Below, piece after piece: positions 1-64,000 of a DNA stretch of 64,000 nt. The stretch is from Monosporascus cannonballus. Taxonomy: Eukaryota; Ascomycota; Sordariomycetes; Xylariales. How positions within the stretch are numbered: the stretch's first letter is position 1; every line of letters begins with the position of its first letter. A model generated the notes under the pieces. That model was not told the DNA's origin, did no database searches, and was given only the letters and a program-made list of their open reading frames with translations. The position numbers and the translations under genes are program-made. The stretch is taken from positions 1 to 64,000 of the forward strand of contig QJNS01000267.1 in NCBI GenBank assembly GCA_004154925.1, written 5' to 3'.

Positions 1-255
1 AATTGAGCTGAGGGCTGCATATCGTTCGAAAGCGCAGATTCTGCTGAAGAAGAAGATAATTTTTTCAATTTTTTAAAGCGTTGTTGAGAAGCTTTTTATA
101 TGGAAAGAAATCAGTAAGTGGATCGACGCGCAACGCGGTTGTGGGGTGGCGCGTTGATGGGGTGGAGCGCGGATGGGGGGGTCATCTTAGTACTTCCAAC
201 ATCTATCCGTCCCTGGGCCCCCAGCCGGGTATTGAACGAGTCAAGTGACAGATTG
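1..255. other. 3' flank of the retropepsin-like gene
   Basis: Normal-GC, non-RIP DNA between the window edge and the stop codon of the minus-strand gene. A short plus-strand open stretch (2-76, 24 codons then TAA, rich in Lys and Leu) could be the last codons of a gene that begins outside the window, but nothing in it is recognisable. Positions 118-255 are G-rich on the plus strand with no convincing gene. A plus-strand frame over 118-510 runs antisense to the gene below and is treated as a shadow. Confidence 0.3.
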
Positions 256-1746
256 CTATTTGCACTTTTTTATTGTCCCGAATTGATATATCGGAACGGC
301 TCCACCTTTTGCATGCACTCCGTTGAACTCAGGAAAGACCAAGCGGCCGGCACTGTTATGAATGGTTTCCGTGTGCTTGAGGAACGGCAACCCGATCAGG
401 GCGTCATACTTATACCCCTCGACAACCACGAACTCAACATCTACCCACGCCTTCTTCCTCCCATCGAAGCTCCATTTGACGTCGATACACGGACATTTCT
501 TGGATGTTGAGCCATCGGCCATCAACAGAGACTGGAATCGTAGTAAATCCGAGTCCACCTCGATCCCATGCGTTTGTAGCCATTCTAGCTTGATAAGATT
601 GCAGCCTCCGCCAGTGTCGATGAGCGGTTTGATGGGCATGTCGTTCAACCTGCCTGGGAACGTTAAAAAGTCGTCATTGGCTTGGTCGTCCACCTTTCCG
701 GAGACAACCTCTATATCATCTACCGCGGCACACATAGAACATTGATGCCCGCTGCCAGACGAGCCGGATTCGTTAAAGAGATCGGGCTCGAAGCAGGTCA
801 GTGGCCACTAAACTAACCAATTTTTAACGAGGATTGACGTACCCGCAGTTTTATATTCCTGGTGCGCAGCGCTGCATCGTCACTAAACCCTAGGTCCACC
901 GCATCGTCACTTTTGGAGACTCGCTCCAGGACATCCGGGTTATGAAAAGCGGCGGAGTCCAGTAAATATTGCCTTACCAGGGCCTTCACCGTTTGGTTGC
1001 CGGTACTGATAATCTTTAGGAGAGTCCCTAAGGGGTTGTCGACACCGACGTCCCGAATCTGACGGAGGCATTGCAACACCTTGTCCCACAGGAACGAAGC
1101 CGCCTCCACGACAGCTTTCTGGCCGATTATGCGGAGTTGCAGGTACACCGAGGTCTGCAACTGCAGCTGTTGATCGTGAAAGAGCAGTCGATGGACATTC
1201 TGGAGCTGGGCACTCTCGTTGAAGAAGTCGTTGGCCACCTTTAAGGGAAGAAATCAACCAAGTAAGCGTCATGGTCCCCATACTTGGAAAAGTCAAAAAC
1301 TGGTTCGGAGCCGAGGGGCTCACCTCACCGTGGTATTCCAGCTCAGCGTTGGCTGGCAGCGCCTCTGCTGACATTGCGGCGCCACGCGCTGCCGCTGCCG
1401 CACGATAGGCAGCTCCCGCAGCTCTGAATGCTGCAATCACCGCCTGTTTGGCGACACGATTATCGGGAGAGATAGACGTTGCCCGCGCTGCCGCGTCTGC
1501 CGCGTCTGCCGCGGCGTTCGCTGCACCAGCGGCTGCACCAGTTGCCTCCGAAGCGTATCGAAGTTCCTCATCTCTGGGCAACTTCGAGACATTCGTTTCT
1601 GCCTCCTTGACCACACGGAAGATCTTGTCGAGGAGTGTGGCAAGCTGCCCGAACCCGCCTTCGGGAACCGCGAAAGTCGCGGTTGAGGGGTCGAGGCCAT
1701 CGGAAAGATGGAAGAGCGAATCATACAGGCGCTCGAGCGTAGCCAT
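256..1746 (-). CDS. Spliced gene with C-terminal retropepsin-like aspartic protease domain
   Basis: Three exons: 1746-1324, 1238-843, 786-256. Intron 1 (1323-1239, 85 nt) has GTGAGC/AAG ends. Intron 2 (842-787, 56 nt) has donor GTACGT and a CTGAC branch site but a weak GAG acceptor. An alternative TAG acceptor at 808 gives a 35-nt intron. All options are phase 0, giving 449 or 456 residues. The start ATG at 1746 has a good context (ATCAAAATGGCT). The N-terminal ~60 residues look helical. An Ala-rich stretch (~70-125) follows, then a helical middle of unknown family. The last exon carries L-I-D-T-G (Asp ~330) and, about 70 residues on, A-L-I-G-L-P-F-L, the two hallmarks of a one-lobe retropepsin fold. 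I infer a dimeric aspartic protease or a domesticated gag-protease. No RT follows, and there is no RIP. Substrate and role are unknown. The frame and splice match is strong; the exact intron 2 acceptor is not. Confidence 0.6.
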
Positions 1747-2059
1747 TTTGATCTCATGGACGATACAGTATTATGGCCCTCTTGTTGTGAGGCTTTTGGC
1801 TGGATATCTATGAAAAGCCCCTGTTTTTCATCCCTCCTTTCGCCGACCCCACCCCGCACCGCTCCTTAAATGCCTGAGGGCGTCGAGGTTCCCCACGTTT
1901 CCGTTTCCATCTTTCTGCATATCTGGGCATTTTGACTGAGGTGAGGGGATACCATTAGCCAATTGCCTAACAGGTTGTCATCCGCCTCAGCGCTTGATCA
2001 AAATTATTTGCTCCAATGAGTAGTAAGTCAAACACACGGTTAATGCACCACCCCCTCAA
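1747..2059 (-). promoter_or_regulatory. Upstream region of the retropepsin-like gene
   Basis: This 313-bp normal-GC stretch is the only room for the minus-strand gene's promoter before the LTR at 2060. Two CCAAT motifs are visible on the plus strand (near 1959 and 2014). No clear TATA box is seen. The first ~100 bp of the adjoining LTR also keep normal base composition. Promoter function is inferred from position only. Confidence 0.3.
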
Positions 2060-2440
2060 TGTGACGGCTTGGGGGTTTAACCAACTACTAAACCTTAGTG
2101 GTACGGGTTTATGTTGGCAGAGGTACCGTAAGAATCTGAACAATAAGATACTAAGTTACGTTTTTGTAATACTAAGAATATTTTAAGTAACGAAATTATA
2201 TTATAAGTAGATTTTTTTAAATTAACGATTTAACGAATATATATATTTATATTAATTTATTAATATTAAATTAGAAAATTAAAAATTTTGTTAATTATTT
2301 TATTACTAATAAGTTATTAATTTGATTTACTGGCTTATTATCAGTAAGTTAATAATTTCTTTCGTAATTTAACTTATTTAATATTTCAGCCGTTTCTTAT
2401 TACGATCTTCCTAAAGGCCGTAATTTGTCGGATCGTAATA
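2060..2440 (-). repeat. R1 3' LTR
   Basis: On the plus strand it begins TGTGACGGCT and ends GTAATA (GTAACA in better copies). It is 381 bp and matches the other LTRs here throughout the first ~250 bp. It carries one decayed copy of the 35-bp palindromic unit seen in R4 and S (around 2325-2355). Positions 2060 to ~2160 keep normal GC, and after that the sequence is heavily RIP-mutated, so the composition boundary falls inside the LTR. Confidence 0.85.
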
Positions 2441-2991
2441 CGATTTTCTCTTTCGAGAAAATCTTGTTTCCAAAACTTTTTTTTTAAAAAGTTTTACTTT
2501 TTTAATTATATCGCATCCTATTTCGAAAAGTCGTTTCCGTAAAACCGAATAACGTTACGGTGTAATTAAATTTATTAAACTAGAAAAGTTCCAAATTATG
2601 CCGTATTTTTTGCGTTTTAAAACATTTATTTATTTAAGAAGAATTACGTTATAAAGACGATGTATGCCGTAATCGGTTATATAATAAAATAAACGTTTTT
2701 ATTTTCATAATTAATTATTGTATCGCGAAAGTTTATGGTTTAAAAATTACGAAAATGACTTTATATAATTCGCTCATTCAATTTTTTCGTATTCAGTAAT
2801 AACGGCAATAATATTAAATATAAAATAATAAACTTATTAACCGTATCTTTTAGTTTTTTAACGAAACGAATAATCTTAAAAGCCGTAAAATAAAAACGAT
2901 AATAAAAGTCTAATGCTTTAAGGATATATACGTTATTAATTAAAATTTCGTTAATTCGTAAACGCCCTTTTTATAAAACGTTAATTAAAAC
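2441..2991 (+). pseudogene. R1 remnant of the antisense Zn-cluster gene
   Basis: This corresponds by position to the antisense gene of R4, R3, R5 and R6: it starts next to the 3' LTR with the same CGATxTTxTC leader. It is cut at 2991 by the R2 insertion. The last ~60 bases, overlapping the pol end, resume at 26429-26490. The coding frame is too decayed to read. The call rests on position and on residual similarity of the flanks. Confidence 0.35.
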
Positions 2992-3342
2992 TGTTACAAC
3001 CTGATAAGTTTCGGCCTCGAAAAACGATTAGAAAAGGATAACACGAGCCACTTCTCGGGTCACGTGACGAGTGATCACTGCCAAGCCAGTGATTATTAGT
3101 AATCAAAAATGATTCTAAATAATCGTGATTATTAACGACTACGTAATTATAAGTATTTAAGCTAAGAATAGAGAAAATATATACATTCATTAATTCTATA
3201 ATCTAAATAATACCAGTTTGTAACATTTATTAATATTAATCGTTTATAATATAATTCTCGCAGTTTTAGTATTAAGAAACGTAATACGTTATTGTATTTA
3301 TTGTTTAGAATCATACGATATTCCTGCTAACATAAACCCGTA
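2992..3342 (+). repeat. R2 5' LTR, first part
   Basis: Starts TGTTACAACC (5' end of the LTR in coding orientation) and runs to 3342, where R3 is inserted. The missing end is at 19508-19549. The R3 TSD CCGTA is at 3338-3342 and again at 19503-19507. It contains the 10-bp palindrome GTCACGTGAC at 3059-3068 and a GTGATCACTG-type U3 module shared with R5. Confidence 0.87.
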
Positions 3343-3638
3343 TGTGACGGCTAGGCGGTTTAACCAACTATTAAACCTTAGTCGTACGGGTTTATGTTGG
3401 CAGGAGTATCGTAGGACTTTGTAGCAATAAGATAACTTAATTACGTCTCTTAATACCAAGGATGTAAAAGTCGTATTGCAAGCGATTAGTATTAATAAGT
3501 GTTACAAACTGGTATTATTTAAATTATGGAAATAATAAATGTATATATCCTTATTTTAGCTCAAAGTACTCAAGCGGCTTAAACTCTTAAGCTCGTTAAG
3601 CCCTTTTGCCGGCTTAAGGAGTTTAAGGTGCTTAGCAC
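3343..3638 (-). repeat. R3 3' LTR, first part
   Basis: Begins TGTGACGGCT. The U3 module is a run of CTTAAG-like palindromic units, different from the R4/S, R5/R2 and R6 modules at the same place. It is cut at 3638 by T. The last eight bases CTTAGCAC (3631-3638) are repeated at 12907-12914. With its continuation it is 401 bp, against 357 bp for the 5' LTR, mostly from extra CTTAAG-type units. Confidence 0.85.
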
Positions 3639-3673
3639 TTACCTCATCTTGATCAGAACCCCATTTTGGTGGT

Positions 3674-3709
3674 TGTGGCTGCGCCTGCGGCGCAGCAGCC
3701 GTAGCCACA
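3674..3709. repeat. GC-rich subterminal hairpin of T
   Basis: TGTGGCTGCG (3674-3683) pairs with CGTAGCCACA (3700-3709) with one C-to-T difference. Between them are further CTGCG/CGCAG pairs. It stands out because CpA and TpG survive here while the surroundings are RIP-mutated. It may be a transposase-binding or structural end element; that is inference. Confidence 0.55.
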
Positions 3710-4576
3710 GCTATAGCTTTTGACCAAAAAGTATCTATCAGGGATCCAATGTATCAGCTAAATTCCTTGAAGAATAATACCCACAAAAATAACAAAACCT
3801 CCAAAATAAGGCCTGATAGCAAGTTATGATTTATTCGTTCCGTTTGGTACGCTTTTATATAAATTCTTAAAAATTATTATTATTAACTTTGACAATATAT
3901 ATTAGTTACGAAACTCCTAACATTTTAACCTATATAATTTAACGCAAAATTGAAACCTTTATCTTTTAATATAATAATAACCTTAATAAATACGAAATAA
4001 AAATTATTATAATAAAAAAATAACTTAAAATCCCGATTAATATATGCTATAACTTTTTACCCCTTTTGGGCCATTACGATAATAACATAACCTTATAAGC
4101 CAAAATAATGATATATAGGGTTTAAAATCGTCCGTAATAAGTCTCGAAATATATTCTTTTTTTAATTAACGAAATATAAACAATATATCTGAAAATTTAG
4201 AGTAAATATTTTAAATTTTCGAACTTTTAACTTTTTTAAGCGAAAGGTTTATTTTTATTTAATATTTTTGGGGGTTTTTTGCCGATATAAACGTAATTAA
4301 CCTATATGTTAACGTTATGTATACGGCCGATAACTTTACGAAAACTCTGCGCCGTTAGTTTGTTCGTTTTATATTAAGCGTTATGCCTAGCGAGCAGGGC
4401 CGTATTTTACGAAAAAAATAAATTGATACGGTACATAATCTAGTTTTCGGAAAGTTTAGTATCTTTTTCGTTAATAAGATAAGTTTTGGAAAGTCTTTAA
4501 TTATCCAAACCTTTTTTTAATAACTGACTTAATTATTATCTAGATCGTATTATTAGTTAAGCTGGCAGAAGAATAA

Positions 4577-4963
4577 TGTGACGGCTAGGCGGTTTAACCA
4601 ACTATTAAACCTTAAGTCGACGGGTTTATGTTAGCAAAAATATTGTAGGAATCTAAGCAATAAATACAGTAACGTATTACGTTTCGTAATTCCAAAGGTA
4701 TATTAGATAATAATACTACATTGCAAATTAAAGTTATTTAAATTATGAAATTAATAAGCGTATATATTTTTCCGGCTTATTTACATATTATCAATAAGTT
4801 AGTAATCCGGCTTACTGGCTTACTTCCAGTAAGTTGGTAATCCGGCTTATTAGCTTACTACTAGTAAGTCGGTAATCCGTTACGAAACCTAATCCACATA
4901 ATTTTCTTGGCTTTTTCTCTACTATAACCGTTTTTGAAGGCCGTAACTTGTCAGATCGTAACA
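4577..4963 (-). repeat. R4 3' LTR
   Basis: 387 bp, from TGTGACGGCT to GTAACA on the plus strand. The internal region starts CGATCTTCCCC. The U3 part has three 35-bp palindromic units (4772-4876). Confidence 0.9.
4772..4876. repeat. Three tandem 35-bp palindromic units in the R4 3' LTR U3
   Basis: Units lie at 4772-4806, 4807-4841 and 4842-4876, each starting CCGGCTTA and ending GTAAT. The best unit has CTTACTGG pairing with CCAGTAAG across a short loop. The same unit is present twice in the R4 5' LTR (11290-11359), three times in S (21557-21661) and about once in the R1 3' LTR. In coding orientation it lies upstream of a conserved TATATA motif, so an enhancer-like role is plausible but not shown. 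Confidence 0.9.
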
Positions 4964-5059
4964 CGATCTTCCCCTTTTGAAAATCTTGTCCTCAAAATTT
5001 CTTTTTTCTTTTTAGTAAACTTTTTCGCATATCTTTAATATATTTTCCGATATTTTTAA

Positions 5060-5611
5060 ATGTCGTTCTTACAAATCTGAATCACGATTTGCTTTAGCTA
5101 ATTTAACTAAATTTGAAGGTTTTAATACGATATTTTATTTTTTTGTTTTATCCAATAACTTAATTGCCAGATAATGGACAAGCTTTCTCGCTGTAAGAAA
5201 TATATTCGTTAAAATTATTCTTATAACGGGACGGAAATCCTTATTTTTATAAATAATCGGCATATTACAAAGTCGAAAAAGTTAAAAAAGGAAAAGCTAA
5301 AGGCCGAAAAATCTTTATTCAAAGCTTTCGCGCGGCTTTCCCGTATCCGTCATTAACGTGAACATTATTAATCCCAAGGTGCAAAACTTGTTAATCGCGT
5401 TTTTTAATTTTTGGACGATTCCAACGATCTTGCCCATTTGGAATCGGAATTTATAATCGAGGTGCAGGCTTCGGGCGGGGTGGACGTTATTGATTAAAAC
5501 GCGGTGGACTAGAAGCTTCTTTCCTTGAACCTTATGGACTGGAATATCATTATCTCGGATGGCTCCGTTATTGCTGGTGAAAATTCTTTAATAGGCGTTG
5601 AGCGCCAATAA
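5060..5611 (+). pseudogene. R4 antisense gene: Zn2Cys6-like cluster plus coiled coil
   Basis: One uninterrupted reading frame of 184 codons from ATG (5060) to TAA (5611), with no frameshift and 12 in-frame stops. It begins Met-Ser, like the R6 copy. Codon 29 (Cys), 36 (Cys), 45 (Cys), 48 (Tyr) and 55 (Tyr) match positions 2-6 of a C-x2-C-x6-C-x8-C-x2-C-x6-C cluster. The first position is Leu here. A Lys/Glu-rich helical part (~70-95) and an Asp/Trp-containing tail (D-x5-D-W-N, ~150-162) follow, ending G-x-N-S-L-I-G-x-x-R-Q. The last 62 nt overlap the end of pol on the other strand. The family is not one I can name. The spacing is that of fungal zinc-cluster DNA-binding proteins, and a DNA-binding or regulatory role is inferred. 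Confidence 0.75.
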
Positions 5612-8600
5612 GGTTCTTAGTAAATTCCTAAGTGTTTTCGAAATCTGGGTGCTTTTTTCATTCCATTAGGTATTAAGTAAATCCGTTTTGTTTCCGTATA
5701 TTAAAACTTTTTCCATTTTATATACTTAGTCGTCCTTTATTTCTATATCGTTTTATACTGTATGCACTTTAATTATATTTATTGTTAATTCGAATAGAAA
5801 ATATGAAAAATTAAATAAAGTTTAACCTTTGGTTAAAATTCCAATTAGTAATTATTTTTTGAAATTTTCTTGGTAATTTTGTATAGACCGATATATTTAA
5901 AATCGAATCTTTTATTAGGCCGTTTTGTTTAAATATTTTTGGTAATTAAAAAAACCTTTTCCCTTTATTCGAAAATTAATTGTTTTAACTTTTTCTGGTT
6001 GTAATATTTATTTATTTCATTCCGTACGAATTCCAATTTTATTTTTATTTCCTGATATAATTATTATAATTAATCCGACGTAAAAATTGGTTTAATATTA
6101 ATGGGACCGTTATTGCGTATTTTTTTATACAATTTTAAAATAAAACCAAAATTTACGTTCGTTAATATTATTTTAATACTTTCGTAATAACTAATGTTAT
6201 ACGTTAATTGTACGATCGGTAATTTTTTAATTCAGTTATTTTATTTGTAATTAATATAATATCGTAAATAAATTTTCAAAATTTAATTTGTTCGTTCCGC
6301 TTGTTTATTTGTCTAAAATATAATTACATTAGATAATTTATAGTTTATGTTAATCTGCATTATTAGGCTTTGCAAAAGTTTTAATACAAGTATTGATCTT
6401 TTATTTAAAACACTTTTTATTAATAATCCGTAAATGCGAAAAATATATCTAAAAAATATATACTATTTGTTCGGCGTTTATATCCTTATAATATAGTAAG
6501 AAATATGAAAATTTCGTAACTCAATCGACGATAACGAAAATATTATCGTAATATATTTCTGTAATTAAATCTTTCAACTTAAGGAACATAGGAACAAAAT
6601 TAAATATAATTAAATACCATAATCGCTTTAAGACTAATAATAACTGTAATTTTTCGTATGGTTTATATCGTTATATTTTCGTTTTAATACAAATATCGCA
6701 TTATTGTATAATTTTCTGTACCGTTAATTTTATTTTTTTTTAAAAAAAAATATATATATATATATCGAAATCGTTGTAAGGTTTTATAAATCTCTAAATA
6801 TCGGTATAACTTATATTCGTATATTTTTCGTACTTAATTCTTTTAGTATTTTTTTAAAACTTATATTTTATCCGTTCTTTGGCTTTCTGGGAGATTATCG
6901 TTATATTGCTGGATTTTTTAATGCATATTGCTAGGTATTGTGCGAATCGTCGTAATTTATCATAAGCGTAAATATCTTTTTATAATAATATCGAAAGTTA
7001 TATGGCTAACTTTAATTACTTTTTTTCCGAAATATGGCTACTTATTTAATACGTTTGCTCTGTTATCTTTTAAATCTTTCTTATAGATAATAACGATGTC
7101 TAAATTCGCCAATTTTTTCGCGTAACGAAATTATCGTTTTGTAAGTTCTCTAATCGTAATAAATCGGGTAAAATTTTGATAATCCGTATAAACCTTAATT
7201 TGGTACAAATTTCCCTTTAAGAAGTACCTAAACTTTCGAAATGCTATAATAATAGCCATAAATTCCTTATTTTTAATACCGTAATTAGGTTTGGCTTTTT
7301 TCGACTTATACGAAAAAAATACAATAAGATATAATTTGCCTTAATTATTTCGCTATCCGATAATTATACCTAACCCATAATTCGACGTATCGGTTTATGC
7401 TTAATAGGGCGGTTTAAATCGTATATAATTAATATTAATTCGCTAATAATTACATCCTTAATTTCATAAAACATCTTTTCTGTTTTTGGCATTTATTTAA
7501 ATATTTTGGTTTTTTCGTAAAATTTATTAGGGATATAACTATTTCCTAAAGTTTCGAATAAATTTTCTGTAATAATTAGCGAATTCAAAAAATACCAATA
7601 TCTCCTTAACCGTAATTAACGTCTGCTATTCTGCAATTGTAGCAATTTTCTTAGAGTCTATTCTAATATATCCTGGGATAATAATATATCCCAGATATTC
7701 CATTTCCTATATATAAAACTGACTTTTTTCTGCGTTAACAAATAGCCTTACGTTCTAGTAAGCTTAAAAAGTTTTATGAACGTATTTTACATATGCTTTT
7801 TCTGTTTCTAAAAAATAAAAATGTCGTTAAAATAACAAACGACGAAAATATCAAAATATTTCCATAAAATTTAGTTTACTATTCGCTAAAAGGTTGCTGG
7901 TATATTCGTAAGTCCTATTAATATAACCAAATATTTAAATAATCCGTATTTCGTTTTAAAAGTTTTTTTTCATTATATTCTTTTTTAATTCTGATAAAAT
8001 TATAACCATTTTTAAGATCGAATACTATAAACCACTTTGTTCCGTAAAATCGGCTTTTTATTTCTATAATTAAAGGCAATAACATTCGATTTTTAATAAT
8101 CATATTGTTTAATTATCGGTAATTAATCATAAGTCGCAAGTTTTCGTTCTTTTTAGATACAAAAACATAAAATATCTTGCTGGTAATTTCGAAGGTCGAA
8201 TTTATCCTTTTTGTAACCGATCTTTCAAATATTTTTAAATGTACGTAATTTGTTTTTATTAACGTTATAAATGGGATAAAACTTTGTCGAAAATCCTTTT
8301 TTGAAAATTATTTCATAATCCTATTTGCTATGTTCTAATAATTTCGTATTAAGCTTTTTTCTGAAAAATTGCTTATATCTGTAATATTATGATGGTATAT
8401 TGGTCAAAACTTTTGACTTTTAAAGCTGCTGTTTTAAATCGTTATTCAGTTACTTTAATTTCGCCCTAATAATAGCAATAATACGTTGTATCCTTTTCTG
8501 GTACCCGTTTTTTTATATATATTTTATTCCTTTAGGTAATAAAGTTTCTATCGTATTCTTATACCTATATTAGTCGCTATCATCGATCAAATATTAAAAT

Positions 8601-11038
8601 CTTAATTTTTTTCTTATCCGTTAATGGGATATAAAATAATTCTTATTTAGCTAATCCTGTTATTAATTAAGATTCCGTACTAATATATCTATGGTAATGC
8701 TAAGATCATATCGTAATTCCCGAATAAAACATTATCGAAATTAACTGTTTAATATTATCCTTAAACAAAAATCTCGAAATAATTAATTTTTCGAATAATT
8801 CTTTTATTATCGTAAATAAATTCCTAACTTTCGGCATTTATCGCTAAATACAGTTGTAAATTATATCTTCATAATAATCTAAGCTTATTAACCATACATG
8901 ACGTAATATAATTCCCGCCCAAAACTTCGTAATCCACCATTACGGTATGCCAGTATGTTCCGATTCGTATATCCAAAATAATAAGGTTATTAGCGTCTTT
9001 TATTATCATATTTAAAACCCTTTTTAAAAGTTCTTTTTAATTTTTCCGGATTTCGTTATTTTGCGGCTTTTTTATAAGTAACCTTTTTCTTTTAATTTTC
9101 GTTCAAATTCGTTAAACTTTATTTATGTTTCGTTATTTAACGTATTAAATTATTATATTTATCGTTATTGCCGGCATACCGTTCCTTTATACTCTATCAA
9201 TTATTTTTAATTTTATTATAATTTCTTTTCTTATCGAATAAATTATTTTCTTATATTGGCGACTGCATCCCATTATGCATTATTCTAACTATCGTTCCAA
9301 AGGTTTCCTATAAATTAACGTATTTTTTCCTTAATAACTTTTCTTTTATAAGGGTTTATAATAAATATCAGCTAAAAATGGAAATCTGTAATAACTCTTT
9401 GGTAATATTTTTTTATTATATGATAAATTAATTTTTTTCCGTTTAATAATTATACCATCTATAATAACAAAAGGGGTTTTCTTACAGGCATTATTTTCTT
9501 TCGGGCTAATTTTTTTATTTCGGCCAGTTATTAGATTTTTTTTAGGGTTATGATTCGAAAATGTCGATATTATTACTTATCGTCCTTATTATCTCCGGTA
9601 CGATTTGGAAAATCGAATCCCTTATAGTACATACGGATAATTCGTTCGTAAATATGCTATTTCCATTTTTAGTAATTAGGATATTCTCGTCGTCGACAAT
9701 ATATAGCATATATTCTGCCGTATCGATTAAGAATTCCAGGACAAACTTTTTTATCCAATTTTAGTATTTTCGTAACTATCTTTATAACGCTTTTTATTAT
9801 ATTGGTAATACCTATTAAGCCAGCTTTTTGGTTTTTCGCATTTTTCGTCGAATTTCTTATCGTAATAATCTCGGTCGGACCTTTTGCCATAAAGGACCTA
9901 GTAAGTACTTAAGCTGAATCATGTTAATGGATTTGCTTCCGTTCTTTTGATTTTTTTTGGGCTATCCTTTAAGTACTGGTTTCTAATCGTCCTCACAGGA
10001 TTTCTTGGATACCTTACATTATGCTGCCTTATGCCCTATTTTGTTGCAATTATAGCATTTAGTCTAATTTCAATCCTTTTTATAGGTAGCTCCTAATTCC
10101 ATAAGTCCTAGTTACGTACGATAGGAAATATTATTATATTAAAGAACGCTGATATTGGCTATATATCGGGGTTTATTATCGTTTTTTTCTTTAATACCTT
10201 TGGTACACTATACGTATTATCGATCGTTAATTTTAATTACCATAACGATATAATCCGATAAATAATCAGGCCGATTAAGTTTAAAAAGCTCCTTTTATAT
10301 TTTTTTCAGGCCGTCGAAAAACCTAGCTATTAATATTTTTTATCCCCAATTTAATTTAGCTACTAATTAAACGAATCTACTGCCGTAACTGGATATTAAT
10401 CCCTTTTAACGTAATTATTAAATCTGTATTGCGGCTTTTATTTTTTCTTTTATTATTCCGAAAGTTTTCGTTAATGTTTATTCGAATTACTTATAATCGT
10501 TATAAATTCGTATTACTTCCGGGTTTTGTTTTTCGACTAAGAGAGTAACGTACTCTTTTATAACGGGCTTAAACCATATAGCCGCATTTCCGGTAAATCG
10601 TTTAACCTCAAATTCAATTCGTATAATAAGCATAATAAATCGAATAGGAAAATACCCGAAATATATTCGGTATTAAGTTCAGAATAGTTATAACTTAATC
10701 GCAATTCCGTCGAAAAATTTTGGTTTAAAAGGCTTAAGGATTTCTTCTGGTTTTTTGGTGGAATTTAGCTGGATAACCTAGTTCGCTTAAAAAAGCTTCC
10801 CGGGCTCAGAAGCTTTCCCTTTTTTCTCAAACTTCTTATAAGTTACTTAAAGAGATATCGTAAGATCGTAATTATTCCTTTTAAGCTGGATGATGCGTTC
10901 GTTTATGGTATCCAGTCGTCGAAGAACTTCTTCGCGAGTAAGGCAAGGCTTTTCCTTTTCCTTTTTGGATTTTATTCCAGTATCCGGGTAATTAGAGACC
11001 TAGTAAGTGGGCTATTCGGGTTACTTGCTGGTAAACAT
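5550..11038 (-). pseudogene. R4 gag-pol polyprotein (chromovirus), RIP-inactivated
   Basis: Starts at ATG 11038 (Met-Phe-Thr-Ser-Lys) and ends at TAA 5550-5552. Order on the minus strand: gag (~11038-9900); retropepsin region with a decayed D-x-G-x-L-G-G-N-Y-I block near 8900-8960 and Y-D-M-I-L-x-L-P-W near 8690-8735; RT with the F-D-L-K-N-G-Y-N block at 7918-8103 and a Y-F-N-D tetrad near 7830; RNase H (~7450-7100); integrase with V-I-V-D near 6530; chromodomain at ~5590-5750. The end reads I-G-A-Q-R-L-L-K-N-F-H, conserved in R2, R3 and R6. Many in-frame TAA/TAG replace Gln and Trp codons. Non-functional; family assignment to Ty3/gypsy chromoviruses is firm. Confidence 0.87.
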
Positions 11039-11094
11039 GGTATCGATAATATTACTTAAAGTTTAACGGTGCTATTAAACAAGAATTTGCAACG

Positions 11095-11446
11095 TATAAC
11101 GGCTAAACGATTTAACCAACTATTAAATCTTAAGTCAACGGGTTTATATTAACAGAAATATCGTAAGAATTTGAACAATAAACACAGTAACGTATTACGT
11201 CTCGTAATTCCAAAAGTGCTTTAAGTAACGATGTTATATTGCAAATTAAAGTTATTTAAATTATGGAATTAATTAGCGAATATATTTTTCCGGCTTACTG
11301 GCTTACCATCAGTAAGTTGGTAATCCGGCTTACTGGCTTACTAACAGTGAGTCGGTGATCCGTCACGTGACCTGATCCACATAGTTTTCTTGGCTCTTTC
11401 TCTGCTGCGACCGTTTCTGGAGGCCGTAGCTTGTCAGGTCGTAACA
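11095..11446 (-). repeat. R4 5' LTR
   Basis: 352 bp with two 35-bp palindromic units (11290-11324, 11325-11359) followed by the palindrome GTCACGTGAC (11362-11371). Positions 11290-11446 are less RIP-mutated than the 3' LTR. On the minus strand an ATATAT motif near 11280 lies where the promoter of the element would be. Confidence 0.9.
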
Positions 11447-12615
11447 TATCACGAATTTCTGTATTAGCAGTTCCATGTTTTGTTTCTGTCCTGATATCCG
11501 CGGATACGAAAAAGCTTAACTTAGAGATATTCGACCGCATAGCTGCCGGATGGCATAGCTATATTATATTTGGTCCTGAATAAGTATCGAGCGATTAGTT
11601 TTAAATTGCCATATTAAATCCTATTTTCGAATGACAATATGGTTTGGTTGTTATTAACGAAATATATTTACTATTGGAAAGGAAAGTTTTCCGGCCTGAA
11701 TATGTTAATATCCGTAACCTGCGCTTTATTCTTTTTGCTTATATATATTGGTTTGCGTATACAATAACTGCCAATAATATTACAAAAAAGAAAATTGCGA
11801 AATATGGCGGCTTTCGTTAAATCGGCGGCCTAACTGGATATGGCTATAAGGCGGAGGTCCGGCGTTTTAATATTAATCGTCCCGAAATCGATATTATTAT
11901 CTTCTTTATACTCAAAAGTTAACGTTCGAATTAGGGGTACTTAGATTTCTTAATAACTAATGTATCCGGGCTATTAAGTAATATCCCCCAAGTCCAACAT
12001 AATAACTTTCGTTCCATTATTAAAATTATTATTTATGTTAATAGCAGGGCGAAAACCATAAACATCCGCAACTACCTGGTTTAAAAATTTGAATTAGTTA
12101 GGGGCAAGCGTTTTTATAAAACGTTAACCTTCGTCCAAAGTGGTATGGATTATATCAACTTCGAATAATAACTTTTCCGGCGAGCGGCGGAATCCAGGCT
12201 CTTTTGCGAAAATTACAAACTTCTCGTATAATGTATTCTGGTATTTGTATATAACGGGGTCTTGATTAACAGAAATTAGAAATTCCTACCAACTTTCGCA
12301 TGCTAACAACCGTTCGCGTTTTCGTTTTTCTTTTAACACGTTAATTAATCGGTTAATCCGAACGGTCGAACTAGTAGCTTGGTCTAAATTGTCGCAAAAA
12401 ACCTAATTACAAATGAAATTTTTAAACGTTATGTTGGTTTTTTTATGTTAATGCCAGAAATTTAAAGTACGCGTACGTATGTTCTGTTTTAAGGGCGTAG
12501 CCTGGTAAAACTGGGAGAATTCGAATTTATCGTATTCTGAAAGGGGGGATAATAACGCGACGGCCTCGAGCTGCAGCTGTTGTACGTATTGGGGTTTAGG
12601 AATGGTAAATGGGTC
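11447..12615 (-). pseudogene. Decayed protein-coding frame of transposon T, family not recognised
   Basis: Read on the minus strand from ~12615, a single frame holds for ~300 codons with stops only where Gln, Trp or Arg would fit RIP. Near its start it is Gln-rich with acidic/aromatic residues. Farther in there is a segment with Leu-Asp-Glu-Gly and Arg-Phe-Ile-Lys-Thr-Leu, followed by Val-Ala-Asp-Val-Tyr-Gly-Phe-Arg-Pro. I could not match it to hAT, MULE, DUF3435 tyrosine recombinase or Helitron proteins by eye. The reading is cut at 11447 by R4. A continuation should lie left of 4577, but its frame is unclear. It is probably the transposase of T, by position only. Confidence 0.4.
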
Positions 12616-12775
12616 CTAATCAGGACCAAAATAATATTAATAATAAGCCATAACAGAAATATCGGTGTATATATATATATTTATAAAAAAACGTTTTGTT
12701 ATTAAGTTATTACGGATTTTTGTTTTTTTTGGAAAAGCAAATATACTAAACGAAGCCGTTTTTACGTAACTACAA

Positions 12776-12893
12776 CTCAGGCCTCGCTGGCTCGTTACGG
12801 GGATTTGTGATTTGATTGGTTAATATTTAACGTTATGAAGCGGTACTTGAATAACTTTGAAGAAAATAGGAAAACGAGCCAGAGAGGCCTGAG
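12776..12893. repeat. Subterminal 21-bp inverted repeat at the right end of T
   Basis: CTCAGGCCTCGCTGGCTCGTT (12776-12796) is matched in inverse at 12873-12893 with one mismatch, across a 76-bp spacer. It ends 13 bp before the right tip of T. Like the left hairpin it is little affected by RIP. Confidence 0.8.
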
Positions 12894-12914
12894 CTAGCTG
12901 AGGTAACTTAGCAC

Positions 12915-13019
12915 CTTAAAACCTTTAAGCTAATTACGTAACGTCTTGGCTGAGGTCGGGTTTGTTTTCTTCGTAGGTCCGACCGTTCGTAAAAAAGCCA
13001 AGACTGTTAAGTTATTATA
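12915..13019 (-). repeat. R3 3' LTR, second part
   Basis: Continues the LTR after T and its 8-bp TSD. It matches the end of the R3 5' LTR (19398-19502) closely, including the TGGCT..AGGTCGGGTTTG segment, and ends at TTATTATA before the CGATCTCCCC leader. Confidence 0.87.
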
Positions 13020-13109
13020 CGATCTCCCCTCTTCCAAGATCTTTGTCCTTAAATATCAAATTGTTTATTTGTTAATTTGGTAAATAACCTTCCTTTTTTT
13101 ATATCTATT

Positions 13110-13680
13110 ACATCGGGCCGTATCGAAAAATCTCGTTTTCGTAAGCGCGTTCACGTTTTTATTTTTTTAGAACGTATTAAACGCCTTAGTTTTATAATAC
13201 TTTTTTGTTTTCGTTATGAAAAAAACGGTGAAAAATACAAGGTTGCTCGGGGTTCTCTTAAATGTGCGCGTTATATTTATTATGTCGGTCACTGTAATAT
13301 TTTTAGTCCTCCAGAAATTAAATATCAAAAATTTTTTGATAAAAAAAGATCGTTTAAAACGTAAAAAAAAAAGAATTCGCAAAATATTACGAACGGCCGC
13401 CAAAAAGTTAAACCGTTTGCAAAAACGAAGACGGCTGCTTCGTCGCCGTAGTATTAAGATATGTCGTCGCAATATTCAGGGTGCGGAGGCGATAGAGAAG
13501 TTTAAGTATTTCGAAAAAGAACAAGAACAGTTGGAGGCCGCCGTTGCAATTGCTATATCAGCATAAGCCGCGCTCCCGGCCGGTTGGTCCGACATCCCGG
13601 TTACTAACTGGTCGACCGTTAAATGGGACGCGCCCGTCGTTATCGGTGAAAGTTCTTTAACAGGCGCTGGGCGCCAATAA
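13110..13680 (+). pseudogene. R3 antisense gene: best-preserved Zn2Cys6-like cluster plus coiled coil
   Basis: Read in two frames joined at an A-run near 13350 (a 1-nt indel). First part (13110-13350): T-S-G-R-I start, basic segment, then C-x2-Y-x6-Y-x8-C-x2-Y-x6-C with codons TGT, TAT, TAC, TGT, TAT, TGT from 13209 to 13298. Each Tyr is one G-to-A step from Cys, so the unmutated form has exact Zn2Cys6 spacing. Second part (to TAA 13678-13680): a Lys/Arg-rich heptad-like coiled coil, E-Q-E-Q-L-E, then a tail with W-S-D-I-P-V and N-W-S-T-V. The tail resembles what I recall from ends of fungal pogo-type transposases (from memory, not checked). The gene overlaps the R3 pol end by 62 nt. It lies between pol and 3' LTR on the opposite strand. 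The role is unknown; DNA binding is inferred. Confidence 0.8.
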
Positions 13681-16600
13681 GATTTTTGGCGAGTTTCTAT
13701 GTATTTTCGAAATCCGGGTACTTTTTCTATTTAATTAAGTACTAGGTAAGTCCGTCTTATTTTCGAATATCGAAAAATTTCTCCACTTTATATGTCTATT
13801 CGTTTTCTATTTCCATATCGTTTTATACTATACATATTTTAATTATATCTGCTGTTAATTCGAATAAGGAAACATAAAAATTAAATAGAATTTAACTTTT
13901 AACAAAAATTCTAATTAATATTTATTTTCTGAGATTTTTTTTGGCGATTTTATATAAATCGATATACTTCAAATCAAGTTTTTTGTTAAATCGTTTTTTT
14001 AAATATTTTTGGTAACAAAGAACCTTATATCCCGTTTTTCGAAAATTAATTTTTTTTAATTTCTTCTAATCATAATACTTATTTATTTGATTTTATACGA
14101 ATTCCAGTTTTATTTTTATTTTTTAATATAATTATCGTAATTGTTTTAACGTAAAAGTTATTCAAATTTTAATTAAATTATTATCACATATTTTTTATAA
14201 GCTTTTAAAATAAAACCAAAATTAACGTTTGCTAATATTATTTTATTATTTTCGTAATAATTAATATTATAAGTTAATTTAGTAATAAGTAATATGTTAT
14301 TTTACTTATTTTGTTCGTAATTAATATAATATTATAAATACGATTTTAAGTTCAATTCGTTCGTTTTATTTATTTATTTATTTAAGATTTAAATATGCTG
14401 GATAATTTGTGATTTCGGCCGATTTATATTATAAGACTTTGCCAAAATTTAAATACAAATATTAATCCTTTATTTCAAATAGTCTTTATTAATACTTTAT
14501 ATATAATAGAAATATATTTGAAAAAATATATGTTATTTGTTCGGCGTTTATACTTTTATATTATGGTAAAAAATAAGAAACCTTTATAAATTAATCGATT
14601 ATTACAAAAATGTTATCAAAATATATTTTCTTAACTGGAGTTTTGAACATATACAATTTGGTAATAAAATTGAATATAATTAAATATTATAACTATTATA
14701 CGATTAATAATAATTGTAATTCGTTGTATAACTTATGTCATTAAGCTTTTGTTTTAACGCAAAAATTACATTATCATATAATTTTTTATATTATTATTTT
14801 CGTTTTTAAAAAAAATATATGTATTAAAACCGTTTTAAGATTTTATAAATCCCCAGATATTTATATAACTAATATTCGTATATGTTTCGTATTAAATACT
14901 TTTGGTATTCTTTTTAAAATTCGTATTTTATTTATTTTTTGATTTTTTTAAAAGATTATTATTATATTACTGGATTTCCTAATATATATTAAAAAGTACT
15001 GCTCGAATTATTGCAATTTGTTACGGCCATAAATATCTTTTTTTGCAGCAATATTAAAAATTATATATATAATTTTGACCAGTGTGTTTCGAAGTTTGGC
15101 CAGTTGCTTAAAATATTAGCGCTGCCGTTTTCTATGCCCTTTTTAAAAATAATAACGACATCAAAGTTCGCCAATATTTTTGCGTATTTTAATTATCGTT
15201 TTGTACATTCTTCAATCGTAATAAAACGGATAAAAATTTAACAATCCGTATAAACCTTAACCTGATATAAGTTTTCTTTTAAAAAGTGCTTAAATCTTCG
15301 AAATGCCATAATAATGGCCATATATTCCTTATTTAAAATGCCGTAATTAAACTCGGTTCCTTTTAATTTATATAAAAAAATGCAATAGGGTGCAGTTTGG
15401 TTTAATTATTTCATTATCCGATTATTGCGCCTAACGCATAATCCGAAATATCGGTTTTTAATTTAACGAGGCGGTTTTAATCGTACATAATTAATATTGG
15501 CTTACTAATAATCATTTTCGTAATATTCTCAAACGCTTTTTTTAAATTTCGGACGTCCATTTAAACTTTTTTTTCGTAATATTAATTAAGGGTATAGTTA
15601 TTCTGATAAAATTCCGAATAAACTTCTTATAGTAATTAGCAAATCCAAAAAATACCTGTATATCTTTGACCATAATTAACGTTTGCTATTTTGTAATTAC
15701 AACGATTGTGTTAGGGTTTATATTAATATATTTTAAGATAATAATATATCTCAGATATTTTATTTTCTATACGTAAAATTTACTTTTTTTTGTATTAATA
15801 AATAACTTTACGTTTTATAAAATTTAAAAAACTTTATAAACCTATTTTTTATATGATTTTTCCGTTTCTGAAAAAATAATAATGTCGTCGAGATACCAAA
15901 CGACGAAAATATCGAGGTATTTTCGTAATACATAATTTATTGTTCGTTAAAAAACTATTGGTACGTTCGTAAATCCTATTAATATAACCAAGTACTTAAA
16001 TAGTCTATATTTCGTTTTAACTATTAAATTTTATTTATATTCATTTTTAATAGTATTTATTATATGTTTATTTTTAATATTAAATACTATAAACTATTTG
16101 GTTCTGTAAAATCGGTTTTTTATTTTTATAATTAAGTATAATAGTATTCGATTTTTAATAATAATATTATTTAGTTGCCAATATTCAACTAGAAGTCCTA
16201 ATTTTTGGTTTTTCTTTAATATAAAGAATATAGGATATCCTATTATTAACTATAAAAATCGAATATATCTTTTTTGTAACCGATTTTCTAGATATTTGCT
16301 AAAAGCGCGTAATTCGTTTCCGTTAAGGTTGTAAATAAGGTAAAATTTCGTCTAAAATCTTAATTTGTAAATTATCTTATAATTCTATTTGTTATGTTAT
16401 AGTAATTTTGTATTAAGTTCTTTTCTGAAAAGTTGTTTATATCGGTAGTATTATGGTAGTATATTGGTTAATTATTTTAAATTTTAAAGCTGTTGTTTTA
16501 AATTATTATTTAATTACTTTTATTTCGCTTTAATAGTAATAACGACACGTTTTATTTTTCTTTAACATTTAATTTCTTTTTTATATTTTATCCTTTTGGG

Positions 16601-19089
16601 TAATAAGATTTTTGTTATGTCCTTATATCTACATTTGTTATTATTTTCGAACGAATATTAAGATCTTAATTCTTTTTTGTTTGCTAATAAGCTATAAGGC
16701 GAACGTTATTTAACTAATCCTTTTATTAATTAAAATTGTATTTTAACGTATTTATAATAATCCCAAAATTATATTGAAATTCTTAAATAAAACGATGTCG
16801 AAATTTATTGTGTAATATCGTCCTTAGATAAAAATCCCGAGGTAATTAATTTCGTATATAATTTTCCCGTTATCGTAAGCAAATTTCTAAATTTCAGTAT
16901 TCGTCGTGATATAAGATTTTAACTTATATCTTTATGGCAATTTAAACTTATTAATTATATTTAGTATAATGTAATTTCCGCCCAAAGTTCCGTTGTTTAG
17001 TATTGCGATATATTATTGCGTTCCGATTTGTATATTTAAAGTGATAAGGTTATTGACGGTATTTATTATCACGTTTAAAGCCTTTTTGAACAATATTTTC
17101 TAACTCCTCTGGGTATTGTTATTTTGCGGCTTTTTATAGGCAATATTTTTTAATTCCTTTTCAAATCCGTTAAACTTGGTTTATGTTTTTATATTTAACC
17201 CGTTAAGCTACTATATCTGTTGTTATTACCAGTATATTGGTTTTTCGAATTATATTAATTGTTCTTGGTTTTGCTATAGTTTTTCTTTTTATTAGGTAAA
17301 CTGTTTTTTATGTTTTCGACAGTATTTTATTATGCGTTGTACTGTTATTTTAAAATTCGTTTATAAATTAACGTATTTCTTTTTTGATAGCTTTTTTCGT
17401 AAAACTCTGTAATAAATGCCAATTGAAAATAAAAATTTTTAATAGCTTTTTGGTAATAGTTTTCTACTATATGCTAAATTAATTCCATTTCGGTTTAATA
17501 ATTATATTACTTATAATAATCAAAAAGCCTTTTTTTACAGATATTGTTTTTTTATGGATTACCTTTTTACTTCGGCCAGTTATTAAATATCTTTTGGGGT
17601 TATGGATCGAAAATATCGATATTATTATTTATTATTTTTGTTATTTTCAATACGGTTTGAACAATCGACTTTATTATAATATATACGAGTAATCCATCCG
17701 TAGATATATTATTTTTATTTTTTATAATCGGGATATTCTCGTCGTCGACAATATATAGCTTATATTTTGTCATATCAATTAGGAGTTCCGAAATAAACTT
17801 TTTCTATCTAAATCTAATATTCGCGTAATTATCCTTATAACATTTCTTGATATAATCGTAATACCTGACGAACCAGCTTTTTAATTTCGCGAATTTTTCG
17901 TTAAACGTTTTATCGTAATGGCTCTTATTAGATTTTTTGTTATAAAAAGCCTAATACGTATTTAGACTAAATCATATTAATGCATTTATTTTCGTTTTTT
18001 TTGGTTATCTCTAAATTATCCGTTAGGTACGGGTTTCTAATTATTTTAACGGGGTTTCTTAAGTACCGTATATTACGCCGCCTTATACCTTATTTTGTTA
18101 TAATTGACATATTTGATTTAGTTCTAGTTCTTTTTATAAATGGCTTTAAACTCTATAGGTTCTAGTTCTATGTCGTAAGAAATGCTATTACGTTAAAAAA
18201 CGCGAATATTAGCCGTATATCGGGATTTGTTATTATTTTTTCCTTTAGTATCTTTATTACGTTAGGCGTATTGTCGATCGTCCATCTTGATTATTATAAC
18301 GATATAATCTAACAAATTATTAAATTAATCGAACTTAAAAACTTTCCTATATTTTGTTAGGCCGTCTTAAACCTTGGCCGTTAAAAATTTTTGTTCCCAG
18401 TTTAACTTAAAAATTAACTAAATTAACGTACTGCCGTAACTGGATACCGATCCTTTTTGTCGTAATTACTAGACTTATCTTTCGGCGTTTATTTTTTCGT
18501 TTATTATTCCGAAAACTTTCGTTAATATTTGCTTAAATTATTCGTAATCGTTATAAATTCGTATTATCTCCAGATTTCGTTTTTCGACTAGCAAACTGAC
18601 GTATTTTTTTTTATAGCGGATTCGAATCAAATAGCCATATTTCGGCTAAATCGTCCGATTGCAAATTCTATCCGTACAGTGGGCGTAACTAGTCGAATAA
18701 GAAAATACCCAAAGTATGTTCAGCATTAAGTAAAGAACAATTATATCTTGGTCAAGGTTCCGTTAAAAAATTTTGGTTTAAAAGATTTAAAGATTTCTCC
18801 TAATTTTTTGTAAAGTTCAGCTGGATAACCTGGTTCGTTCGGAAAGGTTTCCTAGTTTCGAGAACCTTTTTTTTCTCTTAAGCCTTTTATAAGCGGCTTA
18901 AAGGGACGTTATAAGGTTATTATTATCTTTCTTAAGCTAAATAATGCGTTCGTTTATGGCGTCCAGACGTCGAAGAACTTCTTCGCGAAAAAGGCGAGGT
19001 TTTTCCTCTTTTTTTTCGAATTTCATTCCGGTATCTGGATTATTAAGAACTTAATAAGTGGGCTATTCGGGTTGATGGCTAATAAATAT
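13619..19089 (-). pseudogene. R3 gag-pol polyprotein (chromovirus), RIP-inactivated
   Basis: The initiator position at 19089 is ATA where R4 has ATG, followed by codons matching the R4 gag start. RT core on the minus strand over 16170-15990, with W-Y-L-D-D intact at 15884-15895. Integrase lies near 14,400-14,700. Chromodomain (~13800-13655) reads Y-K-V-E-K with decayed Trp codons (TAG) at the aromatic positions. The C-terminus I-G-A-Q-R-L-L-K-N-F-H is followed by a RIP stop and then the conserved terminal stop at 13619-13621. Coding capacity is lost by many stops. Confidence 0.85.
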
Positions 19090-19145
19090 AGTGTCGGCGA
19101 TATTGCTCAAAATTTACCGATATTACTAAACAAAAGTTTATAACG

Positions 19146-19502
19146 TATAACGGCTCAGCGGTTTAACCAATTATTAAACCTTAGTCGTACGGGTTTATAT
19201 TAGCTGAAGTATCGTAAAGCTTTATAGAAATAAGGTAATTTAATTACCTTTTTTAATACCACAGGTACAAAAGTCGTATTACAAATAATTAGTATTTATA
19301 AGTGTTACAATCTGGTATTATGTAGACTATGGAAATAATAAGCATATATATCCTTATTCTAGCTTAAGGTACTTAAGCAGCTTAAACCCTTAAGCACCTT
19401 AAAACCTTTAAGCTAACTATATAACGTCTTGGCTAAGGTCGGGTTTGTTTTCTTCGTAAGTCCGACCGTCCGTGGAGAAGCCAAGACCGTTAGGTTATAA
19501 CA
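19146..19502 (-). repeat. R3 5' LTR
   Basis: 357 bp, from TATAACGGCT to ATAACA. Intact across the T insertion point (AAGCACCTTAAAACC), which gives the empty site for T. Followed directly by the R2 LTR remainder through TSD CCGTA. Confidence 0.9.
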
Positions 19503-19507
19503 CCGTA

Positions 19508-19549
19508 CAATTAAGGTTTAATAATTAGTTAAGCCGTTTAACCGTTATA
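19508..19549 (+). repeat. R2 5' LTR, second part
   Basis: The final 42 bp of the R2 5' LTR (ending CCGTTATA, from CCGTCACA), rejoined after removing R3. The next bases (CGTTATAAATTTTT) start the R2 internal region and match those next to the R4 and R3 5' LTRs. Confidence 0.87.
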
Positions 19550-21364
19550 CGTTATAAATTTTTATTTCATAATACCGTTAAATTTTGAGCGATATCGCCA
19601 ACATTATATTTACCAGTAAGCAACTCGAAAAGCCCACTTTTTAGGTCACTGATAACTCGAATACCGAAATAGAATCCGAGAAGGAAAAGAAGTAGCCTTA
19701 CGTTTTTCGCAAAGAAGTTCTTCGACGTCTAGATGCTATAAATAAACGCATCCTTTAACTTAAAAAGGATAATAATAATTTTATAGTATCCTTTTCAGCC
19801 GTTTATAAAAACTTAAAAGAAAAAGGAAAAGTTCTAGAAACCGGAAAACATTTTCGAATAAGTTAGGTTACTTATCAAATTTTACGAAGAAATTAAAAAA
19901 GGTTCTTAAACTTCCAAAACTAGAACTTTTCGACGGAACCATAATTAAGTAATAATTGTTCTTAACTAAATGCCGAATATATTTCGAGTGTTTTCCTATT
20001 TGACGAATTACGTTTATTATACGTATTAAATTCGTAATTAGAAGACTTACTAAAGATATAGTTATGTAGTTTAAGTCTGTGATAAGAAAATACGTTATTT
20101 TATTAATTAAAAAAGAACATCCGGAAATAATAGAAATATATAATAATTACAAATATTTTAAGTAAATATTAACGAAGCTTTTTGGAATAATAAACGAAAA
20201 AAAAAGCCGAAATATAGATCTAGTAATTACGATAAAAGATTTAGCGTCCAATTACTGCAATCTGTTCGTTCAATTAGTATTTAAGCTAAATTAAAAACTG
20301 AAAATATTTAAAATTAAGTCTTTCGATAATTTAAAAAAAAACATAAAAAGGGTTTTTTAATTTTAATCGGCGTCATTATTTATTAGATTAAATCGTTATA
20401 ATAATTAAGATGAATAATTAATAATATGTTTGGCGTATTAAAAATATTATAAAAAAATAATAACAAAATTCGATATACGGCTAATATTAATACTTTTTGA
20501 CATAATAATACTTTTTACAATACGGAGCTAGGACCTATAGAACTGGAGGCCATTTATAAAAAGGACTAAAGCCAGACAAAATGTTTTAATTCCAAGAGAA
20601 TAGGATATAATGTAGCATAATATATAGTAGCTAAAAAAACCGGTTAGAAAAATTGGAAACCCGAATTTAACGGATAAATCAAAAGGAATCAAAAAAACAA
20701 AAATAAATCCATTAGCATAATTCGGCCTAAGTAGGTACCGGGCCCCTGTGATAAAAAATCCAATAAGGAATGCGCGAAATCAGGAAATTGGCTTAATAAA
20801 TATCGCAAACATAATAAGAAAAATCATAAGAATAATTACGCAAATACTAGAATTGAACAGAAAAATTCAGTTCCGGAACCTCTGATCGGTACGGCAGAAT
20901 ATATGCTAGGCATTGTCGCCGACAAAAATATCCTAATTACGAGAAATGAAAATAATACATTTACGGAAAAATTACCCGTATATATTATAAAGGATTCGAT
21001 TTTCTAAACCGAACCGGAAATAACAAAAAAATAAATAATAATATTGATATTTTCAATCTATAACCCCAAGAAATATTTATTAGCTAGCCAAAATAAGAAG
21101 ATGGCTCAAATAAAAGTAATACCTATATGAAAACCTTTTTTATTTTTATAAATAATATAATTACCAAACAAAAAAAAAGTTAATCTAGTATATAATAAAA
21201 AATATTACCAAAAGGTTTTTGCATATTTCCATTTTCAATTGGTATATATTATAAATCTTAATAAAAAAGATATTAAAAAATAGTTTAATTTATAAGCGAA
21301 CTATAGAATTATAATTAATATAACGTACAATAGAATACGGTCGAAACTATAAAAGATAATTTAC

Positions 21365-21746
21365 TCTGACGGCTAAGTGGTTTAAATAACTATTAAATCT
21401 TAGTCGTACAGGTTTATGTTAGCAGGACTATCGTAGGAATCTGAGCAATAAATAATGTATCGCGTCTCGTAATACCAAGGGTGCCTTGGGTAACGAATTG
21501 TTATTGCAAACTGAAGCTATCTAAACTATGGAAATAATAAGCGTATATATCTTGACCTGGCTTACTGGCTTACCACCAGTAAGTTAGTAATCCGGCTCGC
21601 TGGCTCACTACCAGTGAATTGGTGATCCGGCTCGTTGGCTTACCACCAGTGAGTTGGTGATCCGTCACGTGACCTGCTCTACCGCGCACTTGTGGTTGGG
21701 TCGTGGCAGACCGTTTCTGGAGACCGTGGCTCGTTGGGTCATGACA
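21365..21746 (-). repeat. S: solo LTR inside R2, youngest-looking copy
   Basis: 382 bp with perfect TSD TTTAC at 21360-21364 and 21747-21751. No internal region, so it is the product of LTR-LTR recombination. It begins TCTGACGG, with a G-to-C change at base 2. It is the least RIP-mutated LTR here: the 21556-21746 half keeps CpA and TpG. It has three 35-bp units (21557-21661) and GTCACGTGAC at 21664-21673. Confidence 0.93.
21541..21551 (-). promoter_or_regulatory. Conserved TATA-like motif of the LTR family (shown in S)
   Basis: GCGTATATAT on the plus strand (ATATATACGC in coding orientation) occurs at the same place in all LTRs here, next to the U3 repeat module. Examples are near 4770, 11280, 19345, 30006, 36355 and 58750. 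Position and conservation suggest the core promoter of the element. Confidence 0.4.
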
Positions 21747-24700
21747 TTTACTTAATAAAAACACAATTGTATTAAAAATAAAAACAATTAATATAGTTCC
21801 AAAAAACAGTACGCCGACAATAACCGTAAATATAGCAGCTTAACCCGTTATATACAATAGCGCAAATAAAGCTTAACAAATTCGAAAAGGAATTAAAAAA
21901 AGATTACTTATAAAAACGCTGCAAAATAACGAAATCTAAAGAAATTAAAAAGAATGCCCAAAAAGAACTTTAAATATAACGATAAGAACCATTAATAACT
22001 TTATTACTGTAGATATATAAATTAAAACGTATTAATATATCGTAACAATAAATAACTGAACTTTAGGCGGAATTATATTATACTAGATATGGTTAATAGG
22101 CTTAGATTGCTATAAAGATATAAGTTAAAACCTTATATAAGTACGAATGCTCAAAATTAGGAATTTGCTTACGATAACGAAAAAATTATATGCGAAATTA
22201 ATTATTTTCAAATTTTTATCCAAGGACGATACCAAATAATTGATTTCGATATCGTTCCATTTAGAAATTACTATATAATCTTAGAATTACCATGAATACG
22301 CCAGTACGGAATTTTCATTAATAAAGGGACTGGCTAGGTGAAATTTGCCTTATATTTCGTTAATCGGCCAAAAAAGAGAAATCTTAATATTGGATCGAAA
22401 ATAACAACTAATATAGATATAAAAATACGATAAATACATTATTACGCAAAAAGATAAAACACAAAAAAGAAAATGTGGATTAAAAATAAGATATATTATT
22501 GTTATTATCAAAATAAAAGTAAAGCAATTAATTAACGATCTAAAATAATGGCTCGAAAAGTTAGAAAGTTTAACCAATATACCATTATAATATTACCGAT
22601 AGAAGTAACTTTTTAGAAAAATGCTTGATACGAAATTATTCGAATATAGCGAATAAAATTATGAAATAATTCTTAAAAAAGGAGCTTCGACGAAATTTTA
22701 CCTTATTTATGACTTTAACGAAAACGAATTGCGTACTTTCAGAAAATACTTAGAAAGTCGGTTGGAAAAGAGATGGATTCGACTTTCGAAATTACTAGCA
22801 GGATACCCTATATTTTTTATACCAAAGAAAAACGAGAAATTACGATATATAATTAATTATCCATAATTAAACCATGTTACTGTTAAAAATCGAATATTAT
22901 TACCTGGAGTTATAAAAATAAAAAACCGATTTTATAAAGCTAAAAAGTCTATAATATGCGGTCTTAAAAATAAATATAACCTTATTAGGATTAAAAAAGA
23001 TACGCATAAAAAACTGCTTTTAGAACGAAATACGGATTATTTAAATAGTTAGTTATGTTAATAAAATTAACAAACGTACCAGTAATTTTTTAACGAATAA
23101 TTAATTATATATTACGATAATATCTCGATATTGTAGTTATATGTTATTTCGACGACATATCTATTTTTTCAGAAACAAAAGAAATATATGCAGAATATAT
23201 TTATAAAGTCTTTTCCGCTTTATAAAACGTAAAATTGTTTATTAACGCAGAAAAAAGTTATTTCTATATATAAAAGATAAAATATTTAAAACATATTATT
23301 ACCTGAGGACATATTAGGATAAACTCTAAGAAAATTGCTATAATTACAAAATAACAGATGCTAATTACGGTTAAGGAAATATAAGCATTCCTTAAATTTA
23401 TCAATTACTGCAGAAACGTTATTCGAAACTTTAGTAAAATAATTATACCCTTAATTAATTTTACGAAAGGAAAAGTCCAAATAAACGTTCGAAATAAAAA
23501 AGGCGTTTTAAAATATCAAAAATACAATTACTAACAAGCTAATACTAATTCTAAAGGATTTAAACTGCCTCGTTAAGCTAAAAACCGATACTTCGGATTA
23601 CGTATTAGGTATAATAATTGGATAACGACATAATTAAGACCAATTATATCTTATTCATTTTCTTTCATATAAATTAAAAAAAAATTGAACTTAATTACGA
23701 TATTTTAAATAAAGAATCTATGGCTATTATTATAACTTTTCGAAAATTTAAATATTTCTTAAAGAGAAATTTGTACCAGGTTAAGGTTTATACGGATTAT
23801 TAAAATCTTACCCGTTTTATTACGACTAAACAACTTATAGAATGATAATTAAAATATGCAGAAAAATTGGCAAATTTCGATTTCGTTATTATCCATAAAA
23901 AGGGTTTAGAAAACGGCAAAGCCAATACTTTAAACAGGCGGCCAAACTTCGAAAAAGAATTCATCAAAATTAACTATATAATTTGTAATACTATTATAAA
24001 AAGAAATTACGTCCGTAACGAATTGCGATAATTCGGGCTGTACCTTTTAATATGTATTAAAAAAATCCAGCAGTATAACGATGGTATCCTAAAGGACTAA
24101 AAAAGGGATAAAATATAAATATCAACTAAATACAAAAAGGGCTTAGTACAAAAAATATGCGAATACCAGTTACACAAATACCTAAGGATCCATAAAACCC
24201 TAAAACGACTGTAACGCATATATTGCTTTTTTAGAATAAAAATAATGGTTCTAAAGGTACGATGACAATGCGACCTTTATAATAAGATTAAAATACGATA
24301 ATATAAGCCTTACGAACAATTACAGCCATTCCCAGTCGTAAAGTAATTATAATACTTAGTTATATTCGACGTTATCACTAAATTTCTTATGTTAAAAAAC
24401 CCCTTTACGAAAATACATTATGATAAATTTTCGTAATTATCGATCGATTTATAAAATCTTTTTATATTTTATTGTTTTATAATGCTATAAACGCCGAACA
24501 AATAATTTACATCTTTTTTAAAATATATTTGTAATATATACGGATTATTAATAAAATTCATTTTAAATAAAGCATTAATATTGATATTCAAATATAATAA
24601 AGGCTTATAATATAGATTAGCTTAAATTCCAAATTCTTTTACGCTTTTAAACTATAAATTAATAAATAAATAAAACGGATAAATTAAATTTCGAAACTTA

Positions 24701-25359
24701 TTTACGGTATTATGTTAATTATAAATAAAATGATGAAGTTAGAAAGTTACTTATTGCTTAATTAACGTATAATACTGATTGTTACGAAAATATTAAAATT
24801 ATTTTAATATATGTAAATTTTTGTTTTATTTCAAAAGGGTTCAAAGAAATATTAAACAATGATATAATTAATATAAAAATAATATTTACGTTAAAATGAC
24901 TCAAGTAATTATACTAAAAAATAAAAGTAAACTAAAATTCGTATCTAAATAAATAAATAAATATAATAATTAGAAAAAGTTAAAAAGATTAATCTTTAAA
25001 AAAGGAAAATAATATTTTTCGTTACAAAAGATATTTAAACAAAACGACCCAATAAAAAAAATTCGATTTCAAATATAGCTACTTATGAAAAATCGCGAAA
25101 AGATCTTCGAAAATAATAACCTATTAAAATTTCTATCTAAGGTTAAATTCCATTTAATTTTCTATGTTTTTCTGCTCGAAGTAACGGCAAATACCATTAT
25201 AGTACGCAAGGGACAAAATAAGATAAAAGTAAAAAACGACACGGTATACGAAATGGAAAAAATCCTCGACATACAGATATAAGACGGACTTACCCAGTAC
25301 CTGATCAAATAATAAAAAACGCTCGGATTCCGAAAATATTTAAAAATCCGCCAAAAAGC

Positions 25360-25978
25360 TCATTGGCCCCCAGCGCCTACTAAAGAACTTTTACCGACAA
25401 CAACGAGCGCGTTCTAATTAATAGTCGACCAATCAATAGCCGAGATATCGGACCAATCGGTCGCAGCCTGTATTAACGTAATAGCCGTAACGGCAGCTTC
25501 CAGCTATTCTTATTCCTAATGTTTCCATTTTTCCAATTCGTCCAATAACTAAAGTCTACGTTATATTATAATAACACCTTTCGAACGAACTACTATCTTT
25601 TACTTACGTAAACGAATAAAACGAAAAGGGATTTATTTATTTTTTTCTAATAACGATATTAAACCTTAAGATAAAACTGTTAAAGGTTTGAAAATCGCTT
25701 TTTGATAAGAGTTTTTTTACATTCCAAACGTTAATATTTTTAACGAATATTTTCCAAAGAAAAGCGGCACGTCGATACTATCGAAGGACCGATCCCGATT
25801 AACATATTTTTTATACCTTAAAACGTTTTCTAGTATTTTACACCTTATATTTTTTCGATAAACACTAAGAATAAGGCATAATTTCATATCCGAATTCGTC
25901 GAAGGCCTTTACGAGGTTAACGTAACGAATAATAGAAAAACGGGAAACGCGACGAATCTTGGGAATGCAAAACCACAT
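25360..25978 (-). pseudogene. R2 antisense gene: Zn2Cys6-like cluster plus coiled coil
   Basis: Minus-strand counterpart of the R3/R4 gene. A possible start is ATG at 25978. The cluster reads Y-x2-C, then a 1-nt indel, then C-x8-Y-x2-Y, with F at the sixth position. The tail reads L-E-A-A-V-T-A-I-T, D-W-S-D-I, D-W-S-T-I-N and ends G-A-G-G-Q, with the stop at 25362-25360. That stop is 62 nt inside the end of R2 pol (25421). Several stops and a frameshift make it non-functional. Confidence 0.72.
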
Positions 25979-26049
25979 ATTTGAAATGAAAAAAGGAAAA
26001 AAGAAAAAATGGAATCATAAGGATCAGATTTTTTGAAAAGGGGAGATCG

Positions 26050-26423
26050 TATTATAACCTAACAAGTTTCTGCCTCGAAAAACGGTTAGATAAGAATAAT
26101 ACGGGCCACTCTTCGGATTACGTAACGAATAATTATTGCTAAGCCAGTAATGATCTTTGATTAAAAATGATCCTAAATAATCGTAATTATAAGTAATTAG
26201 GCCAAAATTAAGGGAAATATATATACTTATTAATTCCATAATTTAAATAATACCAGTTTCTGGCGTTTATTAATACCAATTGTTGTAATATATCTCTGAC
26301 ACCCTTGGGATTAAGAAACGTAATACGTTACTGTATTTATTGCTCAGAATCCCATAATACTCTTGCCAACATAAACCCGTACGACTAAGATTTAATAGTT
26401 GGTGAAACCGCCTAGTCGTCACA
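26050..26423 (+). repeat. R2 3' LTR
   Basis: 374 bp, from TATTATAACC (TGTTACGACC) to CGTCACA, followed by TSD AAAAC. It keeps the full outer end that the split 5' LTR lost to R3. Confidence 0.92.
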
Positions 26424-26428
26424 AAAAC

Positions 26429-29400
26429 GTAATTCTTGGTCCCGTTGCTATTAATAAAAACCTTTTAATAAACGTTAGATATTTTAGATTTTCTTGTAAA
26501 TCTTTAGCCATTTTCAGAATTTATATATTTCCTTTATTTAATTAAATTGTAAGTAAATCTTTTTTCTTTTTTTTATATTAAGGATTTTTTGTATTTGATT
26601 TATTATTTTGTTTTTTATTTTTATATCGTTTTATTTCGTTCAAACTTCAATAATACTTATTATTAATGTTAAAAAGGGCACAAAAATTAAACAGAATTTG
26701 ATATTTGATAAAAATTGCATTTAATAATTATTTTTTAAAACGATATGAGTTAATTTATAAAGGTCGATATATTTTAACTTAAATTCTTCGGTATAGCTTT
26801 TTGTTCAAATACTTTTTATAACGAATTAGTTCTTTTTCGAAATTTAAGAACTTTGCATATTTTTAATTGCAATATTTACTTTTTTAATAATATGACAATT
26901 ATAATTTTTTTTATTTTCAAATATAATTCCTAAAGGTCTTGTAATATAAAGTTTATTTTAAGTGTAATCAGCTTATTATATTAGATTTTTGAAATAAAAT
27001 GTATAAATTTCAGATGATTGAAAATAAAATTATTTTAATGTTATCTAAATAATTAATATTATAAACTAATTACATAATACATAATTTCGTAATTGGATTA
27101 TTTCAGTAGCAATTAACGTATTATTGCAAATATATTTCTAATATATGGTTCAATTATTCAGTATATATATTTATATAAAATTTGAATACAGTACAAAATA
27201 TATCCATTTAATTCATTCATTTTATAGTGTTTTATAAAAGGTTTATATTAAATATAATATTTCTATTAAAGGTAACCTTCGGTAATAATCCGTATATACT
27301 ACTTGTATTAATAGAAGAAGAAATATATTTTATGTTCGGTTGTCGCGTTTTTAAACTAAATAAAAGTTTAACCAACACTGTTAGGGGATTAACACTTATG
27401 AAACTATTATTATAATATATTTGTATAGTTAAAATTTGTAATAAAGGCGATTTAACGATAAATTTCGTCATAATTATATTTTATAATACGTTTAAAATTC
27501 ATAATACTTATAATATTTTATGACATTTCTATTGTTAAGTTTTAGACTTAGTAGTAAAGTTATATTACCGTCGTATATCTTGAAATATTTAAGGTTTGCT
27601 TAAGAAAATAATAAATATAATAAATCGGGTGAAAATTTTATAAATTCATAAATATTAGTAAAATTAATATTTATATATATTGCGTTTCAAATTAACATAA
27701 CAGGTTTTCAAGATTCATAATCTATTCATTTTTTAATATACGTTATATAATATAGCCCTTACAGTTGAAATTTATTGTAAATATAAATATTTTAATGTAA
27801 TGTTAAAAACTATACTTTTAATTTTCACTAATTCTTGTTGGAAAATTTGTTCTATAATTCAAGTATTCTTTTTGCTGTGTCTTGAACATGTTTTATAAAT
27901 GATAATAAAATTAAAACTCTTTATTTTTCTATATATCTCAATTTTTATTTTATAAATCTTTAGGTTATGATAAATAATATTACGGTTTAATAATTTATAT
28001 CAACATTAATTGAATAAAATCATCATTAAAAATTATTAAATTTTCTAAAAGCGATAATAATCATAATAAGTTTTTCTTTTTAAATAACATAATTAACGTC
28101 GATTTTTTATGCAAAAGAAATAAAAAAAAATATAACTTACGTTAATTATATAGTTATATAATTCTATAGTTTAATATACAATCTAAAATATCCATTTTTA
28201 AGTTAACTCAATATATTGAAATATATATAATTTGTATTTATTCGTTAATAAATACCTTTTTAATTATATATAACATTTCTACATTATGTAATATTCGTTT
28301 AAATATTTTTTAATAAAATTAATTTAACACATGATAATTTTATTAGAGATTTCAACAAGTTTCTTATAAACTATAATAAATTCCAAAAAACGGATATATT
28401 TCAATTAGAAATACGTCTTGTTGTTTGAGTAATATATTGCTTTTTTAACGTGGAATTTCCTAAATGCTAAAATATAATCGTATTTGAAATATCTTAATCG
28501 TTCTTTACTAAATTGAATGCTTTTTATAATAATTAATAATTTAACCTGTTATATAATTTAAAGTATGTTATAAATATATTTTATGTATTCTTTTCGTAGC
28601 CCAAAGACATACTATAGGAATAATATATAAGAAAAATATTAAGATATATTCATAATATGTAATTTATTATTTATAAAAAACCTTAGTATATCCATAAAAT
28701 GTATTAACATAATCTACATTTTCATTCCCAGTATACTTTTATTCATTTTTCTATTTAAGATCTATAAACGGAATTTATTTTTATAATCCAATATCATTCA
28801 ATACTTCACTTTTTAATATTAATAATTTATTCTAATAATTCGAAATAATAATAATTAAATACTAATATTAATGTCGTTTAATTAACTATGATGAATTATG
28901 AAACATAATTTTAAATTCTTTTTTTAAATATTAAGAATACAACATATTTTAATGGTATTTTCGAAAATCAAAGTTATTTTTTACCTGCAATTTTTTAAAT
29001 ACTGTTAAAAAAAGTAGTTCGTTTCTATTAAAACTAAAGATAAAGTAAAACATCTTAACTACACTGTTTTTTAATATATATTACTTAATTCTATTTCATA
29101 TATCTTTTAAAATTCATATAATAGTTTTTTGAAAACGGTATTTGGATTTATAATGCTATAATTATAATATAATTGAAAACCTGTACCTTTCGTCTTTTCA
29201 TTCGAAATTTCCTTTTAATTATTTATATTTTTCTTTACTAATAATAGTATTATCTTATAATTTTTAATATGTTTCTGTTTCATATTTTATTCCATTTAGA
29301 TAATACAATATTTTATTTTTTCAAGTTTATGATGACTGCCATGTTAAATGCAATATCAAAATTTTCTTTTCATTATATTTATAAATAAAGCATAAAATAA

Positions 29401-29818
29401 ATATTATTGTGTTGACGGCTTTAGTAATGATAACGTTATATTAGAATTATGAAAATTATAGGATTTTATAGTAATTCTTAAACATAATAATATTAATATT
29501 TGTTATTTAATTTTATTTTTACATTACACTTTGAAGGTAAATAGTTTTACATATAATATTTCTGTCATCATAAACAAAATCATAATTTTCTATAGTTATT
29601 AAAAATATAAAGTTTAAACCGATGTTTTTATAATATTTCCAGCTTATTAAAAATATTTAATATATATATATTTTTTGCTTATAATTTCGTAATCTATTAC
29701 TACGATATAGTACTATCTTTCAGCTTCTATATCTCAGGTAATAAATATATTACAGGTTTTTAATATTATATATAACACTTCTTTTAAATCCTTTTTTTAA
29801 TGTTTTTATGTTTTATTA
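26429..29818 (-). pseudogene. R1 pol, 3' half (chromodomain to RT-protease region), very decayed
   Basis: 26429-26500 matches the pol/antisense-gene overlap of R4. Later blocks align by position with R4 integrase (~27,200 with R4 6,440) and the protease region (~29,400-29,800 with R4 8,690-9,000). CpG is nearly absent, unlike other copies, so little protein can be read. The assignment is by collinearity with R4. Confidence 0.55.
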
Positions 29819-29823
29819 TGTTA

Positions 29824-30198
29824 TATAACAGCTAGGCGGTTTAACCAACTATTAAACCTTAGTCGTACGGGTTTATGTTGGCAGGAAGATCGTGGAAATC
29901 TGAGCAATTGATATAGTAATGTGTTACGTTTCGTAATGATAAGGGTGCTTTGGGTAACGATATATTATTTCAAATTAACGTTATTTAAATTATGGAAATA
30001 ATAAGCGTATATATTTCTTTCCTTTTTGGCTTAATTATTTAATATTATACCGTTAGTAGTAATTACGATTACTTGGGATCACCTTTGATTATTAATAATT
30101 TTTGGCTTGGCAGTAATTACTATTACGTGACCCGGAAGGTAGCCCGTATGTTTCTTGCCTGACCGTTTTTTGCGACCGGAACTTGTCGGGTCGTAATA
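29824..30198 (-). repeat. R5 3' LTR
   Basis: 375 bp. The U3 module contains GATCACC and related repeats, shared with R2 and different from R4/S. It differs from its partner 5' LTR mainly by transitions. Confidence 0.92.
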
Positions 30199-30289
30199 CG
30201 ATCTCCCTTTTCCTTAAATTTTGCCCTTAACATTTCTTTTTTTTTTCGTTTGGTAAATATCCCTTTTTTTATTTTTAGTTATTTCGTTT

Positions 30290-30897
30290 CGCATTTTCAA
30301 AATTTGTTGCGTTTTCCGTTTTTTTACCGTTCGTCGTATTAATTTCGTAAAAGCTTTTAACGAATTTGGTTACGAAATTATGCCTTGCTTTTATTATTTC
30401 TCGAAAAACATAAGGTGTAAAATAAGGGAAAACGTTTTAAGATATAAGGAATATGTTAATCGCAATTAAGTTTATATTAATACCGATATATCCATTTTTT
30501 TATAAAATATTCGTCGCGAATATTAACGTTTGGAACGTAAGGAAACGTTTATCGAAAAACAATTATTAAACTTTTAATAGCTTTATTTCGAAATTTAACG
30601 TATATATTCAAAAAAATAAATAAAGGTTTTTTCCGTTTTATTCGTTTGCGTAAGCAAAAAACGTTAATTTATTCGAAAAGTATTTCCATAATATAACGTA
30701 AGCTTTAAATACTGGACGAATTAAAAGAACGAAAACGTCGGGAATAAAAATAATTGGAGGCTGCCGTTATAGCTATTACGTTAACGTATATTGCGGCCGA
30801 TTGGCCCGATATTCCGGTTATTGATTGGTCGGCTGTTAATTAGGACGCGCCTGTTATTGCTAGTAAAAGTTCTTTAATAGGTGTTAGGCGTTAATAA
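30290..30897 (+). pseudogene. R5 antisense gene: Zn2Cys6-like cluster plus coiled coil
   Basis: The start codon is not clear, so the left edge is approximate. From 30386 the frame reads C-x2-Y-x6-C-x8-Y-x2-Y-x6-Y: exact Zn2Cys6 spacing with four Tyr (TAT) where TGT is expected. It is preceded by F-G-Y-E-I-M-P, as in R2. A frame change follows, then a tail with L-E-A-A-V, D-W-P-D-I-P-V and D-W-S-A-V-N, and the terminal stop at 30895-30897. The last Gln codon is TAA. The overlap with R5 pol is 62 nt. Confidence 0.77.
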
Positions 30898-33800
30898 AAT
30901 TTTTGGCGGGTTTTTAGGTATTTTTGGAATTTGGATGTTTTTTTATTTAATTAGGTATTAAGTAAATCCGTTTTGTTTTCGTATGTCAAAATTTTTCTTT
31001 ACTTCGTATACCTATTTATTTTGCAATTTTATATTATTTTATGCCATATATATTTTAATTGTATTTGCTGCTAATTCGAAGAAAACAACGTTAAAAATTA
31101 GATAAAGGTTAATTTTTGGTAAAAGTTTTAATTAGCAATTATTTTCTGAGATTTTCTTAGTAATTCTATATGGACCGATATATTTCAAATCGAGTTTTTT
31201 GTTGGGTTATTTTATTTAAATATTTTTTGTAACGAAAAAAACTATTTTTCTTTTCTCGAAAATTAATGTTTTTAATTTTTTTGGTTATAATATTTGTTAT
31301 TTTAGTTCCGTACGAATTTTAGTTTTGTTTTTATTTTTCAGTATAATTATCGCAATTAATTTGACGTAAGGATTATTTTAATATTAATCGAACTGTCGTT
31401 ACGTATTTTTTTATAAACTTTTGAAATAAAACCAAAATTTGCGTTTGTAAATATTATTTTGATATTTTCGTAATAACTGATATTATAGGTTATTTATGCA
31501 ATTAGTAATTATTTAACTTAATTATTTTGTTCGTAATTAATATAATATCCTAAAGAAGTTTTTAAAATATAATATATTTATTTTATTTGTTTATTTATTT
31601 AAAGTTTAAATACGATAAATGATTTATAATTTAAGGTAATTTATGCTATTAAACCTTAATAAAATTTAAATACGAACGTCGATTTTTTTTTATAATAATT
31701 CTTATTAATAATCCGTACATATTAAAAATGTATCTGAAAAAATATATGCCAATTATTCGGCGTTTAAATTTTTATAATACGGTAAAAAATAAGAAAACTT
31801 CGTAAATCGGTCGATAATTACGAAAATGTTATCGTAATATATTTCCGTAATTAGGCTTTTTGATATAAGAAGTTTAATAATAAAGTTAAATATAACTAAA
31901 TATTATGGCCGTTTTGTAATTAGTAATAGTTGTAATTTTCCGTATGGTTTATGTCGTTAAGTTTTTATTTTGGCATAAATATCGTATTGCCGTATAATAT
32001 TTTATATTATTATTTGTATTTTAAAAAAAGGTATATATACGTTAAAGTCGTTTTAACGTCTTATAAATCCGTAAATGTCCATATAATTAATATTTGTATA
32101 TTTCGTATATTTAATTTTTCTGGTATTTTTTGGAATTTATATTTTATTTGTTTTTTAGTTTTTTAGAAAAGTATTATTATATTGCTAAATTTTTTAATAT
32201 ATATTAAAAGGTATTACCCGAATCGTCGCAATTTATTGTAAGCGTAAATATTCTTTTGTAATAATATTAAAAATAATATAACTAACTTTAATTAATTTGT
32301 TTTCGAAATTTAATTACTTACTTAAAATATTTGTTTTCTTAGTTTTTAAATCTTCTTTATGCATAATAACGAAATCGAAATTCGCCAATTTGTTTACGTA
32401 TCGAAATTATTATTTTATAAATTCCTTAGTCGTAATAAATCGGGTAAAATGTTGATAATTTATATAAATTTTAACCTAATATAAATTCCCGTTTAAAAAG
32501 TACGTAAACTTTCGAAATGCTATAATAATAGCCATAAACTTTTTATCTGAAATGTCGTAATTAAATTCGGTTTTTTTTAACTTATATAAAACAAATATAA
32601 TAAGGTGTAATTTATCTTAGTTATTTCGTTATCCGATTATTATATTTAATGCGTAATTCGAAATATCGGTTTTTAATTTAACGGGGCGATTTAGATCTTA
32701 TATAGTTAATATTAATTCGTTAATAATTATATCCTTAATATTTTAAAATACTTTTTCCGTATTTAACGTTTATTTAATTTTTTTTTATAATTCGTTAAAG
32801 ATATAATTATTTTGCTAAAGTATCGAATAAACTTTCTATAGTAATTAGCAAACTTGAAAAATGCTTATACCTTTTTAATTATTATTGGCGTTTGTTATTT
32901 TGTAATTACAGCGATTTTTTTAGACTTTATTTTGATATATTTTGAGGTAATAATATGTCCTAGATATTTTACTTTTTATATATAAAACTGGCTTTTTTCC
33001 GCGTTAATAAGTAACCTTACGTTTTATAAAGTTTAAAAAACCTTATAAACGTATTTTACGTATATTTTTTCTGTTCCTAAAAAAATAAAAATATCGTCGA
33101 AATAGTAAACAACCAAAATATCGAGGTATTGTCGTAATACGTAATTAGCTATTCGCTAGAAGGTTACTAATACTTTCGTAAATCCTATTAATATAACCAA
33201 ATACTTAAATTATCCTTATTTTATTTTAAAAGTTAATTTCTTTATTTATATATTTTTTAATCCTAATAATATTATGTTTATCTTTAAGATCAAATATTAT
33301 GAATTATTTGGTTCCGTAAAATTGGTTTTTTATTTCCGTAATTAAACGTAATAATATTTAATCTTTAATAATAATGTCGTTTAATTGTAGGTAATTAATT
33401 AAAAATCGTAATTTTCCGTTTTTTTAATACAAAAAATATCGGGTATTTTGCTAATAATTTCGAAAATCGAATCTATTTTTTTATCAGCGATCTTCCAGGT
33501 ATTCCTTAAAAATACGTAATTTGTTTTCGTTAAAATTGTAAATAAGGTAAAACTATGTCTAAAATCCTATTTTAAAAATTATTTCATAATTTTATTCGTT
33601 ATATTCAAATAACTTGATATCGAATTCCTTTTTAAAAAGCTGCTTATATTTATAATATTATGGTAATATATTAATTAAATGTTTTTAACTTTTGGAGTTG
33701 TTATTTTTCTTGTTCCAAATCGTTATTTAATTGATTTAATTTCGCTTTAATAATATTAACAATATGTTATATTTTTTTAATACTCGTTTATTTTTATATC

Positions 33801-36110
33801 TTATTGCTTTAGGTAATGTAGTATTTATCGTATTTTTATAGCTATATTTGTTGTTATTATCCATTAAATATTAAGATTTTAATTTTTTATTTATTTGCTA
33901 ATAAGATATAAAACGAACCTTACTTACTTAATCCCACTATTAATCAAAATTCCGCACTGGCGATTTTATAACAATCTTAAAATCATATCGTAATTAACCG
34001 TTTAATATTATCCTTTAATAAAAATCTCGAAGTACTTAATTTCGCATATATTTTTCCGTTATTAAAAACGAATTCTTAATTTTCGGCATTCGTTATTATA
34101 TAAGATTCCCACTTATATTTCTATAACAATCTAAACTTATTAACTATATCCGGTATAATAAAATTTCCGCCTAAAGTTCCGTAATTTACTATTACGGTAT
34201 CCCAATATATTCCGATTTATATACCTAAAGTAATAAAGTTATTAACGTTTTTTATTATCGCGTTTAAAGATTTTTTTAAGAATTCCTTTTAATTCCGCTG
34301 GATTTCGTTATTTTGTGGCTTTTTTATAAATAACTCTTTTCTTTTAATTTTTATTCGAATGTATTAAACTTTACTTATATTCTTTTGTTTAATGCGTTAC
34401 GCTGCTATATCTGTTATTAATACCGGCGTATTATTCCTTTAAATTATATTAATTATTTTTAATTTTCTTACAATTCTTATTTTTATCAAATAAATTGTTT
34501 TTTTATGTTTACGACTATATCTTATTATACGTCGTCCTAATTATCGTTCCAAAAAATCTTTTATAAATTAACGTATTTCTTTTTTAATGGCTTTTTTTTT
34601 CTAAAATTCCGCAGTAAATACTAATTGAAAATAAAAATCTGTAATAATTTTCTAGCAGTATTTTTTTACCGTACGCTAAATTAACTCCTTTTTCATTTAA
34701 TAATTATACCATCTATAATAACAAAAAAGGTTTTCTTACCGGCATTACTTTTTTTCGGGCCAGCTTTTTACCTGAGCTAATTGCTGCACATTTCTTAAGG
34801 CTATAAATCGAATATATCGATATTATTATTTATTATTTTTATTATTTCCGGTACGGTTTAGAAAATCGAATCCCTTATAATATATACGAGTAATTCGTTC
34901 GTAAATATATTATTTTCATTTTTCGTAATCGGGATATTTTCTTCGTCGACAGTATATGGCGTATATCCTACCGTGTTAATTAGGGATTCCGGGACAAATT
35001 TCTTTTGTCCAATTCTGGTATTTACGTTATTATTTTTGTAACGCTTCTTATTATGTTCGTAATATTTATTAAGCCAGCTTTTTGGCTTTTTTCATTTTTT
35101 GTCGGATTTCTTATCGTAATAATCCTTATTAGACCTTTTGCTATAAACTTAATATATACTTAGCTTGGATTATGTTAATAACTTTGTTATTATTTTCTTA
35201 ATTATTCCTAAATTATTTTTCCGATATAAAGAGCCAATTATTTTACCGTAACTTTTTAGGCTTCTTATATTAATAAGCCTTATATCCTATCTTATTACAA
35301 TTAAAGCAGTTAATCTGGCTTTAATTTTATTTATAGATAACGTCGAATTCCATAAATCCTGGCGCTATTCCATAAGAAATAAAAAATATATTTCGTTTTT
35401 TCCCTTAATTAAATTTGTTTTATTTTAAACGTAAAGCATATTATCTCTTTTTTTCTTATTATTTTTTAAATTCCCGATTATTAATTTTAATTGCTTTTAC
35501 AATATACCGGTTTAAGGTAATAAATTATTTACTCCGAATAATTTTAGTTTTCGTATTATTTTTCAAGCTTTTATAAAATATATCGATAAAGGCGTCGGCT
35601 TTATTATCTTCTTATCCCATTTTAACCGCAAAATTTTTAAAGGTTACGGCGTACTTAGATATAAATTCTTTTTGTCGAAATTATAAAAATTATTAAGCCG
35701 TAAATTATTTTTTATACGAATTACCGAAATTATTACGTATTTTATTTTCGAAATTAATATAAAATAAAAAGAATTTATTAATAAAATCGTTTTTATCTGG
35801 CTTTTTTATTTTTAAAAACTTTTTATAATAAGCTTAAACCAATTAACCCTATTTCTTATTAGGTATATTCTTATTGCTAAAATTATATCCGCTAGGTTAT
35901 TAAGGTTTAGGAAATAAAAATAAATTCGTACCTAAATTAAAAAAGTTTAAGGGTTATCTTTTCTATCGTAAACCTTTAGCTTTTTAGGTTTTATACAGGC
36001 GAAAAAAGTTTAGGTAAATAACGTAACCCTAAGTTGTCGAATTCTTTTTTCCAGTTCTCGAATTCGAACCTAAAACTATTAAATAAGGGTTTCCTAAATA
36101 TTTGTCGACA
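30836..36110 (-). pseudogene. R5 gag-pol polyprotein (chromovirus), RIP-inactivated
   Basis: ATG at 36110. The first ~150 codons have the shape of the retrotransposon gag family: an early helix, K-x-Y-D-R-K-D-N, T-F-L-I-Q-V-R-I-Y-F, and N-W-F-K-L-I at about residues 45-105. RT lies on the minus strand ~33,600-33,050, with Y-F-D-D at 33093-33104. Integrase is near 31,700-31,900 and the chromodomain near 30,890-31,030. The terminal stop is at 30836-30838. Confidence 0.83.
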
Positions 36111-36171
36111 TTTTAACAGTATTAAATATTGCTTAAAATTTAATGGTATTACTGAATAAAAATTTGCAACG

Positions 36172-36543
36172 TATAACGGCTAAGCGGTTTAATTAATTAT
36201 TAAATCTTAATCGTACGGGTTTATATTAACAGGAATATCGTAGGAATTTAAGTAATGGATATAATAACGTATTACGTTTCGCAATACTAAAGGTGCTTTA
36301 AGTAACGACATATTATTACAAATTAACGTTATTTAAATTATGGAAATAATAAGCGTATATATCCTTTTTTTTGGCTTCATTATTCGTAATTACGCCGTTA
36401 GTGGTAATTACGATTATTTGGGATCACCTTTGATCACTAATAATCACTAGTTTAGCAGTGATCACCATTACGTAACCCGGGAGGTGGCCCGTGTGCTTCC
36501 TGCCTGACCGTTTCTTGAGACCGGAGCTTGTCGGGTCGTAACA
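36172..36543 (-). repeat. R5 5' LTR
   Basis: 372 bp. The 36420-36543 half is only weakly RIP-mutated and shows the CCCGGGAGGTGGCCCGTGTG segment. Ends GTAACA before TSD TGTTA. Confidence 0.92.
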
Positions 36544-36548
36544 TGTTA

Positions 36549-38294
36549 TCCCTTTTTCATAAATACCCGTTTATATTTGTTAATACTTTTTTAGATTATT
36601 AATGTATTTCACTGTATAATATTTCAAATTCATTATATTTGTGATTCTTGCCAGCATATGTATTTTCCCAATTAACGTAATTACTATGCAGTGTACTATA
36701 CTCTTTTTTTAATAAGTCATTAATCATACCGTATATTATACCGTATTATAATATATTTATATTATCCTTTTATATATCCTGCGACAATGTACAAATTTTT
36801 AAGTTAATAACATTTTATTTTCTAGTTTCATAGTCAATGCTAATTGAATATAAAAGTTCGTAATAACCTCTTTGTAATACTGTTTATAGAATGCTAAATT
36901 TAATGTTTTATAAATTAATATTTAGATTAATTATAAGAGTAAAAACCGTTTTAATCGGTGTTGACATTTGATGCTAATTTCATAACTATATTTATTAATT
37001 TTATTTTCGCCGATTTAATTAAAAAGAAATAAACCTTATTTTATATATTCGTATAATATGTTAATAAATAGATCTTTTTTAATTATTAAATACTAGGTAT
37101 TTCCATTGATTGAAATAAACGGCGTACATTTTATCGTATTGATCTAGAGATCCAAAGTCTCCCTTTTTTTATTTCTTTCTAGCATTTTTTCAATTATTTT
37201 TTAAGGTTTCTTACTATTATTAAAATAAATTTAAACCAGGTTGTTCTTTTCAAAAACCGTTCGCTTTTTTAATCTAGTTTTTAGTTTAATAAGCTATGTT
37301 TGTATTGATCGTAGAGTATATTAATATATTTCTTGTTTTTGTTAAGTAGGTTGTTATTCGGTTTAATAATTTCTTTATTCAGAATAAAGATATAGATATC
37401 ATGCTGTGGAAATGTCTTATAGGTATTTTGGTAATATTCTGTTTCACCAGAATTATAACACCTAATTTGGCTTTCATTTTTAAACTAAATCATTTCGAAT
37501 TGTAGCGGTTCTAGCGCTGTATTATGTAAATTGATAAATACGACTCGTTATCTTCTCTAATTTCTCTAGTAACCTTTTTATTCTACGGTAAATTCTTTTT
37601 TCTTTGTAAACTTTATATAATTTATTCTTAATTTTAATAACTTGAAACATATATTGATTTATTATATATATTCTAAGTAATTTAATAACTGCGTGTATTA
37701 TCTTTGCTTATATTTTTCTTGAATATGTATTAAGTTAATTATTACAATTAGGTTTAATGCATCCTACTTCAGCTATATCATATATGAATATAACCGCGTA
37801 TTTTAAAACTAAATCATTCTGTTAAATTTACAAGATTTACGGCCCAAAAATATATTTTCTACGAAGAATTTTATAATCTACGTTGAATTCATTTTTGAAG
37901 TTAGCATAATTGGAAACAATGATTTTAATTATTTTTACGATCGACATTTTCTTTTTCTACGTAATTTCTTGTCACGAGTGTGAATTATTATAAAAAATCT
38001 CCTATAAAATTCTATAACGACAGAAACTTAATCAAACATTGTATTTAAGTTTTGAAATTTGAAATAAATTTATACCTAAGTTAAAAAGCGATGAATATTG
38101 TTTTTTTGATTTTATAAATACACTTTTATAATGTAATATTTTAAAGCCGCTATTTTATATTACGACAATTCTTTCTTAAGTTGTAAATAACTAAGCATAA
38201 TTTATAAAATCCTTAATTTTCGCTTATGATTAAAATATTGAAATACTTTCTGCATTACAAATTTAACAATACCATCACATAGAAATTTACAATA
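36549..38294 (-). pseudogene. R1 gag-protease part, very decayed
   Basis: Starts where R1 was interrupted by R5. Its first ~250 bases align with R4 ~9,050-9,300 (TTGCCAGCAT against TTGCCGGCAT). The last ~70 bases before the LTR align with the R3/R4 sequence next to their 5' LTRs. No frame can be read with confidence. Confidence 0.5.
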
Positions 38295-38613
38295 TAAAAC
38301 GGTTTTAAGGTTTATTTAAATTTTAAATATTAATCTTACCAATTTGTCTTAATAAACATGCTATTAAATTTTAAACAATAAAAATAAATATTGTATATTT
38401 TTTAATTTCATAAATATTCTGAACAATAAATGATATTATAAATTAAATTTATTTAAATGGCGAATTTAACGACTATATTTCTTTATAAATATTTATTCGC
38501 TTATTCCTTGTAAGTTAATGATTTCGCTTATAGACTTATTTCTAGTAAGTTAGTAATCTATTTCGCATTTTAACTCACTCTGTTTCTTAGTTATAGCCTA
38601 CCCTGTGATAATA
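38295..38613 (-). repeat. R1 5' LTR, decayed
   Basis: Starts at TATAAAACGG (TGTGACGG-type with two extra A) and carries two decayed 35-bp palindromic units around 38500-38570 (TCGCTTAT..CTTGTAAGTTAATGAT type). The last ~60 bp are shortened or rearranged compared with R4, so the right boundary is approximate. Confidence 0.6.
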
Positions 38614-41600
38614 TATAGCGCCCAATATTTTGACATATAAAATCCCAAATTTACTTATAATATATTAATAAAAATAAAAATTAAAAAGTAATAATATTAA
38701 AATACTGATTAGAGCATAAATAAACTGTATAAAAAGGTTTCAAAAATGAATTCTTTCTAATATAATCAAACGAATAAAACGAGATAAAGTTTAAAAAGGC
38801 TGTAAAAAAGAGAATAGAATTCACATTAAAAATAAAATTATTATTAATTTCGAAAATCGAAATAATAAAAGGAAATAAACGTACTGTTAAATGTTTTAGA
38901 ATGAAAGTAAAAGAAACAATACGAGTAAGTTAAAAATCAATTGAAAACTTGCTCTTTTTCTCTAATAAAAAATAAGGAACTATTTATACAGCAATTACAC
39001 GTTAACACCTTTGTATTTATGGGGCGAAAATAATATATAGAATAATTAATGTCTTTTTAATAATACTTATATTTCTTTAGCCTTTACTATAACCTTTTTC
39101 TTTTGAGGCTTTTAATTTTAAAAGACTTTTCCGCAACTGTTTTATTATGTACTATAATTGATGACATATTTTTATTAAAAGATTGTAATTATTTGATAAC
39201 GAATAAAAATATTTAATAATAAATAATGAAATATAGTGGGTCAATCCTTTTTGAAATAAATAATATATTTAGGAAGATTTATAACAAAATAACTAAAGTA
39301 CTGAAATTTCTCCCGATAGAAAATCCTTACCGCCTTTGGATATACCGTTTTTAACATATATAAATTCTTTTTTCTTTAATCTTAGCTTTTTCAATTAATA
39401 TTTATACGTTCGCTAGTATATAATGTATTATTTATTCGTCACCAATGTTTTCTACATTCGTTATATGTCTTTATCTATTTCCTTTATTAATTAATATCAA
39501 AGTAAACTTTTATTCGTATTTCGTTTTTACTTTGACTTTTTCGGTTTTCGATATAACCTTTTACGAATTTCTTTAAATTGTTTCCGAAATAAGCTTTTTT
39601 TAAAAAAAGTAAACGTATATTTATAAAATTTCTTTAATAACTTTCCAATTTTTCGTTATCAATTTGCTTTAAGACCGATTGCAAAATTGTGTATTTCGGT
39701 TATATTATAATTATAGTTCGTATACTGGCTTATCGTTACGAAATTAATAAACCCTTCAAAATACCGATAAATAAATTATTTTCCGAAATAATAATATCGT
39801 TAGAATAAAAATAAATTTACTACGTTATTATTGTTTGAAAATAATATGATCAATTCATAAAAATATGTTCCGAGTTTTTTCTATCCGTTAATATTCGATT
39901 TTGCGAAAACTTTTTAAAACTTACTTAAATTAAAGTTATAAGCGAAAATAAAATTTAGGCTTTTAAAAAGAATCATACGTTATAAAAAAAGGAATTAATT
40001 CTTTCATTTCTTTATAAGTTTTTCCTAGTATAACTTATAAACCGAAAAAGCTTAAATTAATATTAAATTCAAATTTAATAATAATTTATTAAATATATCA
40101 AGAAACTACAAATACTTTTCGTTATTAGTTCGTAACGAATTGCATAATTAATTTCCTATTAGGTAAATATTAATTGTTTTGTAATCATCGCAGATATTTT
40201 CCAAGTCTGTTACTCGAAGTTTTTACCGGATAATAACATTATCGTTTTAAGTTTATAGGTTATTTCCTTATAGATTTTTTAAGAGGATATTAAATAGGTG
40301 AAGAATATCCATGCCATTTTTATGTACGTATTTAACGATTATTCTGTTATAATTCATAGTAACTTTATGTAAAAAGAAATGTTAAATATATTATTAATAT
40401 CTTTATATAATATAATGCTTTAGCAGAAGGATTAATTGGAATATCAATATTAACGATGACATTTAGACCACTCTACGACAAGTAAATAATTTCTATTTCG
40501 AAATATCCGACGAAATATAAATATCTTATTAAAAATGAATATATTTAAAGGTCTGGCGGTATCGCTTCTAGTAAATAATACGTAATAAGTAAGTTTTTTT
40601 AATTTACAATTCTTTGAATATCTCGTATTTCTTTCAAAATTCTTTATTTCCTTTAATTCTTTCTACTTTTATGACGTTTTATAGGAGATAATAAATGCCT
40701 TTAAGAAGTTATTACGAGGCGTTTATATATTCAGTTTGAAAAACAAGTTTTCTTATTTTATCAGATATTATTTATTTATTACGATCTTTTCGGTACTCTA
40801 AAACTTGTTTTATTTCGTAATATTTTTCTTCTCTTCTTAAAGTTATTTTTATTATATGAAACTTTCAATATTTATATATAAAGCGTTACATATTTTGTTA
40901 CATACAAATAAAGGTCCTATTTTATAAATTAATATCGAATTTATAACTTTTTTAATTTAAAAGAATTAAATGTATATATCGAAAAAACTTCTTTTTCAGT
41001 ATTTATTAATCAATATATTTAATAAAAACCTTTACTTTTTACTTTTTTTAACTTGTTTTATAAGGCGGCTTTTATTAAAATATTTTATCCGTATTTTATT
41101 CTTTATAAATTTAGTTTTATAACATTTTTTTCATTGTTATAACTATGTTTAGGTTATTTTAATAAAATCTTGAAATATTTTGTCATAAAATAGATGGTTT
41201 CTGGAATTCGTAATATATATCCGCAAGATATTTCAGCGATTATCATTTTAATTATAAAATAATAATTGTTATTATATATAAATTATATTGTTAATACATA
41301 TAACGCTTAGTATACTTAATTTAACGTATACAATATTTGTAAGTAATCTTCTTAAAATTAGTTTCAACGTTTCGATTATTTATTTTTTTATTAACAAAAA
41401 CGCTACATTCAATTTCGGTTTAATCGTATATAATTCGTAAAATTCTTTTGAAATATTATTAAGCAGTACGTAATTAGCGGTAAAACTTAGATTAATAAAA
41501 GAACTCTATTACTTAACAATATGATAAAATAACAGTTGAATGAAATTATTATTAATAGATTTTGTTATTATTACCAAATAATAAATAAGTCTTGTTGTTG

Positions 41601-43054
41601 TAGTTGTTATGATATAAATAACGTTACAATATTTTTCGATATACAGCTTTAAAACGAACGACAAATGCGTAACAGAATTTATATTAATTTCGTTAAATAA
41701 GCAATATAAAACCGATATTAAAAAGGAATTTTTATAAGATTAATAAAAGGCGACTTTAAATTTTTAATTTTCTGTTTTTATATTTTTCTAATAGTTCTTT
41801 CGAATTCTTCGTTCATACGGTTTAGTAAAATCGAAATTTCTTTATTAGAAAAAGATTATATTATTAATTTACGAGCCGTTTACGTAAATCCAAATTTTAT
41901 CACGTATAAATTACGCTTTTATATCGTAATTAATTAATATATATATTTAATAACTCATAAACAGCTTCTTATTTTACATCTTTCAAAAGTTTGGTTTCGT
42001 AACCTCTACTTAAAATAAATTTGTGTTTTTATTATAATTTACAATTAAATATAATATATTAGGTTTTTTGTATTAATAATATCGTTTCGACAATATCGTT
42101 TACGTTCTATTACTATAAAATGATTAAAACGAATAATTCGTAATATATAATTATAATTTATATATCTTTTATTTTTTAAAATATTTTTAACCGCTTTATT
42201 TTCAGGCTTATATATATTTGCTTTTACCCAAATATTTACGGTTATATTAATAGAGCAATGAATATTTATAATATTAATAGTTAATTAAGATATATTGTTC
42301 TTGATAGTTTTTATTATTAATTGAATATTATTTTTAAGGCTTTTTAAATATCGTTATTTACTAACAAATTAAACGCTTTTAATATATAATAAATTAGGTT
42401 ATCTTTTGCTTATAATATTTATAAATGAATAAATCTTTTCTAATAGTAATTTTGGAAACATAAATATTATCAAATAACAATAAATTTTATAAATTTTTAA
42501 TAAAATTATCTTAATAATACTTTCGAGTATATATATTTCGATAGTAATAAATATCAATAAATTAAGATACTAAAATCATTTTTAAAATAAAAAGTGTTTG
42601 GAATATTTTAAACGTTATTTTTGACGAAAAAAATAATTATATAAAACATTTATCTTTTTCGCGAAATTGATCAGTTAACCGTATAAATAATTTTGATATA
42701 TATTCACAAAGTATAGAATTTTAAAACTGCAGATATATAAAACTTATATTTTTTTATATTCGTATAACACATTTACTTTCTTAGATTTTAGAATCGTTCG
42801 CGAATATATATTTTTTATATTATTAAACTTTTTTTATATAGTAATATATCGTTATAAAAAAGTATATATAAGCTTTTCATCAAATTCCTTAAAATTAAAT
42901 AAATACAGGTTTAAAATATAATTAAGATATTAAAAAATGGAAACGGTACTATAAAATTTTTTAAAAACATATATTTCGTTTTAAAACTGGTTTTTATTTA
43001 TCAATTCTTTTAATATATATTCTACGGTACGCACCTTTTAAATTTAATTTTGTA
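38614..43054. other. Strongly decayed AT-rich DNA, no readable gene
   Basis: Composition and stop density are those of old RIP-mutated repeats. The only structure I can support is an imperfect direct repeat: ~39010-39090 resembles ~47300-47385 (shared CTTAATAATxCTTxxxxTTCTTTAG). The distance is ~6.5 kb after removing the Fot1-like transposon. These may be remnants of two LTRs of another element; internal RT or integrase motifs were not found. Confidence 0.3.
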
Positions 43055-44899
43055 TAACGTACGAGACAAGCTTGCGGGACAGATAAGCTCGCGGGATACC
43101 TTTTCCAATATTCCAATTACCTAAAATTAATTATTTATTTTTTCACAACTATAATATGGAATAACTTACGAAAGTATTATAAATAAATTTAGCCGTTTAA
43201 GCTAAAAACAAGAACCCGAACCTTAGTTATAAAAAGCTTAATTCTATTTATAACGTCTCGTATTTAACTATAAAAGCGCGATTTAACGGCAGATACGCCC
43301 GAGCCGATATTATCGTCTATTTGCGAAAATTAATACCGATCGAAAAAAATCTATTATCGAGAAAATCCTTAACCTAAATGCGCAAACGTTTCCTATCCGA
43401 TTTTAATACGTTAAAAATATGGCAAATTTACTGCTTGCCTAATGCGTTACGATAAGCGTCGAAATTAAATAGGCGTCGAATTTTGTACGACGGCAAAAAA
43501 GATCTAGATATGTCTAAATCGGAAAATCGATTATTAACGGACCTTATACGAAAATCCAGAAATATTTCGTAAATGGTTCGAACTTGTTCGGGTTATAATC
43601 GTAAAATACTGTATCGCAAAAAAGGATATCTATAACTTCGACGAACCGGATTTTTTAAAAAGACGTTTTATAGTATCGGGCATAGTAATTATAAGTATTG
43701 AAAAACGTAAAAATCCTAAACAAACGCAATAAGGTAATCGGGAATGGGTTATAGTTTTATAAGTTATTAATTCGCTAAGTTGAGCTTTGTCGTCATTTAT
43801 TATATTGGCGGGAAAAACCTATTTTATTTCCTGGTATTGCGATAATTTATTGTCAGCCGACTAGAAAAACAATATTAATCCTTATAGTTAAATAAAAACC
43901 GAATTAGGTTTAAAATAGATTTAGTATTTTAACAAATATATACGGACGCGAATAAAAAAATGGAAACGTTTATGTATTTTCGACGGCCACGAAAATTACT
44001 ATTCGATCGAATTCGAAAAATATTACGCGAATAACGACATTATTGCTTTTTATATATTTGCGCATTCTTTCCATCGACTTTAACCTTTTAATGTATTTTA
44101 TTCGCTTTATATCGAAAGTTTAATACAACGTTACTATATTCATATCGCGAAAAAAGATTTCCTCGCCGATTTTTACAACGCGTTCAAAGCTGTTATAACG
44201 TCCGATAATATCAAATCCGAATTTACAAAAGCTAAATTTGTTCCATTCGATCTTAATAAGGTTTTTTCCGAATTGGACGTTTCTGCGATTATACCTATAC
44301 CAACGGTCTCGCCGTTTACCTCCGCTAATTTTATTTCCCTACCCTGAAAGTCCTTAAAAATATCTATAAACTAACGAAATAACGACGTTACTTGCAAAAA
44401 CGGATTAGAAATTATCAAAGTAACTCGTTAACAAAAATAGTAAATTTAGTTACTCCTTTAACGAAAAGTAACTTGTTATTTTTGTACGAAATTACTTTTT
44501 TTCGAGAAAAATAGCTCAATTACGCGAAACGAACCATATCTTAAATAAATATTGGAAAACGAAGAACAAACATTTTTAAGAAAGAGAAATACTTATTATA
44601 CAGAAGAGATAAGTTCTTTTGGCCCAAAAGGAAAAATGTGATGAAAAATACAGCTAATTGTAATTAAAGGTAGTCGTTATAAAAGGGTTAAAACGAAAAA
44701 ACGAAAATATGGCGTTTGCGGTAAGCCCGGATATAATGCGTGTACTTATAAAAAAGCTGTACATACGTTTAGCGATAAAGAATCCGATTAATTTGAATTA
44801 ATTTATTGCATTATAATTGATTAATTTGAATTGTTTGTTATAAGGTGCCAAAAAGTGTCCTGCGAGCTTATCTGTCCCGCGAACCTGTCTAATACGTTA
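43055..44899 (+). mobile_element. Fot1/pogo-like Tc1-mariner DNA transposon
   Basis: 1845 bp, typical of Fot1/Pot2-type elements. Inverted ends of ~44 bp (43055-43098 and 44856-44899) share TAACGTA and the core CGGGACAGATAAGCTCGC. Differences are mostly transitions. It is flanked by TA on both sides (43053-43054, 44900-44901). The ends keep normal composition while the body is RIP-mutated. A transposase pseudogene fills the element. Confidence 0.87.
43190..44810 (+). pseudogene. Fot1/pogo-like transposase with C-terminal zinc knuckle, inactivated
   Basis: Conceptual reading shows, in order: a helix-turn-helix part (R-L-N-G-R-Y-A-R-A-D); the DDE-type nuclease; and a C-terminal K-Y-G-V-C-G-K-P-G-Y-N-A-C-T-Y block that is a CCHC knuckle with Cys/His turned to Tyr. 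Catalytic codons are in the same frame: N-F-D-E (Asp 43640-43642), F-D-G-H-E (Asp 43982-43984), and P-F-N-V with Asn at 44090-44092 where Asp is expected. The second and third acids are 35 residues apart, as in Fot1. The Asp-to-Asn change is one RIP step. Many TAG/TAA stops at Gln and Trp positions. Confidence 0.82.
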
Positions 44900-47607
44900 T
44901 ACGTAAATAATTATTAAGCAAGATAAAATTTGTTATTATAAAGATGATAATTTATGGCTTTTGCAAATTATCCAATTTAACTTTTTATAACCGATTTAAA
45001 AACGCAACATATTTCTAGCTTCAAGACATATAATATAAAGATTTTAATTAAGTTATTATTATATCGAATATATTCTTTTAGGTAATTTTAAAAAGGTTTT
45101 AAAAAATTTAAGTCTTTTTTTAAAAATAAATATACAGGATTTATAAAAGTCTTTTTCAATCGAATAAATCTATTATATGTTTATATAATAATCAGGGTGG
45201 TAATTTAATCATTATCTTTTTGAAAAGTATATCGAGATAATTTTATAATATATTTTTCGTATTATTTTTCATTTTGTCGGTGTACGTCTTTTATGATATT
45301 TATGTAATAATATATATACCATAATTATTACGGTTGAAATAAATGTATTATTTCGTATTATTATTGTTAAAGTAACAAGTTTAATATTTTTACGTTTTAA
45401 TACAGAGCTTTATTTAGAAAATACATAATTAATAACCGCATTGAACTTTCGAAATCATGGATATATTGTTATATGATTCAGTGTTTTTTATTTTTGAAAT
45501 AACGATATAAAGCAATTTTAATTCCGCAATATTAGACGAATATATAATTTAAGTTTATAACGTAATTTATCCGTATGTCGTAATAAAAATGTTTTTAAAA
45601 AATGTTTAATTTTAGTCTATATTTTAATTAATGTAATTACTCGTTGCTTTAAATATTTTGTGTTATATCGTATTATAATTTGTGTATATATTTATGTTAT
45701 TATAAAACTATATTTATTAATATTTGTTAGGTAATTTTAAAAAAATATATACGTACCGAAAAACGTTTTTTATTGACGCAAATTATATATAAGGTTTACA
45801 TTAACATTTATTAAAAGTTTTTTTGCTTAATTCGTTTAGAAATAACCTTTTTTTATTACAACCGAAAAACGTCGTATAGGAGTAATAGCTACATATGGAG
45901 GTTTTTAACATAATAACCGTAAATATATTTTCCAGTTATATCTATTATATTTCAATATTTTTTCAAATTATTGAAATATAGAATAACTCATGTTTTTAAC
46001 TTTAAAATAGATTTCTTATATTACCTTTAACGGTTGTTTATAGAGTATAATCATATTTGTTATACGATTCGAATTTTGTAACGAATGTAAGATTTGATTT
46101 CATTATGAGGTTTTAAAAATATATCGGTTTAATTATAATGTAATAAAGTTTTTTAAAATGAAAACTGGAAATAATAATTTTATATTTAAACATCGTTTAT
46201 AAATTATTTTTAAATTTTATATAAAATAGTTACGCGTAAAAAATTATTTACGTAAAAGCTTAGCCCCATAGTAAAACGATATATCGAAAAATCATCTCGC
46301 TTTCTTATAAAAATACAATAAATATTGATGTATATTATTATTAAAAAATATCGATGATTTTATCCAGTTTTTGATATATTTTATTAAGTTTTATATCGGC
46401 AAATACAAATCGTCGTAACGTATTTCCGCAACCATTTTTGAAAATTATTTTTCACATTAGCTAATTTATAAAACCAACGTAATGAAAATGTCATATTTTA
46501 ATTTTCGCGATTTGAGTGTTTTCAAATAATATCTAATAAACGTCTATAACTAAATTAAATATAACGTACATTAATGGATAACATATTTCGCAAAACTATA
46601 ACGAAAGCCTTTAATTATCGAAAATAATATCCAGTTACGTTCTAAAATCCTTTTAATTTAAGCAAGTTTTATCTTAATACTTCACATTAAATAAAGTTTA
46701 AACAATTTATTTCCTCTTTTATTTGTTGTTAAATTTTAATACGTCTGCCGATAAATAATTTAAATCTTTTAGTATTCGAGTTTATCAGGTATATAATACA
46801 GAGAAATTATAATTTCCGAATCATATATAATAAAGCTATTATTAACTGTTACAAAACTTAACCTCGAAAAAATAAATAAAGAATTTGTTATATCGTCGTT
46901 AAAAACGAGTAACTTCATATATAATTATTAAGCCTTACTGTTTTACTGCAAACGTTATTATTTTTTTCGTAAAGATCTTCTATAAATATTGATATTTCTT
47001 TAAATAACTATTTTCCTATTCGTTAAGCTATTACCGAGACCCAAATAAGGTAAACTTAGATTCCAAAGTTTAAGTAAACATAATAATCGAGATAACCGAT
47101 TTTTCGTCGTTCGGGATTATAATGATATTACTTACTTCTTACAGTTTAATCGAAATAAAAAAAAATCAATTTACGAAATATTTTAAAATCAAAATTAAAC
47201 GAACAATTTGAGTATATTAAAACTTTATTTAAAATTTGCCTTGGTTTTACTTAAAAAAATAAGCAATTATTAATAAAATATTCACCTCGTAATAAGGTTA
47301 TAGTTATTGCATAGAAATAATTTATAAAATGCTTAGCGTCTTCTTAATAATGCTTGCACTTCTTTAGGCTCTAACAGATAATATATGTAAATATTATTAT
47401 TTTTAATATAAACCTAAATATTATATATAATTAATTATTTCTAAGCTTATAAACACCTCATATTTGAAGACAAACATATAGTTATTAACTAAAAAAATGA
47501 TTTAAAAATATATACTATTATATCTAAGAACCTTTGATTTTAAATAATGATATATTTATTAAATATTTATATGGTCAATATAGATATAGACGAAAAATCG
47601 AAATTAA
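44900..47607. other. AT-rich decayed DNA, no readable gene
   Basis: No ORF, LTR end or polymerase motif could be supported. The right part (47300-47385) is the partner of the direct repeat near 39050. The RT of the plus-strand element whose integrase is at 48300 should lie in this area if that element was once complete, but I could not read it. Confidence 0.25.
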
Positions 47608-47735
47608 TATTATGGCCGCATTACGTCATTACGTTCCCAGAGCAAAAGATCTGCGAAATGATGGCAATCGTAGCAAGTATTCTAATGCTTACAGTAGTAT
47701 AAGCGCTCGCGTCATCGCTACGTTGCTTGGACCGT
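47608..47735. other. Short patch of normal-composition DNA
   Basis: About 120 bp with CpA, TpG and CpG in normal amounts (ATGGCCGCATTACGTC to GTTGCTTGGACCG), between heavily RIP-mutated flanks. A 67-codon frame (47534-47737) covers it but has no known motif, and I do not call a gene. It could be a short insertion too small to trigger RIP, or the end of a short inverted-repeat element. Confidence 0.35.
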
Positions 47736-47804
47736 AACGTATAATATATATAATATTAAATTTTAAATATTTTTCAACATACGAAAGATTAATATATATT
47801 TTAA

Positions 47805-48125
47805 TAATTACGATTCAAAAGTTTAAACAATTATTAAATTATAATCGCAATGGTTTATATTCAATAAAATATAATAAATATTTCAATAATATACCAGTGT
47901 TGTTATATATCATAATATCAAAAATATTTTAAATAATAAAATTATAATAGACATTAATATTATTTAAATTTCACCCGAATTAATAAACATATTTCCATAT
48001 TAAGCTATTTTAATAATCGAATAATATTTTGTTTATGATTTTTAAATTATAATTAAGTTACTCGTATTTAATTATTGGTTGAAAATAGTCCAACCGATTT
48101 CGTTCGACAATTTTATATTATATAA
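47805..48125 (-). repeat. Decayed LTR of the R family
   Basis: The first ~90 bp align with the conserved LTR end (CAATTATTAAATTATAATCG against CAATTATTAAACCTTAGTCG, then GGTTTATATT), followed by ATTATTTAAATTTC-type sequence. The far end near 48125 is unclear. It lies just upstream of the integrase remnant of a plus-strand chromovirus and has no detectable TSD. Confidence 0.55.
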
Positions 48126-48299
48126 TCTTTTACCAAAAACGGAGATATTTAATATTTTTTCACGATCGTTTTTTTATATATTTAAGCGTTAGACAATGAT
48201 ATGATTTCGTCTTTTCTGAGATTTTAGTTTGTAAAAATTCTTTTATTTGTTAATTTTTTTAATTACTAAATTGTCTTTTTTCCACCTATTTATTGTATT

Positions 48300-49470
48300 A
48301 AATCATATTTTTAAATGTGTAAAAACATAAATTTAGCTTCTTTTAAACTTTTATTCTTTTTATTATGTTTCGTATAACTATGTCTTATTATTTCGCTTAT
48401 ATTTGCGTTAACCTTTTTAAAAAATCTTATTAAATTTTTATTACGGGATTTCTTAAAAGCTTAAGTTTAAATAAGTTAAAATATAATATAATCCTGGTGA
48501 TCGTTAACCGCTTTACGAAATTAAAATTATTTATTTTTGCGGTTAAAACCTTAATTATAACCGAATTAACCTAATTATTTTACGACGAATTTAAGTATAA
48601 ATTCGGTACGTTAACTGGAATTATTACCGATAAAAATAAGTTATTAACGAATTTATTTTAAATTGAATTTTACAAAAAGCGAAAAATAAAACGGCAAATA
48701 TCGACTATTTATTATTCGTAAAGCAATAAGTAAATGGAACGTATTTATTAAATTTTAAAATATTATTTCCGTAATTACGTTAATAAATATTAAAATAAAT
48801 AAATAAAGTTATTGTAAAATGCGGAATTTATATATAATAATATATAAAATGCGTTTATCGGTCGTTTTTCGTTTAAAACCTTGTATAAATATTATTTAAA
48901 AATAATAAAATATTTTTATAAAGGTTTAAGAGATAAATATAAGAAAATAAAAAGGGTTTCGAAAAAATGACGGTTATTTATTAAATAATATACGGATATT
49001 AAAAAAGAATAATAGCCACTTTAAAAAAATATTATAATTAATGTTATATATTTATAAAATTTTAATTAGAATAATAAATAAATTTATCGATTAAAAGTTT
49101 TTAATTTAAAAATAAAAAGTTCGTATTTATTTATATCTGGATTACAATTAAAAAATAAATAAGTTTTTAAGCGTATAAAGTAATTTTTTAACTATATATT
49201 TTCAATATCTTTATTAAAACCGTAATATAACCGGAAACCGGATAACGTTTAAATAACGTTACCGGATTTAATAAAAAAATAAAGAAAATAAATAATAAAG
49301 GATATCGTCCGTTATCGAAATAACCGGAGGTAACGTAAATATTTAATTAAATGGGAAAGCTGGCTTATCGAATATAATATATGGGAACCCCGAAAACATT
49401 TCGAATATATGCTTAAGATATTATAACGTTATAAGAAAAAAATTAAATACGTATAGAGAAAATAAAACGA
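48300..49470 (+). pseudogene. Chromovirus integrase and chromodomain remnant (plus strand)
   Basis: On the plus strand there is a decayed H2C2 zone and F-I-T-G-F-x-K-S (48440-48480). Then I-L-V-I-V-N-R-F-T-K (Asp to Asn), G-I-I-T-D-K-N, I-K-R-Q-I-S-T, M-E-R-I-Y and A-E-F-I-Y-N-N follow in the order of a Ty3/gypsy integrase core. Near 49320-49450 the frame R-K-Y-L-I-K-W-E-S-W and Y-N-I-W-E-P-R-K-H is a chromodomain, with its two Trp intact. It differs from the R1-R6 chromodomain, so it is another chromovirus family. RT and LTRs were not located. Confidence 0.75.
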
Positions 49471-51879
49471 CTTAAAAATTATACGGTAATAATAACTTAA
49501 TTAAAAATTGGTTACCTAATAATTATAAATATTATAAAAAATAATTCCAAATAAAATTAAAATATTAATATTAAAAAATTATTTAGTTATATAATTACTT
49601 TTAAGCTTTTAACGAATAATTACCTTATCGTATACCGATCGGAAATTTACAAATAACGTAAAAAAAGTTAAATATTTATTTCGAAAATACAATTTCGTAT
49701 TTAATTATTAAGTTTTACGTTAATTAAATTTTAATAAGCGTATTAAAGAAATTAATATAGGAATATCAGAAAATAATTAGAAAATATATAACGGCAAAAC
49801 GCAGATATATTTGTTAAATTTGTTAAGTATAAAATCCGGAAAAAATTTAAAAATGGTTTATTTTTATAAAAAAACAAGGCCTAAATAACCGGAATATAAT
49901 TTGTTATTAATCGGAAATAAGGCGTTATCCTTAAAACGTTTAACATATTAAAATTTAATAATAATTTTGTTAAGTAAAACTGTTTTTTAATTAAAGTTAT
50001 TAATAAGTATTAAAATTTTATTAAAGTATTAAAAAATAGGCGGAAAATGTTTATAAGCAGGAAATATAACGGCATAACGGCTTTTAAAAGTTATTTTATT
50101 TATAGGGGTACCTTAAAATTACATTTAATTGGAGATTAATTACGGAATAATAAGAAAAAAACCGTAATATTTATAAAAAGGATTTAAATTTATAAATTTA
50201 TAAAACCGCGTTAAAATTGGACTTTTGCAGTTATAACGGACGATTAAAGGTTAATTTCCGTTATATTAAAAAAACGATATTCCTTAATAATAACCGTATT
50301 AAGGGCAAGTTCGGCTTTGCGAAAAACGTCAAGTCGACGACCGACCGCAACTATATTAAAACGTTTATATTAAATATTCGTAATACGAACTTTTTCGAAT
50401 TCGTCGATTAACTCCTAGTTATTGGTGTCGAATGAAAAAATTATCTGGGCGGCATTTTTAAAACCGATTAAAATTTAAACGGAAATTAAATAATAATATT
50501 AATAATATTAAAAATAATTACTTATTACGCGAAAAGTTTTATAATAACAATTGGTTATAACGTAATTTAAGGCGTTTAAAGCTTAAACGTAAACCGTACG
50601 GTAATCAAAATAACGTTATATTACATAAATATAATACGGCTTATTACCGTCCGTAATACAACTGGTATTTATTTTATTATCGGCGTCGAAAGGATAACGC
50701 TTAAGGAAATCCCAAGCCTTTTTAATGTCAAAATATTATTTTTTAGAATTTCTTCCGAAAAAAAGATATAACGAACGGAAATAATATGCAAAATAAACGG
50801 AAAAAGCGAAATAAGAATAAAGAAAAAGGAGAAACCGAACGAAATGCGTATATAAAAGGAATAAAAATATAAATGCGAAAATGAAAAAAAAGGTAAATAA
50901 AATAAGGTTAAAAATGGATTATAATAAGAAATTAAGCGAAATATAATTAATTACGTAATATAATACGTATTAATTATTACGGTAATTATTTATAATATAA
51001 TATAACGATAAATTATTAATAAGGATACGTAATTAAATTTCCGAAATACGTTATATTAAATTAATAATATTATTATTAAGGATTAATAGCTTAAAAAAAG
51101 GAAATAATTATGAAAATATAACCCTTATAAAGATAAAGCTAGTAACCGACCAGCTACCGATTAGCCACCGACCCACTTATTAGTATAAATCCACCATCTG
51201 GCAGCTAATAAAAAACGCCAGATGGAAGTAACCTAATACATTCACTTCTTGGAATCCGCTTTACGACTGGTCGGAGATCACTTCACCCAGCTCACAGCTG
51301 TCCATTATCTTACAAAAAGGTTTAAATTTTCGAAATATTTAATACGTAAGATAATTTATATATTAATCATAATATTTTAAAAATCGTAAAAAGTTTTAAT
51401 TTCGAGCTTAAAGATTTAACGAATAATTAATTAAGGGGTTAGAATTCGGGGATAAAGGAGCTTACGAGCAAAACTGGAATTAATCGTAGATTTTTAACCC
51501 CTGAAAATATTCCTAATTCGGAAAATAAAGTCCAGGAAAACGTTTAAAAGAACAAAGTTCAGTTGTTTGATAAAGCCGAAGTTTAGTTATTTGTTAAAAG
51601 TATAAAGCTTACGAAATATTGGTAGGCTTACTGTAAGGAAAGTAATACGGAAAAAGCTTTTCGGGAAGTGTATTTAACGGGAATTATATGTGAATTGGCT
51701 TATTTGCATATATCTAAAGTTAGGTTCGGGACTTTAATAGGTAAAAAAAGTCCCGGTAATTAAAAAAGCTTTATTTTCCGTATTTTCATATAGAAAAAAA
51801 AGGAAAATAACCGTAAATATTTATTCGCAAAAGTAAAAAGTTACGAAAACAAGAAAATCCTAATAATACTAAAAATGGT
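49471..51879. other. AT-rich decayed DNA with one less-mutated patch
   Basis: A 64-codon frame at 50217-50411 (basic, no known motif) may be a relic; I do not name it. 51120-51310 is less mutated and holds an inverted pair CCATCTGGC (51194-51202) / GCCAGATGG (51217-51225), possibly the end of an LTR or a small element. The 51400-51880 stretch has readable plus-strand pieces (E-K-A-F-R-E-V-Y) of unknown origin, perhaps the gag/integrase side of the copia element that follows. Confidence 0.3.
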
Positions 51880-53640
51880 AGCGTTTATTCGGTAAACGTT
51901 ACCGTAATTTACGAAAGCAACAAAATATATTAAACTTTAAATCAAAATTGAACGAAAATTATTTATTTATTTACGTTATTATAATATCCGGCAAAATAAA
52001 AATAGGAAATGCTTTATACTTTTTATATTATATTTACGGTAAAAGAATTATAAAAAAACGTTAAAAAGTTAAGCGCAGTATTCGGCATATCTAGAATTTA
52101 TAAGGATTAGTTAATTAAGCCGCCTAAGCTATAAAAGGACTTTAATAAGCATTTTTAGGGTAAACATTTAAAAAGGATGCTAAAAAAGATTATGTCGTTT
52201 AGAGAACGCGGAATATAAAAGGAAATATCGATTATATAAGTTAAATTTAAATTAATCCCTTTAAAATAGATTTTTATATATAAGTTCGACAAAAATAATT
52301 AGTTAAAACGCTGCAAATTACGTATTTGTATATACTCCGATTTTTAAAAAGCCGATTCGCTTATTAATACTTATATTATTACGTTTATAATTAAATTTTT
52401 TAAATAGTTATAAATATAACTGTTAAATTCGATTTTAAAATTTCTTAGTTCGATATTAAAATAGCTTTTTTAAATATTTTTCTCAAAAAATAAACCAAAG
52501 TAATTTGCGTTTTCCCCGATACCTTTAAGAAAAACGGAATGTACGTAAAATTCGAACGAACGTTATATAGATTTAGAGATTTATTTTTGTTATAGTATCA
52601 GCAGTTTTTTTTTTACCTTACGGAAATTAGGGCTTATCGTATCCTTAAAAAAGCCATACCTGTTTTATAATAAGTAACGTACGTTCGTTTTCGTATTTTT
52701 TATTAATAATTTGTTATTTTTTTATTACCGGAAAGATTAACGCCGAATCGATAAATTATTCCTAAAGCTAAAGAGAATATATAATGTTAAAAATTAAGGC
52801 GAAACGAACTGGTTCCTAGGTATTCGAATAATTCGGAATAAATCAAAGAAAAAGATTTTTTAGTTTACGACTTTTATATTAAAAAAGTCGTTATTCGTTT
52901 TAAGCTTATAAAAAGCGTTCAGGTACCGCCAACCCTTTTAAGGATTAAAAAGCTTCTTTCTAATACCGGAATAACGTTTAAGAAATAAATTAAAACTTAT
53001 TAAAAGTACGTAAGTTTTATTCTATATATAATAGCAATAATCCGCCTACACGTAATTTACGTAATTTCCGTGTTATTAAAGTTCTTAATTAATACATTTC
53101 ATAATTATATTAAAGCGGTTAATAATGTAATCCGTTATTTTTATTATATATGTTTTCTGGCGATCGTGTACGAGGGTAAAAGTACGAAAGCCCAAGCGGT
53201 ATTAATTGTAGAAAATATATCGTTTGCCGATAATCCCGAAACGCGGCGATTTTCTCAGCGCTATATAATAATTTTTTTGGAGGATTTACTATGTAAAAGG
53301 CAGTCCGTTAAATAACGATAATAACTTCCATAATAAAACTTAAATCGTTTGTGTTAGAATATACGATTAAAGAAATTATACTTTTTAAATGCTTATTTCG
53401 GGAATTAAAGTTAATATTAGGTTAAACTTAAAAATCTTTTATAATAATTAATAAGTAATTAAATTCGTAATAAGGAAAAACGAAAAGCTTAATGTTTAAT
53501 TATGTTACATTAATAAATAAAATATATGGTTATATGAAAAACAAATCCGTAAATCATTAAACATAATATACTTATTTATAATTTAAATATCTATTAACGG
53601 ATTAACGAACGTTTTTGTAAATAATAATTTATATATTATA
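51880..53640 (+). pseudogene. Ty1/copia RT-RNase H remnant (plus strand)
   Basis: Order fits copia pol: a pre-RT linker with F-N-K-H-F (52130-52160); P-L-K-x-I-F-I-Y-K-F-D (52255-52290, normally P-L-K-W-V-F); F-V-F-F-I-N-N-L-L-F-F (near 52690-52730, the V-D-D box with both Asp turned to Asn); N-W-F-L-G-I-R-I-I-R (near 52810-52840); and RNase H S-F-A-D-N-P-E-T-R-R-F-S-Q with Y-I-I-I (53070-53315). A G-L-T-N-V-F block near 53600 matches the usual A-D-G-L-T-K ending. All is broken by stops. It is a different copy from the copia element at 54401, because RNase H ends before that one starts. Confidence 0.77.
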
Positions 53641-54400
53641 AATTATTTTTTAAGTTTTAAAACTTATAACAAATATAATCGAAAAAACGTAAAAATAAAT
53701 AAAACATGTAATGTTTTATTAAGCCTAAAATTTCCGGGACGAATTTTCCTTGACTGTTTTTTTAAAAAAAAAACCATTATTATTATTATTATTATATTTA
53801 TAATAAAAATAAATTGAAAATTTACTTAATTATAGCTAATATTTACGTACGTACGGCAGGCGTATTACCGGTAAGTGTCATAATACCGATAAGCGCTATA
53901 ATAATAAATATACCTATATTTTCTTATTTTCTGGGCTTTTTTTAAAAGTATACGAATAGCCGTACGAAAAGGGTTTATTTCTTATAATTCCGGTTAATAT
54001 TGCCTTTAAAGCATGGTAATAAAATATATATATATATATACGGTAAAAGGCTTTATTTCTGAATATTTTATAAAACGTATTACGGCGGCGCGGATAACGG
54101 CAGGATTACAATTAGTAATTAATAAAAAAAGTACTTTTTAAAAAGTAAGAAAATACGTATACCGGTACGTAAATATATTCGGAAACGTAGCGTTAATAAC
54201 GATTGCCTACGGCAGCGTCGTAATACGTATTATCGGAACGGCCGGCAAACGCGGAACGTAAGTAACCGAAGTAGGGTTCGGCGCGGCGTGCTTTACGCGT
54301 AGGGCGTTAGTAGGGCGGGCGAACGGGCGTTACGGGGGTTGCGGGCGTAGAAGTAGGCGCGGGCGTAAAAGTAGGCGCGGGCGCGGACGAGGCAGGAACG
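53641..54400. repeat. Repeat-rich interval with simple repeats and a GC-rich, CpA-poor island
   Basis: Contains (ATT)n at 53774-53796, a two-unit 18-bp repeat at 53866-53901 (TACCGGTAAGTGTCATAA type), (TA)n at ~54028-54044, and a two-unit 18-bp GC-rich repeat at 54345-54380 (GCGTAGAAGTAGGCGCGG type). 54,240-54,400 is strongly GC-rich but almost free of CpA and TpG. This could be the 3' LTR/U5 side of the preceding copia copy; no LTR end could be fixed. Confidence 0.5.
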
Positions 54401-54483
54401 TGTCAGCTAGCAGGGGGTGCTCTAGCACCCTATATACGGAAGATTCCCTCTGATCGGAACAAATATGTTCCGGGACTAGATCA
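54401..54483 (+). repeat. Start of the copia 5' LTR with two perfect hairpins
   Basis: GGGTGCT/AGCACCC (54415-54421, 54424-54430) and CGGAACA/TGTTCCG (54455-54461, 54466-54472) are perfect inverted repeats separated by 24 bp. They keep normal composition in RIP surroundings. LTR identity is inferred from the TGT start and the copia genes downstream. Confidence 0.5.
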
Positions 54484-55599
54484 CCTTAAAATGCAGTACG
54501 CGTTTTAAAACACCTGTAACTAATTATTAATACATATATAACTAATATCCCTTATATCTAATAATTAAGAGTTTTATTAGTTTAATTAAGGCATATATTA
54601 ATTAATTAATTATTAATAAAACGATATAAGCTATATATTAATTGTAATATTCGAAATATATTAATAATAATATTAATACTTACCGTTCCGTTAACATTTT
54701 CCGTCTTTTATAAAAAATCTAAAAATTAAAATCGTTTTAAAACCGAATTTTAATATAAAATGTATACGTTTAATATTTGGAATTATATCGATTTTAAATA
54801 AAATTATTAATAACTTATTAAATTTACAAAACTTAATGTAATTTCTTACATAAAAAAGCGAATTATTTATACGATACAAACTAATATTTTCAGCGGTTTT
54901 TCGTTTGTATTTATATTTTTCAAAAAACTGCTTAAAATATTAATTATACCAGTTACTTAACGAATACCTTTAAAATAATAATCGAAAGCAAATAAATCTA
55001 TAATTAAAATGTTACGGCGTATATTTATAAAAATCGAAAATACAATACTTTTTATAAAAACATTAATGATTTTACGAAATAAATTTTAAAATCGGTATTT
55101 CCAGCGATTAAAAAACTGATTTTTTTGGCTGGAAAAATATTACGAAAGTAATATGCTAGCTTAAGCGTACCCGATAAGGTATATAATAACAGATTCCTAA
55201 TTAATATTTAACGGCAATATCGCAAATAATTAAAATAAATATCGAAATTAATAAAGAAATTAAATAAATAAATCGTAAAATAATAACATATTATAGTCTA
55301 AGAATAATAATATAGTATTCCGGAAACGAAAATACCGATCGTATAAGTTAATAATTTATATATAATACTGGCTCTTATTATTAGGATTTGAAGGATTATT
55401 TTCCAAATTATAAAAAAAGCCGAAATTAATAAAAATATATTTATTTTTTTAAAAATAATGTTAATTTTATTAAAGTATTAAATTATAAAGAACATATTCG
55501 AATGGTTAAAAATATTAAGGTAACGCTTTTAAAATTTTACGAAATATCTGTAAATTTTTTTAATTAGGACGATTTTAATTAGGAAAGTTTTAAAAATAT

Positions 55600-58568
55600 T
55601 AACCTTTAATCGCAGAGAGAAATTTTAAGCCGTAAACCGAAACGAGGTAACCGTAAAGGTTTTTATGCGGACAAAAATAATAATAAGTAAAAGCGTTAAA
55701 AATTAAATATATAAGTTATCTAATATAAAACATATATAATTAATTATTATATATTATTTAATTATTATTATGCATTCTTTTAAAAAGAATTCCTTAAAAG
55801 GTTTCCGTTTTAACGATAAAATGGTAATATATATTTAAGGACGAATTTCCGCCGATTGACTTTTAATAGAAAAAATCGACTGTTTATCGAAAATTATGGA
55901 AAACTTTATTATATAAAAGATAACTTAATTTTTTAAAAAGGTATAACAAATATTAATATATTTTTTGATTATTAATCAACGTAACGCCATAAATACTTTA
56001 TTTGATTTTTTAAGGAATTTAGTTATTTTGGATTTAAGATTTACGATATATATTTTTAATTTAATTTATAAATTCCTAAATTTCAAATTTACTGGATACA
56101 ATAACGAGATATACCTATGCAATAGTTTCGTCCTGATTAAGGGGTGCGGAAAAGTTAATATAATTTTTCGAAATTTTAACGGTATAAAAAAGTTCCGCTT
56201 ATACGATATGGCTTATTACAAAAATTTCGAATATAATATGATATTATTCCAGCAGTTTCTAAAAAAAAGGTATTAATAAAATAATAAAGGAATTAATAAT
56301 TATATTCGAAACAAATATAATTAGGTAATTATTACGTTAACAAATAATGTTAATTAACTCGATATTTAAAATATTAATATAATAATGTTTTATGTAGCTT
56401 TAATTATTTATAGACGAAACGTTAATTTAAGAATAACAAAATTATTACGGACCGGTAATAATACTATATAGCATTTGAAATTAGGCCATTTAAGTCTCGA
56501 AATAATCGCTTAGTTATAATCCTATACGAAAAGAATTTACCTAAAGGGTTTTATAACAATCGAATGCTAAATATACGAAAAGGCGAAAGTTAAAAACTTA
56601 ATATGCTGTAAGCCAAAAAACAATATCCTAATTAAGATAAAAGATCGTTATCGATTTTATAAACTTTGAAAAAAACCTTAAAGAATATAAATATATTATG
56701 TTTACTATCGATAGATATTTAAGTTTTATTTAGGATATTTATTTTAAGACCCGAAAATAAAATATATTAATTATAACGTTTTAATATTTTTTAGAAATCC
56801 TAAAAAATTAAAATAAAGTCCTTGTATATCTAAATAAATACGATAACGAAATCTTAAAAAAATATTAATTTCGAAATATGTTTAAATTAATTTTTTAATA
56901 TTAAATTTAAACTTTTAATATTATATACCTAAATTCAGAGTCGGGATATAAAACTTTTAAAAAGTATAATAAAAGAAAAAGTAATTGCAATATAAAATAA
57001 CATTAAATTATTTTTTTTCCTAATCGTATATATCCTTAAAGCGGCAATATATTTATATAACCGCGTTTTTAAAAATGCAGTTTTTTGGCAAAGTTTATAC
57101 GAAATTTATTATATTTACCTGGCGTATTAAAATAGTGTTATAATATTTGATCGAAAGCTTTTATAAGCCCTTTTACAAATGTGCGGCTATATAACTTACG
57201 TTATAATAATTATCGTTATAAAGAAAAAATAAAGATTTTAAAAATTAAATCTCAAAATATAAATTAATTATTTTATCGATTACCGATTTACAAATTTTTG
57301 CGAGATTTAAAACGCATTAATTAATAAGGTTATTATTATTTGAAATATATAATTTAATAAAAAGCTTATTTTTTAAGGTAATATTAAAAATTTAAACGAT
57401 ACCCTTGTATATATTATAGAAAAAAGGTAATAAAAGTTATTCTGATAAATACATATACCTGATTAAAACGATAATTATTTAATTTATACACAAAAGAAAA
57501 TATAACGCTAAATAAAATACTTTAATTACCGAATAAACAAAAAATATAATTCCCGAAAGATAATAACGTAAATATGTACGGAATAAGGAAAAATAAGCTT
57601 GTTCGCAAAATATTAATAATCTTTATATAATTATTATATTGAAATTATTTTTATTCCTTGAATTATTACCGTTATTAATTTTTACCTTAATAATTATTAC
57701 GATTATTACGTTAACGAAAAAAAAATAGCTTTAGGTTTTTCTTATGGTGTTTAACTTAACAAAATAATAAAAAATAAAAATATTTTATGAATTATAAGTA
57801 TAAGTTTTCTGTATATTACGTATTAAGAAAATATTATTCGAAATAAATACAATATATTGAAAATTGTATTTAATATAAAACGTTTAACCCCTTTTATAAA
57901 TACGTACGATAATCGGCCGGTAAATTACGAAAGTTTAAAGAAATTTATTATCCGAAGTACGAGTTATTTTGATCGGAAAAATAATAATACCTTAATATAT
58001 AAAACAGTATTTAATTTATAAAACCGGTTATATAAACGTAATTTATCGTTATTATCGTAAAGTTATAAAAAGCTAAATATATACCAGTTAAGAAAAATAT
58101 TCGGTAAAGCCGAAAAAGTTTATTTATAAAACTATAAAAAATGCGATCTTAAAAGGCCGTTAATTAGTTTTTAGCTAAAAGGAAATAAGTTTTAAGGTAA
58201 ATATAAGTATACGTTTATAAATTTAATAAGTATAAATTAGTTTTAAAAATATAAAACCCGTTTTATTATACAAAGTAATTAATAGCTTAAAATTATTTGT
58301 AACGATATATATATATATTTATTTTCGCTAAAAATCGTTTTTAACTTTAATCGTTATTACGGTTAATTTCGATATAAAATTTAAGTAATATAATGTTATA
58401 AATATCTTTATAAATAGTAATTTATCTTATAAAATGTATATAAAAACCCCTTTAAGATATTTATAACGTAATAAGGTTTTTCTGATTAACAAAATATTAT
58501 ATGGATTAAGAGAGGTATTTTTGTTATAATAAAAGAATTTATTAAAATATTTAAAAATTGGGATTTAA
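55600..58568 (+). pseudogene. Copia gag-pol polyprotein remnant
   Basis: 55965-56276 is an open frame matching the copia protease-to-integrase region: Y-N-N-E-I-Y, V-L-I-K-G-C-G-K-V, R-L-Y-D-M-A-Y and N-M-I-L-F-Q. Then comes L-K-L-G-H-L-S (gag-pre-integrase, ~56480). The integrase part has Y-T-x-I-Q-S and A-A-I-Y-L-Y-N-R-V (~56930-57070) and, further on, the usual F-N-K-K-L-I-F-Q-G-N-I stretch (~57360-57400). RT from ~58250 includes F-R-x-L-I-V-I-T and N-K-I-L-Y-G-L-R-E at 58488-58514. RT stops at the R6 insertion. Stops are RIP-type. Confidence 0.77.
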
Positions 58569-58939
58569 TATAACGGCTAGGGGGTTTAACCAACTATTAA
58601 ACCTTAAGTCGACAAGTTTATGTTAGCAGAAATATCGTAGGAATCTAAGTAATAAATATAGTAACGTATTACGTTTTATAATACCAAAAGTACTTTAGGT
58701 AACGATATCGTATTACAAGCTAAAGCTATTTAAATTATGGATATAATAAACGTATATATCTTGATTTTTTTTAATCCCATCGAACCCGGCTTTATAAGCT
58801 TTACGGTCGATTCTGTCGAGCTCGGCTTTATGGACTTTGCGGTCGATCTTATCGAACTATTACGTAACTCGACCTACATAACTTAGTTATTTCCTTATTG
58901 CGACCGTTTCCCGAGGCCGCAGCCTGTCAGGTTATAATA
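58569..58939 (-). repeat. R6 3' LTR
   Basis: 371 bp, TATAACGGCT to TTATAATA. The U3 has its own tandem repeat: two 36-bp units (58778-58813, 58814-58849) with GGCTTTAT and GCGGTCGAT blocks, unlike the 35-bp unit of R4/S at the same position. Confidence 0.92.
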
Positions 58940-59007
58940 CGATTCTTTTTTTCTATAATTCTCGTCCCGAAAATTTCTTTTCTTTTATAAGTCCTCTTTT
59001 TGTTATT

Positions 59008-59592
59008 ATGTCGGGTCGTATTAAAAAGCCGATTAATCGAAAAAACGAAAAAACGAAAGAATTTGCTTAAATTAATCACTTTTCGAACCCTAGATATGCC
59101 TGTATGTTCTTATTATGCTCGTCGCGAATTACCATCTTATCGTACTTTTTCGTCGGATTTCTCCAGGTACGAAAAGTACATAACGTAAAACCAAGGTTTT
59201 TGTAACGTTAACGGTTTTTTTACTTTTTAGCTTAAAAAGTTCGTTTCTAATTATCTTAAGGTTAAAACGGAACTTAAGAAAGCTAAGAAAAAAACGGAAC
59301 AGGCTTAGGCCAAAGTTCGCCATTTTCGAAAATAAAAGAAATTATGGGCCGACGGTATAGTACATATGCTATTTCGGAGGCTTTGATCCCTAAAGGAATT
59401 GGATAAATTAAAACGTTAAGAAAACAGGCCGACATAGGGGCCGCTCAGGCCATATCGGCAAAGGCCGTAATTTCTTTCGACTAGTCCAACCTTGACTTTA
59501 TCGATTGGTCGTCTACCGATTAAGAGACCTTTAACCCTGTTAACCTCGGCGTTGCTGGTAAAAGTTTTTCAACAAACGTTAAGCGCTAATAA
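59008..59592 (+). pseudogene. R6 antisense gene: Zn2Cys6-like cluster plus coiled coil
   Basis: ATG at 59008 (M-S-G-R-I) and stop at 59590-59592 are in the same frame, 195 codons apart. The middle is read in another frame, so there are two compensating indels. Cluster: C-x2-Y-x7-Y-x9-Y-x2-Y-x7-C from ~59108, with Tyr in four positions. A Lys/Glu-rich coiled coil follows (V-K-T-E-L-K-K-A-K-K-K-T-E-Q-A, ~59250-59310), then a tail with F-I-D-W-S-S-T-D. The last 62 nt overlap R6 pol. The start context next to the LTR is the same as in R3 and R4. Confidence 0.77.
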
Positions 59593-62500
59593 GGTTTTTA
59601 ACAAATTCCTAGGTACTTTCGGAATCCGGATATTTTTTTTTATTTAATTAGGTATTAGGTAAATTCGTTTTATTTTTGTATATCGAAAAAAAAAACATTT
59701 TGCATATTTATTTATTTTTTACTTTATATCGTTTTATGCCGCATATATTTTAATTATATCTGCTATCAACTTAAATAAAAAACGTAAAAAATTAAGTAAA
59801 GTTTAATTTTTAATAAAAGTTCTAATTAAGAGTTCTTTTCTGAGATTTTCTTGGCGATTTTATATTGACCGATATATTTAAAATCGAATGTTTTATTAAA
59901 TCTTTTTCTTTAAATATTTTTCGTAACGAAAAAAAGTATTTCCCCTTTTTCGAAAGTTAATCCTTTTAACGTTTTTTAATTATAATATTTGTTTATTTAA
60001 TTTCGTACGAATTGTAATCCCGTTTTTGTTTTTTTAATTTAGTTATCGTAATTGTTTTAACGTAAGGATTATTTTGATATTAATTAAACCGTCGTTACGT
60101 ACTTCTTTGTAAACTTTTGAAATAAAACCAAAATTTGGGTTTGTTAATATTATTTTAATATTTTCGTAATAACTAATATTATAAATTAGTTAAGTAATAA
60201 ATAGCTTTTTAATCTAATTATTTTTTTCGTAATTAATATAATATCGAAAATAAATTTTTAAAATGTAGTTCGTTCGTTTTATTTATTTATTTATCTCAGG
60301 TTTAAATACGTTAGATAACTTATAATTTAAGCCGATCTATGATATTAAGCTTTATCAAAATTTAAATGCAAATATTAATTTTTATATAAAATCAGTGTTA
60401 TTAATAATTTATATATATTAAAGATGTATTTAAAGAAAGTATATACCATTTATTCGGCGTTTACGTTCTTATAATAAAGTAAAAAATAGTAAAATTTCGT
60501 AAATCGATCAACGATTACGAAAATGCTATCGTAATATATTTCTATAGCTAATTTTGTAACATAAAAAGTTTGGTATTAAAATCGAATTTAATTAGATATT
60601 ATGGTTGCTTTGTAATTAATAATAACTGTAATTTTCCGTATAGCTTATATCGTCGGGTTTTTGTTCTGGCGCAAATATCGTATTATTATATATTTTTTTA
60701 TATCGTTAATTTTATTTTAAAAAAGAATATGTACGTTAAAACCGTTGTAGGGTTTTATGGATCCCTGGATATCCGTATAACTAATATCTATGTATTTTTT
60801 GTACTAAACCCTTTTGGTATTTTTCTGGAATTTGTATTTTATTTATTTTTTGGTTTTCTAGAAAACTGTTATTATATTACTGGATTTTCTGATATATATC
60901 CAAGGGTATTGCCCGAATTATCGCAATCTGTTACGGGCGTAAATGTCGTTTTGTAACAATGTCGAAAATTATATAGCTAATTTTGACTAGTTTTTTTTTC
61001 GAAGTTTAGTTCTTTGCTTAAGGTATTTACTTTGCCATTTTTTAAGTTTTTCTTCTAGATAATAACGAAGTCGAAGTTTGCCAATTTCTTTATGTATCTT
61101 AATTATCGTTTTATAAGCTCCTTGGTCGTAGTAAATCGGATAAGGTTTTAATAATCTATATAAACCTTAATTTAGTACAAATTTCTCTTTAGGAAATACC
61201 TGAATTTTCGAAATGCCATAATAATGGCCATAAATTCCTTATTTGGAATACAGTAATTAAATTCGGTTTTTTTAACTTATATAAGAAAAATATAATAAGG
61301 TACAGTTTGCCGTAATTATTTCGCTGTCCGATTATTGCGTTTGATATGTAATCCGAAATATCGATTTTTAGCTTAACGGGGCGGTTAGAATCGTACATAA
61401 TTCATACTGGTTCGTTAATAATTGCATCCTTAATATCCTGAAATGCTTTTTTCGTTTTTGGCGTTTATTTGAACTTTTTTATTTTTTTCGTAAGGTTTGT
61501 TAGGAATATAATTATTTTGTTAAAGTTCCGGATAAATTTCCTGTAATAGTTGGCGAATCCAAAAAATACCTGTATTTTCTTAACTGTCGTTAACATTTGC
61601 TATTTTGTAATTATAGCGATTTTCTTAGAATTTATCTTAATATGTCCTAGGGTAATAATATGTTCTAGATATTTTATTTCTTGCTTGTGGAATTAACTTT
61701 TTTTTTATATTAATAAATAACTTTGCGTCCTGTAAAGCTTAAAAAGCTTTATAAATATATTTTGCGTATGCTTTTTCTGATTTCGAAAAAATAAAAATGT
61801 TATCGAAATAGCAAATAACAAAAATATCGAGATATTTTCGTAATATATGGTTTACCATTCGTTAGAAGGTTATTGGTACGTTCGTAAATCCTATTGGCAT
61901 AACCAAATACTTAAACAGTCCGTATTTCGTTCTGAAAGCTGTTTTTTATTCGTATCTTTTTTTAATCCTGATAAAATTATATTTATTTTTAAGATCGAAT
62001 ATTATAAACCATTTAATTCCATAAAGTCGGTTTTTTATTTTTGTAATTAAGGATAATAATATTTTATTTTTAATAATAATATCGTTTAATTATTAATAAT
62101 TAACTATAAGTCGTAATTTTTTATTTTCTTTCGGTACGAAAAATATTGGGTATTTTGCTAGCGATTTCGAAAATTAAATCCATCTTTGTTATAGCCGGTT
62201 TTCTAGGTGTTCTTTAAGAGTACGTAATTTATTTTCGTTAAGGTTATATATTGGGTAAAATTTCGGCAAAGATCTTTTTTTGAAAATTATTTTATGGTTT
62301 TATTTGTTATATTTTAATAATTTCGTATCGAATTCCTTTTCGAAAATTTATTCGTATTTATCGTATTATAATGGCATATTAATTAAATTTTCTAATCTTT
62401 AGGGCTATTGTTATTTTAGATCGTTATTTAGTTATCTTAATTTCTCTTTTATAATAATAATAAGATGTCGTATTTTTGGATATCCGTTTTTTTCTTGTAT

Positions 62501-64000
62501 TTTATTTCTTTGTATAATAAGGTTTTTATCGTATCCTTATACCTGCATTCGTCGTTATTATCGATTAAGTATTAAGATTTTAATTTTTTTGGTTTATTAA
62601 TAAGAAATAAAATGAACTTTACTTAGCTAATTTTTCCGTTAATCAAAATTTCGTATTAGCGTATTTATGGTAATCCTAAGATCATATCGTAATTTCCGAA
62701 TAAAACGATATCGAAATTAACTATCTGGTATCGTCCTTAAACAAAAATCCCGAAATAATTAATTTTGCGTATAATTTTTCCGTTATCGTAAGCAAATTCC
62801 TAACTTTCGACATTCGTTATTATATAGGGTTTTAACTTATATCTCTATAGCAATCTAAACTTATTAACCATATCTGGTATAATGTAATTCCCGCCCAGAG
62901 CTCCGTAATCCACCATTGCGATATATTAATGCGTTTCGATTTATATATCTAAGGTAATAAGGTTATTAACGGCTTTTATCGTTGAGTTTAAACCCTTTCG
63001 TAAAAGTTCTTTTTAATTCCCCCGGGTGTCGTTATTCTGCAGCTTTTTTATAGGCAACCTTTTTTTAACTTTTGTTCGAATTTGTTAAACTTTATCTGTA
63101 TTTTTTTATTCACCGCGTTAAACTGCTATATTTATTATTGTTGCCGGCGTATTGTTCCGTTAAACTATATTAGCTATTCTTAATTCTGCTATAATTCCTT
63201 TTTATTAAATAAATTGTTTTCTTATATTTGCGATTATATTCTATTATATGTCGTCCTAACTGTTATTCCAGAGATTTTCTGTAAATTAACGTATTTTTTC
63301 TTAATGGCCTTTTTTTATCAAAATTTATAATAAATACCAATTTAAAATAAAAATCTGTAATAATTTTCTTGCAATGGTTTTTTACTGTGCATTAAATCAA
63401 CTCCTTTTCCGTTTGGTAATTATATTATCCATAATAACAAAAAAGGTTTTCTTGCAGGTATTATTTTCCTTCGGGCCAGTTTTCTATGTCGGCTAACTAT
63501 TACACTTTCCCGGGTGCTATGAATCGAAAATATCGATATTATTATTTATCGTTTTTGTTATTTCTCGTACGGTTTGGGAAATCGAATTTCTTACAATATA
63601 TGCAGGTAATCCGTTCGTAAATATGTTACTTCCATTTTTCGTAATTAGGATATTCTCGTCGTCGACAATATATGGCATGCATTTTGCCGTATCGGTCAAG
63701 TATTCTAAGACAGATTTTTTTATCCAATTTTGGTATTTGCATAACCATCCTTATAATGCTTTTTATGGTATTTGCAATGCTTATTAAGCCAGCTTTTTTA
63801 GCTTTTCGTATTCTTTGCTATACCTTTCGCTATAGGGGACCTGGTATGTACTTAGATTGAATTATATTAATAAACTTATTTTCATTTTTTTAATTGTTTC
63901 TAGATTATCCTCCAGATATTAGTTTCTAGTTATTTTGTCGTAGTTTTTTAGACGAAGGATATTTGTAAATTTTATGTCCTTTTTTTCCGCAATTGTAATA
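59531..64000 (-). pseudogene. R6 gag-pol polyprotein (chromovirus), partial and RIP-inactivated
   Basis: Terminal stop at 59531-59533, preceded by R-L-L-K-N-F-Y-Q-Q-R-R. Chromodomain ~59580-59750. Integrase with Y-D-S-I-F-V-I-V-D-R-F-T-K near 60550-60500. RNase H open frame 61398-61189 (D-I-S-D-Y..I-I-G-Q-R-N-N-Y-G). RT with Y-F-D-N near 61800 (Asp to Asn) and F-D-L-K-N near 61980. The protease/linker frame at 63699-63517 is conserved with R4 9890-9669. The gag start is outside the window. Confidence 0.85.

What the first reader, a model, noticed from the sequence alone, without database searches (positions are those of the whole stretch)
13110..13680. Chromovirus family with an antisense Zn2Cys6-like gene between pol and the 3' LTR
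In R2, R3, R4, R5 and R6 the strand opposite to pol carries a gene of ~183-195 codons starting next to the 3' LTR: cysteine cluster, coiled coil, Asp-Trp-rich tail. In R4 (5060-5611) it is one continuous 184-codon frame with stops but no frameshift, which is unlikely by chance in such AT-rich DNA. Known: some plant LTR elements have antisense extra ORFs. I do not know of a described fungal chromovirus family with a zinc-cluster gene in this place. Inference: it could be a transcription factor or silencing/antisilencing factor for the element, expressed from the antisense side of the 3' LTR.
Basis: partly seen in the sequence, partly recalled or inferred. Interest (0 to 1): 0.88.

Follow-up and report, generated by a model that had tools for sequence, protein, structure and literature searches.

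The report
Swappable antisense gene in fungal retrotransposons
A family of fungal jumping genes, now mostly dead, carries a backwards gene next to its control region that looks like a Gal4-type DNA-binding protein, and gene and control region appear in several interchangeable matched versions, as if the element carries its own switch.

Summary
In detail: the five element copies in the window carry, antisense to pol and beside the 3' LTR, remnants of one gene family. Of 72 antisense-gene entries in this genome 71 (69 of 70 places) have the pol/chromodomain end convergent on the other strand. Transversions concentrate at codon position 3. Open homologues exist in other fungi. The protein has six cysteines, partly with exact Zn2Cys6 spacing, then a long helix and an acidic tail. 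Pfam Zn_clus stays below cut-off, but all 18 (individually weak) fold matches of one model are Gal4-type DNA-binding domains.

New here: the gene is a cassette. Elements with closely similar pol and R-U5 carry seven or more antisense-gene types, and the U3 part of the LTR changes with the gene type, often with type-specific 35-36 bp arrays, while TATA region, LTR end and pol end stay common.

Best explanation (0.56): a self-encoded DNA-binding regulator that reads its own U3. Binding and expression are not shown. An antisense gene in this place is known (brtn of Boty); matched gene/U3 cassettes appear to be new.

The parts
13110..13680 (+). antisense gene remnant of copy E13 (type E13b): cysteine cluster in the frame of 13110, frameshift near 13.32-13.35 kb, then basic coiled-coil part and tail ...WSTVKWDAPVVIGESSLTGAGRQ
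   Evidence: tblastn to L033/L058 type proteins; 150 listed genome matches
12910..13020 (.). U3 part of the 3' LTR of E13, next to the antisense gene (outer part of this LTR not recognised)
   Evidence: 88% over 111 nt to its own 5' LTR at 19393-19503
13607..17950 (-). pol of E13 (approximate), convergent with the antisense gene; integrase, RT and protease pieces recognisable
   Evidence: blastn to E4; tblastn with L073 pieces at 14507-14770, 15375-16327, 16758-17153
19393..19503 (.). 5' LTR U3 part of E13
4581..4963 (.). 3' LTR of E4, with a 35-bp U3 array (2.4 units at 4795-4879)
5060..5611 (+). antisense gene remnant of E4 (type R4), 184 codons, one frame, 12 internal stops
   Evidence: same type found at L079, L085, L088
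11099..11446 (.). 5' LTR of E4; [quoted passage not shown]
25400..25870 (-). antisense gene remnant of inverted copy E21 (approximate)
   Evidence: tblastn
26052..26423 (.). 3' LTR of E21 (approximate)
29824..30256 (.). 3' LTR of E30 (inner end approximate)
   Evidence: 81% to 36172-36602
30380..30840 (+). antisense gene remnant of E30 (approximate)
36172..36602 (.). 5' LTR of E30
58568..58952 (.). 3' LTR of E58; its 5' LTR lies outside the window at contig 65033-65382 (L091)
59008..59589 (+). antisense gene remnant of E58 (type E58), pieces in two frames

Best explanation
The antisense gene encodes a small (about 175-225 aa) element-borne DNA-binding regulator: N-terminal binuclear zinc-cluster-like domain, a long dimerising coiled coil, and a C-terminal acidic/aromatic tail. 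It reads tandem or dyad sites in the U3 of its own LTR. Because the gene lies inward of the 3' LTR in antisense, the same U3 can serve the regulator gene (from the 3' LTR) and gag-pol (from the 5' LTR), like a bidirectional upstream activating sequence. Gene and U3 are exchanged together between otherwise closely similar elements, so specificity changes while pol, R-U5, LTR end and polypurine region stay. Shown: gene family, position, constraint, cassette structure, matched U3 type. Inferred: zinc and DNA binding, dimerisation, activation rather than repression, binding to U3, antisense promoter.
For: Convergent placement with the pol/chromodomain end in 71 of 72 entries (PF00385 E 1.6e-10 on the query piece). 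Codon constraint. Homologues with six cysteines in 52 of 76 proteins, 12 with exact Zn2Cys6 spacing and 40 with one extra residue in the first loop; exact spacing C-x2-C-x6-C-x8-C-x2-C-x6-C in L075. Model of P0042, pLDDT 83.9: 18 of 18 Foldseek matches are DNA-binding domains of GAL4, PUT3, LEU3, Pho7, HAP1, PPR1 and 1cld. Tail: mean 7.4 acidic and 1.7 basic in 60 residues, 44 proteins. Cassette: between-type transversions about equal to within-type in pol and R-U5 but several times higher in U3 and gene. U3 type equals gene type in 76 of 86 entries, 8 unclear, 2 not (9 of the 76 are the representatives themselves or the same places fetched twice). Arrays of 34-37 bp period in 21 of 30 E58-type and 7 of 10 L61-type loci, 0 of 350 shuffles.
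Confidence: 0.56

Rival explanations
1. Anti-silencing factor: the protein binds its own arrays to remove or block heterochromatin or methylation, as VANC proteins do for VANDAL elements, rather than acting as a classical activator.
For: Same pattern of related TE proteins with tandem-repeat targets that differ between related TEs (abstract of PMC5735166); here type-specific U3 arrays. The window shows RIP, so the host attacks repeats.
Against: Gal4-like layout with acidic/aromatic tail suggests activation; no methylation data.
Confidence: 0.2
2. Repressor or copy-number control protein acting on U3.
For: Same binding logic; more copies would make more regulator (inference).
Against: Many copies amplified (searches list 150 each); acidic tail; a mere repressor should be lost by selfish copies (inference).
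Confidence: 0.1
3. Accessory protein of the retrotransposition complex (for example nuclear import, nucleic-acid chaperone) with no LTR-specific binding; U3 covaries only because it is adjacent.
For: Basic N-terminus and coiled coil; contiguity explains linkage; nuclear localisation of Grande's antisense protein (passages of PMC7264820).
Against: Linkage persists across common blocks (TTACGTAAC, GACCGTTT, LTR end; between-type tv 0.07-0.10) with variable blocks on both sides, while pol is nearly uncoupled: nearest pol neighbour has the same type in 29 of 67 loci, 25.1 expected at random.
Confidence: 0.1
4. The antisense transcript, not the protein, matters (dsRNA, transcriptional interference).
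For: Convergent placement at pol's 3' end.
Against: Codon position constraint and a protein conserved across genera.
Confidence: 0.04

Closest known systems
brtn, antisense gene of Boty-like chromoviruses (Botrytis, Sclerotinia; Zhao et al. 2011, paper not held, known here from passages of PMC7264820, PMC4227169, PMC8365987, PMC5987419)
   Same: Fungal Ty3/gypsy element with chromodomain and an antisense gene between pol and 3' LTR
   Different: Sequence relation to BRTN untested; whether Boty shows matched U3/gene types is not stated in the passages read
Plant antisense aORFs: Grande gene23, RIRE2, Retand TRP28 (passages of PMC7264820, PMC11963269)
   Same: Antisense gene between pol and 3' LTR; nuclear protein (Grande), predicted DNA binding (TRP28)
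   Different: Other protein domain by name (no comparison run); Retand is not a chromovirus and has a much longer pol-3'LTR region
VANC proteins of VANDAL transposons (abstract and outline of PMC5735166)
   Same: Related TE-encoded proteins whose target tandem repeats differ between related TEs
   Different: Plant DNA transposon, different protein (recalled; no comparison run); targeting there was shown by experiment
Gal4-type Zn2Cys6 transcription factors
   Same: Cysteine spacing in part of the family, cluster-linker-coil layout, weak fold matches
   Different: Below Pfam Zn_clus cut-off; often x7 in the first loop; very small protein; carried by a retroelement
HBZ of HTLV-1, Tax/Tat type regulators (HBZ from passages of PMC11963269; rest recalled)
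   Same: Retroelement-encoded regulator, HBZ from the antisense strand
   Different: Unrelated protein (recalled); no cassette exchange with LTR known to me

Membership tests
Chromovirus (Ty3/gypsy with chromodomain) | chromodomain at the pol C-terminus after the integrase | tested here: met
   PF00385 E 1.6e-10 on a pol C-term piece of locus L058, 2.9e-19 on L073; 71 of 72 entries match that piece (the miss is L001, the window's E58 copy)
Chromovirus (Ty3/gypsy with chromodomain) | gag zinc knuckle, protease, RT, RNase H, integrase | tested here: met
   L073: PF00098, PF08284, PF00078, PF17917; the 108-aa integrase piece of L073 had no Pfam match, the L058 piece matched SH3_Tf2-1 (PF24626, E 3.3e-9); window pol pieces by tblastn to L073
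Boty/brtn type element | antisense gene between pol and 3' LTR | tested here: met
Boty/brtn type element | protein homologous to BRTN | not testable with these tools
   No BRTN sequence at hand; three protein searches listed no Botrytis or Sclerotinia name, most hits being unnamed
Zn2Cys6 binuclear cluster (PF00172) | six-cysteine spacing C-x2-C-x6-C-x5,12-C-x2-C-x6,8-C (recalled pattern) | tested here: inconclusive
   exact in 12 of 76 proteins, 40 more with x7 in the first loop, 24 with neither; exact in L075
Zn2Cys6 binuclear cluster (PF00172) | Pfam curated cut-off | tested here: not met
   best 17.5 bits v 21; 3 of 33 at E <= 1; E 0.12-0.56 for P0042, P0052, P0059 and no match for L075, P0013, P0022, P0023
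Zn2Cys6 binuclear cluster (PF00172) | fold | tested here: inconclusive
Zn2Cys6 binuclear cluster (PF00172) | binds two zinc ions and DNA | not testable with these tools
   needs protein
VANC-like self-targeting TE regulator (works-like only) | family-specific tandem targets in own non-coding DNA | tested here: inconclusive
   type-specific U3 arrays shown for E58, L61 and R4; that they are targets is inferred

The most novel reading that the evidence does not exclude
A retrotransposon with a modular autoregulatory switch: one pol/R-U5 chassis carries interchangeable pairs of a Gal4-like antisense activator and its cognate U3 array, the array acting as a bidirectional control region for both genes. 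New specificities would be favoured because dead copies act as decoys for the old regulator, so the elements diversify their switch much faster than their enzymes.
Probability: 0.4. Interest if true: 0.86.

Novelty: new variant of a known kind. Interest (0 to 1): 0.7.

Why it matters
Antisense accessory genes of LTR elements have been known for years with function unknown (passages of PMC7264820). Matched gene/U3 types give a direct, testable prediction of function: each protein should bind its own U3. If true, it explains why such genes sit antisense beside the 3' LTR, gives a natural library of regulator/operator pairs, and shows an arms-race-like diversification of a transposon's control system in fungi.

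Tried and rejected
Chance open frame: rejected by conservation, although stop density alone did not favour the frame. Pfam and PDB sequence searches gave no clear family (strongest was CENP-Q, E 1.5e-5, in 2 of 33 homologues, read as a coiled-coil match). Scan of viral contigs with A1: 120 pattern matches, none confirmed. The protein search with the open L073 ORF found four Monosporascus proteins only. The C. orbiculare homologue's best-scoring match in this genome is 41% identical. U3 typing with a rep that also held shared leader sequence was discarded and rerun without it. The first codon test kept only 2 of 30 E13-type copies because of a shared two-codon length difference; rerun with 27 of 30 (L031, L052, L054 left out). 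Literature: searches of the held library (0 papers; 17 of 17 listed; 25 of 148; 15 of 83; 15 of 307; 12 of 58), seen as titles and abstract starts, showed no fungal element with a Zn2Cys6 antisense gene or with gene/U3 cassettes; subscription papers are mostly not held, so this is a weak absence.

Caveats on counts: L067 and L068 repeat L009 and L006 (in one search, dropped later); one entry also had a pol match on the same strand. L077, L082 and L090 repeat L009, L061 and L045, so the 86 entries are 83 places (73 match, 8 unclear, 2 not). Seven of the 86 entries are the source of a U3 representative (L001, L075, L079, L082, L087, L089, L090) and two more (L045, L061) are the same places, so these nine match by construction; of the other 77 entries 67 match. 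Loci were picked by antisense-protein similarity; the 16 by rank of a pol piece taken from L058 (ranks 2-17). Gene typing of those 16 was by tblastn; L084, L086, L087 and L089 were assigned after reading their frames, and L078 lies between E13a and E13b. The upstream control covers E58-type loci only and includes U3 arrays, whose misalignment raises its transversion rate. The column blocks were drawn by eye after seeing the alignment. L074 was fetched but not studied.

Full report
What is there. The window is G000:C208:1-64000 of an unnamed 88.8-Mb genome in 618 contigs. Apart from its first 2 kb it is AT-rich with clear RIP indices. It holds five copies of one LTR element family, some nested or inverted. 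LTR pairs were checked own against own: in 10 of 11 elements examined, window and elsewhere, the 3' LTR matched its own candidate 5' LTR best in its row (the exception, L079, had no recognisable 5' LTR in the stretch taken).

The antisense gene. On the strand opposite to pol, between the pol end and the 3' LTR, each window copy has remnants of a gene. With two query pieces the own genome listed 150 matches each, the number scored out of 434 and 1146 first-look candidates. In 71 of 72 antisense entries the pol C-terminus lies on the opposite strand, tail to tail (L001, the window's E58 copy, is the miss). The pol end carries a chromodomain (PF00385). A much less damaged element of another family in the same genome (L073) has LTRs about 6.8 kb apart, gag, protease, RT and chromodomain pieces, and an open antisense ORF of 177 codons that overlaps the pol frame by 146 nt.

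Selection. RIP makes transitions, so transversions were used. Position 3 has 2.02 times (30 E58-type copies) and 2.31 times (27 of 30 E13-type copies) the transversion rate of positions 1 and 2; permutation p 0.012 and 0.003. Upstream stretches of E58-type loci (29 and 30 of 30 kept) have 0.066 and 0.096 transversions per site against 0.008-0.025 in the codons of that type, but these stretches include U3 arrays whose misalignment inflates the figure. The loci were chosen by protein similarity, which may help the test. In-frame stop density does not favour the frame.

The cassette. Loci were grouped by antisense-gene type (E13, E58, L61) and transversions measured along the element in 67 loci. 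In pol (bins 0 to 1200) between-type values, 0.017-0.101, equal within-type values, 0.013-0.104. The same holds in the far LTR part (bins -1000 and -900: 0.030-0.098 against 0.023-0.100). In bins -800 to -300 between-type values are 0.15-0.30, within-type 0.011-0.106; in bins -200 and -100 between-type values are 0.08-0.22. Between types fewer pairs align at all there, and what aligns is partly chance. Over 720 nt of pol the within- and between-type means are 0.0343 and 0.0377 (permutation p 0.012, a slight association), and the nearest pol neighbour has the same gene type in 29 of 67 loci, 25.1 expected at random. Representatives of different types are 23-50% identical in local alignments of only 12 to 118 residues; the sub-types E13a and E13b are 47% identical over 150. 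A set chosen by pol rank alone, 16 places of which three were already held, has an antisense gene in 16 of 16, of seven types (E13a 5, R4 3, L61 2, N6 2, N7 2, E13b 1, E58 1). It shows the same three zones: LTR bins 0.02-0.03 within and 0.05-0.06 between types, middle bins 0.01-0.06 and 0.12-0.24, pol end 0.004 and 0.038. The window's E21 and E30 copies resemble N6 only in part and may be a further type.

U3 goes with the gene. Comparison of LTR pairs shows that the LTR reaches to within about 100 nt of the antisense start in E4, so part of the exchanged block is LTR U3. In 13 of 14 aligned sequences (N7_L086, with what looks like a nested LTR, left out) between-type transversions are 0.07 around the TATA-like GTATATAT, 0.34 in the following U3, 0.07 at TTACGTAAC, 0.32 in distal U3, 0.10 at GACCGTTT, 0.08 at the LTR end and polypurine region, 0.19 in the leader and 0.30 in the N-terminal codons; within-type values are 0.00-0.06 throughout (8 pairs within, 70 between). 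U3 and gene are thus variable blocks with common blocks between them, yet they stay matched: 76 of 86 entries have the U3 of their gene type, 8 are unclear, 2 do not match (L063; L086, nested LTR). Nine of the 76 match by construction; of the other 77 entries 67 match. U3 holds type-specific tandem arrays: R4 35 bp, 2.4-2.8 units, with a 35-nt gap between the two LTRs of E4; E58 36 bp; L61 35-36 bp. Arrays of 34-37 bp and score 110 or more: 21 of 30 E58, 7 of 10 L61, 0 of 30 E13, 0 of 350 dinucleotide shuffles. Some U3s hold dyads (read by eye: R4, N7, E13a), as a dimeric binder would need; this was not tested against chance.

How it most likely works. Layout and covariation fit a self-encoded DNA-binding regulator of its own LTR. 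Sitting inward of the 3' LTR in antisense is the one place where a copy of U3 can control a second gene, while the 5' copy controls gag-pol. Exchange of the 3' end of the element (gene plus 3' U3) is copied to both LTRs at the next reverse transcription, so regulator and promoter change together; this follows from the known mechanism of reverse transcription, not from a test here. Whether the protein activates, counters silencing or represses is open; I favour activation because of the tail.

What is known. An antisense gene between pol and 3' LTR is described for Boty (brtn) and for plant Grande, RIRE2 and Retand (passages). A Monilinia transcript is similar to truncated Pol and BRTN (passage of PMC5987419). 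The closest parallel in logic is VANC/VANDAL, where related TE proteins have tandem-repeat targets that vary between related TEs (abstract of PMC5735166). I found no print of matched antisense-gene/U3 types in fungi in the searches named under Tried and rejected.

Noticed in passing
window 1-2000: GC-rich (0.53) stretch at the contig start without RIP signature, with ORFs on both strands; 256-735 (-) has a sub-threshold gag-type aspartyl protease match (PF13975, 23.6 bits v 28.2).
   Followed up: partly
window 17296-21364: Large inverted repeat (about 70% over 4.1 kb) joining the 5' end of copy E13 to the head of the inverted copy E21.
   Followed up: no
L073:375-7652 (G000:C132): Much less damaged chromovirus of another family with gag-pol pieces and an open antisense ORF, LTRs 91% alike.
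   Followed up: partly
LTRs of most types, e.g. L075:391-398: Palindrome TTACGTAA (bZIP-like by recall) conserved in U3 across gene types; 64 of the 90 loci then held have at least one exact match.
   Followed up: partly
L065 (also L063, L064): L065 combines a different second half of the cysteine cluster (shared with L063) with a different U3 array unit (shared with L064); L063 instead has an E13b-like U3. A possible sub-type and a possible recombinant.
   Followed up: no
L070 upstream region: Seven-unit 36-bp array in U3, the longest among the arrays printed.
   Followed up: no
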